Assembly (NCBI RefSeq): GCF_006274605.1
Contig: NZ_CP040846.1
Location: 2,053,041 to 2,117,040 of the forward strand
Origin: Thermococcus indicus
GTDB lineage: Archaea > Methanobacteriota_B > Thermococci > Thermococcales > Thermococcaceae
Length of the DNA: 64,000 bases
Direction of reading: 5' to 3'
The position numbers and the translations under genes were made by a program. The notes beneath the pieces are model-generated. The model was not told the origin of the DNA, did no database searches, and saw only the letters and a program-made list of their open reading frames with translations. Positions 1 to 64,000 of the stretch are shown here, in pieces. Numbering within the stretch: position 1 is the stretch's first letter; each line of letters starts with the position of its first letter.

Positions 1-1
1 A

Positions 2-1690
2 GTGATAAACCTGCCAATTGATGTGGACATCTTCCACAACAGAGTTCCATCGGAGGTTGAGATATCGGCTGTGAAGGGAGCGATAAAGGGGGCTGTCCGG
101 AGGCTGTTTGGGAAGTACAACTTCAGGTACATGATAGTTTTCTCGGGCTTTGGATTCCACGTGTACCTCAAGGTGAACCCTGTGGAAGTTGGGGACAGAA
201 ACTGGCAGGCGGCTTTCCGGGAGGTTGGAAGAGAACTCGCAGACGAGTTTGAGAGGGTGCTCAAAGAGAGCATAGACCCAAACTATTCATATCTCGTCGA
301 GGATGCTGTGGATAAGAGCGTGTACAACCCTTCACGCATTATGAGGGTTGCTTGGACTGTGAACAGGCGAAAGATAGGTGGAACAATCTACGAGGCCGTT
401 TCAAAGATAGTTGAGATTTCCGGAGCGGACAGGCTTGAAATTGACGAACTCGTCAAGAAAAAGCTCCGGGAAGGTATTACAACGCGGGAAGAGCTCCACA
501 TTGAGAATATGGGTAGCATAAGGCTCAACAGCGAGGAAAAAGACGCCTTGATAGAAGTCCTGAAAAAGTACTACATGCCTGGCAGGAGGCACAACCTCGT
601 TCTCGGATTTGCCGCCTTTGCTTGGCACAAAGGGATTCGAGTGGAGGACACACTCGAAGTTGTGAGAAGAGTGTACGTTGAGACCCGGGATAGTGACCCT
701 TGGGATGATCGGGAGAGGGCAGTTCTGGACACGTACTCGGCGACGCTGAAGAACTACAGGAGCTACCTGGGGAAAGGGACTATCTGGGAACTCAACAGGG
801 CACTCCGCTCATACTACCAGCGGGCAATGACAAAAAAGAAGGAGGAACCAAGTGAGTACTCCGTAACAAGTGCTCAAAGGGTTCTCTCCAATGATTTTGA
901 CCTTCTTGAGTGGCTTATCGAGCGTACCTCCGATATAATCAAAGAGGTGGACGAAAAGAGTGGCAAGGTAACGTACAAAGTCTCGTTTGTTGTGGAGACA
1001 ACAGGAAAGGTGGAGACAATCGTTCTCAAGAACACGGAGCGGACAGAGAAGGAGAAGATGTTCTATGCTCTCAACGAGGACTTTATGGCCCACTTTGGGG
1101 TTTACATAGTTGACCCGCTTTCAATCAGGAAGCTCAACAGACAGGAAAGGAGTAAGCTCAATGACATTCTCGCCAAGATAATGCTGGATTACTATGCATT
1201 CGTTACAAGAAACGCGAAAGAGATTGTAATAGAGGAGTACGAAGAGGTCAAGAACGTTTTCCTGGATATCATCGAGACCGAGGTCCTTGAGATAGTGAAA
1301 ATTGACGAGTTGAATTCAATAAGCGGAGACCGTGTCGACGAGATGTTCCGGAAAAGGATAATGATCTACGCTGAAAACGAGAACAGAGTCTATTTTGACC
1401 CCCATCTTCTCGAGTATGGGGCTGAGACACGTGGATTCGCCCGAACTCTTGCCAAGTTCCTTCATAGAATAGGGATTATTGACAAGAAAACCTGGAGAGA
1501 AGTCAGGCGGAGCAAGTCTTTGAGAAATGGGGGACACGTATACCTCTATTATCTGATTTCAGACAGATTCTTTGACTTCCTTGAGAAAGAGAACGCCATA
1601 AAGCCTCCAATAAAGACAATCGATGAGTACTTGGATGAACAGGAGTACGTGGATCTTGATGAGATTGCAGAGGAGAGTGTTGTGGCGTGA
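2..1690 (+). CDS. Archaeo-eukaryotic primase (AEP)-like protein of an integrated element, probably 5'-truncated
   Basis: Likely replication primase or primase-polymerase of a mobile element. The N-terminus shows the AEP active-site pattern: a DVD triplet at residues 7-9 (motif I), SGFGFH at 48-53 (motif II), and acidic residues near 101-104 before an R-I-M-R-V-A-W-T-V-N-R-R stretch (about 112-123), as in PriS-like proteins. Residues beyond about 140 form a long mostly helical C-terminal region I do not recognise. The GTG at base 2 is the first codon available; motif I is unusually close to it, so the true start is probably outside the window. The stop overlaps the start of the helicase gene (GTGA), so the two are translationally coupled. 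An AEP plus SF1 helicase pair recalls the pTN2/pP12-1 type plasmids of Thermococcales. Family call is from motifs only. Confidence 0.7.
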   Translation: MINLPIDVDIFHNRVPSEVEISAVKGAIKGAVRRLFGKYNFRYMIVFSGFGFHVYLKVNPVEVGDRNWQAAFREVGRELADEFERVLKESIDPNYSYLVEDAVDKSVYNPSRIMRVAWTVNRRKIGGTIYEAVSKIVEISGADRLEIDELVKKKLREGITTREELHIENMGSIRLNSEEKDALIEVLKKYYMPGRRHNLVLGFAAFAWHKGIRVEDTLEVVRRVYVETRDSDPWDDRERAVLDTYSATLKNYRSYLGKGTIWELNRALRSYYQRAMTKKKEEPSEYSVTSAQRVLSNDFDLLEWLIERTSDIIKEVDEKSGKVTYKVSFVVETTGKVETIVLKNTERTEKEKMFYALNEDFMAHFGVYIVDPLSIRKLNRQERSKLNDILAKIMLDYYAFVTRNAKEIVIEEYEEVKNVFLDIIETEVLEIVKIDELNSISGDRVDEMFRKRIMIYAENENRVYFDPHLLEYGAETRGFARTLAKFLHRIGIIDKKTWREVRRSKSLRNGGHVYLYYLISDRFFDFLEKENAIKPPIKTIDEYLDEQEYVDLDEIAEESVVA

Positions 1691-3342
1691 ACGCCCAGAT
1701 AACCATTCTGGGACCTCCAGGGACAGGAAAGACCTCTGCTCTCATCAATCTCTACAAGTACTTTATAGGAGACGCTTCCACGGATGTTACAAGCTTCGTG
1801 CAACGATACAACCTCAATAAGCTCATCATGAGAAGGGATTACACGAGCGACGAGGTGCTCTTTCTCACCTTTACAACTTCTGCAGTCAGGGTTCTGAAAG
1901 AGAGAGGCATTTACAACGCGTACACTCTGCATAGTTATATCACAAGGGTTCTCATGCGGAATAAGCTACTCACGCCGTCGGGATTCATGAAAGAGCCGTT
2001 TATTGCCGCAATGATGGAAATGAATTACGGCTATGACTTCAGGGACCGGTTCAGTTCACATCCATCGAACGTTGCCGAGATAAGGTACAACTACTATTTC
2101 AACGTCTATTATGACAAAGACAGCGAGGAAATTCTTGAAATCGTGAAACAACGGGAGAAAAGTGCCGTGTACCAGAGAATAAGGGATTATGTGGAATGGA
2201 GAGAGAAAAAGGGCATTTTTGACTATGTATCAGTTCTCAGGTACTTCCTCACAACAACTCCCGCTACACTCGCTCCGGAGAAGGAGGGCAGTGAGCCCAG
2301 GGTCATGATAATGGACGAAGCTCAGGACTTCAGTCCCCTTCAGTGGGCAGTTGTGAGAAGGTTGAGACGCATCGGCCTCCTCGACTATGTCGTTGCAGCT
2401 GGAGACCCGAACCAGTCGATATATTCATTCCAGGGGGCTGATCCTTCCGAGTTTGAGAATTTCATGGCGTCTGGTACGGTTGTTGTATTGAAGAGAAGTT
2501 ATAGACTGCCCAAGCACGTGTACAACAAGGCGGAGATGCTTACACGCTGGCTCAGGACCCACTTCGAGTATGAGCCACGTGAGGAACTTGGCAAGGCTAT
2601 CACGGAGTACTTGAAAAGGTCCAATCTACTCAAAATGGACAGGACAACAGGCGATAAAGTGATTCAGATTCTTGAGAGCGTTATGAACGAAAATAAAACC
2701 GTTTTCGTCCTTACGAGGACAAACAAGCAGGCAAGAGAGCTCGAAAAGTACATCATTGAGGCGGGATACAGAGTTTCGAGGATAAAGAATGATGACAGTC
2801 TCTATGACCTCCTTGAGGAAGTCATCGCCTTCGAGGAGAAAAGGAACGTCGGACTGAGGCTGTTCTTCGCTGTAACATCTCTGAACGAGGAAGGAATTCG
2901 GCTTCGGTCCCTGTTCAAGACGCCCACAGAAGCCATAATGAAGGTCGAGGAATGCCTCAGTGGGAGAGAGCACCTCAATGATGAAGAGAGCGAAGCGGGG
3001 GGATGCTCTGATGACGTTCTATCCCTTGCAAGGTTCATTGAGAACCATTACCTTGATGTTCTTGATCATGAAGAGAAGCGTGTTTTGGATGGGCTCAGAA
3101 GGAGGAGGAATGGAAGGGTAATCCACGTGGACACGATGCACGCTGCAAAGGGTGAGGAGGCTGATGTTGTCATTGTCATTGATTTCGTGAATCGCAAGAT
3201 TGAAAAGGAGATTCAGAGGGATGAGAACGCTTTGAAGGAGGAGGTAAGGGTTCTTTACGTTGCGATGACTCGTGCGAGAGAGAAGCTCTATGTTCTCACA
3301 AGCAAGTCAAAGAGGTCTGTGTTGGGGTATGTGAGGTTTTGA
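1687..3342 (+). CDS. Superfamily 1 (UvrD/Rep-like) DNA helicase of an integrated element
   Basis: ATP-dependent DNA helicase, probably the replicative helicase partner of the upstream primase. Motifs in order: Walker A GPPGTGKT at residues 9-16, a DEAQD Walker B box at about 210-214, GDPNQSIYSFQG (motif III) at about 239-250, and C-terminal motifs with T-M-H-A-A-K-G-E-E and V-A-M-T-R-A-R-E-K-L, as in UvrD/Rep helicases. The protein is 551 residues, compact for this family, with reduced 1B/2B insertions. It begins with GTG overlapping the stop of the primase gene. A perfect 7-bp GC hairpin follows the stop within 10 bases. Together the two genes look like a plasmid or virus replication module. 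Confidence 0.85.
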   Translation: MNAQITILGPPGTGKTSALINLYKYFIGDASTDVTSFVQRYNLNKLIMRRDYTSDEVLFLTFTTSAVRVLKERGIYNAYTLHSYITRVLMRNKLLTPSGFMKEPFIAAMMEMNYGYDFRDRFSSHPSNVAEIRYNYYFNVYYDKDSEEILEIVKQREKSAVYQRIRDYVEWREKKGIFDYVSVLRYFLTTTPATLAPEKEGSEPRVMIMDEAQDFSPLQWAVVRRLRRIGLLDYVVAAGDPNQSIYSFQGADPSEFENFMASGTVVVLKRSYRLPKHVYNKAEMLTRWLRTHFEYEPREELGKAITEYLKRSNLLKMDRTTGDKVIQILESVMNENKTVFVLTRTNKQARELEKYIIEAGYRVSRIKNDDSLYDLLEEVIAFEEKRNVGLRLFFAVTSLNEEGIRLRSLFKTPTEAIMKVEECLSGREHLNDEESEAGGCSDDVLSLARFIENHYLDVLDHEEKRVLDGLRRRRNGRVIHVDTMHAAKGEEADVVIVIDFVNRKIEKEIQRDENALKEEVRVLYVAMTRAREKLYVLTSKSKRSVLGYVRF

Positions 3343-3350
3343 GTTCTGGT

Positions 3351-3368
3351 GGGGGGCAAGAGCCCCCC
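3351..3368 (+). terminator. GC-rich hairpin just after the helicase gene
   Basis: A perfect 7-bp stem (GGGGGGC / GCCCCCC) with an AAGA loop begins 8 bases after the helicase stop. It has no T tract, which archaeal termination normally uses, so it may stabilise the mRNA 3' end or mark an element-specific structure rather than terminate transcription. Confidence 0.35.
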
Positions 3369-3576
3369 GGCCATAGGTAGCCACAGGAAGATGGCAAGAT
3401 GCTATTCACACGGCCACCTCGAGGTGACCATCGGCTATTGCACATCATCGAAATAAAACATGCTTTTGTATCAGTCAATTTTTGAGATGGAGGCTTGTGA
3501 GAGGCAAAAATAAATAAGACCGTCGGCCAAAATAGTATCAATTTTGTGATATTTTTGCGCATTGGAGGTGAGAACT

Positions 3577-3837
3577 TTGAGGAAGCGCATATGTATCACA
3601 GTGAGCGACCAAATAATTGCTTTTTTGAATGAGAACGACATTCAGAAGTCTGCATTTTTTGAGGCAGCAGCTCTTTTGTATATGGCAATAATGTCAGGAA
3701 CGCAACAAAATCAAAATTTCTGGCGGGCCGGGCGGGATTTGAACCCGCGACCTTCGGCTCCGGAGGCCGACGCTCTATCCATGCTAAGCCACCGGCCCAT
3801 GCCCATAGTTATTCCAGGCAGGGATTTAAAAATCTAA
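3577..3837 (+). CDS. N-terminal half, Int(N), of an SSV-type tyrosine integrase overlapping tRNA-Arg
   Basis: SSV-type integrases carry attP inside their own gene, so integration splits the gene into Int(N) and Int(C). This 86-residue reading frame has about 48 residues of unique sequence and then reads through the antisense strand of the whole tRNA-Arg gene, giving the telltale R-A-G-R-D-L-N-P-R-P-S-A-P-E-A-D peptide seen in such integrases. The start is taken at TTG 3577 because GGAGGTGA lies 6 bases upstream; a TTG at 3562 is also open. The catalytic C-terminal half is absent and should sit at the other end of the element, left of this window. The fragment alone cannot be an active recombinase. 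Confidence 0.8.
   Translation: MRKRICITVSDQIIAFLNENDIQKSAFFEAAALLYMAIMSGTQQNQNFWRAGRDLNPRPSAPEADALSMLSHRPMPIVIPGRDLKI
3721..3798 (-). tRNA. tRNA-Arg (anticodon CCG), attachment site of the integrated element
   Basis: Reading the minus strand gives a complete 78-base cloverleaf: acceptor stem GGGCCGG/CCGGCCC, anticodon stem TCGGC/GCCGA with loop CTCCGGA (anticodon CCG), T arm GCGGG-TTCAAAT-CCCGC and an encoded CCA. No intron. The gene is intact, with its 3' end facing the integrated element on the left, as expected when an SSV-type integrase recombines into a tRNA 3' portion. A minus-strand TATA-like TTTTTAAAT lies at about 3825-3833. Confidence 0.95.
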
Positions 3838-3936
3838 TTCTTTCCAAAATGGAGCACTGTACACAGTGGTACCCAATTGCACAAAAACTTTTTAGCCCCG
3901 ACACCCTATCATACATCAGGGAAGGATGGTGGTAAC

Positions 3937-4302
3937 ATGGAGCCGCACGAGTTCAAGCTTACCGAGGAGGGGATGAAGGCCGTTCTCCCGCCGCTCGAGG
4001 CGGAGATAATGGAGCACATGTGGAAGGTCAAGGTGGCAACGGCCGGCCAGGTCTACGAGTACATGAAGGAGAAGCACCCTGACATAAGGCGCTCCACCAT
4101 AAGCATACTCATGAACCGTCTCTGCGAGAGAGGGCTGCTCAAGAGGAGCGTTGAGAAGGGAAGGGGTGGAATGAGGTACGTCTACGCCATAACCGCCACC
4201 AGGGAGGAGTTTGAAGAAAAGGTCGTCCAGAGCATACTGGATGCTCTTATGACGAACTTCAGGGAGGCGACCTACGCTTACCTGTCCAAGATCAAGAAGT
4301 GA
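3937..4302 (+). CDS. BlaI/MecI-family winged-helix transcriptional regulator
   Basis: A 121-residue DNA-binding regulator of the BlaI/MecI/CopY (Penicillinase_R) type. The core is a winged helix at about residues 15-90 (EAEIMEHMW, VYEYMKEKHPDIRRSTISILMNRLCERGLL), followed by a helical dimerisation tail. ATG 3937 is chosen because of the upstream GGATGGTGG; an in-frame extension to 3877 lacks a ribosome binding site and overlaps the promoter (TATA-like CTTTTTAG at about 3887-3894). Its stop overlaps the start of an M48 membrane protease (TGATG). In bacteria BlaI/MecI pairs with a membrane metalloprotease sensor (BlaR1/MecR1). The analogy is suggestive, but a sensing role here is inference. Confidence 0.85.
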   Translation: MEPHEFKLTEEGMKAVLPPLEAEIMEHMWKVKVATAGQVYEYMKEKHPDIRRSTISILMNRLCERGLLKRSVEKGRGGMRYVYAITATREEFEEKVVQSILDALMTNFREATYAYLSKIKK

Positions 4303-5090
4303 TGACGATGCTGTTCATCATAATGGCCCTTGAGGTCCTGCTGGCGGTGATAGCACTGGCAGAGCTGGGCCTCGAAATATCGCTGGTGGCCTTCGGGACC
4401 GTGCTGGCGCTCTACGTGTGGGCCTCAACCCACGACATCAAGGGCGAGTACGTCCCCCTCCAGCGGAGCGAGATGCCCTGGCTCTACGACGGCATTGCAG
4501 AGATGGCCAGGAAGGCGGGCCTGCCGATGCCAAGGGTGTACCTCTTGGATGACTACATCCCCAATGCATACTCGTTCAAGAACACGATAGTGCTCTCCCT
4601 CGGCCTGTTCGAAGTCCTCGACCAGGAGGAGATACTGGCGGTGGCCGCACACGAGCTGGGGCACATAAAGAACGGCGACACCAGGACCTTCCCGGTTCTT
4701 GCCTACGGGAGGTACCTCATGGTGATGTTCACGGCGGTCCTGATGCTCCTGACCAGAAGCCCCGTCATCAGTGCCGCCTCACTGACGCTCCTGGGCCTCT
4801 ATGAGGTGACCCGCGCGAACTTCCACAAGGAGCGGGAGTTTCAGGCGGACGAGACCGCCCTGAGGCTCCTCGATACACCGATGAACCTCAAGCGCGCCCT
4901 GGAGGAGCTGAAGTACTACGAGGACCTCCGCGTCGGCATCAAGTCGAGCGTACTCCCGAGCATCGAGCCGTCGATCGAGAGGAAGCAGAAGGTTCAAATA
5001 ATAGAGACCCACCCGAGCTACGATGAAAGGATATTCCGGATCATCATCGAGATGGACGGAAACAACATGTTCAACAAGCGCATGCAGTGA
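4302..5090 (+). CDS. M48-family (HtpX-like) membrane zinc metalloprotease
   Basis: Membrane-embedded zinc endopeptidase. One or two N-terminal membrane segments (about residues 1-40) precede a cytoplasmic catalytic domain with HELGH (near 117-121) and a downstream E-F-Q-A-D-E that supplies the third zinc ligand; a further hydrophobic hairpin lies between them. About 262 residues, slightly shorter than typical HtpX. Three starts are clustered (GTG 4299, ATG 4302, ATG 4308); ATG 4302 shares its first base with the upstream stop. Co-transcription with a BlaI-like regulator suggests protein quality control or signal-responsive proteolysis at the membrane. The substrate is unknown. Confidence 0.85.
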   Translation: MTMLFIIMALEVLLAVIALAELGLEISLVAFGTVLALYVWASTHDIKGEYVPLQRSEMPWLYDGIAEMARKAGLPMPRVYLLDDYIPNAYSFKNTIVLSLGLFEVLDQEEILAVAAHELGHIKNGDTRTFPVLAYGRYLMVMFTAVLMLLTRSPVISAASLTLLGLYEVTRANFHKEREFQADETALRLLDTPMNLKRALEELKYYEDLRVGIKSSVLPSIEPSIERKQKVQIIETHPSYDERIFRIIIEMDGNNMFNKRMQ

Positions 5091-5096
5091 TGAACC

Positions 5097-5633
5097 ATGA
5101 CGGTTGAAATCTTCCTTGATAGGGGGAAGGCGGACAGGATAAAGCGAATCCGGCCGACCAAGGACGAGTACTTCATGCTTATAGCGAAGCTCGTGTCGCT
5201 CCGCGCGACGTGCCCGAGGCTCCGTGTCGGGGCCGTCGCCGTCAAGGACGGCTACATACTGGCCACCGGGTACAACGGGGCCCCGCGCGGAATGGATCAC
5301 TGCATCGACGCCGGCTGCCTGATAGTCGATGGACACTGCCACAGGGCCGTCCACGCGGAGCAGAATGTAATAGCCATGGCGGCCAGGAAGGGCATAAGCC
5401 TCGAGGGGGCAACGCTCTACGTCACCCACTTCCCCTGCGACACCTGCTTCAAGATAGTCATAAACGCCGGAATAAAGGAGATAGTCTACGAGGAGATGTA
5501 CCCAAACGAGGCGACGGAGATTCTGCTGAAGGAGGCCCAGAGGAAGGGGATAGTGAAAATACGACAGTTCAAACTGCCAAAAGAGCGCGTTAAGGCATTC
5601 CTGGAGGAACTCTTTGGGGAGTTCAGGGTTTAG
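5097..5633 (+). CDS. Deoxycytidylate (dCMP) deaminase family protein
   Basis: Zinc-dependent deaminase of the CMP/dCMP family, expected to convert dCMP to dUMP for dTMP synthesis. Zinc-site motifs are H86-A-E and P113-C-D-T-C. The upstream TCPRLRVGAVAVKDGYILATGYNG and PRGMDHC segments are typical of the dCMP (ComEB-type) branch. 178 residues, normal length. It starts 7 bases after the M48 gene and overlaps the convergent DUF2304 gene by 4 bases at its 3' end. Substrate is assigned by family resemblance. Confidence 0.85.
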   Translation: MTVEIFLDRGKADRIKRIRPTKDEYFMLIAKLVSLRATCPRLRVGAVAVKDGYILATGYNGAPRGMDHCIDAGCLIVDGHCHRAVHAEQNVIAMAARKGISLEGATLYVTHFPCDTCFKIVINAGIKEIVYEEMYPNEATEILLKEAQRKGIVKIRQFKLPKERVKAFLEELFGEFRV

Positions 5634-6004
5634 TGCCTCTTTTCCATCTCCTCAAGCCTTCTGTTTATTTCCTCAAGCTCTATCGCTATCTTCCTCGTCA
5701 GTTCCGTTATCTCCCGCTCGGTTTTATCGACCGTGAGATAAATCCTGAAGACGAGTATGTAGGCGAGGCCGATTCCTATGACGAAGAGGGCGTCGAGACC
5801 CCTCCCAAGGCCGAGGAGTTTCCTGATCTCGTTGGCTATCTGAACCGGAAATATCGAGACCACCAGCAGGCCGATGAGAATGGCCTCCCAGAAGAGGAAG
5901 TCTCCCCACTCGAACTCCCTGCGGCCGTACCTGCCCAGGACGTACACCATCAGGACGAGAACGACCGCTATGGCTATGTACTGAACCGCATACATATCCA
6001 TCAC
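5630..6004 (-). CDS. DUF2304 small membrane protein
   Basis: A 124-residue protein with three predicted membrane helices (about residues 5-25, 37-57, 72-93) and a charged coiled-coil tail rich in E/R (about 95-124). It fits DUF2304, often encoded beside GT2 dolichyl-phosphate sugar synthases. Here its ATG overlaps the stop of the HAD-GT2 gene (ATGA), so the two are coupled and it probably acts with that glycosyltransferase at the membrane. No catalytic residues are evident. Confidence 0.8.
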   Translation of the reverse strand: MMDMYAVQYIAIAVVLVLMVYVLGRYGRREFEWGDFLFWEAILIGLLVVSIFPVQIANEIRKLLGLGRGLDALFVIGIGLAYILVFRIYLTVDKTEREITELTRKIAIELEEINRRLEEMEKRH

Positions 6005-7323
6005 CTCAGCTTATCGAACAGCAGGTTGAGCGCGATTTTAACTCCCTCAAATATGTTGGTGCCCTTTTTCATAGAGTACTCCGTGTAGACGGCCTTTATT
6101 GGAACCTCAACTATTCTGCACCCGCCTTTGGCGGCCTCAATGATGATTTCGCTCGAAACGGCGTACCTGTCGCAGGTTATCCTTATCCTGGCCGCGCAGT
6201 CGCGGCTGAAACACCTGAGCCCGCTCTGGCTGTCGCTGACGTATTTCCTGGCAAAAACCGCCGTTATCGCGTCGAGGACGAAGTTGCCAAAGCGTTTGAC
6301 AAACGGCATCTGACTGGTGTCGCCCTTGAGCCTGGAGCCGACCGCGAAGTCCGCCTTACCCTCGGCAACGGGCTTCATTACGCGGAGGGCGTCGCTCACG
6401 AGGTGCTGACCGTCGGCATCGAAGGTGACGATCAGCCGGGCGTTTTTCCTGAGTGCGTAGGCGATGCCCGTGCCGAGGGCACCGCCGAGCCCCCTGTTGA
6501 CCAGGTGCGTGAGAACGTGAACGCCCTTTGAGCGGGCTATCTCCTCGGTCCTGTCGCGGGAGCCGTCGTTGACAACGATTATCTCGTCGCTCCGGAAGTA
6601 GCGCAGCAGATCCTCCAGAACGGTGCCAACCATGCGCTCCTCGTTGTAGGCAGGGACGACGATATACGTGTCCAGAAGGGCCTCAATCAGACTTCTAAAC
6701 CCCTCCATCGTTGGAACCTCAAAGTCCGGCTCGGCATCGACGGAGAAGCTCATCCTCCCTGACTCGTGGGAGGTTATCATGACCGAGAGCGCCCCAAGCT
6801 CCTTCGCCGGCAGGATATCGTAACCGTGGTCACCCACCACTATGGTTCTGGTCGGCTCAACGCCGAGGGCCTCGATTATCCGTTCCAGCTGACCGGCGCT
6901 CGGTTTAAGTTCTCCAGGAGGGACATCGTCCCGCGTGGACACCACGCTGAAATATCCAGCTATGCCGTGCATCTCAAGGGCCCTGAGGGCAGCCTTCCTG
7001 GAGCTGCGGGTCATCACCGCCATCCGGATGCCCCTCTCCTTGAGAAACTCCAGGGTCTCCCTGACGCCCTCAAAAAGAAAGCTCTCCGATATGCGCTCGG
7101 TTTCAAGCTCCACCATATGAGAATAGAGCTCTCCGAAGTCCCTGCCCGTTTCCCCAGCTATCCTCTGAAGGTTCTCGTACATCGGAGTGAGGTTCCCGAG
7201 GGCCTCCGCGGGTATTCCTTCCGCCAGGAGCCTGGATTTCAGCTCCTCTTTGAGTTGAGCGAAGGGTTTTGGAGCACCAACGAGCGTTCCATCGAGGTCG
7301 AAGACTACGAGCCTCACGTCCAT
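6001..7323 (-). CDS. Fusion of HAD-superfamily phosphatase and family 2 glycosyltransferase
   Basis: Two enzymes in one 440-residue chain. Residues 1-215 are a HAD hydrolase: DLDGT motif I near the N-terminus, TRSS motif II, and VVGDHGYDI motif IV. Residues about 217-440 are a GT2 enzyme of the dolichyl-phosphate mannose/glucose synthase type: YIVVPAYNEER, VVNDGSRDRT, TFDADGQH and a downstream S-Q-S-G-L-R-C-F segment. The linker is almost absent: the HAD C-terminal helix runs straight into the GT2 first strand. ATG 7323 follows GGTGG; an in-frame GTG at 7332 is less likely. It is followed by DUF2304 and is divergent from a GlcNAc-1-P transferase gene, pointing to lipid-linked glycan assembly. 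Acceptor and donor are unknown. Confidence 0.85.
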   Translation of the reverse strand: MDVRLVVFDLDGTLVGAPKPFAQLKEELKSRLLAEGIPAEALGNLTPMYENLQRIAGETGRDFGELYSHMVELETERISESFLFEGVRETLEFLKERGIRMAVMTRSSRKAALRALEMHGIAGYFSVVSTRDDVPPGELKPSAGQLERIIEALGVEPTRTIVVGDHGYDILPAKELGALSVMITSHESGRMSFSVDAEPDFEVPTMEGFRSLIEALLDTYIVVPAYNEERMVGTVLEDLLRYFRSDEIIVVNDGSRDRTEEIARSKGVHVLTHLVNRGLGGALGTGIAYALRKNARLIVTFDADGQHLVSDALRVMKPVAEGKADFAVGSRLKGDTSQMPFVKRFGNFVLDAITAVFARKYVSDSQSGLRCFSRDCAARIRITCDRYAVSSEIIIEAAKGGCRIVEVPIKAVYTEYSMKKGTNIFEGVKIALNLLFDKLR

Positions 7324-7379
7324 GCCGTCCACCGAAGGGTTTATTTTTGGGCGTTCCTACAAGCAAGGGGTGCCTGGAT

Positions 7380-8288
7380 ATGATAGAGGTTGCTCCGCTT
7401 ATAGGTTTAACCCTGACGCTCATCCTCACCCCTTACCTCACGGGGAGATTGAAGCGAGCGGGCATCACCGGAAGGGACATACACAAGCTCGACCGGCCCG
7501 AAGTCGCCGAGATGGGCGGGCTGGCGCTCCTCGTTGGCATCCCCCTGGCGCTGGCACCGGCCCTCGATCCCGAGACCGCCCGGGCCCTCCTTGTGTTCCT
7601 GCTCTTCGGAGTCGTTGGAATCGTGGACGATCTGACGGCACTCAGACAGTCCCACAAGGTGGCCCTCTCCCTCCTGGTCGCGGTTCCGACTGCATTCCTC
7701 GGGGTATCTTCGCGGATAGACATCCTCGGCCACACCATCGATTTGGGAATCCTCTACCCCGTCTTCGCGGTGCTCTTCGTTACTGGCTCGGCAAACCTGG
7801 TGAACCTGCTGGCCGGTTTCAACGGCCTTGAGATTGGAACCTCCGCCGTGGCCCTGGGCTTTCTGGCAGTGGTAACAGATGGACCGGCGAGGGGTCTGGC
7901 GCTGGCGGGACTCGGCGCCGCCCTGGGGTTCCTGTGGTGGAACCGCTACCCTGCGAGGGTCTTCCCCGGCGATACCGGAACGCTGAGCATGGGCGCGCTG
8001 ATTGGGCTCGTCGGAATACTCGGAAAGGCCGAACTTTACGCGGCGATACTCCTCGTCCCGCACTTTCTGGACTTCGTGATAAAGGCGGTTGGGGTCAGGT
8101 TTGGGGTCAGAAAACATGGAAGAACGGAAGTGCTGCCCGACGGGACGCTGAGGGCTCCCCCGTACCCCAGCTTTCTGGGAACGATTATGAGAAAGGTCAA
8201 GGTGAACGAGCCGAGACTCGTCGCGATAGTCTGGGGGATAGAGTTCATTCTCGGGCTTCTGGTTCTCGTTCTTCATCTATCACTTTGA
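7380..8288 (+). CDS. MraY/GPT-family UDP-GlcNAc:polyprenyl-phosphate GlcNAc-1-P transferase
   Basis: Integral membrane enzyme of 302 residues with about ten hydrophobic segments. It probably transfers a sugar-1-phosphate from a UDP-sugar to dolichyl phosphate, the first step of lipid-linked oligosaccharide synthesis (AglH/ALG7 role). Motifs: DIHKLDRPEVAEMGG, VGIVDDLTALRQSHK with the catalytic acidic pair, NLLAGFNGLEIG, FPGDTG and a cytoplasmic loop with RKHGRTE. ATG 7380 follows GGGGTG; an in-frame extension to 7269 overlaps the divergent gene and is rejected. The 3' end overlaps the convergent Cas6-like gene by 44 bases. Confidence 0.85.
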   Translation: MIEVAPLIGLTLTLILTPYLTGRLKRAGITGRDIHKLDRPEVAEMGGLALLVGIPLALAPALDPETARALLVFLLFGVVGIVDDLTALRQSHKVALSLLVAVPTAFLGVSSRIDILGHTIDLGILYPVFAVLFVTGSANLVNLLAGFNGLEIGTSAVALGFLAVVTDGPARGLALAGLGAALGFLWWNRYPARVFPGDTGTLSMGALIGLVGILGKAELYAAILLVPHFLDFVIKAVGVRFGVRKHGRTEVLPDGTLRAPPYPSFLGTIMRKVKVNEPRLVAIVWGIEFILGLLVLVLHLSL

Positions 8289-8994
8289 CCATTCCGAAGC
8301 CGTACCTCGTTTTTTCCCCAAAACCGTTCTCATAGCCAAAGCGGGCTATCTCCCTCGAGCCGGTGTAGCGGAATATCATGAGCGAGCCGCGGTAGTAGGT
8401 GTCCTTGACGAGTATCCGGACGGGCTTGAACTTGACAACGTCTATTGAAAAGTCCCTCTCCTCTGGCATCTCCCCCATTATGGCGGAATAGCGCATGAGC
8501 ATTACCTTGCGGAGCTTGTCAAAGAAGCTCTCCTCGTTGGGATAAAGGTCCCATATCTTCATCCGGTTGCCGCTCAGCTTAACCGTCCTGACCATTATCG
8601 GGCTCAGCGTCGAGAACAGGGCGCTTTCCTTTATCCGGGGTTCCTTGAGGACCTTTATGTCATCGGCGATGAAAGTGGCGTCCCCGATCTGCAGGATTGG
8701 ACTGTCGATGAAGCCCTCAACGACCGCCTTTATCAGTTCGTTCGAGGAGGACGAGATGTAGAGCGAGACATCGTCCGAGAGAACCCTAATTCCCCGGTCA
8801 GGGATGAGCTCGCGCTTCCGCACCATTATGCGTGAGAACGTGAAGTAGTCGACGTGGCTTACTTCAGCTTCCCGGGCTATTTCAGGGGACACAGTGGCCA
8901 TCTTGGCCACAAGCTGAGTATATACGTCATAATTGTAGTTGAACGGCAGAATCGTGCCCTCCTCCGCGGGCCTGAACTTTATCTCCACCCTCAT
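8245..8994 (-). CDS. Cas6-like CRISPR RNA endoribonuclease paralogue, isolated from any CRISPR locus
   Basis: Tandem ferredoxin-fold RAMP protein of 249 residues with the Cas6 C-terminal glycine-rich loop (Y-E-N-G-F-G-E-K-T-R-Y-G-F-G-M-V-K-V at about 221-238). Cas6 cuts CRISPR repeats to make crRNA. From recalled sequence, the P. furiosus Cas6 triad is Tyr31, His46 and Lys52. An eye alignment places Val29, Ala42 and Asp49 at or near those positions here; His47 or Tyr25 might substitute. No repeat array or other cas gene occurs in this window. P. furiosus also has a stand-alone Cas6 paralogue, which this may match. It could bind RNA without cutting. Family call firm, activity unsure. Confidence 0.8.
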   Translation of the reverse strand: MRVEIKFRPAEEGTILPFNYNYDVYTQLVAKMATVSPEIAREAEVSHVDYFTFSRIMVRKRELIPDRGIRVLSDDVSLYISSSSNELIKAVVEGFIDSPILQIGDATFIADDIKVLKEPRIKESALFSTLSPIMVRTVKLSGNRMKIWDLYPNEESFFDKLRKVMLMRYSAIMGEMPEERDFSIDVVKFKPVRILVKDTYYRGSLMIFRYTGSREIARFGYENGFGEKTRYGFGMVKVIDEEREPEARE

Positions 8995-9120
8995 TACAAC
9001 CCACCCCTTGGTATAGCCTTCCTATACTCCGCGTTTAAAGTTAATAAGAATTTCGCAAATTAAACCATCGAAGGATTACTTCAAAAAGGTGTCGGGAGAA
9101 TCCGCACGTTTGATACCAAA

Positions 9121-9130
9121 AGTATATAAA
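9121..9130. promoter_or_regulatory. TATA element in the cas6-like/pan divergent region
   Basis: AGTATATAAA sits in the AT-rich gap between the divergent Cas6-like and PAN genes. A second TATA-like GTTAAAAAG at about 9162-9170 is closer to pan, which has a GAGGTGAAAGG ribosome binding site at about 9197-9207. Which box serves which gene is not certain. Confidence 0.5.
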
Positions 9131-9210
9131 TCGTCCGGCCAATCCCTCTGGGAAGGATAGAGTTAAAAAGACCCTTCTACAGAAACCTTAATTGTGAGAG
9201 GTGAAAGGTT

Positions 9211-10407
9211 ATGAGCGTTGAAAACGTCGATATCAAACCAACGGACGAGTACGATGATTACGTCATATATCTGAAGAGACGCATAAGACAGCTTGAGCTC
9301 CAGGTGAGGACCCTGGAAGCCGATAAGGAGAGGCTGGAGAGGGAGCTTTCCCGCCTGAGAATGGAGATGTCCAGGCTCAGACAGCCCCCGGCCTTCGCGG
9401 GGACGCTTCTCGAACTGCTCGACGAGGACAGAGCCATAGTCCAGAACTACAACGGACCGCGCTTTGTCGTCAGGATAGCGCCATGGATCGAGCGCGAGAA
9501 CCTTAAGCCGGGTTCGAGGGTGGCCCTCGACCAGAGGACGATGGCAATAGTCGAGCTCCTTCCCAGCGAGAAAGACCCAAGCGTCCTTGGATTTGAGGTC
9601 ATCGAGAGGCCCAAGGTCAGCTACAAGGACATCGGAGGCCTGGACAGGCAGCTCCAGGAGCTGAGGGAGGCGATAGAGCTTCCGCTCAGGCACCCCGAGC
9701 TCTTCGAGAAGGTCGGAATCGAGCCGCCGAAGGGGGTTCTCCTCTACGGTCCGCCCGGCTGCGGAAAGACCCTCATGGCCAAGGCCCTGGCCCACGAGGC
9801 CAACGCAACCTTCATCCGCGTCGTTGGCAGCGAACTCGTGAGAAAGTTCATAGGAGAAGGCGCAAGGCTCGTCCACGAGCTGTTTGAACTCGCCAAGGAG
9901 AAGGCGCCGACCATAATTTTCATAGACGAGATAGACGCAATAGGAGCGAAGAGGATGGACGAAACCACCGGCGGCGAGAGAGAAGTGAACAGAACCCTCA
10001 TGCAGCTGCTCGCTGAGATGGACGGCTTCGACCCGAGGGGCAACGTCAAGATAATCGCCGCAACAAACAGGCCGGACATCCTCGATCCGGCTCTGCTGAG
10101 ACCAGGAAGGTTCGACAGACTCATAGAGGTCCCGCTCCCGGACTTCAAGGGACGGCTGGAGATAATCAAAGTACACACGAGGAAGATGAACCTCAGGGAC
10201 GTCGACCTGCGCGTCATAGCGGAGATGACGGAGGGAGCCAGCGGGGCCGACTTAAAGGCCATAGCGACCGAGGCAGGAATGTTCGCCATAAGGGCGAGGC
10301 GCGAGTACGTCACCCAGGAGGACTTCATGAAGGCCATCGAGAAGGTCTTCGGCGCGGAGCAGAGGCTCGCCCAGCAGATAGCCATGCACGAGGTCATGTA
10401 CGGCTGA
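9211..10407 (+). CDS. pan: Proteasome-activating nucleotidase (PAN)
   Basis: Hexameric AAA+ unfoldase that feeds proteins into the archaeal 20S proteasome. Domains in order: N-terminal coiled coil (about residues 17-60), OB domain (about 65-125), AAA ATPase with Walker A GPPGCGKT, Walker [12 protein letters not shown], the second region of homology including R-P-G-R-F-D-R, and a C-terminal helical domain ending M-Y-G, a HbYX motif that docks into the proteasome alpha ring. 398 residues, normal length. Its 3' end overlaps the convergent MFS gene by 14 bases. A proteasome beta subunit gene lies at 53.6 kb. Confidence 0.97.
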
Positions 10408-11527
10408 GCCGTTCCCCTCTTCTTCCTTCCATACCTTCCTCCAGTTTTATGACCGCCCACGCCAGCATGTACATCGCTGGTATCGACAGGAAAGCCTTCT
10501 CGTAGCCGAAGTGGTCTATCAGGAGACCGACGAGATAGGGCCCCACCGTGGCCCCAAAGAAGCCCACCATGTTGACGAAGCCCATAACGGAACCGAGGTT
10601 CTCTCCGGTGGCCTTTTCGGAGGTGTAGGCGGTGACTATGGCGCCGACCGAGTAGAACGTGACGCCCAGCGGGACGATAACCCAGGGAGATGCCGTCACG
10701 GCCAGGAGGAGCGTGAGGAGGGCGTTGAGGCCGAAGACCACAGCCACGCTGCGTCTCCCGATCCTGTCGTACAGGCCGCCCCCAACGAGCGAGCCGGCGA
10801 TTCCAATAACCGAGAGAAGGGAGAACAGCAGGGACGCGGTTTCAAGGGAGACCCCCGCGTTCACCAGGAAGGACACAAGGAACGTGAGGAGACCAAAGAA
10901 AGCCGCCAGGACTATGAAGTTCGCCGCACTGAGGAGGAAAACGTTCCGCGGGATGGAGAACGTAACCCGGGAGGGTCTGGACACCTCGCCTCTGACGGCA
11001 AGGGCCAGTGCGATTCCTATCGTCGCGCTTAGAACCGAGAGCATCAGGAAGGCGTAGCGCCATTCGAGGTTCACCGCTATGGGAACGACTATCAGAGGCG
11101 CTATCCCGCTGCCGACGGGCGGGCCGACCATGAAGACGCCCAGCGCGGAGCCCTTCCTCTCGCGGTAGACCTCGCTTATCAGGGCAGTTGCCGGGGCATA
11201 ATAGAGGCCGGAGAAGATGCCGTACAGTGCTCGAACCGCGAGCAGTTCCCAGTACCCGCGGGCGAAGACTATGAGTGCAGACGAGAGCGAATAGCCGATT
11301 ATGCTAAGGGTGAGGAGGCGTTTTCTGCCGATTCTGTCGCCGAAGTAGCCGGCGGGGACCTGGACAAGGGCGTAGGGCAGGAGAAGGGCGGTCATCAGAA
11401 GCCCTGCCTCGGCGTTGTTTATCCCCAGCTCGGCCTTTATCATGGGGATGAGGGGAGGGATCGCCATCCTGTGGGCGTAGTTGAATATCCAGCCGAGGCT
11501 CACGAGGGCAAGGAGCTTCTTCCTCAT
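10394..11527 (-). CDS. Major facilitator superfamily transporter
   Basis: 377-residue membrane protein with about 12 hydrophobic helices and MFS motif A copies in the first half ([11 protein letters not shown]) and second half ([11 protein letters not shown]). The N-terminal [15 protein letters not shown] resembles sugar phosphate/organic anion MFS permeases, but no substrate can be read from the sequence. It stands alone between pan and rio2. Start ATG 11527. Confidence 0.85.
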
Positions 11528-11585
11528 GCTCTTCGATAGATGACTGAACGTTTAAAAGCCTGTTGGACAGGAACGGCCAACTACA

Positions 11586-11593
11586 TTTATAAA
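11586..11593 (+). promoter_or_regulatory. TATA box of the rio2 operon
   Basis: TTTATAAA lies about 36 bases before the RIO2 ATG; initiation is predicted near 11613, leaving a short leader with GGAAG. Confidence 0.55.
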
Positions 11594-11625
11594 TTCCGGC
11601 CCGGAACCGACTTCAGGGAAGGAAG

Positions 11626-12552
11626 ATGGTGAGCAAGCTACTGGCGCTGGAGGCCTACCCCACCCTGCGGGACCTCGACTTCAGGATACTCAGAGGGGTA
11701 GAGCTGAACATGCGGCATCACCGCTGGGTTCCGCTCGAGGACATCGCGCGCTTCACGAGAACGGACATCGAAACCGCCTCGTTTCGTCTCGGAAAGCTCG
11801 ACGATTGGGGGCTCGTGGCCAGGAGGAGCGACATAGGCTACATAGGGTACCAGCTCACGATACACGGCTACGACGTCCTCGCCATAAGGGCGCTCGCGAA
11901 GAAGGGCGTTATCGAGGCGATAAACCCCGCCCATGTGGGTGTGGGAAAGGACGCCGACGTTTACGTCGGAATGACCCCCTCCGGCGAAAAGGTCGCCGTC
12001 AAATTCAACCGCATCGGTGGAAGAACCGCATCGCGGAGGGCCGGCTACCACGGGCACGTCTTCCAGGATAAGCGCCACACGAGCTGGCTCTACGTCTCGA
12101 GGCTCATCGCGAAGAAGGAGTACGAGGCGCTAACCCTGCTGAGCCCGATAGCCCGGGTACCCAGGCCGGTAGCATGGAACAGGCACGTGGTCGTCATGGA
12201 GTTCATAGAAGGAACCGAGCTGGCAGAGCTTCGCGACACCGACCTGACGCGGGAAGAGGCGGGGGAGATACTCGACCGCGTCCTGGAAGAGTACCTCAAG
12301 ATAGTCCGCTTCGGCATCGTTCACTCGGACATGAGCGAGTTCAACATAGTTTTAACCAACGATGGCGACATCCTTATAATCGACTGGGCCCAGCACATAA
12401 CGACAGCCCACCCCGAGAGCTATGAATTTCTGAAGAGGGACCTGAGGGTGGTGCTGAACGCATTCAGGAGAAGGTGGCGCGTGGAGAAGAGGTTTGATGA
12501 TGTCTGGCCGGAGTTTGAGAGGGCCTGGCTCGAAAGCAGGGGTGAGGGATGA
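11626..12552 (+). CDS. rio2: RIO2-type atypical serine/threonine protein kinase
   Basis: RIO2 kinase/ATPase linked to maturation of the small ribosomal subunit. An N-terminal winged helix (about residues 5-85) is specific to RIO2 rather than RIO1. The kinase domain has a nucleotide loop at G-V-G-K-D-A-D-V-Y-V-G, the ATP lysine in V-A-V-K-F-N-R, a catalytic loop H-S-D-M-S-E-F-N and the metal-binding aspartate in I-I-D-W-A-Q. The activation segment is missing, as usual for RIO proteins. 308 residues. It overlaps the next small gene (ATGA-type junction), so they form an operon. Confidence 0.93.
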   Translation: MVSKLLALEAYPTLRDLDFRILRGVELNMRHHRWVPLEDIARFTRTDIETASFRLGKLDDWGLVARRSDIGYIGYQLTIHGYDVLAIRALAKKGVIEAINPAHVGVGKDADVYVGMTPSGEKVAVKFNRIGGRTASRRAGYHGHVFQDKRHTSWLYVSRLIAKKEYEALTLLSPIARVPRPVAWNRHVVVMEFIEGTELAELRDTDLTREEAGEILDRVLEEYLKIVRFGIVHSDMSEFNIVLTNDGDILIIDWAQHITTAHPESYEFLKRDLRVVLNAFRRRWRVEKRFDDVWPEFERAWLESRGEG

Positions 12553-13043
12553 TGGTAATAAAATACGAACCGCTGAACAGGCGCGAGAGGATTATGGGGC
12601 TCTTCCGGGAGGCCATAGAGGCGGAGAACGCCAGAGACCTCGAGACCGCCAAGAGGAAGCTCGACGAGATAATGGAGCTGGCGAGGGAGGAGGAGCCGGA
12701 GTTCTACTTCGAGGCCTGCTTCAGGCTCGCGGAGATTTTCCTCCAGGAGGACAACTACAGGGGAGCGGTTAAATGTGCGGTACGCGGAATAAGCCGCGCG
12801 CCCAGCGAAGACCTCTACCGGCTGGGGGTAAAAAGGCTCGGGGACATTCTGTTCATAATGAAGGAGGAGAACCGGCTCGGCGAGATAGCCCGGGATATGG
12901 ACGTTACGCTGGGTCTGGTGAGGGACGACGATGAGCTTTATCGCTTCGTTCAAACTCTCGTGAGGATAGCGAGGGGAGAAAAGGTCGAGGAGCGGTTCTC
13001 GCTGGAGGAGTTCAACGAGATAATCGAGCTCCTCAGAGGATAG
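12549..13043 (+). CDS. Helical-repeat protein of unknown function downstream of rio2
   Basis: A 164-residue, highly charged, all-helical protein without membrane segments. The pattern of paired amphipathic helices (AIEAENARDLETAKRKLDEI, FYFEACFRLAEIFLQEDNYR) resembles TPR-like repeats, so a scaffold role is possible. It starts with ATG 12549 overlapping the rio2 stop and is probably co-expressed with the ribosome-assembly kinase. It converges on the radical SAM gene with an 11-base overlap. I do not recognise a named family. Confidence 0.75.
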   Translation: MMVIKYEPLNRRERIMGLFREAIEAENARDLETAKRKLDEIMELAREEEPEFYFEACFRLAEIFLQEDNYRGAVKCAVRGISRAPSEDLYRLGVKRLGDILFIMKEENRLGEIARDMDVTLGLVRDDDELYRFVQTLVRIARGEKVEERFSLEEFNEIIELLRG

Positions 13044-13980
13044 AGTCGAGGACACGCCTCACGTAGTCCCTCTCCGGACTTTCCGGGAAGTTGTATGGCT
13101 CTTTCTTTGGTCTTTCGTTGTAGTACGGCCTGTTGCAGCCGGGGCAGCCATGGGTGGCGAAAACTTCCGGTGGAACGAGTTCGGCAAGCTCCTCCACATC
13201 GATTCCGAAGCCGGTCAGGGAGCCGCTCTCATCGAACTCGAAATCCTCCGGCGCGGCGAGCCCCTCCTTTATGAGGTGGTGCGCCACCTGGATTCTCCGA
13301 TACCTGGTGAGGCTCGGAGGCTCCGCGTTCTCAAGGCGGGTTCCCCTTATGGGTGTGAAGGCGAAGAGGGAAACCCAGGCGCCCATCGAGTACGCCCGCC
13401 ATATGGTCTCGACGGCCTCCCTGTCGGTCTCCCCGAGCCCGATTATGAGGTGCACGAGGGCCCTTCCATCACCGAAGACATCGATGACCTCCCTCGTGAA
13501 ACGCCACATCTCGCCCCAGGAGTAGAGGGAGTCCTTGATCTCCGGGTAGAGCCTCTCGCTGGCCACGTCGAGGCCAACGCCGATGTAATCAACGTTCCTT
13601 GATTTGAACTCCTCGAGGGTCTCCCTCTCGACAGGGGTTATCGAGACCGAGACCGGAAGGCCCAGCGGCTGGAGGAGGTCGAGGAGTTCGATGACGTCGG
13701 AGACCAGGCCCGGATAATCAACCGTCTGGAGGCATATCCTGGCAAACCCCCCAGAAGGAAAGGCCTCGATGACCTCTTCCACGTCGAAGGCAGGCCAGGT
13801 TATCCTGGAGAGCTTCTTCAGGTCGGCCCTGCTGTCCCTCGCCTGGGGACAGAAGGCGCAATTGTTTCTACAGCGGCCTTCGTGGTACGTCATCAGGTAC
13901 GCGGTGGTTGGCCTGGCGAGCATTTTGGCCTTTATCAGCCCCGTTGCTATGGCCGTTCCGTAGGAGACCCTGATCTTCAT
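13033..13980 (-). CDS. lipS2: Radical SAM protein, probable archaeal lipoyl synthase subunit LipS2
   Basis: Radical SAM enzyme of 315 residues. The SAM cluster motif is C-R-N-N-C-A-F-C near residues 37-44, the barrel follows, and a second cysteine pair C-P-G-C lies near the C-terminus and could hold an auxiliary cluster. In T. kodakarensis a two-protein lipoyl synthase (LipS1/LipS2) was described; from memory LipS2 is TK2248, four genes from PAN. This gene sits at that position relative to PAN, RIO2 and the asparaginase, which is the main basis for the name. Its start overlaps the MFS stop (ATGA), giving the operon asparaginase - MFS - radical SAM. Biotin-synthase-like function is the alternative. 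Confidence 0.7.
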   Translation of the reverse strand: MKIRVSYGTAIATGLIKAKMLARPTTAYLMTYHEGRCRNNCAFCPQARDSRADLKKLSRITWPAFDVEEVIEAFPSGGFARICLQTVDYPGLVSDVIELLDLLQPLGLPVSVSITPVERETLEEFKSRNVDYIGVGLDVASERLYPEIKDSLYSWGEMWRFTREVIDVFGDGRALVHLIIGLGETDREAVETIWRAYSMGAWVSLFAFTPIRGTRLENAEPPSLTRYRRIQVAHHLIKEGLAAPEDFEFDESGSLTGFGIDVEELAELVPPEVFATHGCPGCNRPYYNERPKKEPYNFPESPERDYVRRVLDSIL

Positions 13981-15152
13981 TTCTCCCTACCTCCCATGAT
14001 GAGAGGCGCGTGGACTATTATAAGTGATGCGGCCGCTATGAAGGGGAGCAGCGGGAAGACCCCGGCGTAACCTCTGATGCCGGCGACGTAGCCCAGGGTT
14101 ACCTGACCCCCGAGCATCCCGAGGTCGAAGAACATCGTGTAGACGCTCGAACCCATCGTCCTTATCCTCTGAGGGAGGTTTCCAAGGGCCATGAGCTGCA
14201 TCGCGGGAACTGACAGGCCGAAGCCCGCGCCTATGAGGAGCGCGCTGGCGTAGGAGTGGGGCGGGAGGCTGTAGAGGATCAGCACGGTGTAGCCGAGGAT
14301 AACGAGGAGCATGCCGGCACGTATGACTGGAATCGGGCCCATCCTGTCGGCACTCCTGCCGCCCACGAGCCTCATCACGAAGCTCGATATCCCGATGACC
14401 ATCATGTAGAGACCGAACAGGCTCTGGGGCATCCCCAGCACCTTGTAGAGGGCGGGAAGGTAAGTTATGACGCCGGCGTAGGAGAAGGAGAAGAAGAACA
14501 GCGCCAGCGACGCGGCAACGAAATAGCTCCTCAGGAGCTCGGAGTAGCTGACCTCGCCGTGCCTCTCCCCCCTCCTGGCAACGGCCTTTCTGCCATCGAG
14601 CCAGACCGGGACTACGAGGGCGAGGCCAACGAGGGAAAACGTCACGGTGAAGGAGAAGGCCCCAACGAAGCCGAAGATGTCGGAGAGATAGCCGCCGAGG
14701 GCCGGGCCGATTATGTTGCCGAGGGAGAACATCATACCCCTCCAGCCCAGAGTTTCGCCGACTCTGCCCGGGGGCGCAAGGTCAACGGCGGTTGAGAGGC
14801 TCGAGGGGAAGAATATCCCCATGGAGAAGCCGTGGATTGCCCTGGCGAAGGTGAATATCCACAGGTTTCCAAGGAGCGCGGAGGCTATGTAGAGAAGCCC
14901 GGCCAGCATTCCAAGGACGTTGCCGGCCATCATGGCCTGGAATCTGTAGCCTCTGTCCCCTATCAGGCCTCCGACCGGTTTCGAGAACAGAGAGACGACG
15001 GAGGCAACCCCCGCCACCAGGCCAACGAGGAAGGGGGTGGCGTTGAGGGTTATCGCAAAGGGCGATATTATGGGGTTGACTACGCTTATTCCCAGGAAGA
15101 AAAAGAAGGTCGAGAAGTTGAGGAGCCAGATGTCCCTCAGGGTTCGGTCGAT
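13977..15152 (-). CDS. Major facilitator superfamily transporter with an apparent ATC start codon
   Basis: MFS permease with 12 helices. The first ATG/GTG/TTG available is GTG 15017, but starting there removes the first membrane helix. In the same frame upstream the DNA encodes I-D-R-T-L-R-D-I-W-L-L-N-F-S-T-F-F-F-F, a classic MFS N-terminus, up to the stop of the asparaginase gene at 15156-15158. The only candidate initiator is ATC 15152-15150, preceded by GGCGGGGGTT, so homologues probably begin M-D-R-T-L-R-D. Full length is about 391 residues, with motif A G-G-L-I-G-D-R-G-Y-R. Non-canonical initiation or a G-to-C change in the start codon are both possible. Substrate unknown. Confidence 0.75.
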   Translation of the reverse strand: MDRTLRDIWLLNFSTFFFFLGISVVNPIISPFAITLNATPFLVGLVAGVASVVSLFSKPVGGLIGDRGYRFQAMMAGNVLGMLAGLLYIASALLGNLWIFTFARAIHGFSMGIFFPSSLSTAVDLAPPGRVGETLGWRGMMFSLGNIIGPALGGYLSDIFGFVGAFSFTVTFSLVGLALVVPVWLDGRKAVARRGERHGEVSYSELLRSYFVAASLALFFFSFSYAGVITYLPALYKVLGMPQSLFGLYMMVIGISSFVMRLVGGRSADRMGPIPVIRAGMLLVILGYTVLILYSLPPHSYASALLIGAGFGLSVPAMQLMALGNLPQRIRTMGSSVYTMFFDLGMLGGQVTLGYVAGIRGYAGVFPLLPFIAAASLIIVHAPLIMGGREK

Positions 15153-15155
15153 GGC

Positions 15156-16076
15156 TCAAACCCCCGCCACGGGTTCGTCCATACCGTCCTTCATGAAGGC
15201 GTGGCTCATGTGCTTTGTATTCTTCGCGAAGCCCACGTTGCCCTTGGCATCAACCATTATTATGCCCATGGTGTCGGCGCCGAAGTACTTCGTGGCGAGG
15301 CTTATAGCCGCATCGCTCGCAGCCTGGGCGTCCATTCCGAGGCGGACGAAGTCGGTGGCGCTCTTGGCCAGGACGAGCTTTATCGCCACCTCACCGAGCC
15401 CCGTGCAGGAGGCCCCTGCCATTTCATTGGCGTATGTTCCTCCCCCGATTATCGGGGTGTCGCCGACGCGGCCGAACATCTTGAGGAAGACCCCTCCGGT
15501 GGACGTTCCGGCAACAACTTCCTCGCCGTCGAAGGCCACCGCTCCAACCGTGCTCCTGAGTACCTCCGGGTATTCCTTTATAAGCTCGTTGAGCTTCTTC
15601 CAGTGCCTCGTTTCTCCGCTTTCAACGAGCTTCTTCCTCAGCTCCTCCCACTGCTTCAGCCTCTCATCTGTCACCGGGTTGTACTCCTCGAAGCCCATGA
15701 GCCTGGCGAACTTAACGGCACCCTCGCCGTTGAGGAGCACGTGGTCGGTCTTCTCCATGACCTTTCTCGCAACACTTATCGGGTTCTTGACGCCCCAGAT
15801 TCCGGCAACGGCACCCGCTTCAAGGGTTCTTCCGCGCATTATGGCAGCGTCCATCTCGACCTTGCCATCGAGGGTGAGAACGCTCCCGGTGCCCGCGTTG
15901 AAGAGCGGGTTGTCCTCGAGGGCTTTGACCGCTTCCTCAACCGCATCCAGAGCAGAGCCCCGCTTGAGCTCGCGCCAGCCGGCCAGAACAGCCTCTCTAA
16001 CGCCTTCGATGACCTTTGGAATGCGCTCCTCCTTCCTTATCGTGCCGGCACCGCCGTGAACTATTATCGCAACCAT
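15156..16076 (-). CDS. Plant-type L-asparaginase / isoaspartyl aminopeptidase (Ntn hydrolase)
   Basis: Ntn-hydrolase precursor of 306 residues expected to self-cleave before the threonine in S-T-V-G-A-V-A (about residue 177) to make alpha and beta chains. Hydrolyses asparagine and/or beta-aspartyl peptides. The family motif G-T-S-T-G-G and the glycine-rich G-D-T-P-I-I-G-G-G-T-Y-A follow the cleavage site. N-terminal V-H-G-G-A-G-T is typical. ATG 16076 has GGTGG upstream; the in-frame GTG at 16085 is less likely. T. kodakarensis TK2246 is a studied member, from memory, in the same gene order. First gene of a three-gene operon with the MFS and radical SAM genes. Confidence 0.92.
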   Translation of the reverse strand: MVAIIVHGGAGTIRKEERIPKVIEGVREAVLAGWRELKRGSALDAVEEAVKALEDNPLFNAGTGSVLTLDGKVEMDAAIMRGRTLEAGAVAGIWGVKNPISVARKVMEKTDHVLLNGEGAVKFARLMGFEEYNPVTDERLKQWEELRKKLVESGETRHWKKLNELIKEYPEVLRSTVGAVAFDGEEVVAGTSTGGVFLKMFGRVGDTPIIGGGTYANEMAGASCTGLGEVAIKLVLAKSATDFVRLGMDAQAASDAAISLATKYFGADTMGIIMVDAKGNVGFAKNTKHMSHAFMKDGMDEPVAGV

Positions 16077-16142
16077 GAGAACCACCGTAATAAAAAGCCC
16101 TCGAATGGTTAAAAGGGTTGTGGAAACGAAAAGATCTGAACT

Positions 16143-17057
16143 TCAGCTAAGCGCCATGTTGATTATTGTTTCCCCGATGTTCTCGAGGTACTCGAGAATC
16201 CTGCGGTAGCTCTCGAGGGCTATTGACTGGCGGTAGTCGATGGAGCGTATCTCCCCCTTGAGCTCAAGCATCAGCCTGTCGATCTTCGTTAGGTCGCGCT
16301 CCTCAATCTGGGCCATCATCTGGCCGAACTTCTCCTTGAGGTACGGAACGTTTACCTCGCCCGGGTTCTCGGCGATGCGCGTTATGTGATCCCCGATGCG
16401 CTCGATGTTCCTGACTATGAAGAGTATGCCAAGCAGGTCAAAGGTTCTCCTGATTATGCCGCTCTCCTCGGTGACGCCGCGCTTGGTGAGGATCCTGTTG
16501 ACCGCGCGGATTATGAGGAAGTAGAACCTGTCCAGCTCGTTCTCGAGGTCGTTGATATCCCGGAGTATCTCCTCCTCACCGGGGTTCTGAATGAGAAGCT
16601 CAAGGTCACCGAGCATAGACATTATGAGAGAGCGAATCCTGTTGAGGAGCTCGGCCAGATTGACCTCCTCCTCGTCGAGGAGACTCTTGGCCACCATCCT
16701 CTGGGGCTCGTCGAGGATTATCTCAACGCCGGGAAGGCTCTGAAGAACCTTGCGCATCTTCACCTTGTATATCGGCATCTCCTCGGCCAGATGAATCTCA
16801 AGAACATCGTAGCCCTGGATGTAGGCCGAGATAACGAGCCTGACCGCCATGTCGGGGGAATATTCGCGGGATATCGTAAGGACCTTCCTCTCACTTATCT
16901 CCTTCGGCTCCTTGGGGAATATCGTTATGCTCCCATCGGGGTTTATTGAGAGCGGAACGACGTCGCCCTGGCTGAGGCCGTGCTCCCTGACCCACTTCTT
17001 GGGGAGGGATATTATGTATGAACTCCTGCCGGTAAATTGGATTTTTCTGAACTCCAT
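16143..17057 (-). CDS. PhoU-domain regulator with N-terminal AbrB/SpoVT fold
   Basis: 304-residue archaeal PhoU-like protein. Residues 1-50 (FRKIQFTGRSSYIISLPKKW, then GLSQGDVVPL) match the AbrB-type swapped-hairpin domain; residues about 110-304 are two helical PhoU bundles with acidic metal-binding helices (DINDLENELDRFYFLIIRAV, NIERIGDHITRIAENPGEV). Such proteins are annotated as phosphate uptake regulators, but no pst genes are present here, so the target is unknown. ATG 17057 has GGCGGTGAT upstream. Divergent from an MFS gene. Confidence 0.85.
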   Translation of the reverse strand: MEFRKIQFTGRSSYIISLPKKWVREHGLSQGDVVPLSINPDGSITIFPKEPKEISERKVLTISREYSPDMAVRLVISAYIQGYDVLEIHLAEEMPIYKVKMRKVLQSLPGVEIILDEPQRMVAKSLLDEEEVNLAELLNRIRSLIMSMLGDLELLIQNPGEEEILRDINDLENELDRFYFLIIRAVNRILTKRGVTEESGIIRRTFDLLGILFIVRNIERIGDHITRIAENPGEVNVPYLKEKFGQMMAQIEERDLTKIDRLMLELKGEIRSIDYRQSIALESYRRILEYLENIGETIINMALS

Positions 17058-17145
17058 AGATATCACCGCCGATATATAGACGAGCGGCGGCGTATAAAAG
17101 GCTTCGGTTCGATATGCTTATAAACGCTATGAGGGACGTTTCACC

Positions 17146-18312
17146 ATGCTCTCGGGTTACGGCAGGGACGCGAAGATACTCATAGCGGCCAACGCAGCGG
17201 GCCAGCTCTTCCTCCAGTTCTCGATATTCATCATGCCCTTCTACCTAGCCGTCCTAGGCTACGATATGGCGGCGATGGGAACGTTCTTCTCGATACAGAC
17301 GTTCACCGGGGGACTGTTCTTCCTGATAGCCGGCCAGGTCTCACTGAGGCTTGGTTACCGGAGAACCCTCATCATCTCCGCCCTTCTCGGACTGGCCGGG
17401 AGGCTCCTCCAGGTGGCCGCGATAAACGACTATGTCCTCGCCATCGGCTTCTTCCTGGTCGGAGCCAACATGGGTCTGAGACAGCCGAACTTCACGGCAC
17501 TGCTCAGCGAGGAGGTCGGCGAGGAGCAGAGACATCACGCGTTCTCGATAAGCTTCGGCCTGGGAACGATATTCAACGCCCTGGGAGTCCTCATAGCCGG
17601 CTTTGCCCCGGACTTTTTCGTGGGGCTCGGGCTGACCGAGGGGATAGCCTACAGACTGGTTATATCGCTGGCGCTCCTCCAGTTCGTCCTCGTGATTCCT
17701 GCCTTACTCATAATCCGCGACGTTCCCGTGAGGAACCCGAGGATAAACTGGAACCGCGAGCTGGTCGTCAAGATACTCAAGTTCTCCCTCCCGAGCGCGC
17801 TGATAGGCTTTGGCGCGGGGATAACTATACCATACATGAGCCTCTACTTCAAGCTCCAGTTCGGGCAGACGCTCGCGGCGATAAGCGGGATATTCTTCTT
17901 CCAGCAATTAGCTATGGGCCTCGGCTCCTTCGGCCTTCCGAGGCTGGTTCACAGGATCGGCCCGGTTAAGGTAATAACGTCCTTCCAGAGCATAGCGGCC
18001 TTTCTCTTCGTGATATTCCCCTCGATAGAGACCTTCCTGCTGGCGGCACTGCTCTACGTCGTCCGCTCCATCCTCATGAACATAGTCTGGCCCATAAACG
18101 ACTCCTTCATGATGGGCTTCTTCTCGACCGAGGAGAAGGCAACGGCCGCTGGAATACGGAGGGCCTTCTCGACCTTCATGCGCGGCGGTGGAAACTACGT
18201 CGGCGGCCTGCTGTTCGGCACCTCCCTGAGCTACCCGTTCTACGCGACAGCTCTTCTCTACGTCATAGCGACGGCGATATTCTACGCCTTCTTCATAAAA
18301 CACAACGAGTGA
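17146..18312 (+). CDS. Major facilitator superfamily transporter
   Basis: 388-residue permease with about 12 membrane helices. Loop 2-3 has a degenerate motif A (A-G-Q-V-S-L-R-L-G-Y-R-R-T), and the second half carries P-R-L-V-H-R-I-G-P-V-K. It has its own promoter region in the 88-base gap shared with the PhoU-like gene. Substrate is not inferable. It converges on the IorB-like gene with a 9-base gap. Confidence 0.85.
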   Translation: MLSGYGRDAKILIAANAAGQLFLQFSIFIMPFYLAVLGYDMAAMGTFFSIQTFTGGLFFLIAGQVSLRLGYRRTLIISALLGLAGRLLQVAAINDYVLAIGFFLVGANMGLRQPNFTALLSEEVGEEQRHHAFSISFGLGTIFNALGVLIAGFAPDFFVGLGLTEGIAYRLVISLALLQFVLVIPALLIIRDVPVRNPRINWNRELVVKILKFSLPSALIGFGAGITIPYMSLYFKLQFGQTLAAISGIFFFQQLAMGLGSFGLPRLVHRIGPVKVITSFQSIAAFLFVIFPSIETFLLAALLYVVRSILMNIVWPINDSFMMGFFSTEEKATAAGIRRAFSTFMRGGGNYVGGLLFGTSLSYPFYATALLYVIATAIFYAFFIKHNE

Positions 18313-18321
18313 AAAGAAAAG

Positions 18322-18906
18322 TTATGCCTTAGAGAGCTCGATTCCCCTCTCAAGGGCCCTGAAGTTAATCTCCCAGAGCTTCTCCCGGAGGGTGAGCCTT
18401 ATTCCCTCAAGCAGGGACTCCTTCCTGAGGGGCACGAGACCTTTACCAAACGCGTAGCCGAGCATCAGGACGCCGAGGGTTCTTGGGTTTATCCTATCGG
18501 CCTCGCGCTGGAAGTCCATCATGTACACGGGGCAGATTCTTCCCAGGGCGGCCCCAATCTCCTCCAGCTCCGGGTACTTCTCCTTCCCGACGAGGGTCGT
18601 CGCGGTGTGAATCGGGTAGGCGTTTATCACAGCCGTGCTATTCTTGCCCAAAAACCTGGCGTTTCTCAGGGCTTCGGCGGGTTCGAGGGCGAGCATGAGG
18701 TTTGCCTTTCCTTCCTCGATGAGGGGTGAGTAGACCTCCTCGCCAAACCGGAGGTAGCTCAGAACGCTTCCATAGCGCTGGCTCATTCCAAGGGTTTCAC
18801 CTATGCGAACGTTGTAGCCCTCGTGCATGGCGGCGTTTCCCACTATCCTTGAGAGGGTCAATCCGCCCTGCCCGCCGACTCCAGTGATTATGAGGTTGAA
18901 CTCCAT
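18322..18906 (-). CDS. Indolepyruvate ferredoxin oxidoreductase beta subunit-like protein (IorB-type)
   Basis: 194-residue 2-oxoacid oxidoreductase gamma-type domain: N-terminal G-V-G-G-Q-G-G motif, then G-E-T-L-G-M-S-Q-R-Y-G-S-V characteristic of IorB. IorAB oxidises aryl pyruvates to aryl-acetyl-CoA with ferredoxin in amino-acid fermentation. No IorA gene is beside it, so it either pairs with an alpha subunit encoded elsewhere or is a paralogue. ATG 18906 is preceded by GGTGCCGAT; the upstream in-frame extension overlaps the divergent promoter and is rejected. Confidence 0.8.
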   Translation of the reverse strand: MEFNLIITGVGGQGGLTLSRIVGNAAMHEGYNVRIGETLGMSQRYGSVLSYLRFGEEVYSPLIEEGKANLMLALEPAEALRNARFLGKNSTAVINAYPIHTATTLVGKEKYPELEEIGAALGRICPVYMMDFQREADRINPRTLGVLMLGYAFGKGLVPLRKESLLEGIRLTLREKLWEINFRALERGIELSKA

Positions 18907-19000
18907 CGGCACCACCGGAAGGCTTTGGGAGGGAGGCGATAAAAACCTGTTGTCGAGAAAATTCGGAAAAAGTAGAAAACCACACAAACTTTTGCGGCAA

Positions 19001-19010
19001 ATATTTAAAG
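19001..19010 (+). promoter_or_regulatory. TATA box of the methyltransferase gene; mRNA probably leaderless
   Basis: ATATTTAAAG is 30 bases before the ATG at 19031, so transcription should start at or within a few bases of the start codon. No ribosome binding site precedes the ATG, which supports leaderless translation. Confidence 0.6.
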
Positions 19011-19030
19011 ACACACGAGTACATAAAAGC

Positions 19031-19717
19031 ATGGGCTTCGAAAAGTACTACGAGGCGTTTCCGGCGTACAGCGACATATACTCCGAGGAGTACCGGAAGA
19101 GAATCGAGACCCTAGAGCCACTACTGCTCAGGTACATGCCCAAAAAGGGCAGGGTTCTCGACCTGGCCTGTGGAACAGGGGGGTTCTCATTTCTCCTTGA
19201 AGACCTCGGATTCAACGTCGTTGCCCTCGACAACAGCGACGTCATGCTATCCAAGGCAAAGGAATTCGCAAAGGACAGGAGGTCAAAGGTCGAGTTCGTG
19301 AAGGGAGACGCCAGAAAACTGCCCTTCGAGGAGAACAGCTTCGACTACGTGGTTTTCATAGACAGCCTGGTTCATTTCGAACCGAGGGACCTAAATTCAA
19401 CCTTCAAAGAGGTCGCAAGGGTTCTCAAACCCGGCGGGAGGTTCATCCTTCAGTTCACCGATCTGAGGGCCCTCCTACCGGTTCTCACGAACGGGCAGAT
19501 AGTGGGTGCTGAGTACTGGATCAGTAAGGTTCTGCCGGACGCCGACGAAAAGACCGTGGTTCTTGAGTTCCAGAGTGAAAAAGAGCATTTCCGCGTCAGG
19601 TTCAACGTCTGGGGAAAGACCGCGGTGGAACTGCTGGCAAAGCTGTACTTCAGGCAACTCCACAGTGAAAGAATGAACGAGCACAGTTACTTCCAGGTTT
19701 ACGCGCCGAAGAAATGA
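19031..19717 (+). CDS. Class I SAM-dependent methyltransferase
   Basis: 228-residue Rossmann-fold methyltransferase. Motif I is V-L-D-L-A-C-G-T-G-G-F-S (about residues 43-54), the acidic ribose-binding residue follows in V-V-A-L-D-N-S, motif II-like F-V-K-G-D-A-R-K-L-P, and motif IV V-V-F-I-D-S-L-V-H-F. It resembles Methyltransf_11 small-molecule enzymes. Substrate is unknown and the neighbours give no hint. It converges on lysS with only 2 bases between stops. Confidence 0.85.
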   Translation: MGFEKYYEAFPAYSDIYSEEYRKRIETLEPLLLRYMPKKGRVLDLACGTGGFSFLLEDLGFNVVALDNSDVMLSKAKEFAKDRRSKVEFVKGDARKLPFEENSFDYVVFIDSLVHFEPRDLNSTFKEVARVLKPGGRFILQFTDLRALLPVLTNGQIVGAEYWISKVLPDADEKTVVLEFQSEKEHFRVRFNVWGKTAVELLAKLYFRQLHSERMNEHSYFQVYAPKK

Positions 19718-19719
19718 GA

Positions 19720-21300
19720 TTAAGCCTCCATGCGGAGGCGCCTTATCACAAATTCCCTGTCGAGGGAAGCCAGGAAGCTCGCGAGCCTCGGGCCGCGGTC
19801 CTTGCCGATGAAGACGTTGTACAAAGCCTTGAACCACTCCTTGCTCGGAATCTCGCGCTTCTTGGCAGCATCGTAGATGGCGTTGTTAAGTTCCTCAACG
19901 GTGAAACCCTCGTGGGCCTCAAGCCACCCCGCGACCTCGAGCATGGCCCCCCTGATTTCAGGCCTAAGCTCGATCTCTGGGGGCTCTTCCAGGATGCTGA
20001 ACTTCACGTTGTCGGGGGCGTACTTCTCAACCCAGTTTTTAGCCAGGCGTATGCGGAGCCTTACCCGCTCGACGTCATCTTCGCCGAGCTTCTCTGGGAG
20101 ATGACCCTGCTCCTGGAGAACGCGGATTATACCCTCCTCGTTGAGGTGTGGCATCTGGACGAGCGTAACCAGGAACCTGAAGGGCGCCTGCGCGGTCAGT
20201 CTGTCGGGAACCTCCGGCATCGAGAGCTCGTAGGTTCTCTTGAGCTCCTCTTCCTCCTCCGGGTTCTTGGCCTGCTCAATGCCGAAGTAGATGCGCTCCA
20301 CCTTATCGAACTCGTCGTATAGGTTGAGCAGACCAAGGCCGAGGTCTATCTTCAGCTCCTTGTTGGGCCTCGCCTTCGCGTATATGAAGCGGATTATTCC
20401 CGGCTCGAGCACCTCGTAGAGGTCGCTGAGGAGTATAACGTTGCCCTTGCTTCCGCTCATCTTCCCCTTCTGACCCTTTATTCCGACGAACTCGTACATC
20501 AGGTCTATGGGTGAAGGCCAGCCGAATACCTTCTCAACTATCTCCCTGCCGGTGTCGTACGAGCCACCGGCTGCCAGGTGGTCCTTTCCGGCCGGCTCGA
20601 AGTCGACCTTGAAGTGCGCCCAGCGCATCGGCCAGTCAACCCTCCACCTGAGCTTGACGTTGCCGTCCCTTATGTCTGTCTCGCCCTCGCTGCCGCAGTG
20701 GGGACACTTGTAGGAGACCTTCCACTCGCCGTCCCACGAAACGAACCCGGCTTCTCTCCTGCACTTCGGGCAGTAAATCATGACCGGCTGCCAGTCCTCC
20801 TCAAGGGGCGGCTGTTTGGCCCTCTCGCGGTACTTATCGAGGATGGCCTTTATCTCATCGCGCTTTTCAAGAGCGAGCTTTATCTCCTCGGCGTACTCGC
20901 CGGACTTGTACAGCTCGTAGGCGTGGAGGAAGTCCACCTCTATGCCGAGCTTCGACACTTCCTCTTCGAATATGGCTATGAAGTGCTCCGCGTAGCTGTC
21001 GTGGCAGCCCCATGGATCAGGAACCTCGCGGACGGGCTTGGTAAGGTGCTCCTTCCACTCGGGCGGCACGTTCTTTGGAACCTTCCTGAAGCGGTCGTAG
21101 TCGTCCCACATGTGGATGTGGCGAACCTTCTTCCCCCTGTCCCTGAGGGCGTGGCCGACTATGTATGCCGTGAAGAACTCCCTGAAGTTCCCTATGTGAA
21201 CGTAACCGCTCGGAGTTATTCCGCTCTCCACAACGTATTCATCCCTGTCGCCGCGTTCCCGGATAATCTTTTCAGCCATGTAGTCTGCCCAATGAACCAT
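19720..21300 (-). CDS. lysS: Class I lysyl-tRNA synthetase
   Basis: Charges tRNA-Lys. This is the archaeal class I enzyme, unrelated to the bacterial class II form. HIGN (class I HIGH motif) lies near residue 35 after S-G-I-T-P-S-G-Y-V, and the second signature is K-M-S-G-S-K-G-N (about 278-285). A cysteine-rich insert (C-P-K-C-R-R, C-P-H-C-G) forms a zinc-binding segment. 526 residues, normal length. ATG 21300 follows GGTGGTGAGA. A promoter with TTAAAAG lies near 21335-21342 on the minus strand. Confidence 0.96.
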
Positions 21301-21377
21301 TCTCACCACCGCGCTTAGGTCTGCGAAGGGGCTTTTAAGCTTAAGCTTGGCTGGGAAGACAACTCCAAGGGAGAAAA

Positions 21378-21386
21378 TTTTATAAA
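21378..21386 (+). promoter_or_regulatory. TATA box of the 21.4-kb hypothetical gene
   Basis: TTTTATAAA lies 54 bases before the ATG at 21432; predicted initiation near 21407 leaves a short leader carrying GGAGGC. Confidence 0.55.
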
Positions 21387-21431
21387 TTCTGATGGTAAAA
21401 CTACAGGCAAAAGTAACATGGAGGCATCCCC

Positions 21432-22316
21432 ATGGAGTTCGAGATGAAGAGGATGCAGGCGTTTTTCCCGGCGTCGCTGGAGATTCAGGAGGAGCTCCTC
21501 AAGGCAGGTTTCAGAGTGCCCTACGACAAGGAGAGTGGGAGAAGAACGCCGATTCCCGTAGTGGTTAGTTCGAGGGTGGAGAGGAAGCTCAGAAGAAACA
21601 GGCTCCTGAAGGCCAGAGATTTCGAGAGCGATGGGAAGTTCGCGCTGGTGCCTGGTGAAAGGGCACTCCTGGAGCTGGAGCTCACGGAAAGGGGCTTTCT
21701 GGTGCTCAGGCCAAAACCGATCGAGTACCACCTCGAGGAGATGGGCTTCGTCTCCGTCCCTCCAAGGGTCTGGGGAACGTGGGCGAGCTTTTCGCTCCCG
21801 TTTTCGGCGTACGATGAACTGGTGGGTTTCCTGGGCGAGTTCAGGGACGATAACGGAAACGGATTCTACACAGCCTCACGGGGCTCAGGCGGAAGGATAG
21901 AGGTTTACGCCTACAAGGGGAGGAAGGGGAAGGACCTAGGAATTCCTGTTTTTGGCTACGCCCTCGGGCTCCACGGCCTGACGCTTGCGGAAGAGTACCT
22001 CATGGAAAAGGCCAAAGAGAATGGGGTTCCGGAGGAGAGGCTCCGCTACCTCAGGCTTGGCCTGAAGAAGAGGAGGGAAACGAAGGCCGGACTTAAGGTC
22101 GGTATCGTCTGGGAGAACGGGAGACCCGTCGAGATAACGCTCAAGCTCGCGACGACGGAGCCGAGGGTTAGGATCCAGGGACTCTACGGCGAGTTGGTCG
22201 GCAAATCCCGTGGAGAGCTAGCGAGAACCGATGAGTGGTACATGGTCGTCCACGCGGGCGATTTCATGGCGGCTCTAGAGGCCGTCGGAAGGGCCTTTGG
22301 GGACAAGTCATATTAA
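21432..22316 (+). CDS. Conserved-looking archaeal protein of unknown function
   Basis: 294-residue soluble protein with no signal peptide or membrane helix. It has a basic, lysine/arginine-rich middle ([12 protein letters not shown]) and a glycine-rich [18 protein letters not shown] region. I do not recognise a domain. It has its own promoter and a good ribosome binding site, and it is followed 33 bases later by the polyprenol kinase-like gene, possibly in the same transcript. Confidence 0.8.
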
Positions 22317-22349
22317 CCCCAACCCCCTCTTCTTTTTTGGTGGGAATAA

Positions 22350-22961
22350 ATGCTCCCCGGCTGGGTACCCTATGCCGGCATCGCCGCTGCCTTCATACTC
22401 CTCGCCATAGGGCTCACGAAGAGGCTCGGCCCAGAGTGGGCCTGGGTGAACAGGAAGATAATCCACTTCAGTATCGTTCCGGCCGTTCTGATGTTCTACT
22501 ACGGGAAAATACCTCCGGAGGTCTTCAGCGGGGCAGCCTTTGCCTTCGGCCTGTTCCAGCTCTGGCCCCACCTCAAAAAGAGGGAGTTCTCGTGGTATCA
22601 GATAGAGCACAACTACGGGGAGGTCTTCTTTGCCTTCTCCGCATCGGTCGTGCCAATGATCCTGCCGAAGGAATACGCCACCGCCCTGCTACTGGCAATG
22701 GCAATAAGCGACGGGGTGACCGGAATAATCAGGCACTTCTACTTCAAGCGGCACGGCTTCAACGTGAAGCTGAGGAAGCACTGGACCGGAAGTTTAGCGT
22801 ACCTAGCGACGGCGCTGGCTATAGCTTTCCTTCTCCTCGATGCAGGTGCGATGGGAAAAATAGGATGGGCGGTGGTGCTGACCCTGGCCGAGTACCAGGG
22901 CTGGCTCGACGACAACTTAGCCGTTCCGCTGGTTGGGAGCGTTCTCTTCCTCCTCTACTGA
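22350..22961 (+). CDS. Diacylglycerol/polyprenol kinase family membrane protein
   Basis: 203-residue integral membrane protein with about seven hydrophobic helices. Family marks are N-R-K-I-I-H-F-S in the second segment and S-D-G-V-T-G-I-I-R-H-F followed by K-L-R-K-H-W-T-G-S-L-A, as in dolichol kinase/Dgk1/VTE5 enzymes. It could phosphorylate dolichol with CTP, supplying the lipid carrier used by the GPT and GT2 enzymes at 6-8 kb; that link is inference. ATG 22350 follows GGTGGGAATAA. It overlaps the convergent HAD-DUF366 gene by 7 bases. Confidence 0.75.
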   Translation: MLPGWVPYAGIAAAFILLAIGLTKRLGPEWAWVNRKIIHFSIVPAVLMFYYGKIPPEVFSGAAFAFGLFQLWPHLKKREFSWYQIEHNYGEVFFAFSASVVPMILPKEYATALLLAMAISDGVTGIIRHFYFKRHGFNVKLRKHWTGSLAYLATALAIAFLLLDAGAMGKIGWAVVLTLAEYQGWLDDNLAVPLVGSVLFLLY

Positions 22962-24001
22962 GCCCACCTGACCTTCAGGCTGTCCCTCTTTACCTTGTTG
23001 AATTCCTTCACAAGGGCCTTCCCGGTCTTCTCCATGAAGCCCTCCACATCCGTTATGCCAAGCTCCTTCAGGCCGATGGCATCAACGCCCTCGGGAATTC
23101 CCTTCGCCTCAATGTTTATCCCGATGTGGATCTTGACGCTGACTGGGGAGACCGTTGCTATGGATATGCTGAGCTTTTTACCGTTCACGTATATGTCGTC
23201 ACCCTTCCTGTGGGTTTTCACGCCGTATTCGGCCAGAACCTCGCAGAGCCTCGCTATGAAGAGCTTCTGGAGCGTTGAGGCGAAGAGCGCGTTCACCAAA
23301 TCGAATACCTCAATGATGTAGTGAACCATATCGTCGCTCCGGATTTCCTTGCTCGCCCTTAAATCTTCGATGTCAATCATCTCCTCCACTTTAACGTCGC
23401 ACTTTCCACGGAAGACGACCAGCGAGTTCCCGAGTATTCCAAAGTTCCTGTAGGCCCAGTGGCTCCCTATCGCGGAACCGTCGTAGTCTATACGCTTATC
23501 CTTCACGATGAGTAGCTCCATGCTATCACCCCTCCTCTCAAGGAGTTCCCTCAACTCCTCAAAACTTTTGGCATCTTTCCACATATGGATGAACCGAATA
23601 GACGGGACGGTGGTTTTAACGTCTTCGATATGTATATCCCTGTCGTCCACGTAGATGACTCCCCCAACATCGTATCCCGAAAGCTCCAGCTCCCGGAGCG
23701 TTCTCGCTATCATATCCGCCTTGTCCGGGTGGTTCTCTATCTTTGGAAAAACGAAGCAGTCCCAGAGGCCAAAGCCTTCGAGGATTGGTTTAACCTTCTC
23801 TTCAACGTTCCAGCTCGCTATGCTCAGAACGAACCTGCCACTCGCCCATTCGAGGAACTCCCTGACTCCCGGGAAAAGGTGAAGTTCCCCACCGTTGGAA
23901 TCAATTAGATAATCGCCGTGGAACTCGTAAGGCGGCACAAGCTTGGATGCATCCTCGTGATCCCAGAGTGTGCCATCGAGATCAAGTATCAGCACTCTCA
24001 T
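22955..24001 (-). CDS. HAD (MDP-1-like) phosphatase fused in frame to a DUF366 protein
   Basis: Residues 1-158 are a magnesium-dependent phosphatase-1-like HAD domain (L-D-L-D-G-T-L-W-D-H at 6-15, S-I-A-S-W-N at 60-65, Y-V-D-D-R-D at 117-122). Residues 161-348 match DUF366, a family without known function. The junction codes R-R-G-D-S-M, and the DNA there (GGAGGGGTGATAGC then ATG 23521) is a textbook ribosome binding site and start for DUF366 on its own. One additional G in the run at 23529-23532 would make the HAD gene end at TGA and separate the proteins. So this is either a real fusion with an internal start, or two genes joined by a one-base error. Confidence 0.75.
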   Translation of the reverse strand: MRVLILDLDGTLWDHEDASKLVPPYEFHGDYLIDSNGGELHLFPGVREFLEWASGRFVLSIASWNVEEKVKPILEGFGLWDCFVFPKIENHPDKADMIARTLRELELSGYDVGGVIYVDDRDIHIEDVKTTVPSIRFIHMWKDAKSFEELRELLERRGDSMELLIVKDKRIDYDGSAIGSHWAYRNFGILGNSLVVFRGKCDVKVEEMIDIEDLRASKEIRSDDMVHYIIEVFDLVNALFASTLQKLFIARLCEVLAEYGVKTHRKGDDIYVNGKKLSISIATVSPVSVKIHIGINIEAKGIPEGVDAIGLKELGITDVEGFMEKTGKALVKEFNKVKRDSLKVRWAQ

Positions 24002-24116
24002 TTCATCACCAAGAAAAGCTCCGCTGGTGGGTTTTAATGGTTGTGGAGAAGCATCATGACTGGAAGTTCAATATTGCAATGCAATCAATCAGACAGAAAC
24101 GAGATTTAAGGGCTCG

Positions 24117-24162
24117 AGGACCGTGCACAGGCCGATTGACCTATCAAATGCCCAGCCCCCCT
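24117..24162 (-). other. 3' half of the pre-23S rRNA processing stem
   Basis: A 25-base perfect inverted repeat (24117-24141) pairs with 27222-27246, and a GC-rich inner stretch (about 24148-24161) pairs with about 27200-27213. Long flanking helices of this kind carry the bulge-helix-bulge site cut by EndA-type endonuclease during archaeal 23S maturation. Confidence 0.8.
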
Positions 24163-24164
24163 TT

Positions 24165-27196
<3,032 letters not shown>

Positions 27197-27199
27197 TAC

Positions 27200-27246
27200 T
27201 CAGGGGGCTGGGCATTTTTTGGGTCAATCGGCCTGTGCACGGTCCT
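27200..27246 (-). other. 5' half of the pre-23S rRNA processing stem
   Basis: Pairs with 24117-24162 as described there; the outer 25 bp (27222-27246) are perfectly complementary to 24117-24141. Confidence 0.8.
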
Positions 27247-27315
27247 CATCGTGATCCCTGTTCGGGATCTCGGACCCTTCCACCCCGAGCCGGGCTCGGG
27301 ATGTGCATCTCTTCG

Positions 27316-27392
27316 TGGTGGACCGGCCGGGATTCGAACCCGGGGCCTTCGGCTTGCAAAGCCGACGCTCTCCCAGGCTGAGCTACCGGCCC
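27316..27392 (-). tRNA. tRNA-Ala (anticodon TGC) in the 16S-23S spacer
   Basis: A 77-base cloverleaf on the minus strand: acceptor GGGCCGG/CCGGTCC, anticodon loop TTTGCAA (anticodon TGC), T arm with GTTCGAATC, discriminator A and encoded CCA. A tRNA-Ala in the 16S-23S spacer is the usual euryarchaeal arrangement. Confidence 0.97.
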
Positions 27393-27443
27393 ACGGATGG
27401 CAGGCCCAACACCTCTTAAACCCCCCGGACGGATTTTCCGGCG

Positions 27444-28929
<1,486 letters not shown>

Positions 28930-29245
28930 TGAGCAAGGAGTACGGCCGGTGGGACTTCCCTCAAGGGGAAGTACCAATATCCGTCCGGGGTTTGGTCGAG
29001 GTGTTGGGCCTGCCTTACCCCCGAGGGGTCCGCCTTTCGGCGTTTCCTCGGGAGCGCACATTGCTGTGACCCGAGCTGGAGGGCGGGGTTCATCGTGGGT
29101 GCTTTGCACCCTGTCCCCCCGACGCCGCCGTCTTGGCGCTCGGGTTTTGTCGCGCCCTGTTCGGGCGCTCCATCCAATAGGGGTGAACCCCACCGATACA
29201 AAATTTTTGCAAAACCCCTCCCCGGGCAGATTTTTAAAAAAGAAG
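28930..29245 (-). promoter_or_regulatory. rRNA operon leader and promoter
   Basis: A TATA-like TTTTTAAAAA at 29231-29240 on the minus strand predicts initiation near 29205-29210, giving a leader of about 280 bases before 16S. The leader includes the 5' side of the 16S processing stem (28979-28990, complementary to 27423-27434) and further GC-rich hairpins. I see no tRNA, SRP RNA or credible gene in it. Confidence 0.65.
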
Positions 29246-29308
29246 CTGTCAAAAAGCGCCGATAAAATGCACAATTTTAGACATGAAAATGGCAAAACTT
29301 TTGCGTGG

Positions 29309-29575
29309 TCAAAGGAGAAACAGCAGGAGGATTAGAAACCCCGAGATTACTGAGACCGCGGTGCCCATGCTGGCGACTTCCTCATCATTGAACCCTAGGC
29401 CCATACCAACTTCCCATCCCACATAGCCCCCCAGCATCACCATAGGAAGAGAGACCACGAAAGGCATCCATCGCCCACTCAGAGACAGCAGTCTCCCGAG
29501 AAAAAGGACAAAATCAAGTGCCGCGATGAGCGTCATGATTACAAAGCCGATGGTATAGATAGCGATTCTCTTCAT
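29309..29575 (-). CDS. Small membrane protein of unknown function
   Basis: 88 residues with three hydrophobic segments (about 5-25, 35-55, 68-88) and a charged bend G-L-G-F-N-D-E-E between the second and third. ATG 29575 follows GGTGGTGCC and overlaps the stop of the upstream membrane gene (TGATG), so it is the last gene of the prs operon. I do not recognise a family. Confidence 0.7.
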   Translation of the reverse strand: MKRIAIYTIGFVIMTLIAALDFVLFLGRLLSLSGRWMPFVVSLPMVMLGGYVGWEVGMGLGFNDEEVASMGTAVSVISGFLILLLFLL

Positions 29576-29865
29576 CAGCGGCACCACCCGCAGGCCCTCG
29601 GTATGGTCACGTAGAACACCAGAACCGCGAGGAGGCCGACCAGGAGGGCAAGCTTTCTGGCGTCCCCTTCCAGCACTCCAACAGAAATGAGGAGACGCTT
29701 TGCCAGAGGGAGGAGGACCAAGAGCGAGAGAACTACGGAGAATCCGTCCGCGAAGGGAACCACCGATCCCAGACTACCAACCACGAGGAAGGAAACCACC
29801 ATGAGAAGTCCGGCTCCAAAAAACGTCAGAAAGGTTAAGAGAGCGGCGAGGGGAGACGCCCTCAC
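29575..29865 (-). CDS. Small membrane protein of unknown function downstream of prs
   Basis: 96 residues with three hydrophobic helices (about 5-30, 38-60, 70-88) and a C-terminal R-A-C-G-W-C-R tail with two cysteines that could bind metal. The GTG start overlaps the prs stop (GTGA), so expression is coupled to prs. No domain recognised. Confidence 0.7.
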
Positions 29866-30700
29866 AGCTTCAGTATCTCAGGAACAACACTTATCTTCGA
29901 TGCCGGCGTGGGTATCGTGTTCGTAACGGCAAGCTCGTCAACGGCTTTGCTTACGCGCTCTATCGCACCCTCGGCGAAGACACCGTGAGTGGCCGCGACG
30001 AAGACCTTCTCCGCCCCCATCTTCCTGAGCAGGTTCGCCGCCCGGATCATGGTCCCGCCGGTGCTTATGATGTCATCGACTATGAGAACGTTCTTCCCCT
30101 TAACGTCCACATCAACCGGTTCCATCCTGACCTCCGTCGGGGAGACGCGGACCTTGTGGAAGTGGCTGTACTCGAGGCCAAGCCTCTCCGCAACGGCCTT
30201 CGCCCTCATCAGAGCACCCTTGTCGGGGGCGAGAACAACGCCCTCACCGAGCTTCTCCCCGAAGTAGTCGGCAATGACCCCCGCGGGGGAGAGGTTGACC
30301 GCCTTACCCGGGAAGAACTTGAGGGTCCCGGGGTTGTGAAGGTCGAAGACGTAGAGCTCGTCGTAGTAAACCGCGAGGGTTCTCATCACCGCCCTCACGC
30401 TCACCGGCTCCCCTTCCTTCGTGACCCTGTCCTGTCTCGAGTAGGCAAAGTATGGAACGACCGCCCTGAGCTTCCGGACCCCCTCTCCCGCAGGGCATCA
30501 GCGAGGAGGATCATCTCGACCAGGTGCTCATCCTGGGGAGCGAAGGTGGACTGAACGACGGTAGCCTCTTCACCGGAGCCGAGAACGCGAACGTACTTCT
30601 CGCCGTCCGGAAACTTCCTTATCTCAACCTCAATCAGCTCGCCGCCAAGGGCCTTCATCTCGTCCTCCAGATGCCTGGCACCGCTTCCAATCACGAACAT
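29862..30700 (-). CDS. prs: Ribose-phosphate pyrophosphokinase, frameshifted as assembled
   Basis: Makes PRPP from ribose 5-phosphate and ATP for nucleotide and histidine synthesis. The reading frame is broken. The first part (ATG 30700; [10 protein letters not shown], then [10 protein letters not shown]) runs to about 30484, and the second frame carries the rest, including the PRPP loop [14 protein letters not shown] near residue 210. Adding one G to the G5 run at 30479-30483 restores [18 protein letters not shown] across the break. All other conserved segments are intact. The enzyme is central to metabolism, so a sequence error is more likely than a true pseudogene. Two small membrane genes follow with overlapping starts. 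Confidence 0.88.
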
Positions 30701-30756
30701 GAGCATCACCCCTGTTTGCCACTGGAATGTTCAATACCTCCCTTAAAAACCCACCG

Positions 30757-31461
30757 TTATACCAGGAGGACGGCAATTATGCCCGCGAGGAAGATGCCGT
30801 CGAAGGTGCCGGCGCCGCCTATGCTGACCATCGGCGCGCCGAGGTTCTTGATCCTGCTCCAGTTCATCAGGTCGGCACCTATCAGGACGCCGAGGGTCCC
30901 GCTGATGTAGGCAACGGCGTTCGGATTGCTCCCGCCGAGGAGCCAGCCGAGGAGTATGGCCATCAGAGGCGGCAGGAAGAGGGGCATGGCTATTCCAAGG
31001 CCCCTGACAGGCCTGGCAACGGCATGGCTGAAGAGAGAAGCCATGAGAACCGCCAGGAGGGTGTTGAAGAGAAGGGCCCACCGGCCGAAGTACACCATCC
31101 TGAATATCTCATAGACGGCCACACTTATGGGAACGATGGCCCCTCCCACGTTTATGGCGATGATTATGCGCCTCTCCTCCCAGTCAAAGAACGGAACCGG
31201 ATAGGCTATTCCAAAGAACCGGACCTCCCTCACCCTCACGACCGGCTCGTAGGACGTTTCCTCCGCGATTGGTATGTTGATGAAGCTCCCGACGAGCGCG
31301 AAGATGAAGAGCGCATAGGCAACGTCCGGGGGAATCCCCAGTTTTTCGAATGCGGCCATAACGACACCGGAGAAGAAGGCGAAGATGATGACGAAAAGAA
31401 TCCCCATAACCAGGAGCACGGGGAGTGAAACGGGCGGGATTATGAGGCGACGTCTGTTCAT
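30757..31461 (-). CDS. DUF1614 integral membrane protein
   Basis: 234-residue polytopic membrane protein with about seven helices, matching DUF1614 (ending in a glycine-rich G-A-P-M-V-S-I-G-G-A-G-T-F-D-G-I-F-L). The conserved polar residues N/D/S in the last helices (D-L-M-N-W-S) may line an active or transport site, but no function is established. It lies upstream of prs on the same strand with a 56-base gap and could share its transcript. Confidence 0.8.
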   Translation of the reverse strand: MNRRRLIIPPVSLPVLLVMGILFVIIFAFFSGVVMAAFEKLGIPPDVAYALFIFALVGSFINIPIAEETSYEPVVRVREVRFFGIAYPVPFFDWEERRIIIAINVGGAIVPISVAVYEIFRMVYFGRWALLFNTLLAVLMASLFSHAVARPVRGLGIAMPLFLPPLMAILLGWLLGGSNPNAVAYISGTLGVLIGADLMNWSRIKNLGAPMVSIGGAGTFDGIFLAGIIAVLLV

Positions 31462-31658
31462 CCTGCACCACCGCGATGGACTACCACCCTTCAGGGGCTC
31501 GAAATTTCCGCGACCACCAATGAAAGGGCTAAAACGGAGTATATAAAACCTGCGCCGGCTTTCAGGGAATCGAAGGATACGGAAGGAACCCCGAAAAAAC
31601 GGACGACGGGGAAAACTTTAAGTCCACCTTACCCAAACCAGTTGAGGAGGTAGAGCCG

Positions 31659-32294
31659 ATGAAGATTATCTGGTATGGACACGCGTGCTTTTGGGTCGAG
31701 ACCAACGGCGTGAGACTCCTCATCGACCCGTATCCCGAGGTGGACGATGACAGGATAGGCGAGGTTGACTACATACTGATAACCCACGAACACGTGGACC
31801 ACTACGGCAAGGTGGAGCTTCTCTCGCGACTCCGTGACGCTACCGTGATAGGGCCCAAGCCGGTTTACATGACCGCCATCAGCGACGGTGTAACGAAGGT
31901 CAGGGAGATAGAGGACGGTCAGACCATTGAGCTTGAGAATGGCGTTAAGGTGACCGCCTTCTACATGGAGCACCCCTCGAGCCAGTACCCCCTGGGTTAC
32001 CTGATAGAGGGGGACAAGGCCCTATTCCACACAGGCGACACGTATTCCACACCGATCCTCCAGAGACTCCGCGGAAGGGTGGACGTTCTCCTGGTGCCAA
32101 TAAGCGGCCGCTCAACGGCCAACGAACGCGAGGCGGCCCAGATCGTCGAGGATGTGCGCCCGCGCCTCGTCATACCTATGCACTACGGTATCTACGGGAC
32201 GGGAAGCCCCGAGAAGCTCAGGGATGAGCTCCAGAAGAAGCGCATCTGGACCCTCGTCAGGCCCCTTGAACTCTACGAAGAGTTCACCCTTTAG
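31659..32294 (+). CDS. UPF0173 metallo-beta-lactamase-fold hydrolase
   Basis: 211-residue metal-dependent hydrolase. Metal motif H-E-H-V-D-H at about residues 47-52, a second histidine in Y-G-H-A-C-F near the N-terminus, an H-T-G-D-T-Y near 125-130 and a C-terminal H-Y-G near 172. This is the short UlaG-like/UPF0173 class; its substrate is unknown. ATG 31659 follows GAGGAGGTAGAG. The next gene, radB, starts 12 bases after its stop, so both likely share the promoter near 31614-31622 (AACTTTAAG). Confidence 0.88.
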
Positions 32295-32305
32295 CGGTGA
32301 AGCGG

Positions 32306-32971
32306 ATGCTCTCAACGGGGGTCAAATCACTTGACGAGCTTCTGGGCGGGGGCATCGCCCCCGGAGTTCTTACCCAGATTTACGGTTCCTACGCCACGGG
32401 GAAGACAACGCTGGCGGTCCAGATAGGTCTTCTCAGCGGCGGGAAGGTTGCCTACATCGACACGGAGAGCGGCTTCTCCCCGGAGAGGCTGAGCCAGATG
32501 GCGACCGCAAGGGGTCTGGATCCGGGGGAAGCCCTTCAGCGCTTCATTCTGTTCACCCCCTCGGATTTCAAGGAGCAGCGGCGCTCTATTGGGAGCCTGA
32601 AGAAGATCGTTGATGGGACGTTCTCCCTCGTCGTCGTTGACTCGCTAACGGCACATTATCGCGTCGAGGAGAACAGGAGGGGCCTGAGCGCAGAGCTGGG
32701 CAAGCAGCTCCAGGTGCTCCTCTGGATAGCGAGAAAGAGAGACATACCGGTCATAATCATCAATCAGGTTCACTTCGACAGCCGGGCGGAGAGGATGAAG
32801 CCCGTTGCCGAGCACACGCTCAACTACCGGACGAAGGACATCCTCCGGCTGGATAGACTGAACGTCCCCGGCCTCCGGGTCGCAGTTCTGGAGAGGCACC
32901 GCTTCAGGCCGGAGGGGGGCATGGTCCACTTCAGGATAACGGAGAAGGGGATTGAGGATGCCGGGGACTGA
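32306..32971 (+). CDS. radB: RadB recombinase paralogue
   Basis: 221-residue RecA-fold protein of archaeal homologous recombination, lacking the N-terminal DNA-binding domain of RadA. Walker A is G-S-Y-A-T-G-K-T-T (about residues 25-33) and Walker B V-V-V-D-S-L. The opening M-L-S-T-G-V-K-S-L-D-E-L-L-G-G-G matches RadB N-termini and sets the start at ATG 32306, with GGTG upstream; an in-frame GTG at 32297 is unlikely. Probably in an operon with the upstream hydrolase. Confidence 0.95.
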   Translation: MLSTGVKSLDELLGGGIAPGVLTQIYGSYATGKTTLAVQIGLLSGGKVAYIDTESGFSPERLSQMATARGLDPGEALQRFILFTPSDFKEQRRSIGSLKKIVDGTFSLVVVDSLTAHYRVEENRRGLSAELGKQLQVLLWIARKRDIPVIIINQVHFDSRAERMKPVAEHTLNYRTKDILRLDRLNVPGLRVAVLERHRFRPEGGMVHFRITEKGIEDAGD

Positions 32972-33099
32972 GGGATAGTACGAAACCGGAATATTTCCGA
33001 GATAAGGAATTGAGAGCTTCAGGTGAAGCCTTACAAGCCCCTCACCGATTTCTCCAGAAAACTTTTTATCACCAGATTCTAACTATATTTGGTGAGACT

Positions 33100-33324
33100 A
33101 TGGGGCTTACAAAAGTAACTAGAAACTATCAGATTACTATACCAAGCGATGTTAGGAAGAAGTTGGGGATTAAGGTAGGAGACGTTCTAATGGTCGAGGT
33201 CGAGGATGGAAAGGTAGTGCTCAAAAAAAGCGAACTTGAGCTTCCCCTCCTCCCGGGAGGAAAGGGGTTGAAGGTGGAAGACATCGAAGAGGCCATAAGA
33301 AGGGGCCAGGGTGAAGGGAAGTGA
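33100..33324 (+). CDS. vapB: AbrB/MazE-family antitoxin (VapB-like)
   Basis: 74-residue DNA-binding antitoxin: an AbrB-type hairpin (V-T-R-N-Y-Q-I-T-I-P-S-D-V-R-K-K-L-G-I) followed by an acidic/basic tail that would wrap the toxin. ATG 33100 follows GGTGAGACT. Its stop overlaps the start of a PIN-domain gene (GTGA), the normal vapBC layout, so it should repress its own promoter (TATA-like CTTTTTATC near 33062-33070) together with the toxin. Confidence 0.88.
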   Translation: MGLTKVTRNYQITIPSDVRKKLGIKVGDVLMVEVEDGKVVLKKSELELPLLPGGKGLKVEDIEEAIRRGQGEGK

Positions 33325-33707
33325 CGGTGATAGACACCAACGTCTTCGTATACTCCATTCTCAAAGATTCCGAGTTCAACGGAGAAGCAAGAAAACTGCT
33401 GGCCGGGCTGGAGAGATGGGTTGTCCCGAGCATAGTCCTTTACGAGCTCTATTGGTTCTTCAGGGAGGAAGGCTATAGAGAGGAGGAAATAAGGGAGGTG
33501 ATCTCATCAATCCTAAACAGTCCGAGGACGAAGGTAATCTGTGACGGCGGAAAGTACACGAAACGCGCGCTGGAACTGACCAGAAACCCAAAACGCTTTA
33601 ACGACATGATAATCCTCGCCACAGCGGAGGACTTTAAAAGGCTGGCCACGTATGACAAGAGACTGAAAAAAGAAGCAGAAAAGTTGGGCATCCAAACCCT
33701 ACCTTAA
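33321..33707 (+). CDS. vapC: PIN-domain ribonuclease toxin (VapC-like)
   Basis: 128-residue PIN nuclease. Acidic active-site residues appear in V-I-D-T-N-V-F (D5), Y-E-L-Y-W-F (E42), [10 protein letters not shown] (near D95) and T-Y-D-K-R-L. VapC toxins cleave tRNA or rRNA. GTG start overlaps the antitoxin stop. Its 3' end overlaps the convergent FAU-1 gene by 4 bases. Confidence 0.9.
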
Positions 33708-35119
33708 ACCCTCTCATACACCTCCTGCACTATCCTGAGAACCGCCTTGTAGAGCTTCTCGCTTATCGTGCCTTCCTCGTAGTGCGCGGCCAGCTTCTCC
33801 TTATCGATTATCTCCTTCTTTCCATCCGGCCACCTGACTATGTCCACCTCGAGGTCGATGTAGCGGGCCCTGTCCGGGTATATCTCGACCGGCGTGTTGA
33901 TGTTGTAGTACTCGCCCTTCAGGTTGCCGTCACGGTCGTAATAGCGGTGCACAAACCACCACTTCCCTTCCTCTATCTCCGTGATGACGTAGTCGCCGAA
34001 CTCTATCGGCAGGTCGAGACCGTCGTAGAACTTCCCGGGCTTGAGGTGGCGCTTGAATGTGACCCTGAGCGGGTTCAGAGAAACCTCCTGGACTTCACCT
34101 GGCCCTATCTTTATCCTCTGGCCATCAGGTTTGTTGTGCTCGAGGCTGAAGAGCCAGCCTTTCTTCGGCCCCTTGTTGGAAACGACTGACTCCCAGAAGC
34201 CCTGCCTGACCTTCTCCCGCTGGCCCGGTACCCTGGCAAGTATCCCCTCGGCTATCTCCACCGCGAACCCGAGTTCAAGGTCGTGGGCCTTCAGCTGGTG
34301 GTGGCCCTCAACCGTCGGAACTACTTTGTTCCGTATCTCGTCGAGCTTCTTCTTCGCCCCTCCACCGAACTCGACCTCGTAAATACCGCGTCCCTCGATC
34401 AGGAGGGACGGAGCCGCGTAGGAGTCAGCCCTCGCAAGGGTGTCGGCCAGCTTCGAGAGCGCCACTATCTCATCGCGGAGAAGGTTCCAGTCCTTGTAGG
34501 CAGCGGCCGTCCTCCACAGGATGCCCCACTCCCCGAGGTCAACGCTCAGACCCAGGATGCGGAGCCTCTCGCGCTCGCTCTGGTCCCTTATCTTCCGGGA
34601 TATCTTGACGTGCCTCTGGGCACCGACGGGCTTCGGAATCAGAACCGCGTAGTCGCCGGGGATCGTCAGGGTGACGCTCAGCTGGGGGAGCAGGTTGTGC
34701 TTTTTGACCTGGACGAGGAGTTCATCGCCCTCCCTGGCACGGGGAAGGTCCTTAACCGGTATCGTACCTATGGCGCTCCCAATGTCCACGTAGACATATC
34801 TCTCGTCCCTCTGAACGACTATTCCCTTGTAGATGCCGTACAGCTGGTAGGGAAGCTTCCGGAAGAAGACGTCTATGAATTCGTCCTCGAGAACCTCCCT
34901 AACCTCCTCAACTTTCGTCCCGACGAGGATGACCCCATGGTGGTCCTTCTTGTCATAGACGTCAACATCGAACTCGTCGTAGGTCTTCTCGAGGTTGAAG
35001 CGCTCGACGATCCTGTTGCTCGGCTGTGAGATTCCGAATCCCCTGTCGAGGAACAGCTTGGTGAGGGCAGTGCTGTATATGCCCCTAACCCGGACTGTAA
35101 CTCCTGTGTCTGTAGACAC
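33704..35119 (-). CDS. fau-1: FAU-1: RNase E/G-like RNA-binding ribonuclease
   Basis: 471-residue archaeal homologue of RNase E/G. An N-terminal region and S1-like RNA-binding domain ([20 protein letters not shown]) are followed by an RNase E-type core, then a C-terminal DUF402-like domain (about 330-460). FAU-1 binds AU-rich RNA and has been linked to rRNA processing. The start is ambiguous (GTG 35128, 35125 or 35119); GTG 35119 is preferred because GAGGGGTGGT is well spaced and it gives [11 protein letters not shown]. It overlaps the upstream coiled-coil gene by about 35 bases. Confidence 0.85.
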
Positions 35120-35828
35120 CTTCACCACCCCTCATCTTCTTTTCCACCACTCCTATGAGCGTGAGACCCTCGAGTATCTCGCCGGCGTCAGCGACACCGC
35201 TCAGCTTCTCAACGTTTCTCGCCTCAACCCAGAGCAGTCCCCGGGAGTGCCAGTCTCTCAAAGCAGCTTCAACCTTGTGAACGTCACCGGGATGAGTATA
35301 GAGCCTGAGGAGGAACCTTTTAAGGGTACCGAGTTCGGCCTCGAGCGTCTTGACCTTCCTGAGCTCCTCCATTATACCCGCGGGTACCTTTTTTTCCTTT
35401 TCGCCTCCAGCAAGCAGCGCCATTCCTTCGACCTCGGAGGTCAGCTCGCCGAGGGCCTTTCTAACGGCGTAGTCGTAGACCCTGTGAAACTGAACGAGCC
35501 TCTCCATCGCGGTCTCCAGCTTCACACGGGAATCGTAGTCGTCCCTCGAGAGAAGGGACAGAAGCTCCTCGAGCCGGAACTTCATCTGATGCTCGTTCCG
35601 GTAGAGCTCCTTGGCCTGTACCTCAGCGTAGCCCCCGACCCCGCTCATCTCACGGTAAAGGCCCGCAGCCACCTCAAGTTTCTCCCGGGATACAGTGTGA
35701 AGGGCCTTAACGGTCTCCAGAAGAGCCTCCCTGTCCCTCTCACCATAGATGGCAGGGAATTTGTTCTCAAAAGCGGAATGAAGCGATTCCAGACGGGAAA
35801 GCCGGGACTTAATCTCCTCAACGTTCAT
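35085..35828 (-). CDS. Coiled-coil protein of unknown function upstream of fau-1
   Basis: 247-residue soluble, strongly helical and charged protein with heptad-like stretches ([23 protein letters not shown]) and a C-terminal segment ([14 protein letters not shown]) that looks like a small winged helix. ATG 35828 follows GGGGGTT; a longer in-frame start at 35921 lacks a ribosome binding site. It overlaps fau-1, so it may act with that RNA-binding protein. Family unknown to me. Confidence 0.75.
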
Positions 35829-35964
35829 GGGAAAACCCCCTGGCCATAACTTGCCCCCTCCCCCTACTTGTAGTTTTCGATGCAACCCTCCCGGACGTGT
35901 TAAACGAAAGCGCTTACCCAAAATCTTTTTTTAAGCCAAAAGGCTAATCCAAGCGGTGCTTCAG

Positions 35965-36891
35965 ATGGTGCTCTACGACCGCTTCGGCAGACCCGCGACC
36001 AACCTCAGGATATCCCTCACCCAGGACTGCAACTTCCGCTGCTTCTTCTGCCACCGCGAGGGACAGCACTTCAACGCGAGCCTTGAGCTGACCCCCTCGG
36101 AGATAGAGAGGCTCGTCAGGGTGGCGTCGCGCCTTGGAATAAGAAAGGTAAAACTGACTGGAGGAGAGCCCACCGTCAGGAACGACATAATAGAAATCGT
36201 GCGGCGCATAAGGCCATACGTGGTCGATCTCTCCATGACCACGAACGGGAGCAGGTTGAAGGAGCTGGCGAAGCCGCTCGCCGAAGCGGGCCTCAACCGC
36301 GTCAACGTATCCCTCCACAGCCTGAAGCCAGACGTTTACCGCAGAATCACCGGTGTCGATATGCTCGACACTGTCCTCAAAGGCATAGGGGAAGCGGTGA
36401 AGTACCTCAGCCCGGTGAAGCTCAACATGACCGTTATGAGGGGACTGAACGACGGCGAGATATGGGACATGGTGGAGTTCGCCGCGAAGACCGGGACGAT
36501 ACTCCAGCTCATCGAGCTCGAGGCCCCGAGGGAGATGACAGAGACCAAGTTCTTCAGGAAGTACTTCTACCCGCTCAAGCCCGTGGAGGAACGGCTGGAG
36601 GAAATGGCAGTAGAGACCCGCGAGAGGAGGATGCACAGAAGGAAGAAGTACTTCATCCCAACAGACCACGGCACGGCGGAGGTTGAGGTGGTCCGGGCGA
36701 TGCACAACACGGTATTCTGCGCCAACTGCACGAGGCTCCGCGTCACGTCGGACGGGAAGTTCAAGACCTGCCTGCTGAGGAAGAACGACCTCATCGACTT
36801 CGCGACGGCCCTCCGGAACGGCGCAGACGACGGGGAGCTCGTGGAGATATTCCGCCGGGTCGTTCTCATGAGGGAGCCGTACTGGAAATGA
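35965..36891 (+). CDS. moaA: GTP 3',8-cyclase MoaA (molybdenum/tungsten cofactor biosynthesis)
   Basis: Radical SAM enzyme for the first step of molybdopterin synthesis, converting GTP to 3',8-cyclo-7,8-dihydro-GTP; Thermococcales need the pterin for tungsten enzymes. N-terminal cluster C-N-F-R-C-F-F-C (about residues 24-31), glycine-rich L-T-G-G-E-P, and the C-terminal auxiliary cluster C-A-N-C-T-R with a further Cys in K-T-C-L-L. 308 residues, normal. ATG 35965 follows GCGGTG; a GTG at 35956 is in frame. It has its own promoter with TTTTTTTAAG near 35926-35935. Confidence 0.93.
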
Positions 36892-36938
36892 AGGAAAAGT
36901 TTTTTGGGAAGCTGGCATCTATATGATTAGGTGAAAGC

Positions 36939-37847
36939 GTGGGGCACGGGAATGAAATCCAATACATATCCGCCTTAATCCTGATGGGGATTGGCATATA
37001 CGGTGTCGTACGCTCCTTTGAAGAATACAAACGACACGGAGAGCCCGTAAAAACCCTTGCCCGGACACTGTTGGTATCCTTTTTCCTGTTCGGCATCGCC
37101 GGAGGCCTCGGAGTACTCGCAACAGTGGCGGTCTCCCTTAAGTTCTGGATGCTCCAGGCAGTCAGTATAACGCTCGGATATATAATTCTGGCAAGCTCAA
37201 CGCTGAATCTGCTGGGCAAACTGGAGAGGTACTGGCGTGCATCATCCGTTCAAAAGGAGAAATCGACTGGAAGAAACCCACCCCTACCACCAGCCGCGAT
37301 GCTCACGTCGCCAGAGGATGCAAAGATTCTGCTGAAAACTATCCTCGGGTATTTCAATGTTCCCATCCTTGCCATAGGCAGAGAGCACCCAGAATCATGG
37401 GCCGAGAAGATGGGGATGGCGCCCGCGGAATACATCTGGCTCACCCGCGTGGAGCATCCCCAGTCAGTAAGCCCCAGTGCCCTCCATATCCTGAACGGGA
37501 AGATAACCACGTTCCTCAGGAACAACCCTGGGGGAATAGTTTACATCGAGGGAATCGAGTACATAAGCTTCTATGTGGACTTTAAATCCATAGCGAAGTT
37601 CATCCTCGCGGTCAGGGACGCGGCCATAATCCACGGGGGACACATGATACTGCTCGTTGCCCCCGAAACGCTGGAACCGCAGCAGTACGCAATATTCAAA
37701 AAGGAACTCGAAACCATCGATGTTCAGAGAATCGTCAACAACGTGGTGGGCGTTGCATTGTTTGGAACGTTGCCCCCAGGGAGCGCGCCCAAATCCCCGG
37801 AGCGGAATGACGATGCCGGCACTCCGAGTCCCAAAGAGGGAAGCTGA
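36939..37847 (+). CDS. DUF835 membrane protein
   Basis: 302-residue protein with three N-terminal membrane helices (about 7-25, 45-68, 72-95), a linker, and a cytoplasmic DUF835 domain (about 125-280) with Y-I-W-L-T-R-V-E-H-P, G-G-I-V-Y-I-E-G-I-E-Y-I and an S-P-S-A-L-H segment. DUF835 has an uncertain role and often sits behind sensor-like membrane regions in Thermococcales. Its last 35-41 bases overlap the start of the Trm5-like gene. A smaller relative with the same layout lies at 47757-48560. Confidence 0.8.
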   Translation: MGHGNEIQYISALILMGIGIYGVVRSFEEYKRHGEPVKTLARTLLVSFFLFGIAGGLGVLATVAVSLKFWMLQAVSITLGYIILASSTLNLLGKLERYWRASSVQKEKSTGRNPPLPPAAMLTSPEDAKILLKTILGYFNVPILAIGREHPESWAEKMGMAPAEYIWLTRVEHPQSVSPSALHILNGKITTFLRNNPGGIVYIEGIEYISFYVDFKSIAKFILAVRDAAIIHGGHMILLVAPETLEPQQYAIFKKELETIDVQRIVNNVVGVALFGTLPPGSAPKSPERNDDAGTPSPKEGS

Positions 37848-38823
37848 ACCCGTGAAGAGGAAGCTGAAGAAGCTGGGCCTCTACGACGGGAAGAGGCGTC
37901 CGAAGCGGGATGGAGAGTTCGTTCTCCTCCCGGTCGTTGAAGATGAGAGCGTGCACTCGCTCGGCTACGAAGTCCTTCAAGCGGAGCTTCCCCTCCGGCC
38001 CGAACGACAGCTTTACAAGAACCTCGAGAGCGTCCTCGCCGGGAGGCTGAGCGAGGAGGAGCTGAAACACCTCAGGCGCTACGACATCGTCGGGGATATT
38101 GCGATAATCCAGGTGCCGAGGGAGCTTTCCCACAGGGTGGACGATATCGTATGGGGCCTCAGAAAGGTCCACCCATTCATCAGGGTCGTGGCCCAGAAAG
38201 GCTTCCACGAGGGGGCGTTCAGGATAAGGGAATACTCGATAATCTGGGGTGAGAAACGGCTGGAAACCGTCCACAGAGAAAACGGGGTGCAGATAAAGGT
38301 GGACCTCTCGAAGGCCTTCTTCAACCCGCGGATGAAGGGCGAGCGGTACAGGTTGGCCCAGCTCGTTCAGGACGGCGAGAGGATTCTGATTCCCTTCGCC
38401 GGCGTTCTGCCGTATGCGCTCGTCATAGCGCGCTATAGGAGAGTCAAGATCACCGCGGTGGAGCTGAACAGGGAAGCCTACGAGCTCGGCCTCGGGAACA
38501 TCGAGCTGAACCGGGAGAGGCTGAAGGGCGAGATAGAGTTCATCCACGGCGATGCCTTTGAGGTTCTCCCGGAGCTCCCGAGCTATGACCGTGTGATAAG
38601 CCCGACGCCGAGGGGCGTTGATGCCCTGGCCCTAACGCTGGACCGGGCCGAGAAATGGCTCCACTACTACGACTTCGTCCACGAGGCCGACATCGGGGCG
38701 TTCAGGACCAGGATAATGGACGCGTGCGCCATGCTGGGAAAGGAGTGCGGGGTCCGCGTAAAGAAGGTGAGCGACTTCAAGCCGCACGTCTTTAAGGTCT
38801 GCGCGGATGTGGAGATTGAGTGA
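37813..38823 (+). CDS. Trm5-family class I methyltransferase with altered motifs
   Basis: 336-residue SAM-dependent methyltransferase of the Trm5/Taw2 family (tRNA m1G37 or wyosine pathway). The N-terminal D1-like region (about 1-90) and the tRNA-contact segment F-F-N-P-R-M-K-G-E-R-Y-R-L fit Trm5. The SAM motif reads I-L-I-P-F-A-G-V-L-P-Y-A where Trm5 normally has D-M-F-A-G-V-G-P-F, and the N-L-P-type catalytic loop is I-S-P-T-P-R-G. It may therefore be a diverged paralogue with another substrate. Starts ATG 37807 and ATG 37813 are both possible after CCGGAGCGGA. It overlaps the DUF835 gene. Confidence 0.75.
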   Translation: MPALRVPKREAEPVKRKLKKLGLYDGKRRPKRDGEFVLLPVVEDESVHSLGYEVLQAELPLRPERQLYKNLESVLAGRLSEEELKHLRRYDIVGDIAIIQVPRELSHRVDDIVWGLRKVHPFIRVVAQKGFHEGAFRIREYSIIWGEKRLETVHRENGVQIKVDLSKAFFNPRMKGERYRLAQLVQDGERILIPFAGVLPYALVIARYRRVKITAVELNREAYELGLGNIELNRERLKGEIEFIHGDAFEVLPELPSYDRVISPTPRGVDALALTLDRAEKWLHYYDFVHEADIGAFRTRIMDACAMLGKECGVRVKKVSDFKPHVFKVCADVEIE

Positions 38824-38866
38824 ACCCTTATTAACCTCAATCGCATTACCTTGAATGGAGAGTCGT

Positions 38867-39163
38867 ATGGAACTGGAACAGATACTCAGCATTCTGCACC
38901 TCCATGCCCAAGAACTCCGGAAGTTCGGGGTTAGGCACATCTGGCTCTTCGGTTCTTACGTCCGGGGAGAGGCAGGGAAAGATAGCGACCTTGACGTTCT
39001 CGTGGAGTTTGAGGAGGGAAAGAAGACCTTCGACAACTACATGGAGCTCAAGTTCTTCCTTGAAGAGCTCCTCGGAGTCGAGGTTGACCTGATAACGATC
39101 GAGGCCCTCAAGCCGAGGGTCAGAAAATACGTGTGGAGCGAGGCGGTGAGCGTTGAGGCATAA
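38867..39163 (+). CDS. MNT-type minimal nucleotidyltransferase
   Basis: 98-residue nucleotidyltransferase with G-S-Y-V-R-G-E-A-G-K-D-S-D-L-D-V-L-V, the pol-beta GS(x)nDxD metal site. MNT proteins usually pair with a HEPN RNase and inactivate it by AMPylation, but no HEPN gene is adjacent here. ATG 38867 is preferred because GGAG lies 6 bases upstream; ATG 38855 is in frame. It converges on a DUF4143 ATPase gene with a 3-base gap. Confidence 0.85.
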   Translation: MELEQILSILHLHAQELRKFGVRHIWLFGSYVRGEAGKDSDLDVLVEFEEGKKTFDNYMELKFFLEELLGVEVDLITIEALKPRVRKYVWSEAVSVEA

Positions 39164-39166
39164 GGG

Positions 39167-40477
39167 CTAAAACTCAAGCAAAAACCTCCACAGCGGGAGG
39201 CATCTCACCGTTTTCTCACCAAACTTTTCCTCACAGGAACGCCAGCCCGTGACTATTATCCCCTCATTCAGGTTGAATGCTTCCATCGCCTCTAGCAGAC
39301 CTTCGACTTCCCTTTCCCAGCTCTCGTCGATGTCCCAGCTCACCTGGATGGCACGGGTTATTTTCGGCCCCTCCTTTACGAGGAAATCAACCTCGCCCTT
39401 TCCGCGGTAGTAGTAGACCTCACGGAAGTGCTGGCGGAGGTGCCTTGCAACTGCGTTTTCAGCGAGTCTGCCGATGTTCTCGGTGAATCGGATTCCCACG
39501 ACGTTCGCTATCCCCGTGTCAATCGCGTAGAGCTTCTTTGGATAGCGCATGGCGTCCTTGACCTTCGGCGAGAGTATTGGAACGCGGAAGCTCAAATAGG
39601 CTTCTTCCATTGCGTCGAGAACGGAATCAACGAAGTTGGGCGATACCTTCCTCCCAACTATTCCAGCGAGCTCGTTCCTCAGCCTTGAAACGCTCACCAA
39701 CGAGGAGAACCTGCTAAGGGCCAGTTCAGCCACTATTTTAACGGCTCTCGCATCCCGGAAGCCGTGCCTGTAAACTATATCCCTCAGGACTATTCCCTCG
39801 AAGAGCTCCCTAAGGAGTTCAAGCTTTAAGGTTTCGTCGTCCATGAGAACAACCTGCGGAAAGCCCCCGAACTCAAGGTACTCCCGAAGAAGGGCCTCAA
39901 CTTCCTCCCTTCTCCCGAAGAGGCGTTTAACATCAGTCGAAAACCCCTTAAAGGTCAGAAATTCCCTAAAACCCAATGGGTAAACTTCAACGGTCAAAAC
40001 CCTGCCGGTGAGGAGCGTTGAGAGCTCTGAGCGGAGAAGCGAAGAGGTTGAGCCCGTTACTATGACCTTTGCTTCTCCAAGGTCGAGAACCTTTCTGACC
40101 CACTTCTCCCAACCTGGAACGTTCTGAACCTCATCGAGAATTATCAAGGGGTTCTTACCGCTGTAGACGTAGGTTCTGTAGGCGGAGAATATCTCCTCAA
40201 GGAACTCCAGCGAGAGATAGGGTGAAAACCTCGGATCCTCAAGGTTCACGTACAGAGTGGCATCGGGAGGCATACCTCCCTCTACCATTTTCGCAAGGAA
40301 CAACCCGGCCAGCGTCGTCTTTCCAGACCTCCTCGCCCCTATGAGCGCGACCGCTCCTCCGGAGAGCTTTCTCTCAATCTCCAAGAGATACTCCTCCCTC
40401 GGTATCGCGTCCCATTTCCTCCCGCCCCAAATGTTGTAGGGGGCTAAAACCTCCAGTATCTCCTCACGGCTGAGCAT
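39167..40477 (-). CDS. AAA_14/DUF4143 ATPase (first of two in the window)
   Basis: 436-residue ATP-binding protein: Walker A G-A-R-R-S-G-K-T-T (about residues 47-55), Walker B L-I-I-L-D-E-V-Q, G-S-T-S-S sensor, a middle winged-helix-like segment (V-S-R-L-R-N-E-L-A-G-I-V-G-R-K-V) and the C-terminal DUF4143 nuclease-like fold with G-E-V-D-F-L-V and I-Q-V-S. Function is not established; these are common in archaea and some are linked to mobile elements. A TATA-like TATATAAT at about 40495-40504 (minus strand) predicts a nearly leaderless mRNA, and a 10-bp-arm dyad sits just upstream. Confidence 0.85.
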   Translation of the reverse strand: MLSREEILEVLAPYNIWGGRKWDAIPREEYLLEIERKLSGGAVALIGARRSGKTTLAGLFLAKMVEGGMPPDATLYVNLEDPRFSPYLSLEFLEEIFSAYRTYVYSGKNPLIILDEVQNVPGWEKWVRKVLDLGEAKVIVTGSTSSLLRSELSTLLTGRVLTVEVYPLGFREFLTFKGFSTDVKRLFGRREEVEALLREYLEFGGFPQVVLMDDETLKLELLRELFEGIVLRDIVYRHGFRDARAVKIVAELALSRFSSLVSVSRLRNELAGIVGRKVSPNFVDSVLDAMEEAYLSFRVPILSPKVKDAMRYPKKLYAIDTGIANVVGIRFTENIGRLAENAVARHLRQHFREVYYYRGKGEVDFLVKEGPKITRAIQVSWDIDESWEREVEGLLEAMEAFNLNEGIIVTGWRSCEEKFGEKTVRCLPLWRFLLEF

Positions 40478-40510
40478 ATGTCATCATCCAAGGAATATTA
40501 TATAGTCCAA

Positions 40511-40536
40511 TTTTTATATTTTATGGAATATAAAAA
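40511..40536. promoter_or_regulatory. Inverted repeat upstream of the DUF4143 ATPase promoter
   Basis: Perfect 10-bp arms TTTTTATATT and AATATAAAAA around a 6-base TTATGG spacer. It lies just upstream of the presumed TATA box of the ATPase gene on the minus strand and would suit a dimeric regulator. It is AT-rich, so chance symmetry is possible. Confidence 0.45.
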
Positions 40537-40572
40537 TCGCAAAAATTGATATTATGCAGAATACAAAAACGC

Positions 40573-42072
40573 TCACTTCTTCCCGAGGAAGTCGAACAGC
40601 GTCGCCTGCTTGCCCTTCTTCTTGGGCTTGTGTATCTTCCCCCCGCTTTCCTCGACGGCTTCCATTTCCTCTTCGGCCTTCTGGAGCTCCTCCTCGCTTA
40701 TCTCTTCCTCCGCCTCTTCCCCGGTTTCCTCCTCTCCCGTGGGCTCAACCTCTCTCTCGGTCTCGTTCTCAGCGGCGACCCTCACGTGCTCCTCCAGTTC
40801 ACCGCGCTCCTTGAGCTTCTTCTCAATGTTCATGCTCTTGCCCCATATGGCCTTGGCCTTCTCCTTGTCCCCGACTATGAACTCGACCTCCTTGAGGTCA
40901 AGGTCGAGGAAGACGACGAAATGAGCGGCCATGTCCGGGTTGTACTCGAATATCGCCTTCAGGACGTTGAGGGTCTCCAGAGCCTCCAGCTTCGCCATAT
41001 GCATCTCGCTCATTATCTTCTTGACGACAGAATCCCTCAGCGAGCGCTCCGCCTTGCTCTCCGTGAGGAGCTTTATCGTCTTCGGGGGATAAATCCGCAC
41101 GAAGCCCTTCTTTTTGACACCTGCAACGGCAACCCCCGCGGTCATCATGTCGGTGGCGTACTTCCAGAGGCCGTAGTTCCCGGTCCTCTGCGCCCTGCCG
41201 AGGTATATGTCAGCCCTGCTCAAAGCCTCGTAAGCCCTCGCTATGTCCTCGGGCTTGTAGTAGACGTAGGGGAGGTTCTCGTCTATCCACTGGAGGAGTT
41301 CGTGGGGGAACATGTCAACACCGAGCGTTGCCATCCTGGCTTTCTTCGCGTTGTCCGTGGCAAAAATCTGCGCCAGTGCCTGGAAAACGCTCTTCTCGGT
41401 GTCGCGGTAGGCCAGAACCTGGGCCGCGTCCTCGACCCCGCCCGTGACGACGGTCTGTAGATCGTTCACCGCGGCACGGAGGTCGCCGCCCGCGTGCTTG
41501 GCGATGTCGTAGAGCAGTTCCTTTGGAACCCTCTTACCCTCATGGTGGAGTATCCTGGCGAGGGCTTTGATGATGTCGCGCTGGGTCAGGCGCTTGTACT
41601 CCACTATCTGAGCCCTGCTCCGTATATCCCTGGGAACCTCCCAGTAATGGTTGGCGCTCATTATTATGGGGTTTCTCGCCCTGTCGATGAGCTTCGCTAT
41701 CTCCCTCGCCCCCGTCGGCTCGATGTTGTCTGCCTCATCCAGGAATATGAGCTTCCGCCTCTTTCCGAGGATGTCCATAGTGTAAGCGGCCTGAACGTAG
41801 CGCTCTATCTTCTCGTACGTCCTCTCGTCGCTCGCGTTAAGCTCTATGACCTCAAAACCGTACTCCCTGGCCAGAGCATAGACGGTGGTCGTCTTACCGG
41901 TTCCGGGCGGCCCCGCGAGGATGAGTGCCTTCTTCTTCGGAGGCTTCCCCTCCAGCCACGCCCCTATCCAGGCCTTGACCTGCTCTATGGCCTTTGTCTG
42001 ACCGACTATCTCGTCCAGCCGCCTCGGCCTGTACTTCTCTACCCAGGGCACTTCCCTCGGCATGGCCATCAC
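40573..42072 (-). CDS. rfcL: Replication factor C large subunit
   Basis: Clamp-loader large subunit, which opens PCNA on primer-template DNA. AAA+ domain with Walker [10 protein letters not shown] (about residues 53-61) and Walker [10 protein letters not shown]; domain III follows, then a highly acidic linker (E/T/G-rich) and a C-terminal PCNA-binding box Q-A-T-L-F-D-F-L. 499 residues, no intein. Its start overlaps the rfcS stop by 4 bases, so both subunits are made from one transcript. Confidence 0.96.
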
Positions 42073-45000
42073 TTGCCCATTATGGTGAACTGCGCCAGGA
42101 GAGCCTCGAGCTGTATCATCTCGTTGGCGCCCTCAACGAGGCGGAAGTTGTACTCCCCTATCTTGTCCGCCAGTGCAACTTTTCTGTCTTCAGGAATCGG
42201 CAGGTTGAAGACCTCCTTGTGCATCTGAATCAGCACGTCCTCACCACTGAGGCCCTGCTTGAGGAGAATCTCCCTGAGTTTCTCCCTCGCCTTGAGGAAG
42301 TTGCCCTCCAGTGCCAGGTTCATCATATCACGCACATCCTCCGGCCTGGCCCTGCTCGCCACGAGAAAGACGTTCTCGTCGGTTATCGTTTTATCGAGCG
42401 CCGCAGCCGCCTGCAGGACGTTTATTGCCCTCCTGAGATCGCCCTCGGCAACGTACAGTATGGCCTGAAGGCCGTCCTCCGTCAGCTCAAGTCCCTCGTT
42501 CTCCGCTATGTACCGTATGCGCTCGGCCACGTCCTCGTCGTTGAGCGGTCTGAAGCGGAAGATTGCACAGCGGCTCTGGATGGGCTCGATTATCTTTGAG
42601 GAGTAGTTGCAGTTGTGGCTGACGAGACCGTTGGAGATGAAGCTGTGGTCCCTGGCGCAGGTAACGTCGTAGACGTCGAGGTAGCCGAGTTCCTCCTTCT
42701 TGATGACCTTTTCGACGACGTAGCCGTTGAGCGTTCTCTCGCTCAGGAACTCCTCAAAGGTCATGAAGTCCCGTGTTAGGCCAATCGGAACGCCCCTGAG
42801 CCTGTTGACCACGAAGTCCCTCTTAACGCCGAGAACCTTAGCGGCTTGAGTTGGGTTAGTTGCGGTGGCGAGCTCAACGGCCCTCTCGGCAATCTGTGGT
42901 AGGACAATTTCCTTGTACGCCAGCTTAATCCTCAGGTATTCCCCAACGAGCCTCGCATAGGAGTCTTTAGCGTAGGCGTAGCCGACCCTCGTGAGGAAGT
43001 TGAGGTAATTGACATCGTTGGGTGTAACTATGAGGCGGACGGCGAACTTTCCATCGGCCGGGGAAACCACTATCTTTGACTCCACATCAAACTCTCTAAG
43101 GAGTCCGGCCAAATCGTTGAAGAACTCGGTTGTCTCCTCAAGGCTCTCCCTCGTTGCGCGCATCTCAAGCTTTATCCCGTTGAAGTTGTACTTCCTTCCG
43201 CTCGGCTTTGTCCCGTCCGCTCCGAAGAGTCCTCTCAGGAACTCCCTCTTGATGAAGAGGTTGCCCCTCTTTATCCACTCCGGAACGGTGTAGCCGTTGG
43301 AGGTTTTGTTTCCTGCTTTGACTCCCCAGAAGCGCATGAGCGCGTGGAAGGCCGAGCTGTCAACGTAGAGCATGTGTATTTTGCCCTCAACCTTTCTTCC
43401 GCGGATTTCCGATGAGACTTCCCTCTCGATTATTTCAGAGGGCTTTAGGCCGAGTCTCCTGAGGTCTTCGGCGAGGGCCTCAAGCTCCTCCTTACTTGAG
43501 TTGAACCAAACCCTCTTGTGTGCCTTCACGAGGTGGCCGTCGCCGAGGAGGAAGCCGAGAACCCTCGCGAGGATTCCAGCTTTCTCGTCGTCGTAGCGGA
43601 CGAGCCACTTCTCCTTGACCTCCTTAAGGATGCTGTAGGCCATTCCGCTCAGCTCGCCGTTGAGGAGCCTTTTAACGGTGGAGTAGCTTATTCCTATTCC
43701 AAACTCCTCCTCTATGACCTTCTTCACGTCCATTGCATTTCTCAAGGGCTTACCATCGCGAATCTTTCTGATTAGCTGTTTTTTGCCCTCAATCCTTCTC
43801 TCAACGTAGCCCTTCTTTTCAAGGCTCTGCAGGAACTGGTTGAGCCTCACCCTTGATAGGCCGACTTTTTCCTGCAGTTCTCTCCTCGAAATCCAGTCCC
43901 CTGGGATCTGCCCCAGGATTTCGGCCTCTCTAACCGTCAAACCGTTCTCCATCTCGGCCTTAAGCTCCAGAACCCTCGCGAGGATTTTCTCCTTATCCCT
44001 CGTGAGAAGTTCACGGAAGGTTCTCGCCTCGCCAAGCGGCTTCAATCCGTGCTCGCGCTCGATTTCTTCAAGGAAGGCAAAGAACCCCCTAAGGTCAATT
44101 ATCTGCCTCGGGTCGGGCTCGTAGGGAGTTCCCTCCAGTGTAGGCCTGACGAGGACTTCCGAGTCTTCCTTAAGATCGTAGGTCTGAACCCAGCCCGTCG
44201 GCGTGAGAAACATGTGGTCGCCAGTTGCCTCTATTACCCTTCCACTCTCAAGGGTAAGCCTGTAAACGGGGTGGCCGATTATCTTTGAGTTGAAAGCCAC
44301 CGCAGCAACAACAGTGTCCCTTCCGGCCCTGTTGCTGACTTCCTTGATGATGCCCTCCTCGAAGTGCCTGAGGAAGTCCCTAATCTTTACCTCCCTCTCG
44401 TCGGGGGTGTAGATTTTGGTGTCTCCTGTGACACAGCTCAAAATAAACCTCACGTTGTTCGAGAACATCTCCATCGTTCTCCTCAGGGCCTGCTGAGCGT
44501 CCTGGGTCAGGGCATCTGCCTCGTCGAGGAAGATTATCTTGAAGCTCGCACCGCCTATCGGCTTAGTCCTTGCGAACTCTTTCACCTTCTCGCGGATGAC
44601 GTTTATTCCGCGCTCGTCGGAGTTGTGCAGGAGGACAGGTATCTCGCCGGCGAAGAACATCTCGTTGCCCGGAACGCTGACGTCGTAGACGAAGTCGTTG
44701 TACTCAACAACCTCGACCTTCCTAACGATTAGGGCATGTAAGTCCGTCTGGGCGAGCTTTCTAAGGGTTTCTAGGATTCTCCTGCCCCTCTCGTCGAGCC
44801 TGTCCTTGTTCACCATGGCAAGAACCTTCTTCAGCGTGGCCTTCCTCACGCGCTTCTTGCCCTCGTAGAGCTGGTGCCTGAGCTCGTAGCGCCAGTTGCC
44901 CTCGATTGCACCCTCTATACTCTTGAGCATCTCCACTATCGGCTCCGCCGGAAGGAGCTCGGCCTTGCTCCAGTTCATGCCTCCCCCCAGATTAACCTTG

Positions 45001-46180
45001 CCTCCCTCTCGAAGAGGCTCGCCTCTACTCCAGAAATCCTCGCGAGCCAAACGGTGTCTATAAGCATGTCCCTTGAGACAGAGGAGACCCTAACTACTCC
45101 ACCCCACTCGCCTGTTCCGTCGCCGTCGGCAAGGCCCTTCAGGAAGGCTATCCTCTCCTGAACCGGGAACTCGAAGACGAAGCCCGGAATCCTCTTGTTT
45201 ACCGCCCTCCTGCCGTTGCCGTCGTAAAAGCTGTCCTCGAAGAACCTCGCCAGCTGGGTGTTGAGGAGCCTGAGCTGGTGCCCGCTCTTCCGCGAGCGGT
45301 CGAAGGCCGAACCAACGTCGTTCTCGTAGACGCTTATGCCAAGGTTTTCCGCAAAGGCCCTAACGCGGTCTATAAGCTCCCCCTCGTGACCTCCGAGGGT
45401 GTATATGATCTGGCCGGAGGTGTTGCCCTTGAAGCCGACAGCTCCCTCGGCGGCGTAGAGGCCGAGCATGTAGGAAAGCTCCTCGCCGACTGGAAGCTTC
45501 TCAAAGGTCCTAACCCGTGAACTCTCCTTAACCCTGTAATTGCCCACATCGAGGATGTCAAGAAAGCCCTCAAGATTGGCAGTGAAGCTGAGGAGGACTG
45601 AGCCTTCTCTCAGCTCGCTCGCCTTTATCGTTTCGAGGCCGTTCTCGGTGAGCACCATGACCGAGTGGTTCCCGGTCAGTTCGAGCTTTCCTCCTCCCTC
45701 AAGGTGAACGCGGAGTATAACTGGAACGCGGTGGCGGATTATCTTGCTCACCCTCGACCATCTGACGCGGTAGTTCTCATCAACCGTCAGGACTTCGAGG
45801 TTGTAGGCATCTTTGTAGGCAACTTCACCGTCGTTTCCGTCGAAGTAAATCTTATCGAGTTCGGCAAATGTAGTCCGAACAACCCTGCCATCAATCCTCA
45901 CGAGTATTGGGGTGTCCTTGGAAACGGAGGCGTTAAGCTCCAGAAAATTATGTTTCCAGTGCTCCCCGAAGAGTTCCCGTACTAAAGCGAGCGTAGCACT
46001 GGTCTTCCCGACACCGGGAGGACCGGCAAAGAGTAAATGGGGCATGGAGCCGGTTCTGGCGTAGTGCTTGAGCCTTTTGACTATGTGAGCCTGACCGACG
46101 ATGTCATCGAGCCTCGCGGGCCTGTATTTCTCAACCCACGGCTTTTCAAGGATCCTAACTTCCTGAACTTCATCCGGCAT
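42069..46180 (-). CDS. rfcS: Replication factor C small subunit with two inteins, frameshifted as assembled
   Basis: Clamp-loader small subunit (four copies per RFC). Exteins: 84 residues from ATG 46180 with Walker [10 protein letters not shown]; 62 residues at 44436-44621 with Walker B I-I-F-L-D-E-A-D; and 180 residues at 42069-42611 with the S-R-C arginine-finger motif. Splicing would give 326 residues, the normal size. Intein 1 interrupts L-N-A/S-D-E-R-G and intein 2 interrupts I-L-S/C-N-Y-S. The frame breaks inside intein 1 at a G6 run (44983-44988); one additional G gives W-G-G-G-M-N-W-S-K and restores continuity. An uncorrected frameshift would abolish splicing and hence an essential protein. 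Confidence 0.95.
42612..44435 (-). mobile_element. RfcS intein 2 (608 residues, LAGLIDADG endonuclease)
   Basis: Self-splicing intein starting C-V-T-G-D-T-K-I-Y and ending G-L-V-S-H-N with Cys as the +1 extein residue. It has Hint blocks (G-D-H-M-F-L-T block B-like; final H-N) and two dodecapeptides, [10 protein letters not shown] and L-R-G-L-F-G-A-D-G. It is unusually long: between block B and the first dodecapeptide lies an insertion with helix-turn-helix-like segments ([17 protein letters not shown]), probably an added DNA-binding module. Confidence 0.9.
44622..45928 (-). mobile_element. RfcS intein 1 (about 436 residues, LAGLIDADG endonuclease, frameshifted)
   Basis: Self-splicing intein beginning [11 protein letters not shown] after L-N-A and ending I-P-V-L-L-H-N before the +1 Ser. 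Block B is L-T-G-N-H-S-V-M; endonuclease dodecapeptides are M-L-G-L-Y-A-A-E-G and [10 protein letters not shown] serine replaces the more common cysteine at position 1. The frame is lost at the G6 run 44983-44988, after A-R-L-I-W, and resumes at G-M-N-W-S-K if one G is added. Confidence 0.88.
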
Positions 46181-46235
46181 GGTCATCACCTACCCAAATC
46201 TAAACGGCACTTGGGGATATTAAGGTTACTCTTTT

Positions 46236-46270
46236 TTCTGAAAGCTTCGCCCTTCAGGACGGGGAGGAGG
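46236..46270 (+). repeat. IS605/TnpB right-end-like motif, copy 1
   Basis: The segment opens TTCTGAAAGCTTCGCCC and continues CTTCAGGACGGGGAGGAGG. It closely resembles the GC-hairpin sequence seen at right ends of IS200/IS605 elements and the omega-RNA tails of TnpB, but no tnpA or tnpB is nearby. A diverged inverted copy lies at 49987-50022 and weaker copies at 47589 and 48509. Confidence 0.45.
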
Positions 46271-46324
46271 TCAGCGGTGCGTGGCGCCCCCATCGCGGGC
46301 TGCACCAGAACGGGCACTGCAAAA

Positions 46325-46332
46325 CTTTTATA
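46325..46332 (+). promoter_or_regulatory. TATA box of the KBL gene
   Basis: CTTTTATA lies 40 bases before the ATG at 46365; predicted initiation near 46353 leaves a short leader holding GGTGGTTCTC. Confidence 0.55.
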
Positions 46333-46364
46333 CCTCGATGACCAAAAAACGACCGGTGGTTCTC

Positions 46365-47552
46365 ATGGCGAAGCTGGACTGGATTAAGGAAGAGCTCAAA
46401 GAGCTCAAGGACAAGGGCCTTTACGTAACCATAAGAAAGCTCGAGAGCTCCCAGGGCCCCTGGGTCGTCGTTGACGGAAAGCGCGTTCTCAACATGTGTT
46501 CGAACAACTACCTCGGCCTGGCCGCCCACCCCAAGATAAAGGAGGCCGCGATAAAGGCCATCCTCGACTACGGCGTCGGTGCCGGAGCTGTTAGAACCAT
46601 CGCCGGAACGATGGAGCTTCACGTCGAGCTCGAGGAGAAGCTCGCCAAGTTCAAGAAGAGAGAAGCCGCCATACTCTTCCAGAGCGGCTACAACGCCAAC
46701 CTCGGCGCTTTAAGTGCTCTGCTCACCAAGAAGGACAATGGCGTGTTCATCAGCGAGGAGCTCAACCACGCGAGCATCATAGACGGAATGCGCCTCAGCG
46801 GCGCCCCGAAGGTCATCTACAAGCACCTCGACATGGAGGACCTCAAGAAGAAGCTTGAGGAGAACAAGGACAAGGAGAAGAAGATAATCGTCAGCGACGG
46901 TGTCTTCTCGATGGACGGTGACCTCGCCCCGCTGCCGGAGATGGCGGAGCTGGCCGAGCAGTACGATGCCATGCTCTACATAGACGACGCCCACGGTGAG
47001 GGTGTCCTCGGAGACAGCGGAAGGGGTATAGTTGACCACTTCAAGCTGCACGATAGAGTGGACTTCGAGATGGGTACGCTGAGCAAGGCCTTCGGTGTCA
47101 TCGGCGGCTACGTGGCCGGACCGGAGGAGGCCATCGACTACCTCCGCCAGCGCGGAAGGCCGTTCCTCTTCTCAAGCGCCCCGAACCCGCCCGACGTCGC
47201 CGCGGCTATAGCTTCCGTCGAGATACTCCAGCACAGCGACGAGCTCGTCAGGAAACTCTGGGACAACACCCACTTCCTCCAGAACGGGCTCCGCGATTTG
47301 GGCTACGACCTCGGCAACACCAAGCACCCGATTACTCCGGTTATGCTCTACGACGAGAAGACCGCCCAGGAATTCTCAAAGCGCTTATACGACGAGTACA
47401 ACATCTTCGCGCAGGCGATAGTCTATCCGACCGTCCCGCTCGGAACCGCAAGGATAAGGCTCGAGCCTTCCGCGGCCCACAGCAAGGAGGACCTCCAGTA
47501 CGTGCTGGACGCCTTCGAGGACCTCGGGAAGAAGACGGGCTTCTTGAAGTGA
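46365..47552 (+). CDS. kbl: Glycine C-acetyltransferase / 2-amino-3-ketobutyrate CoA ligase
   Basis: PLP-dependent alpha-oxoamine synthase of 395 residues. With threonine dehydrogenase it turns threonine into glycine and acetyl-CoA. Active-site marks: G-T-L-S-K-A-F-G with the PLP lysine, D-D-A-H-G-E-G-V, N-H-A-S-I-I-D-G, and N-N-Y-L-G-L near the N-terminus. ATG 46365 follows GGTGGTTCTC; an in-frame extension to 46281 is rejected because it crosses the promoter and the IS605-like motif. T. kodakarensis has a characterised homologue next to rfcS, from memory TK2217. Divergent from rfcS. Confidence 0.9.
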   Translation: MAKLDWIKEELKELKDKGLYVTIRKLESSQGPWVVVDGKRVLNMCSNNYLGLAAHPKIKEAAIKAILDYGVGAGAVRTIAGTMELHVELEEKLAKFKKREAAILFQSGYNANLGALSALLTKKDNGVFISEELNHASIIDGMRLSGAPKVIYKHLDMEDLKKKLEENKDKEKKIIVSDGVFSMDGDLAPLPEMAELAEQYDAMLYIDDAHGEGVLGDSGRGIVDHFKLHDRVDFEMGTLSKAFGVIGGYVAGPEEAIDYLRQRGRPFLFSSAPNPPDVAAAIASVEILQHSDELVRKLWDNTHFLQNGLRDLGYDLGNTKHPITPVMLYDEKTAQEFSKRLYDEYNIFAQAIVYPTVPLGTARIRLEPSAAHSKEDLQYVLDAFEDLGKKTGFLK

Positions 47553-47588
47553 TCAATATAAAGCCTTCCCTTCAATTTTTACTTTTTC

Positions 47589-47620
47589 TTCCGAAGGCTT
47601 TGCCCTTCTCGACTGGGTGG
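47589..47620 (+). repeat. IS605-end-like motif, degenerate copy 2
   Basis: TTCCGAAGGCTTTGCCC followed by TTCTCGACTGGGTGG aligns without gaps to copy 1 at 46236 with about seven mismatches over 32 bases. It lies in the 204-base gap between kbl and the DUF835 gene; the rest of that gap is AT-rich, with a TATA-like AAAATTTATTAG near 47716-47727. Confidence 0.4.
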
Positions 47621-47756
47621 TTCTTGGAGACAACTAAAAATGGCATATAACGATTAAAGGATAGATTGAACGTTTAAACGATGTTTTGATTTCAATCATG
47701 TCACTGCCAGAGAGTAAAATTTATTAGTTCTCAATTCGAAAAAAAAAGGTGGGATC

Positions 47757-48560
47757 ATGAATTATCCTGAGATAAAGCTGGCCCTTGAAGTAGTCAAACT
47801 TATCGCAGTTACAGGGATGCTCGTAATTGTACTCAAAAGACACAGGACCTTTACAGGCCTCTTACCTTCCCGCATCCTCAGCAGGACATTTGGATTTCTG
47901 GTGGTATTCTGGCTTGGATTCCTAGCGGATGTTTTCAACGACGTGTATCCCACATCATTCACAAAGGTACTGGACGATATCATACTCTCCATTACACTGA
48001 TTTTTGGTGCGTACTTAACTTGGTGGGGCTCTAGGACAACACTAAGAAAGTCCATAGCTCCAAAACGACTCCACGGCAACCACACATCAGCAAAAATCAA
48101 AAGCGGTGCCCATATTGTGTCCGAACAAGATGTTAACGAGATAATACGGCTATCCTCAGGAAAAAAGATACTCTTTGTGACAAGACGGCCGGAAATTATG
48201 AAAAATCTGGAAATCCCGTACATATGGGTTACAAAGGTTCCCGGCGAACATTCCATCGATCCATCCGACATGCATATTCTCCTCCACAAGATTGCCAAAA
48301 GCATGGATGAGGAGACGGTAATAGTTTTAGATGCCGTGGAATATCTGATTCTGGAGAATGGCTTTGGCCCCACTATGAAGTTTCTAACGGCTCTCAAGGA
48401 TATAACGCTAGAGAAGAAAGCAACTCTGCTGATTTTGCTGAATACTGAGTCCCTCGAAAAAAGAGAACGTGCGTTTATTGAGATGGAATTTCCCCCGCTT
48501 ACTTCTTCTTCCGAAGACTTTGCCCCCCCAAAGGGAAGGACAATCAACACCCCCTTCTGA
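47757..48560 (+). CDS. DUF835-like membrane protein in an AT-rich island
   Basis: 267 residues: three hydrophobic helices (about 10-25, 40-58, 70-90), then a cytoplasmic domain with Y-I-W-V-T-K-V-P-G-E-H-S-I-D-P-S-D-M-H, D-A-V-E-Y-L-I-L-E-N-G and L-L-I-L-L-N, the pattern of DUF835 seen at 36939-37847. Base composition is clearly more AT-rich than the core genes, suggesting transfer or relaxed selection. The start follows AAAGGTGGGATC. The C-terminal 17 codons coincide with an IS605-end-like motif, so the tail may be acquired sequence. Confidence 0.8.
   Translation: MNYPEIKLALEVVKLIAVTGMLVIVLKRHRTFTGLLPSRILSRTFGFLVVFWLGFLADVFNDVYPTSFTKVLDDIILSITLIFGAYLTWWGSRTTLRKSIAPKRLHGNHTSAKIKSGAHIVSEQDVNEIIRLSSGKKILFVTRRPEIMKNLEIPYIWVTKVPGEHSIDPSDMHILLHKIAKSMDEETVIVLDAVEYLILENGFGPTMKFLTALKDITLEKKATLLILLNTESLEKRERAFIEMEFPPLTSSSEDFAPPKGRTINTPF
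48509..48540 (+). repeat. IS605-end-like motif, degenerate copy 3, inside a gene 3' end
   Basis: TTCCGAAGACTTTGCCC matches copy 2 at 16 of 17 bases, then diverges (CCCCCAAAGGGAAGG). It lies within the last codons of the DUF835-like gene. It could equally be a chance coding match. Confidence 0.3.
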
Positions 48561-48932
48561 CCAACGACAAGATCACAACGTGAGTCTTGCCAAGGCAAAA
48601 AAGAAATTCACTGAGGCAAATCCGTTCTGGTTAGCCGTAACTTGTGTAAAGTTTGTAAGCCTCGTTACGGCTAACCTTCCCTCCTCCCATTTTCATTGGA
48701 GGGCTTTCGGGGGGAACGGAGACTCCCCACATCTTCGGAAGCTTTGACGGTCTCCATTCGGGCTTAACAACCCCACATATCGGAGACTGTCACACCACCA
48801 CAAAATAAAACCCAAGAATATTTTAAAAATTACGCAAAGCAAAAGACACCAAACATTTCAAAAGTTACCATTTATGAAACAGCCCACACATAAAAGGTGA
48901 GATTTTATAGACTTTAAATCTTTGTCAGAAAC
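48561..48932. other. 372-base AT-rich gap with a long inverted repeat
   Basis: No credible gene. It holds a perfect 13-bp inverted repeat, GGTTAGCCGTAAC at 48629-48641 and GTTACGGCTAACC at 48664-48676, with a 22-base loop. Further on, GGAGACT recurs at 48718 and 48783, with its complement-like GGTCTCC at 48749. The remainder (48800-48932) is AT-rich without clear signals. Confidence 0.6.
48629..48676. repeat. 13-bp perfect inverted repeat, 22-base loop
   Basis: Arms GGTTAGCCGTAAC and GTTACGGCTAACC are exact complements. The structure could be a hairpin at the DUF835-like mRNA 3' end, a small RNA, or the remains of a miniature inverted-repeat element. No T tract follows. Confidence 0.6.
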
Positions 48933-49448
48933 TCAAAACTTCACCCACTCAACCTTGTAGTACACCACGTCGTTGTCCTCATCGACGACAGCCATCACCA
49001 TGTTCTTCCTGACGCCGTGGGCAACCCTCACGCGGGCGGTGATGTCGTTAGGGGAAAAGCGGAGGTTTTCTGGAACCACCCATATCAGCCACTGGGAGTG
49101 CTCGTCCATCCCGCGCCTGTAAACGCGGAAGTGGGAGCCGAACTTGAGGGCGGACTTCACCGTGTACCCCCTGTCGCGCAGGTCGGTGTAAACGAGTAAC
49201 TTGATATCAAACTGGTCGTCCCTCTTCCTCCCGAGTTCGACCAAATCCTGGAAAGAAAGCTCCTTCTCCCCATCGAAGACCCGTATCTTGCCCTTCTCCA
49301 TCAGGTAGGCCGCCTCTATGAGCGAGAGGAAGAGCTTTCCGTTCACGACCTCGCCAAAGTAGCGCTTGTTGTAGAACTGGTTTATCGCCTTCTCCCTCTC
49401 ACTGAAGACCCTGTCCCCGCTGAGCTGAAAGATTATCGGTTCCTTCAA
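48933..49448 (-). CDS. endA: tRNA-splicing endonuclease EndA
   Basis: Archaeal RNA endonuclease that cuts bulge-helix-bulge motifs in tRNA introns and in pre-rRNA. The catalytic triad is visible: Tyr in H-F-R-V-Y, His in D-E-H-S-Q-W and Lys in V-R-K-N-M. 171 residues, the homotetramer/homodimer-size form. TTG 49448 is preferred because GGTGGAAGGAA lies upstream and it overlaps the rimI stop (TTGA); GTG 49463 is open but has no ribosome binding site. Co-transcribed with rimI. Confidence 0.92.
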   Translation of the reverse strand: MKEPIIFQLSGDRVFSEREKAINQFYNKRYFGEVVNGKLFLSLIEAAYLMEKGKIRVFDGEKELSFQDLVELGRKRDDQFDIKLLVYTDLRDRGYTVKSALKFGSHFRVYRRGMDEHSQWLIWVVPENLRFSPNDITARVRVAHGVRKNMVMAVVDEDNDVVYYKVEWVKF

Positions 49449-49948
49449 TTCCTTCCACCCCACTCGTCGGCGGGCAGGAGCATGTAGTACGCATCCTCCC
49501 CGTCCGCATAGTAGCCGATTATGCGCTTGATCCGCCTGAAGCCAAAGCGCTCGTAGAGCTTTATGGCATTTTCGTTGCTCACGCGAACCTCCAGGCCTAT
49601 GTAGCGGGCCCCCCGGTTTATGAGCCTTTCGATGACCTCGGTAAGCAAAGCTGAGCCTATGCCGTTGCCCCGGTACGCCGGATCGACGGCTATGCTCATG
49701 ATGTGGCCCTCGAGGTCCGGTCTGAGGTAGCCCATGACATAGCCGATAACTTTGCCGTTGTACTCGGCGACCAAAAAGGTGTCGGGGTTGTTCTCCAGGA
49801 AGACCAGGAAGACACCCCTCGGGTAGTCCTCCCTGAAGGACTCGCGCTCTATCCTCATGACCTCGGGGATATCAAAGAGCCTGGCCGGTCTTATGGCCAC
49901 CATGGCTAGTGGGACCCTCCCCCCAAACTGACGGATGGAGACGCTCAT
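49445..49948 (-). CDS. rimI: RimI-like N-terminal acetyltransferase (GNAT)
   Basis: 167-residue GNAT acetyltransferase. The acetyl-CoA loop is Y-R-G-N-G-I-G (motif A), with I-A-V-D-P beta-4 before it and N-E-N-A-I-K-L-Y-E-R-F-G-F helix after it, typical of the RimI/Ard1 group that acetylates protein N-termini. Start ATG 49948; an internal ATG at residue 16 (M-V-A-I-R-P-A-R) is an alternative and would match shorter homologues. It shares a transcript with endA. Confidence 0.88.
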   Translation of the reverse strand: MSVSIRQFGGRVPLAMVAIRPARLFDIPEVMRIERESFREDYPRGVFLVFLENNPDTFLVAEYNGKVIGYVMGYLRPDLEGHIMSIAVDPAYRGNGIGSALLTEVIERLINRGARYIGLEVRVSNENAIKLYERFGFRRIKRIIGYYADGEDAYYMLLPADEWGGRN

Positions 49949-49986
49949 ATCCTATTCTACGCACCAGAGCTTTTAAGGATTAACTG

Positions 49987-50022
49987 CCTCCTCGTCCTGA
50001 AGGATGAGACTTTCAAAGAAAA
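49987..50022 (-). repeat. IS605-end-like motif, copy 4, inverted
   Basis: On the minus strand it contains TTTGAAAGTCTCATCC then TTCAGGACGAGGAGG, matching the copy at 46236-46270 closely in the TTCAGGACG(G/A)GGAGG half. It sits between rimI and the btuC-like gene, with no transposase gene present. Confidence 0.45.
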
Positions 50023-50038
50023 TTCAATGCACCCAAAA

Positions 50039-50047
50039 GCTTTAAAC
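50039..50047 (+). promoter_or_regulatory. TATA box of the BtuC-like gene; mRNA probably leaderless
   Basis: GCTTTAAAC lies 32 bases before ATG 50071, predicting initiation within a few bases of the start codon. The preceding CCGACCCC offers no ribosome binding site. Confidence 0.6.
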
Positions 50048-50070
50048 GTCTGGACAAATAATCCGACCCC

Positions 50071-51084
50071 ATGAGGAGATGGCTCCCCGCGCTGGCACTG
50101 CTCTCAACAGCCGCGCTATTCCTTGGAGTCTACGTGGGCTCCGTGGGCATAAGCCCGTCCGACGTCACCGCCAGCATAGCCTACGGAATAAAATCGACGC
50201 TCTCTCACTTCACCCAGACCAACCCGGGTGAAAAGCCGCGGTACTTCGTGATAATATGGGAGCTCCGCCTCCCAAGGGTTCTCCTGGCGTATCTCGTTGG
50301 GCTCTCCCTCGCCTCAGCGGGCGTCGCTTCCCAGGCCCTCTTCAGGAACCCCCTGGCTGACCCCTACATCATCGGTGTCAGTGCCGGCGCCGGAATCGGG
50401 GCCGCGCTGGGTGCCATCTACGCCCCCTCGCACATGGGCTCCCTTGCCCTCGCCTCCGCCCTGCTATCGGTCTTCATAGTTTACTCCGTCTCAAGGGTCG
50501 ATGGCCATGTCCCCGTTGACACCCTCCTCCTGGCGGGAATAGCGTACGGCTTTCTGGCGAGCGCGGTAACGTGGTACCTCATCATAAGCCAGGGAGAGAG
50601 GGCCCACGTCACCTGGATGTGGCTCATGGGGACGTTCAACGGTGCCGGCTGGGGCGACGTTGGTGAGATGTTCATCGTCTCCGCCCTGGGGACGGGCTTC
50701 CTGATATGGAAGTGGCGCGAGCTGAACCTCGTCCTCCTGGGCGAGGAGAGCATAGCACTTGGCCTCGACCTGCACCTCTACAGAAAGCTCTTCATCGGGG
50801 TCATAGCCCTTTTAACGGCCTTCGCCGTCTCGACCGCGGGAATAATCGGCTTCATCGGCCTCGTCAGCCCACACGTGATGCGCCTTCTCCTCGGCCCGAA
50901 CCACAAAAGCCTGACCCCCGCGAGCGCCCTCTTCGGAGGCGTTCTCCTCGTCTTCGCAGACCTGCTCGCCAGAACCGTCGCAAAACCGACCGAACTGCCG
51001 GTGGGCATCATAACCGCACTGATGGGGGCGCCCTTCTTCCTGTACCTCCTGATGAAGCACAAGAGGGGGGAGCTGTACTCATGA
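50071..51084 (+). CDS. FecCD/BtuC-family ABC transporter permease
   Basis: 337-residue permease for iron-siderophore, heme or cobamide-type uptake, with about ten membrane helices. Family marks: R-L-P-R-V-L-L-A-Y-L-V-G, F-R-N-P-L-A-D-P-Y-I-I-G-V-S-A-G-A, and G-L-V-S-P-H-V-M-R. It overlaps the ATPase gene (ATGA), so the two form an operon. The binding protein that should deliver the ligand is not in the window, so the substrate cannot be named. Confidence 0.92.
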   Translation: MRRWLPALALLSTAALFLGVYVGSVGISPSDVTASIAYGIKSTLSHFTQTNPGEKPRYFVIIWELRLPRVLLAYLVGLSLASAGVASQALFRNPLADPYIIGVSAGAGIGAALGAIYAPSHMGSLALASALLSVFIVYSVSRVDGHVPVDTLLLAGIAYGFLASAVTWYLIISQGERAHVTWMWLMGTFNGAGWGDVGEMFIVSALGTGFLIWKWRELNLVLLGEESIALGLDLHLYRKLFIGVIALLTAFAVSTAGIIGFIGLVSPHVMRLLLGPNHKSLTPASALFGGVLLVFADLLARTVAKPTELPVGIITALMGAPFFLYLLMKHKRGELYS

Positions 51085-51806
51085 CGATGAGGCTGGAGGT
51101 TAGGGTTTCCTTCGCCTACGGCGAGAGGGCGGTCCTGAAGGGCGTCGAGTTCACGGCGGAGAGGGGTGAGCTCCTCGCGATAATCGGGCCGAACGGTGCC
51201 GGAAAGAGCACCCTGCTGAAGGTCATGGTCGGGATTCTGAGACCGAGGGGGAGCGTGAGGCTCGACGGAAGGGACCTGCTCTCAATGAGACCTCCGGAGA
51301 GGGCAAGGCTCATAACCTACGTCCCGCAGAGCTCCTTCCCCGAGTTCGCCTTCACCATCGAGGAGTTCGTTGAGATGGGTGCCTATGCAACAAGGGGCAA
51401 CGTTGAGGCGGCTTTGAAGCGCGTCGGCCTCTGGGAGCGCAGGAAGGAGCCGGTAACGAACCTGAGCGGCGGCGAGTACCAGCTGGCCCTCGTGGCCAGG
51501 GCGCTTGCGCAGGGGAGCGAGGCGATACTCCTGGATGAGCCGACGAGCCACCTGGATATAAACCACGCCCTCGTGGTGATGGAGCTGCTGAAGACCCTTA
51601 AGGAGGAGAAGATAATCGTGACCGTTCTCCACGACCTGAATTTAGCGCTCCGGTACGCGGACAGGCTCGTCCTCCTGAAGGGAGGGGAGAAGTACTGGGA
51701 GGGGAAGCCAGGGGAGCTGAAGCCGGAGACTATTGAGGAAGTCTACGGGGTGAGGGCGAGGATAGCGGAGGTAGATGGCCACAGAGTTCTTATAGCGGGG
51801 ATTTGA
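51081..51806 (+). CDS. ABC transporter ATP-binding protein (FecE/BtuD-type)
   Basis: 241-residue ATPase: Walker A G-P-N-G-A-G-K-S-T, signature L-S-G-G-E-Y-Q, Walker B A-I-L-L-D-E-P-T-S-H-L-D and the H-loop V-L-H-D-L-N. Partner of the upstream permease. Its last 75 bases (51732-51806) reappear, 77% identical, at 53475-53549 beyond an exported-protein gene. Confidence 0.92.
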   Translation: MTMRLEVRVSFAYGERAVLKGVEFTAERGELLAIIGPNGAGKSTLLKVMVGILRPRGSVRLDGRDLLSMRPPERARLITYVPQSSFPEFAFTIEEFVEMGAYATRGNVEAALKRVGLWERRKEPVTNLSGGEYQLALVARALAQGSEAILLDEPTSHLDINHALVVMELLKTLKEEKIIVTVLHDLNLALRYADRLVLLKGGEKYWEGKPGELKPETIEEVYGVRARIAEVDGHRVLIAGI

Positions 51807-51918
51807 AGGCTAGTATGAGAGATAGCCGGAAGGATGTCAGTTATGTTCTTTTTCTACCTATTACTCAGGCTCCAAACGAACGAAAGGCCCATTAGGTTTT
51901 CCAAGCTTCAAGAGTAAA

Positions 51919-51927
51919 TTTTATAAG
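51919..51927 (+). promoter_or_regulatory. TATA box of the exported-protein gene
   Basis: TTTTATAAG, with predicted initiation near 51948, about 12 bases before ATG 51960. Confidence 0.5.
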
Positions 51928-51959
51928 TCAACATTGGGCAATAGCATGTGGGGCCCACA

Positions 51960-53396
51960 ATGGTGAGAAAGAAACCCCTGTTAGTGGTCTTACTGCTGAT
52001 TCTCCTGGGAGGAACCACAGTAGGGGCCTTAAACTACACGGCAGGCAACGAAGACTCCGTAACCAGGGTACTCGGCTACGACGTGTACAGGATCGAAGGC
52101 TCAGGCAACTACATCATCTACTACCCCCTGCCCAACGGAAGCGTTAAAGTTCTGAAGAATGGAAAAGCCGGCGGCCTCTTCCCGACCTTCGTCAAAGTAC
52201 CCAGGCACGAGTGGATAAAGGAACTCTCAACGGCAGAGAAAGCCCTCTACGCCCCACCAACCCCGCTAATACTCTACATCACGGAGGACGGAAAGCTGGG
52301 AGTGAAAAGCATAACTTCAAGCAGAATCAAGCTCGAAAGCGAAAAGACGCTGAACCTGAAGGGGGACTATCAGGTTCAGGCAAAGGGTTCATGTCCAAGG
52401 GGCTGGATAGACTTTGGGGGAAGGTACTGCCTCGACCCACAGTGGAGTCTTCATTTTGACAGCAGGGCAAAGTCAAAAACCTTCGACGAGTGGGTTTCAG
52501 TGATGGGATTGAAGATTGAGAACAGGGTCGCAGAAAAAGTTGATTACCACTGGCTCCTCCAGCTCAGCAGGAGCACCTACAGCTACTGGACAGTTGGGAT
52601 TGATGTGGGACCTTTCAACGTAATCACCGTGTCCCTTGGAAACCACTTCGAAGGCTGGGGACTAGACATTGGATACGAAGTTGATGGACCTCTCCAAGTT
52701 CGTTCAAACACCTGGGAGCGGTATCTTAATATTAAGGTGGAGTACATTGTGGCCCACGCCAAAGTTCCGGCATACGACAAGCTCACAAGGAAGTACATGG
52801 ACATAGAGATAGTTCAAACTTACCCCATCAAAATCCACAGCACCGGAAGGTACACAATACTAGAATCTTCCAATGGCCAAATCAAGTTCACCGAATCTTA
52901 CGGGAGCAATCCACCAAGAATAACCAAGACTCCAAACCTCTGGACAATTCCTGAGAACGTCGAGTGGACAAGAAGCTGGATCGGTGTAAGCACATGGAAA
53001 CGGGCCATATACCTAAGACAGAACCAGAGCAAAGAATTTAGCTCAAGCTCTAGCCTGAACATCCCACTCGGCTATGCAGCCGGAAAGTACCTGACAAGGA
53101 TAAGCCCCAAACTCGGAAAATTAGCCAACACGATAAGCATAACCGTTGGATTCCACCATAGCTCAGGATACCGTTCAATGGCAGAATACAGCGTTAAAAT
53201 CAAGCCAAGGAAGAGTTGCTATGCGATGTACAGTGTTCTGGGAGTCAATGTCGGCACGAGTGGAGCAAAGACAAAGGTAAACGTCCCACTAGTGTTCGGT
53301 GTCATAACCGACGGCAAGGTACCTTCACCACCGTGCAACCCAAGAACGGGTGTATGCGTGGACTCCACAAACCCATGGGGAAGAGAAGGAGACTAA
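51960..53396 (+). CDS. Exported protein of unknown function
   Basis: 478-residue protein with an N-terminal signal segment (K-K-P-L-L-V-V-L-L-L-I-L-L-G-G, about residues 4-20), then a probably beta-rich extracellular region with many S/T/Y/N residues, four cysteines in pairs (C-P-R-G-W, C-L-D-P; C-N-P-R-T-G-V-C at the end) and no membrane anchor. ATG 51960 suits the TATA position; GTG 51948 is in frame. It lies within a segment bracketed by two copies of the ABC ATPase gene tail, and its composition is more AT-rich than its neighbours, so it looks inserted. Family unknown. A similar-looking exported protein is at 61534. Confidence 0.75.
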   Translation: MVRKKPLLVVLLLILLGGTTVGALNYTAGNEDSVTRVLGYDVYRIEGSGNYIIYYPLPNGSVKVLKNGKAGGLFPTFVKVPRHEWIKELSTAEKALYAPPTPLILYITEDGKLGVKSITSSRIKLESEKTLNLKGDYQVQAKGSCPRGWIDFGGRYCLDPQWSLHFDSRAKSKTFDEWVSVMGLKIENRVAEKVDYHWLLQLSRSTYSYWTVGIDVGPFNVITVSLGNHFEGWGLDIGYEVDGPLQVRSNTWERYLNIKVEYIVAHAKVPAYDKLTRKYMDIEIVQTYPIKIHSTGRYTILESSNGQIKFTESYGSNPPRITKTPNLWTIPENVEWTRSWIGVSTWKRAIYLRQNQSKEFSSSSSLNIPLGYAAGKYLTRISPKLGKLANTISITVGFHHSSGYRSMAEYSVKIKPRKSCYAMYSVLGVNVGTSGAKTKVNVPLVFGVITDGKVPSPPCNPRTGVCVDSTNPWGREGD

Positions 53397-53474
53397 ATCT
53401 CCATTCCCTATTTTTAGGGTGCAGAAGCACCGGTAGAGACGGCCCAGGGAGATCAGAAACCAGGATAATTGAAG

Positions 53475-53549
53475 ATTGAAGACGTCTACAGGGCAAAGGC
53501 CAAGATAGCGGAGGTAGATGGTCACAGAGTCATTCTAGCAGGGGTCTAG
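53475..53549 (+). pseudogene. Orphan 3' tail of an ABC ATPase gene
   Basis: 25 codons, I-E-D-V-Y-R-A-K-A-K-I-A-E-V-D-G-H-R-V then I-L-A-G-V and a stop, matching the last codons of the ATPase gene at 51732-51806 (58 of 75 bases identical). No start codon or catalytic part is present. It is a gene remnant left downstream of the exported-protein gene, 47 bases before psmB. Confidence 0.8.
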
Positions 53550-53595
53550 CAAAGGTTTAAAACGTCAGGTGAGAAGATGGGTCAGGGGTGAGAGA

Positions 53596-54198
53596 ATGGA
53601 AACGAAGAAAACCGGCACCACCACCGTGGGAATAAAGGCCAGGGACGGTGTCGTTCTGGCCGCTGATACGCAGGCTTCCCTCGACCACATGGTCGAGACC
53701 CTCAACATCAGGAAGATAGTCCCGATCACCGACAGGATAGCGATAACAACCGCGGGAAGCGTCGGCGACGTTCAGGCCCTGGCGAGAATGCTCGAGGCGG
53801 AAGCGCGCTATTATCAGTTCACCTGGAACAGACCCATGAGCACCAAGGCCATGGCGAACCTGCTCAGCAACATACTCAACGAGAACAAGTGGTTCCCCTA
53901 CCTCGTCCAGATAATCATAGGCGGCCACGTTGAGGAGCCGACCCTGGCGAACCTCGACGCAATGGGTGGTCTCGTCTTCGATGACTACACCGCCACTGGC
54001 TCTGGAAGCCCCTTCGCCATAGCCATCCTTGAAGACGGCTTCAGGAAGGACATGAGCGTCGAGGAGGCGAAAGAGCTGGCAGTCAGGGCCGTGAGAACCG
54101 CCGGAAAGCGCGACGTTTACACCGGCGACAGGAAAATCCAGGTCGTCGTCATAACGAAGGATGGTATGAAGGAGGAGTTCGTTGAGTTCAAGGAGTGA
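53596..54198 (+). CDS. psmB: Proteasome beta subunit
   Basis: Catalytic subunit of the 20S proteasome. A seven-residue propeptide M-E-T-K-K-T-G precedes the Thr nucleophile in T-T-T-V-G-I-K. The catalytic Asp (A-A-D-T-Q-A) and Lys (I-R-K-I) follow at normal spacing, and S-V-G-D and G-S-G-S lie further on. 200 residues. ATG 53596 follows GGGGTGAGAGA. Thermococcales usually have two beta genes; which one this is cannot be decided from sequence alone, though gene order suggests the T. kodakarensis TK2207 equivalent. Confidence 0.95.
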
Positions 54199-54252
54199 AC
54201 CGTTCAACGGTCGCACCAAAGCCCTTTTTAATTCCCTTTTCGAGTTGGTAAC

Positions 54253-55344
54253 ATGCGGAAGCTTTCCGAAAAGCTGGCGGTTCTCGGGCTGATAATCCTG
54301 CTCGTCTCGGCGCTCTACGCAGCGGAGAGGCTGACCGTCAATCCGAGCGCGGTTCTCGGTGAGGTAAACGGGATACTCGACCAGGTCCAGGAGATAAGGA
54401 ACCTCACCTTCAAGGAGAGGCCGAAGATAGTGGTTCTCACGAAGAGCGAGGCCCTGGCCAAGTGGAAGCCAGGCAAAGCGGACATCGAGAGGATGAAAAT
54501 AGAAGAGCTGACCTACAAGATGACCCTCCTCCTTCCGCCGGATTACCAGTACGTCAAAAAGGAAACCGAGAGAAGCGCCAACTGGATAGCCGCAACCGTT
54601 GGGGACACGATATACATCATCCAGGAGAACTTTATGGCCGATCCGGACACCGCCAGGAGGACGATAGCCCACGAGAGCGTCCACGTGCTCCAGAAGCAGT
54701 GGTTCGACGCGAAGTACGACGCCGACACCTACGATGGCACCATAGCGATCCAGTCCCTCATCGAGGGCGACGCCGACCTGGTTGCTGACCTCTACTGCGA
54801 GAGGAACGGGATACCCATCCACAAGATACGCTCGCTGAGCGGGAACCCGCTTACGGACCTCCACATCTTCCCCTACGTCTTCGGCGACAAGTTTGTTCGC
54901 TACCTCTACGAGAAAGGCGGCTGGGAGCTGGTGAACGAGGCCTATGGTCACTATCCAGTCTCGGCGCAGCAGGTCATGCACCCCGAGCTGTACCTCGAAA
55001 ACGTTACGCCCACCAACGTCACCCTGAGCGAACCGCCGAGCTCGCGCGTCCTCAAGGAAGACAGGCTCGGCGAATACTACGTTTACCTCCTCCTCAGGGA
55101 CGTTGCGAAGCTTGAGGACGAGACCTCCTGGAACGTCTCGAGTGCGTGGCGCGGGGATAAGCTCCTCTTGACCCAGAACGCGAGTGGCTACCTCCTCCAG
55201 TGGAAGGTGGCCTTCTCAAGCGGGAGCGCCGCGAGGACCTTTGGTGAAACCCTCTCCAAGCTCGCGGAGGGCAACACCTATGCCAACTACACGATAAGGA
55301 TTGAAGGGAACTCCGTTCTCCTGATCGCCAAAAGGAGGGACTGA
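54253..55344 (+). CDS. Membrane-anchored gluzincin-like metalloprotease candidate
   Basis: 363 residues with an N-terminal signal anchor (about 8-24) and an extracellular domain with a zinc motif H-E-S-V-H (about 139-143) and E-G-D-A-D-L-V-A-D about 26 residues later, the layout of gluzincins. Several N-x-T/S sites could be glycosylated. The C-terminal 100 residues are beta-rich. Probably an extracytoplasmic protease. It precedes thrC with a 1-base gap and may share its transcript. I know no named family for it. Confidence 0.75.
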   Translation: MRKLSEKLAVLGLIILLVSALYAAERLTVNPSAVLGEVNGILDQVQEIRNLTFKERPKIVVLTKSEALAKWKPGKADIERMKIEELTYKMTLLLPPDYQYVKKETERSANWIAATVGDTIYIIQENFMADPDTARRTIAHESVHVLQKQWFDAKYDADTYDGTIAIQSLIEGDADLVADLYCERNGIPIHKIRSLSGNPLTDLHIFPYVFGDKFVRYLYEKGGWELVNEAYGHYPVSAQQVMHPELYLENVTPTNVTLSEPPSSRVLKEDRLGEYYVYLLLRDVAKLEDETSWNVSSAWRGDKLLLTQNASGYLLQWKVAFSSGSAARTFGETLSKLAEGNTYANYTIRIEGNSVLLIAKRRD

Positions 55345-55345
55345 T

Positions 55346-56476
55346 GTGAAGCTCCTCTGCCCCATCTGCGGGAAAACCTACGACGAACCGGTTCAGAGGT
55401 GTGAATGCGGTGAACCAGTCGAGTTCGAGCCCTTTAAGGGCGAACCCTACATTGGAAAAACAGTCTGGGAGCGCTTTTGGGACTTCTGGCCGGTGGAACC
55501 TGCTCTGGAACTTTCGCTCGGCGAAGGCGACACACCCCTAGTGAAGTCGAGGCTCGGCGAAGAGCTTGGAGTGAAGCTCTACCTCAAGAACGAGACGGTC
55601 AATCCAACCTGGAGCTTCAAGGACAGGGGGACGTTTTTAGCCCTAAGCCACGCCCTCAGAGAGAGTTATAAGGCCGTCGGAACGGTCTCGACCGGAAACA
55701 TGGCGGCGAGCGTTTCTGCCTACGCTTCCCGCTTTGGGTTGAGGGCCAAAATCCTCGTCTCCGAGAGCGCGAGCGACGAAAAGCTGAAGGCCGTTTCGGT
55801 TTACGGCGGCGAGGTCATCAGGGTTCGCGGCGACTACGGGAAGCTCTACTTCGAGAGCCTGAATCTGGGAGAAAGGCTCGGGGTTTATTTCATCAACTCG
55901 GACAACCCCTTCCGGATCGAGGGCTACAAGGGCATAGCGTTTGAGATAGCCGAGGAAGTAAGCCCGGACTACGTTCTCATTCCGACCAGCTCCGGTGGCC
56001 TCTTCCGCGGAATAGCTAAAGGCTTCATCGAGCTCCACGAGAGCGGGCTCATCGATGGACTTCCAACCCTCATCGCGGTTCAGGCCGAGGGCTGTTCGCC
56101 GATATGCAGGGCGTTTAAGGAGGGGAAAACAAGGGTGGAGCGCTTTGAGAAGCCGGAGACGATAGCGAAGGCCATAGCGAACCCATATCCACCGAGTGGG
56201 AACGCGGTTCTAAAGCTTCTCCGCGAGTTTGGCTGGAAATGCGTGACGGTCTCAGATGACGAAATCAGGGAAGCCCAGAGGAAGCTCGCCGGTGAAGGCA
56301 TCTTCGTCCAGCCGGCGAGCGCGACCGGTGTAGCTGCCCTGAGAAAGCTCGAACTTCCTGAAGGGGTCAAGGTCGTCTCAATACTTACCGGTTCCGGTTT
56401 GAAAACTTTGAAGAACGCTCCGGCCAGGAAAATAAGGGAATGCCCGCTTGAAGAGCTGGAGAACTGCCTGGGGTGA
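55346..56476 (+). CDS. thrC: Threonine synthase
   Basis: PLP enzyme converting O-phosphohomoserine to threonine. An N-terminal zinc-ribbon-like segment (C-P-I-C and C-E-C-G) precedes the fold-type II core: PLP lysine in S-F-K-D-R-G (near 92), phosphate-binding S-T-G-N-M-A-A-S, and a C-terminal G-S-G-L-K. 376 residues. The GTG start follows GGAGGGACTGAT. Overlaps the next gene (TGATG). Confidence 0.92.
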   Translation: MKLLCPICGKTYDEPVQRCECGEPVEFEPFKGEPYIGKTVWERFWDFWPVEPALELSLGEGDTPLVKSRLGEELGVKLYLKNETVNPTWSFKDRGTFLALSHALRESYKAVGTVSTGNMAASVSAYASRFGLRAKILVSESASDEKLKAVSVYGGEVIRVRGDYGKLYFESLNLGERLGVYFINSDNPFRIEGYKGIAFEIAEEVSPDYVLIPTSSGGLFRGIAKGFIELHESGLIDGLPTLIAVQAEGCSPICRAFKEGKTRVERFEKPETIAKAIANPYPPSGNAVLKLLREFGWKCVTVSDDEIREAQRKLAGEGIFVQPASATGVAALRKLELPEGVKVVSILTGSGLKTLKNAPARKIRECPLEELENCLG

Positions 56477-57273
56477 TGAAAATGCTCGCCGGAATCGGCC
56501 TCATGCCCCACGGAAACCCGGTTCTTGAGCCGGAGGATGAGGAAACGAGAAAGCTCGCGGAGGTTCTGAAGGAAATCGGAAGAACCTTTAGCGACGTTGA
56601 TTCCTACGTCTTAGTAAGCCCCCACAACGCCCGTATGAGCGACCACCTCGGCGTTGTTTTAGCGGAGAACCTCGTCTCGTGGCTGCCCTTCGAGGGGAAG
56701 GAAATCCCAGGGGAGTGGAAGACCGACCGTGGGCTGGCCGAGAAGATTTATAGAGTAGAGAAAGAGGCAGGAATGCCGGTCGTCGATTTAAACTTCGCCT
56801 CGCTAAGGGGAGAATACTCCCGCTGGCCGTTGAGCTGGGGGGAGCTGATCCCGCTGAGCTTCCTCAAGAAGAAGCCGCTCGTACTCATAACTCCCTCGCG
56901 CGGGGTTTCTAGGGAGACGCTCGTAAAGTTCGGCGAAGTCCTCGGAGACGTGCTCGATATGGAGGAGAAAAAAGTCGCCCTCATAATAAGCGCCGACCAC
57001 GGGCACGGGCACAGCGAAAACGGCCCCTACGGAAAGGTGAAGGAGAGCGAGGAGTACGACAAACTCATAATGGAGCTGATCAACGGGAACCGCATTGAAG
57101 AGCTGCCAAAACTCCCCGAGGAACTGGTGAGAAAAGCCCTCGTTGACAGCTACTGGGGAATGCTGATAATGCTCGGGGCGATGAGGAAGGCCGAGTTCGA
57201 GCTAAGGACTTCAGCCTACGCCTGCCCGACCTACTTCGGCATGGCCGGGGCGCTGTGGGTGAGAAAGGGCTGA
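56476..57273 (+). CDS. LigB/MEMO-family extradiol dioxygenase-like protein
   Basis: 265 residues of the class III extradiol dioxygenase (LigB/MEMO) fold. Possible metal ligands are in M-P-H-G-N-P (His near 11), S-P-H-N-A-R and S-A-D-H-G-H-G-H. Archaeal members are widespread but of unproven substrate, and some relate to MEMO/AMMECR1 pairs. The start is ATG 56476, overlapping thrC's stop; ATG 56482 is also possible. Part of the thrC operon. Confidence 0.8.
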   Translation: MKMLAGIGLMPHGNPVLEPEDEETRKLAEVLKEIGRTFSDVDSYVLVSPHNARMSDHLGVVLAENLVSWLPFEGKEIPGEWKTDRGLAEKIYRVEKEAGMPVVDLNFASLRGEYSRWPLSWGELIPLSFLKKKPLVLITPSRGVSRETLVKFGEVLGDVLDMEEKKVALIISADHGHGHSENGPYGKVKESEEYDKLIMELINGNRIEELPKLPEELVRKALVDSYWGMLIMLGAMRKAEFELRTSAYACPTYFGMAGALWVRKG

Positions 57274-57290
57274 GCGCAAGTTATTCGTGT

Positions 57291-57309
57291 TGTGTATTAG
57301 TAATACACA
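57291..57309. promoter_or_regulatory. Operator palindrome 1 (19 bp) upstream of the TATA box
   Basis: TGTGTATTAGTAATACACA, a perfect dyad with 9-bp arms around a central G. An identical copy lies 34 bp downstream, and the TATA box is between them. Confidence 0.85.
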
Positions 57310-57310
57310 A

Positions 57311-57323
57311 ACCTTTTATATTA
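57311..57323 (+). promoter_or_regulatory. TATA region of the second DUF4143 ATPase
   Basis: ACCTTTTATATTA lies between two identical palindromes. Initiation about 25 bases downstream falls at the ATG (57343), so the mRNA should be leaderless. Confidence 0.7.
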
Positions 57324-57324
57324 T

Positions 57325-57343
57325 TGTGTATTAGTAATACACA
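57325..57343. promoter_or_regulatory. Operator palindrome 2 (19 bp) ending on the start codon
   Basis: Identical to palindrome 1; its last base is the A of the ATPase start codon. A protein bound here would cover the predicted transcription start site. Confidence 0.85.
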
Positions 57344-58593
57344 TGATTTCGCTGATTGAAATTACCGAGGAGTACCTCGGCTCCCTCAGGTTCGTCGAGG
57401 AAATACCCAGAGAAGTTGAATTGCCCGGGGGAAGGGACATAAAGGCCATAATCGGGCCCAGAAGGGTAGGAAAAACGTTCCTGCTCCTCAAAAAGGCCAA
57501 ATCAATCAAAGACCGCCAAAACGTTCTCTACCTTCCGTTCGATGAACCAGAGCTGAGAAGACTAACTGCCCGGGAGCTGGCGGAAAGAATCAGGCGAGAA
57601 TTCCCTGAAGGCAGGGTGGTTCTTTTCCTTGACGAAGTTCAGGAATGGGCAGAATGGGACGTCAAGCTTCGCTGGCTCCACGACGTTGGAGATTTCGATG
57701 TATACATCTCGGGCTCCTCCTCCACCCTTATGTCCTCCGAGATACCCTCGCGCCTGAGGGGAAGGCACGTCTCAAGGCTGATTCTCCCGCTCTCATTCAG
57801 GGAAATCGCGGGAGAGTCCGGAAAAACCTTCCGGGAAAGGGGGAGACTCCAGGCGGTTCTGAAAGATTACATAAAGTGGGGAGGTTTCCCGGAGGTATGG
57901 ACGTCCAAATCAAGGGAGAAGATTATTTCAATCCTCGAAACCATGTTCTACAGGGACATGGTGGAGCGCTTTGCCTTCAGGGACGTCAAAGAATTTCAGG
58001 AGGCCTTCTACCATATACTTTCCCTCTACGGCGGCTACTTCACGTACCGCTCCCTCCAGAGGGCCCTAAAGGGCCTCGGCGTCGACGCAAACCTGAAGAC
58101 GGTCATGAACTACCTCAGGGCAATGGAGGAGTCCTTCCTCGTTTTCCAGCTCCCAATATTCTCACCCTCAACGAGGGAGAGAATGATAAAACCCAGAAAG
58201 CTGTACCTCGTTGACACTGCCTTTGCTTCTCTCTTTTTCAAAGGACACGACGGAGGGAGAAAACTGGAGAACCTGGTGTTCATAGAGCTGTTGAGGGAGA
58301 AGAGCTACTGGAACCCGTCGCTTGAGATCTCCTACTACTCCGACGGAAAAAACGAGGTTGACTTTGTCGTGAGAGAAGGTTCGCACATGAGGGAGCTCAT
58401 CCAAGTGACCTACGAATTGAACGCCGCAAACTATGAGAGGGAGATCAAAGGGTTAATCAGAACTGCTAAGAGACTCGAAGTGAGTAAACTTACTGTAGTC
58501 ACGGTGGAAGACGAAGAAAGGATTAAAGAAGGAAACCTAACGGTGGAGGTTCTTCCAATTTGGAAGTTCCTCCTCAGAGGACATCAAAGCTAA
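57343..58593 (+). CDS. AAA_14/DUF4143 ATPase (second of two in the window)
   Basis: 416 residues: Walker A G-P-R-R-V-G-K-T (about 39-46), Walker B L-F-L-D-E-V-Q-E, sensor G-S-S-S-T, a middle winged-helix-like region ([15 protein letters not shown]) and a C-terminal DUF4143 domain with N-E-V-D-F-V-V and I-Q-V-T, resembling a nuclease fold with its D...QxT core. It is a distant paralogue of the 39-40 kb gene. The promoter has two identical palindromes around TATA, implying tight repression, perhaps by the protein itself. Role unknown. It overlaps the convergent AlaX gene by 20 bases. Confidence 0.85.
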
Positions 58594-59035
58594 TCTCAAG
58601 CAGTTCCTTGCTTCTCCTGAAGCGGACTTTCCTGATTTTTATCTCCCCTATTTCCCCGGTAGTTGCGGTGTGCTCCTTGTTGCAGGCATTTACGTTCCAG
58701 CCCTCTATAACGACCACCTTGAGGGTTCTTACCTCCGGCGGGATCGGGAAAAGGTCGTACATGTCCTCGCCGAAGCGCTCCTCTGCCTCTTCGCGCGGAA
58801 GCTCGTAAACCTGGACCGGGACGTTTTCCCTTACCTTTTCGTTTGCCAGGCGCTCTATCTCGGCGATTTCTTCGGGCGTCGGCTTTCTGTCGAACTTGAC
58901 GGTCAGCCTTCCATGGTTTCCATCCACGTAAACACTCGCCGTCCACTTTGCTTTCTCGCCAAGAACCTTGACGACGGCGCCTTTAACGACATGCAAAGCC
59001 GTATGGGCTCTAACGTCAACCGGCGGCATAGGCAT
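58574..59035 (-). CDS. AlaX-type trans-editing protein (alanyl-tRNA editing domain)
   Basis: 153-residue free-standing editing domain homologous to the editing part of AlaRS; hydrolyses mischarged Ser- or Gly-tRNA-Ala. Zinc motif H-T-A-L-H (about residues 11-15) and C-N-K-E-H (about 117-121) are intact. Short (AlaX-S-like) form. Start ATG 59035 or 59029; no strong ribosome binding site is visible, so translation may be leaderless. Confidence 0.85.
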
Positions 59036-59275
59036 CGCAACATCTTGTCAAGAGGATTATTAAGGGTTACGGGATGTGGGAAACAGCCCGGCTGGTTATC
59101 AATCCCACAGGTAAATTCAAACGGAGATTATCCAGCGGCTCTTGAATGTTTTTCAGTCCACTGGTGGCCGTACCGAATAATCCCCGCCAGAAGCTTGCAC
59201 CATTAAACAAAAACCGTTATAAATGCCAAAAACGATACACTAGTGCCTGATTAAAAACTTTTGAGGTGGTCGAAA

Positions 59276-60622
59276 ATGGCCGAGAAGAGAAAGAAGAGGG
59301 TTCTCATTTTGGGCGCCGCCGGAAGGGACTTCCACAACTTCAACGTGTTCTTCAGGGACAACCCCGACTACGAGGTCGTTGCCTTCACCGCCACTCAGAT
59401 TCCGGACATCGAGGGCAGGGTCTACCCGCCCGAGCTCGCCGGCGAGCTCTACCCGAACGGCATTCCGATCTGGAGCGAGGATGACATGGAGAAGATAATC
59501 AAGGAGCACGACATCGACGTCGTCGTCTTCGCCTACTCCGACGTTCCGCACGAGCACGTCATGCACCTCGCCAGCAGGGCCCACAGCGCCGGTGCCGACT
59601 TCTGGCTCCTCGGTCCGAAGAGCACCATGCTCAAGTCCAGCAAGCCGGTTATAGCGGTTACCGCCGTTAGAACCGGCTGTGGAAAGAGCCAGACCAGCAG
59701 GAAGGTCGCCCAGATCCTCCAGGAGATGGGCTACAAGGTCGTCGCGATAAGGCACCCGATGCCCTACGGTGACCTCAGGAAGCAGGTCGTCCAGCGCTTC
59801 GCCAGCTACGAGGACCTCGATAAGCACGAGTGCACCATCGAGGAGCGCGAGGAGTACGAGCCCTACATAGACAGGGGCATGGTGGTCTATGCCGGCGTTG
59901 ACTACGAGAAGATCCTCCGCGAGGCCGAGAAGGAGGCAGACATAATCCTCTGGGACGGCGGAAACAACGACTTCCCGTTCTACGAGCCCGACCTCTGGAT
60001 AGTCGTCACCGACCCGCACAGGCCGGGCCACGAACTCAAGTACCACCCCGGTGAGACCAACTTCCGCGCGGCTGACGTCATAATCATCAACAAGATAGAC
60101 ACCGCCAACAGGGACGACATCCAGAAGGTTCGCGAGAGCATCGAGAAGGTCAACCCGAACGCCGTCATCATCGACGGTGCCTCACCGCTCTACGTGGACA
60201 AGCCGGAGCTCATCAAGGGCAAGCGCGTTCTTGTCGTTGAGGACGGCCCGACCCTCACCCACGGCGGCATGAAGTACGGTGCCGGCTACGTCGCCGCCAA
60301 GAAGTATGGCGCGGCTGAGATAATCGACCCGAGGCCCTACGCCGTCGGCTCGATCATCGACACTTACAAGAAGTACAGCCACCTCGACGTCATCCTTCCT
60401 GCTATGGGCTACGGCGCCAAGCAGATCAAGGAGCTTGAGGAAACCATCAACCGCGCCGATGCCGACGTCGTCATCATGGGTACCCCAATCGACCTCCGCC
60501 GCGTCATGAAGCTCAACAAGCCGGCCGTTCGCGTCAGGTACGAGCTCGAGGAGATCGGTGAGCCGAAGCTCAGGGACATCCTCAAGGACTTCGTCGAGAA
60601 GTGCGAGAAGCTCAAGAAGTGA
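59276..60622 (+). CDS. Cyclic 2,3-diphosphoglycerate synthetase-like P-loop protein
   Basis: 448 residues. The N-terminal Rossmann-like domain (R-V-L-I-L-G-A-A-G-R-D-F, about 8-19) is followed by a P-loop domain with T-A-V-R-T-G-C-G-K-S-Q-T (about 129-140) and N-K-I-D. Thermococcales copies are often annotated as cPGS, which makes the thermoprotectant cyclic 2,3-diphosphoglycerate; whether Thermococcus makes this solute by this enzyme is not settled. Codon usage is strongly biased to C-ending codons, as in highly expressed genes. ATG 59276 follows GAGGTGGTC; promoter TTATAAATG near 59216-59224. The 240-base gap upstream shows nothing else. Confidence 0.8.
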   Translation: MAEKRKKRVLILGAAGRDFHNFNVFFRDNPDYEVVAFTATQIPDIEGRVYPPELAGELYPNGIPIWSEDDMEKIIKEHDIDVVVFAYSDVPHEHVMHLASRAHSAGADFWLLGPKSTMLKSSKPVIAVTAVRTGCGKSQTSRKVAQILQEMGYKVVAIRHPMPYGDLRKQVVQRFASYEDLDKHECTIEEREEYEPYIDRGMVVYAGVDYEKILREAEKEADIILWDGGNNDFPFYEPDLWIVVTDPHRPGHELKYHPGETNFRAADVIIINKIDTANRDDIQKVRESIEKVNPNAVIIDGASPLYVDKPELIKGKRVLVVEDGPTLTHGGMKYGAGYVAAKKYGAAEIIDPRPYAVGSIIDTYKKYSHLDVILPAMGYGAKQIKELEETINRADADVVIMGTPIDLRRVMKLNKPAVRVRYELEEIGEPKLRDILKDFVEKCEKLKK

Positions 60623-60682
60623 TTTCCTCAGCCAGGAGAAAATCTTTTATCCTCTTCTTTTGTATTTCATGCAGGTGGTCTC

Positions 60683-60910
60683 ATGACAGGTGAAGGGGCG
60701 ATATTTGTATTTGTCGGGGTGTTCTGGCTGTTGGGTCTCATTGGGCTGATGGCAGCAATATGGGTTGTCTACGATGTCCTTGCAAAGCAGACGAAGATGG
60801 ACACAACCCAGAAGCTTATTTGGATACTAGTGGCCCTGTTCCTTTGGCTCATAGGCGCGATAATCTACTACCTCCTCGTCAAGAGGGAGGGCAAGTACGA
60901 AGAATCCTGA
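60683..60910 (+). CDS. Small membrane protein with PLDc_N-like two-helix domain
   Basis: 75 residues with two hydrophobic helices (about 5-30 and 45-66) and a K-Q-T-K-M-D loop; ends in K-R-E-G-K-Y-E-E-S. It matches the short PLDc_N pattern with I-W-V-V-Y-D-V. Possible role in membrane complexes; unknown. It is followed by a clear paralogue, so the pair arose by tandem duplication. ATG 60683 follows GCAGGTGGTCTC. Confidence 0.8.
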   Translation: MTGEGAIFVFVGVFWLLGLIGLMAAIWVVYDVLAKQTKMDTTQKLIWILVALFLWLIGAIIYYLLVKREGKYEES

Positions 60911-60938
60911 GGGCACTTGATTCCTCAAGGTGGTTGCA

Positions 60939-61196
60939 ATGGACGAGATGGCATTCTTCGGCCTTGTCTATGTGGCGGGCATGCTCCTGATGGTCCTCCA
61001 GCTGCTCGCCCTCGTGTGGGTCATCTACGATGTAACAACAAAGCAGACCAAGATGTCCGGCGTTGAAAAGGTCCTGTGGATCGTCCTGACGTTCCTCTTC
61101 ACGATACTGGGGGCACTGGTGTATTACCTCGTCGTTAAGAGGGGACGCAGGTACGAGGAGGGCGAAATAGACGCAGGGGAGATACGGGTCTGCTGA
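60939..61196 (+). CDS. Small membrane protein, tandem paralogue of the PLDc_N-like gene
   Basis: 85 residues with the same layout as the upstream gene: V-W-V-I-Y-D-V-T-T-K-Q-T-K-M and G-A-L-V-Y-Y-L-V-V-K-R-G correspond to W-V-V-Y-D-V-L-A-K-Q-T-K-M and G-A-I-I-Y-Y-L-L-V-K-R-E. An acidic C-terminal tail differs. ATG 60939 follows AAGGTGGTT; GTG 60930 is in frame. Co-transcribed with its paralogue. Confidence 0.78.
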   Translation: MDEMAFFGLVYVAGMLLMVLQLLALVWVIYDVTTKQTKMSGVEKVLWIVLTFLFTILGALVYYLVVKRGRRYEEGEIDAGEIRVC

Positions 61197-61533
61197 CCGG
61201 AAGCCTTTTAGGGATGACGACCAACTTACCCTGCCCGGGGAGTGCCGCCGAAGGCGGAGCCAATGAACTTGGGCGGGTTATTACCCCCTGTATTTCATTA
61301 AGGCAATAAAGGTAAATATCTTCTATTGGCCCCCAAATTCTAAATAAAACAAACTGTGTAACAGCCCACTACAGGATATTTCTAAGCTCTTTTTCGCCTC
61401 GCTGTTCATTCAAACATAACAAGATAACTAGTCACGAAACCATGTTGATCTTTAAATTAAACCGACAATAGGAAAGTTTAAATATGATCGCACAAAGTAT
61501 AATATGTCCCACACACTTTAGGAGGTCCAGAAA
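61197..61533. other. 337-base intergenic region: GC-rich hairpin island in AT-rich DNA, then a promoter
   Basis: 61229-61290 is GC-rich and foldable (see the ncRNA candidate). 61291-61470 is AT-rich with no gene I can support. At 61477-61485 is TTTAAATAT, the likely TATA of the following exported-protein gene, with AGGAGGTCC near 61520-61528 as ribosome binding site. Confidence 0.6.
61229..61290 (+). ncRNA. Candidate structured RNA
   Basis: Outer helix 61230-61239 with 61268-61277 (CCTGCCCGGG / CTTGGGCGGG, 10 pairs including three G-U), inner hairpin CCGCC-GAA-GGCGG at 61245-61257, joined by purine-rich internal loops. The G-U pairs hold only on the plus strand, which favours that strand. 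A TATA-like CCTTTTAG at about 61204-61211 would place initiation near 61232. GC islands in AT-rich gaps often mark RNA genes in hyperthermophiles. I cannot match it to a family; it could also be the 3' UTR of the preceding gene. Confidence 0.4.
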
Positions 61534-62658
61534 ATGAGGGCAACAATCGCGGGATTGCTCCTCAGTTTGGTTATCCTGCTAAGTACGGTGAGCCTCGCGA
61601 CTCCCATCTTTGACGATCCAAAAGCAGACTCCCATTCGGAGATAGTCATCTCGGAGTCCGCGCAGAAGCTTCTAAGGGGCAACCCCGTTTACTTCTACGG
61701 TGATGATGCTCCAGAGAACGCCCAGAGGCTGATAAATTCCCTTAAGACAAAATTGGGCATCGTCCTAGATTTCAAGGGACTGAAGAAATCCAACATAAAG
61801 TTCATCGGAATAGTGACTAAGCCAACCCCCGGGGGTAGATATTACACAGTGTACTACATTGTTGAAGGCCAAGGGATAGACCCGCAGCGAGAGGTACGCG
61901 AACTCCAGAAGATAAGTGAGGAGGTAAAAAGAACGGACATTGAAATCCTATCCGCCAGGTCCAAGTTATCGCCTCTAAGCCTCCAGGTCTCCTATGACTG
62001 GAATCCCATAGGGAGCGTTCAATGGAAGAGAAGCGCGCTGGATTCCGCCTCCCGTGCATATCTAGAATTCAAAGCGGACTACAGTTACGTGACAACCACC
62101 TCCGGCCAGTACTGGTATCTCGTTCACACAGTAACCCAGGGCAGGGCGGTGACATCTACCGTGGCCGTAAAAAGCCTGGAGACGATAATAGACGCCAACC
62201 ACCCTCAGAACCCGTGGCAGCAGATAGAAGACTGGTGTCCCAAAAACGACGGAGGCCCTAAAACGGTTTATAGTTACACATTCCAGATCAACAATGCAAA
62301 AGAAGGGTCAGTAAGTGCCACCGTCAGTTATGAAACCAGCGATGGATATTACATGAAATGGAAGGACCGCACCAGCGGATACGAGAGCAGGCTCGATGTC
62401 ACTCACGAGTACTACAAACAACATTATCTCCGTCCCGACATAGCCTGGGGATCACAGCTGACCGTGGAACCCTCTGCGATATTCTCAGCAGATCCATCAA
62501 AGGGAATGGGACGTACCTACTATTTAAGCCTAGACCACGTTGTGAAGGGAACCTTCTGGGTCAGGGGTGGAAGCGGAGCCATATACACCATGAGCACGCC
62601 TCCGATAGAATTCCACGTGACAGTGTATCCCTGGAAGATTGTTGAATACGATCAATGA
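61534..62658 (+). CDS. Exported protein of unknown function
   Basis: 374 residues with an N-terminal signal peptide (about 3-22, ending S-L-A), then a region with P-V-Y-F-Y-G-D-D-A-P and a hydrophobic-alternating C-terminal half likely to be beta-sandwich (many Y/T/V/S strands). One cysteine outside the signal, no anchor. Its own promoter and AGGAGGTCC ribosome binding site precede ATG 61534. General character resembles the exported protein at 51960-53396, but I cannot show homology by eye. Function unknown. Confidence 0.78.
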   Translation: MRATIAGLLLSLVILLSTVSLATPIFDDPKADSHSEIVISESAQKLLRGNPVYFYGDDAPENAQRLINSLKTKLGIVLDFKGLKKSNIKFIGIVTKPTPGGRYYTVYYIVEGQGIDPQREVRELQKISEEVKRTDIEILSARSKLSPLSLQVSYDWNPIGSVQWKRSALDSASRAYLEFKADYSYVTTTSGQYWYLVHTVTQGRAVTSTVAVKSLETIIDANHPQNPWQQIEDWCPKNDGGPKTVYSYTFQINNAKEGSVSATVSYETSDGYYMKWKDRTSGYESRLDVTHEYYKQHYLRPDIAWGSQLTVEPSAIFSADPSKGMGRTYYLSLDHVVKGTFWVRGGSGAIYTMSTPPIEFHVTVYPWKIVEYDQ

Positions 62659-62732
62659 TTTGTTTTTCAATTTTTGAGATGCTTAGAACTCCCACGTCTC
62701 AGCTTTTATAAAGGTATGAGAACCGGGAGTTC

Positions 62733-63146
62733 TCACTCCCCAACAACCTGCACCACAACGCGCCTTTGCCTCGGTATCACGTCGAGCTCGACGAAGAAAA
62801 TCTGCTGCCAGGTTCCGCGCACGAGCCTGCCGTCAACTACCGGGAGGCACTCGCTTGCGCCGAGAAGCGTCGCCCTCAGGTGGCTGTGGGCGTTGTCATC
62901 GATTCTGTCGTGGAGGTAGCCTTTGCCTTTGGGAATCAGCTCTCTCAAAGCCCGCTTGAAGTCCTCCAGAAGACCGGATTCATGCTCTATCGTGACTATC
63001 GCGCCAGTCGCCCCGGGAACGAAGACCAGAACCTGGCCGTTCTCGATTCCGGATTCCTCAACGATTCTCTCCACCTCACGGGTTATGTCGATGAGGTCAA
63101 TCTCCCCCTTCGTTTGAAACTTCAGTTCCCTCGTGAGAACCTTCAT
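62733..63146 (-). CDS. YjbQ/UPF0047 family protein
   Basis: 137 residues of the YjbQ fold (secondary thiamine-phosphate synthase activity reported for E. coli YjbQ; true role debated). Conserved N-A-H-S-H-L-R-A-T-L-L-G and G-T-W-Q-Q-I-F-F-V-E-L-D motifs are present, as is the V-P-G-A-T-G-A-I segment. ATG 63146 follows GGGGTGGTGGC and lies inside the 3' end of the VanZ-like gene (50-base overlap). A ThiN-domain gene further upstream in the same cluster is a suggestive thiamine link. Confidence 0.88.
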   Translation of the reverse strand: MKVLTRELKFQTKGEIDLIDITREVERIVEESGIENGQVLVFVPGATGAIVTIEHESGLLEDFKRALRELIPKGKGYLHDRIDDNAHSHLRATLLGASECLPVVDGRLVRGTWQQIFFVELDVIPRQRRVVVQVVGE

Positions 63147-63426
63147 GCCACCACCCCGCGATGACTCCGAGGGTGAAGCCTATTAGGTTTGCGCCCATGT
63201 CGGCGAAGGAGAACGTTCTGCCGGGAACGAAGAGCTGAAGAAACTCCAGAAGGAACGGCAGGGGCAGGAGGTAGGCCCACCAGCGCCATCCAAAAAAGCC
63301 CAGAGAGGCAAATTCTACCAAATGAACCAGCTTATCCCCGTTGGCCACGGGCGACGACGGAACCCTCGGGGTCAGGTTCAGAAACAGAAGAAGGAGCACG
63401 TAGAGGAAGAGAAACCTCCGCCTCAA
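63097..63426 (-). CDS. VanZ-like small membrane protein
   Basis: 109 residues with four hydrophobic segments; D-K-L-V-H-L-V-E-F-A-S-L-G-F-F and E-F-L-Q-L-F-V-P-G-R-T-F-S-F-A-D-M-G-A-N match VanZ-family membrane proteins, whose role is poorly known. TTG start at 63426 overlaps the ThiN-gene stop (TTGA), with GGTGGAG upstream. The 3' end overlaps yjbQ by 50 bases, so all three genes are coupled. Confidence 0.82.
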   Translation of the reverse strand: MRRRFLFLYVLLLLFLNLTPRVPSSPVANGDKLVHLVEFASLGFFGWRWWAYLLPLPFLLEFLQLFVPGRTFSFADMGANLIGFTLGVIAGWWHEGSHEGTEVSNEGGD

Positions 63427-64000
63427 AGGTTCTCCACCAGCCTCTTGAGCTTCTCAACGACGTCAAAGGGCGTCTCGCCGAATATATAGACCAGCGGTTC
63501 GACTCCAAGGCCGCCCACGTCAACGACAGCGTCGTAGGCATCCTGCCTGAAGGCCTCTGCTATAACCCTCACGGCCTCCTCTTCGCTCAGTCCGCCGGTT
63601 TTAACCTTCCCGACCTTGAACCCCACCGCAGTCAGGGCGGATTCTATGTCACGGCCGTACCTGATGTTGAGAACGCTCCGTATTTCGGGTCGTATCGCGG
63701 CCAGCTTAACGAGTATACCCGCGGTAAAACCGCTCGCCCCAAACTCGGGCGGGAGGGCGAAGGCTTTACCCTTGGCGGCGGTTATCCTTCCCGGAATCGC
63801 CGCAACGTCTTCGATGCCCCGCGGGGACGGAAGGGAGTAGGCGAAGTTGCTCCTGACCTCCGGGATGAGGGCTGGGAACTTTTCATCCCTGAGGAGCTCG
63901 TTGAGGGCCATGTTCAGAACCTCGAGTACCTCGCTCCTCAGCGGCTGGACCTCAAAGAGCGACCTGCATGCTTCTTCGCTCACACCTGCGTACTCGGAAT
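63423..64000 (-). CDS. ThiN-domain protein, 5' end beyond the window
   Basis: The C-terminal about 190 residues of a protein still open at base 64000. The ThiN fold is recognisable from S-N-F-A-Y-S-L-P-S-P-R-G-I-E-D-V-A-A-I-P-G-R and G-A-S-G-F-T-A-G-I. ThiN makes thiamine phosphate when fused to ThiD, or acts as a ligand sensor in the HTH-ThiN regulator ThiR. The residues just upstream (S-E-Y-A-G-V-S-E-E-A-C-R-S-L-F) look like the tail of an N-terminal domain, so this is not a stand-alone protein; ThiR or ThiD-ThiN cannot be told apart here. A GTG at 63983 is internal, not the true start. Confidence 0.75.
   Translation of the reverse strand, partial: SEYAGVSEEACRSLFEVQPLRSEVLEVLNMALNELLRDEKFPALIPEVRSNFAYSLPSPRGIEDVAAIPGRITAAKGKAFALPPEFGASGFTAGILVKLAAIRPEIRSVLNIRYGRDIESALTAVGFKVGKVKTGGLSEEEAVRVIAEAFRQDAYDAVVDVGGLGVEPLVYIFGETPFDVVEKLKRLVENL

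Follow-up and report, generated by a model that had tools for sequence, protein, structure and literature searches.

Private, phased palindromic operator arrays at the promoters of Thermococcus AAA_14/DUF4143 ATPase genes suggest self-controlled candidate defence ATPases

The window analysed here, a stretch of 64,000 nucleotides from the chromosome of Thermococcus indicus, carries on its forward strand a gene for a 416-residue ATPase (P0001; 57343..58593) that is preceded by two identical copies of a 19-bp palindrome, TGTGTATTAGTAATACACA. Copy 1 (57291..57309) abuts the BRE/TATA region on its upstream side, copy 2 (57325..57343) has the A of the start codon as its last base, and neither is assigned to a strand. 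The TATA box TTTTATAT (57315..57322, forward strand) lies inside the 15-bp spacer separating them. This is the arrangement described in the original prediction, and it is confirmed: the copies are 34 bp apart, and each is a perfect palindrome except for its central base. The 19-mer is unique to this promoter. With up to three mismatches allowed, TGTGTATTAGTAATACACA has no further match in the window (shuffle expectation 0.00) or in the whole 2.23-Mb Thermococcus-type chromosome. Across 11 orthologous promoters, the arms have mean pairwise identities of 0.84/0.98 (copy 1) and 0.90/0.72 (copy 2), while the three bases at the centre of copy 1 (0.32) and the upstream DNA (0.31) are no more alike than unrelated sequences would be; the TATA box is also kept in the orthologues. 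Conserved arms, with a free copy 1 centre and free upstream DNA, are the footprint of an operator that is read by its two arms. The orthologues retain this operator despite at least three different upstream neighbours. The palindrome pair is a real, conserved regulatory feature, and both its operator character and its position over BRE/TATA and start are supported by computation. Copy 2 would cover the transcription start of the predicted leaderless mRNA.

The protein combines an AAA_14 P-loop ATPase domain (residues 32–155; PF13173, 5e-31), in which the Walker A and B motifs read GPRRVGKT and LFLDEVQ and the core residues are invariant, with a DUF4143 domain (PF13635, 3e-19). Its structure model (mean pLDDT 76) features an AAA+ core, a winged-helix-like three-helix unit at about residues 215–270 (helices 215–228, 235–243 and 251–263 plus a strand at 267–270) and, at about residues 304–387, a PD-(D/E)XK-fold core of the alpha-beta-beta-beta-alpha-beta type (helix 304–323, strands 327–333, 338–345 and 348–355, helix 361–378, strand 382–387). 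The winged-helix-like middle region that had been proposed for the ATPase thus reappears in the model; domain profile searches of P0001 returned no sequence-family HTH matches. The catalytic D...(D/E)xK motif is absent from P0001, where EVDFVV is followed by IQVTY and the lysine is missing. The E-x-K signature is degenerate in P0001 and most paralogues, and is kept as VEVK/IEVK in two distant ones. Fold matches of the model, at low TM-scores, include Orc1/Cdc6 on origin DNA (2qby), STAND proteins such as Avs4, and plant NLRs. Sequence search found no solved structure among P0001 relatives, and no NCBIfam match was found for the ATPase family.

Over residues 30–412 P0001 gives a full-length match to the PADLOC PDC-S01 profile PDLC04787 (9e-90), with which it agrees in domain make-up and from which it differs in its degenerate nuclease-like motif. 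In the part of a recent census available to us, PDC-S01 is described as a single-gene system in which an ATPase is joined to a domain of the PD-(D/E)XK superfamily, and it ranks fourth in frequency among prokaryotic defence systems, though an unvalidated candidate; ATPases of this type, for which no function is established, are among the commonest prokaryotic candidate defence genes, and that part of the census holds nothing on their promoters or regulation (PMC12988326). The anti-phage defence role of P0001 has the status of a candidate, conferred by databases and literature. We found nothing in the literature on the regulation of AAA_14/DUF4143 (COG1373) ATPases, including on Thermococcales operators.

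When every pair of similar palindromes 20–80 bp apart was scored over the whole chromosome, the P0001 pair came out first in this blind scan (score 40.3), and the second-ranking pair (39.0) precedes another AAA_14/DUF4143 ATPase gene. A stricter filter, requiring a TATA-like spacer and a downstream start codon, left 11 matches, eight of them spaced 33–35 bp; AAA_14/DUF4143 ATPases account for five of these eight, and one of their sites, read on the opposite strand, makes up a sixth. The upstream regions of 2152 ORFs served as the control, with a 99% score level of 23.3. Of the nine strong AAA_14 genes in this genome, seven have pairs above this level (hypergeometric p ~1e-13). Two more distant AAA_14-like ATPases (L166, G000:C1:844006, and L202, 1575208) have pairs of palindromes spaced 33 and 32 bp apart, respectively. 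The one clear non-ATPase case is the gene for a protein with PAPS-reductase, PUA and ferredoxin domains (L200, G000:C1:1528105-1528217), which has a TATA-bracketing pair 35 bp apart. Three GTTCATRAATCRTGAAC-type palindromes, 22 bp apart, precede the gene for an HTH-nucleotidyltransferase-HEPN protein (L189, G000:C1:1318472-1318546), apparently as another private operator array. One match of the stricter filter, at 2115805 (window ~62675-62735), was set aside: its two hairpin-like inverted repeats lie between two convergent genes and are probably terminators that mimic an operator pair.

The window itself contains a second case. A 436-residue AAA_14/DUF4143 ATPase, a P0001 paralogue encoded on the reverse strand (39167..40477), is preceded by its own operator pair, consisting of copy 1, TTTGTATTCTGCATAATATCAA (40546..40567), and copy 2, TTTATATTCCATAAAATATAAA (40513..40534), again without strand assignment; the two are 33 bp apart, and copy 2 is upstream of a TATA-like sequence. 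The gene sits directly behind that of the clamp-loader large subunit. Also in the window, an intein-like sequence interrupts a replication factor C small-subunit-like ORF (42069-45050).

For the family as a whole, P0001 and four paralogues were used as queries against 61 Thermococcus genomes, yielding 115 distinct genes, and upstream pairs were accepted at a score of at least 18 with spacings of 22–60 bp allowed. A palindrome pair or triple was found upstream of 78 of the 115 genes, and in 76 of these 78 the spacing is 33–35 bp; control spacings are scattered. Since family members are related, the 76 are not independent events; there are about eleven operator clades, all with spacings of 32–35 bp. 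The pair score detects no array at the remaining 37 genes, some of which carry just one palindrome instead, or else a wide inverted repeat enclosing the TATA box. Arrays are not limited to pairs: 22 family genes have three copies, and within the T. indicus genome gene 1437569 has three with a period of exactly 34 bp and gene 966011 has four with a period of exactly 32 bp. The last copy stops no more than 2 bp from the start codon in 39 of 77 family arrays; where the genes of a clade have a 5′ leader (L010, L248 and L011 types), the array is instead placed immediately upstream of the TATA box. The proposal of a switch at a single gene was mostly right in its core idea and too narrow in its scope, as the architecture is family-wide and includes three- and four-copy arrays.

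On the ATPase protein tree the operator sequence is clade-specific, with spacing almost constant inside a clade. The P0001 clade has TGTGTATT-N3-AATACACA at 34 bp; others, in a list that is partial because further clade operators exist, have TTGGTAC-N8-GTACCAA (35 bp), TTGTACTGTAT-N-AGTACAA (34 bp), TGTTTTATNNATAAAACA (34 bp), TGTGGTT-N3-AACCACA (34 bp), TTTACCAGTATNNTGGTAAA (34 bp) and TTGCCAA-N6-TTGGCAA (33 bp). ATPases that are closer in sequence also have more similar operators (Mantel rho 0.42, 0/500 permutations); in Mantel tests by domain, the winged helix is not preferred over other domains as the part that tracks the operator. The pattern extends beyond Thermococcus to other Thermococcaceae genera (L288, L292, L293, L303 and L306), and one of these homologues (L288, 60% identical) has a near-perfect palindrome pair of different sequence. 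Roughly six of 25 bacterial and methanogen relatives, which come from plasmids, phages and viral contigs, also have paired or tripled upstream repeats (L005, L284, L325, L318, L283 and L309); the fixed 33–35 bp geometry is absent across these repeat-bearing relatives. Upstream of the ATPase start in the bacterial-type loci L284, L005, L325 and L318, the repeats take the form of three direct copies 32 bp apart, three copies 22-23 bp apart, or inverted-repeat pairs 40 bp apart.

The operators are also private. When the operator consensus of each of eight ATPases of this genome was scanned over the chromosome, essentially only own-gene sites were returned, the exceptions being a few isolated sites at two to three mismatches for some motifs. 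Allowing one mismatch, the P0001 operator is present in 13 of 61 genomes, 10 of which have it at the orthologue's promoter. The remaining three (G013, G015 and G026) lack the orthologue, and their operator site comes directly behind the same LigB-domain gene on the upstream side. Two of these, G013 and G026, still have the TATA box intact and the second copy in degraded form, and the next gene is again the one of the alanyl-tRNA-editing type. These sites are decaying scars of ATPase gene loss. In a metagenome-assembled genome (L004:2122-2767), a frameshifted remnant of a P0001 orthologue adjoins a fragment resembling the upstream threonine-synthase gene, which may represent either decay or an assembly artefact.

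We consider it likely that the palindromes form an operator private to the ATPase whose gene follows directly, and that the ATPase binds its own array and represses itself. The ATPase is an economical choice of reader because the operators are clade-specific, have one target each, survive with changing neighbours and decay after the ATPase is lost. Self-repression, already considered plausible in the original prediction, would thus be the most economical reading of an operator whose sequence follows the ATPase clade and which is tied to the gene. That the effect would be repressive is predicted from the position of the operators over BRE/TATA and the start, where bound protein would block access for both TBP/TFB and RNA polymerase. 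That the period stays constant even in arrays with as many as four copies suggests that bound units touch side by side, and the existence of three- and four-copy arrays indicates that the bound protein, and not TATA-to-start geometry, sets the register. The 34-bp spacing had been taken as close to three helical turns. In fact, it amounts to 3.24 turns at 10.5 bp per turn, and we have dropped this argument, as clades use 32, 33, 34 or 35 bp (3.05–3.33 turns); with a non-integral number of turns, same-face cooperativity is not assured.

From this we infer the following course of events. A dimer of the ATPase, or another two-fold assembly, would bind each palindrome, and adjacent bound dimers would touch at the fixed 32–35 bp register. 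Two to four bound units would then cover the BRE/TATA box, and at P0001 also the transcription start, so that the promoter would be shut. Were the ATPase titrated, or its nucleotide or oligomeric state changed, for example upon sensing a viral signal, the array would be released and the gene induced. It is also conceivable that copy 1 may have an activator role.

In archaea, small dimeric winged-helix regulators typically have palindromic operators over the TATA box, and DNA binding by the ATPase itself is a prediction from sequence. Both points count for a separate, unlinked transcription factor that would bind the palindromes and repress or activate the ATPase gene. We regard such a factor as unlikely, since every ATPase clade would need a different dedicated one with a single gene as its target, while every operator is private to its ATPase. 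Moreover, no regulator gene lies next to the P0001 gene in the window, and where a genome lacks the ATPase, the site survives only as a decaying scar. It is quite improbable that the ATPase binds the array mainly as a docking site, serving to store or assemble a defence or DNA-processing complex, with control of the promoter as a side effect. Although three- and four-copy arrays reach upstream past the core promoter, the protein combines STAND/Orc-like AAA+ fold matches with a nuclease-like domain, and PDC-S01 is a defence candidate, arrays always begin at the promoter with the last copy usually on or near the start codon, and the E-x-K signature of the nuclease fold has degenerated (IQVT in P0001). 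Finally, inverted repeats are also found at terminators and element ends, but it is very hard to believe that the palindromes represent mobile-element ends or RNA hairpins, or arose by chance, given arms that are conserved around a free centre as in operators, a position fixed relative to TATA and ATG, the same period across unrelated sequences, a score far exceeding that of 2152 control promoters, and a copy 2 that would fall outside a leaderless mRNA.

Autorepression by the ATPase would have parallels in several known systems. Restriction-modification controller proteins and type II antitoxins are autoregulated through private palindromic operators that overlap their own promoters, as is proposed here for P0001. 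However, those systems use a small dedicated regulator as the binder, whereas at the P0001 locus the sole candidate is the 416-residue ATPase itself, and the ATPase arrays differ further in having a 32–35 bp period and up to four copies. Archaeal Orc1/Cdc6 initiators, in which an AAA+ ATPase is followed by a winged helix, bind repeated sites beside their own gene. P0001 in its model has the same order of AAA+ core and winged-helix-like unit and is predicted to bind repeated sites beside its own gene; on the other hand, the TM-scores are low, P0001 has the extra DUF4143/PD-(D/E)XK-like domain, and its sites are on a promoter rather than at a replication origin. The Thermococcales regulators TrmB/TrmBL1, SurR and Phr likewise use palindromic sites at BRE/TATA or the start site. 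Those regulators serve regulons, whereas each ATPase operator has a single target gene.

The finding is larger than a single locus, as it concerns a whole family of candidate defence ATPases with phased operator arrays that are private to each gene. Tentatively, this candidate defence family might consist of one-component, self-addressed switches, each defined by a clade-coevolved DNA code and operator array, a phased assembly over its own promoter at 32–35 bp and a reader that is either a degenerate nuclease fold or a winged helix, with several mutually insulated switches per archaeal cell (eight in this genome). The private phased arrays predict that PDC-S01-type ATPases are sequence-specific DNA-binding, self-controlling proteins, the binding site of which could be read from their own promoters. 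The operators would thus offer a ready DNA ligand for biochemistry and structure determination, a reporter for the inducing signal and an orthogonal set of hyperthermophilic promoters.
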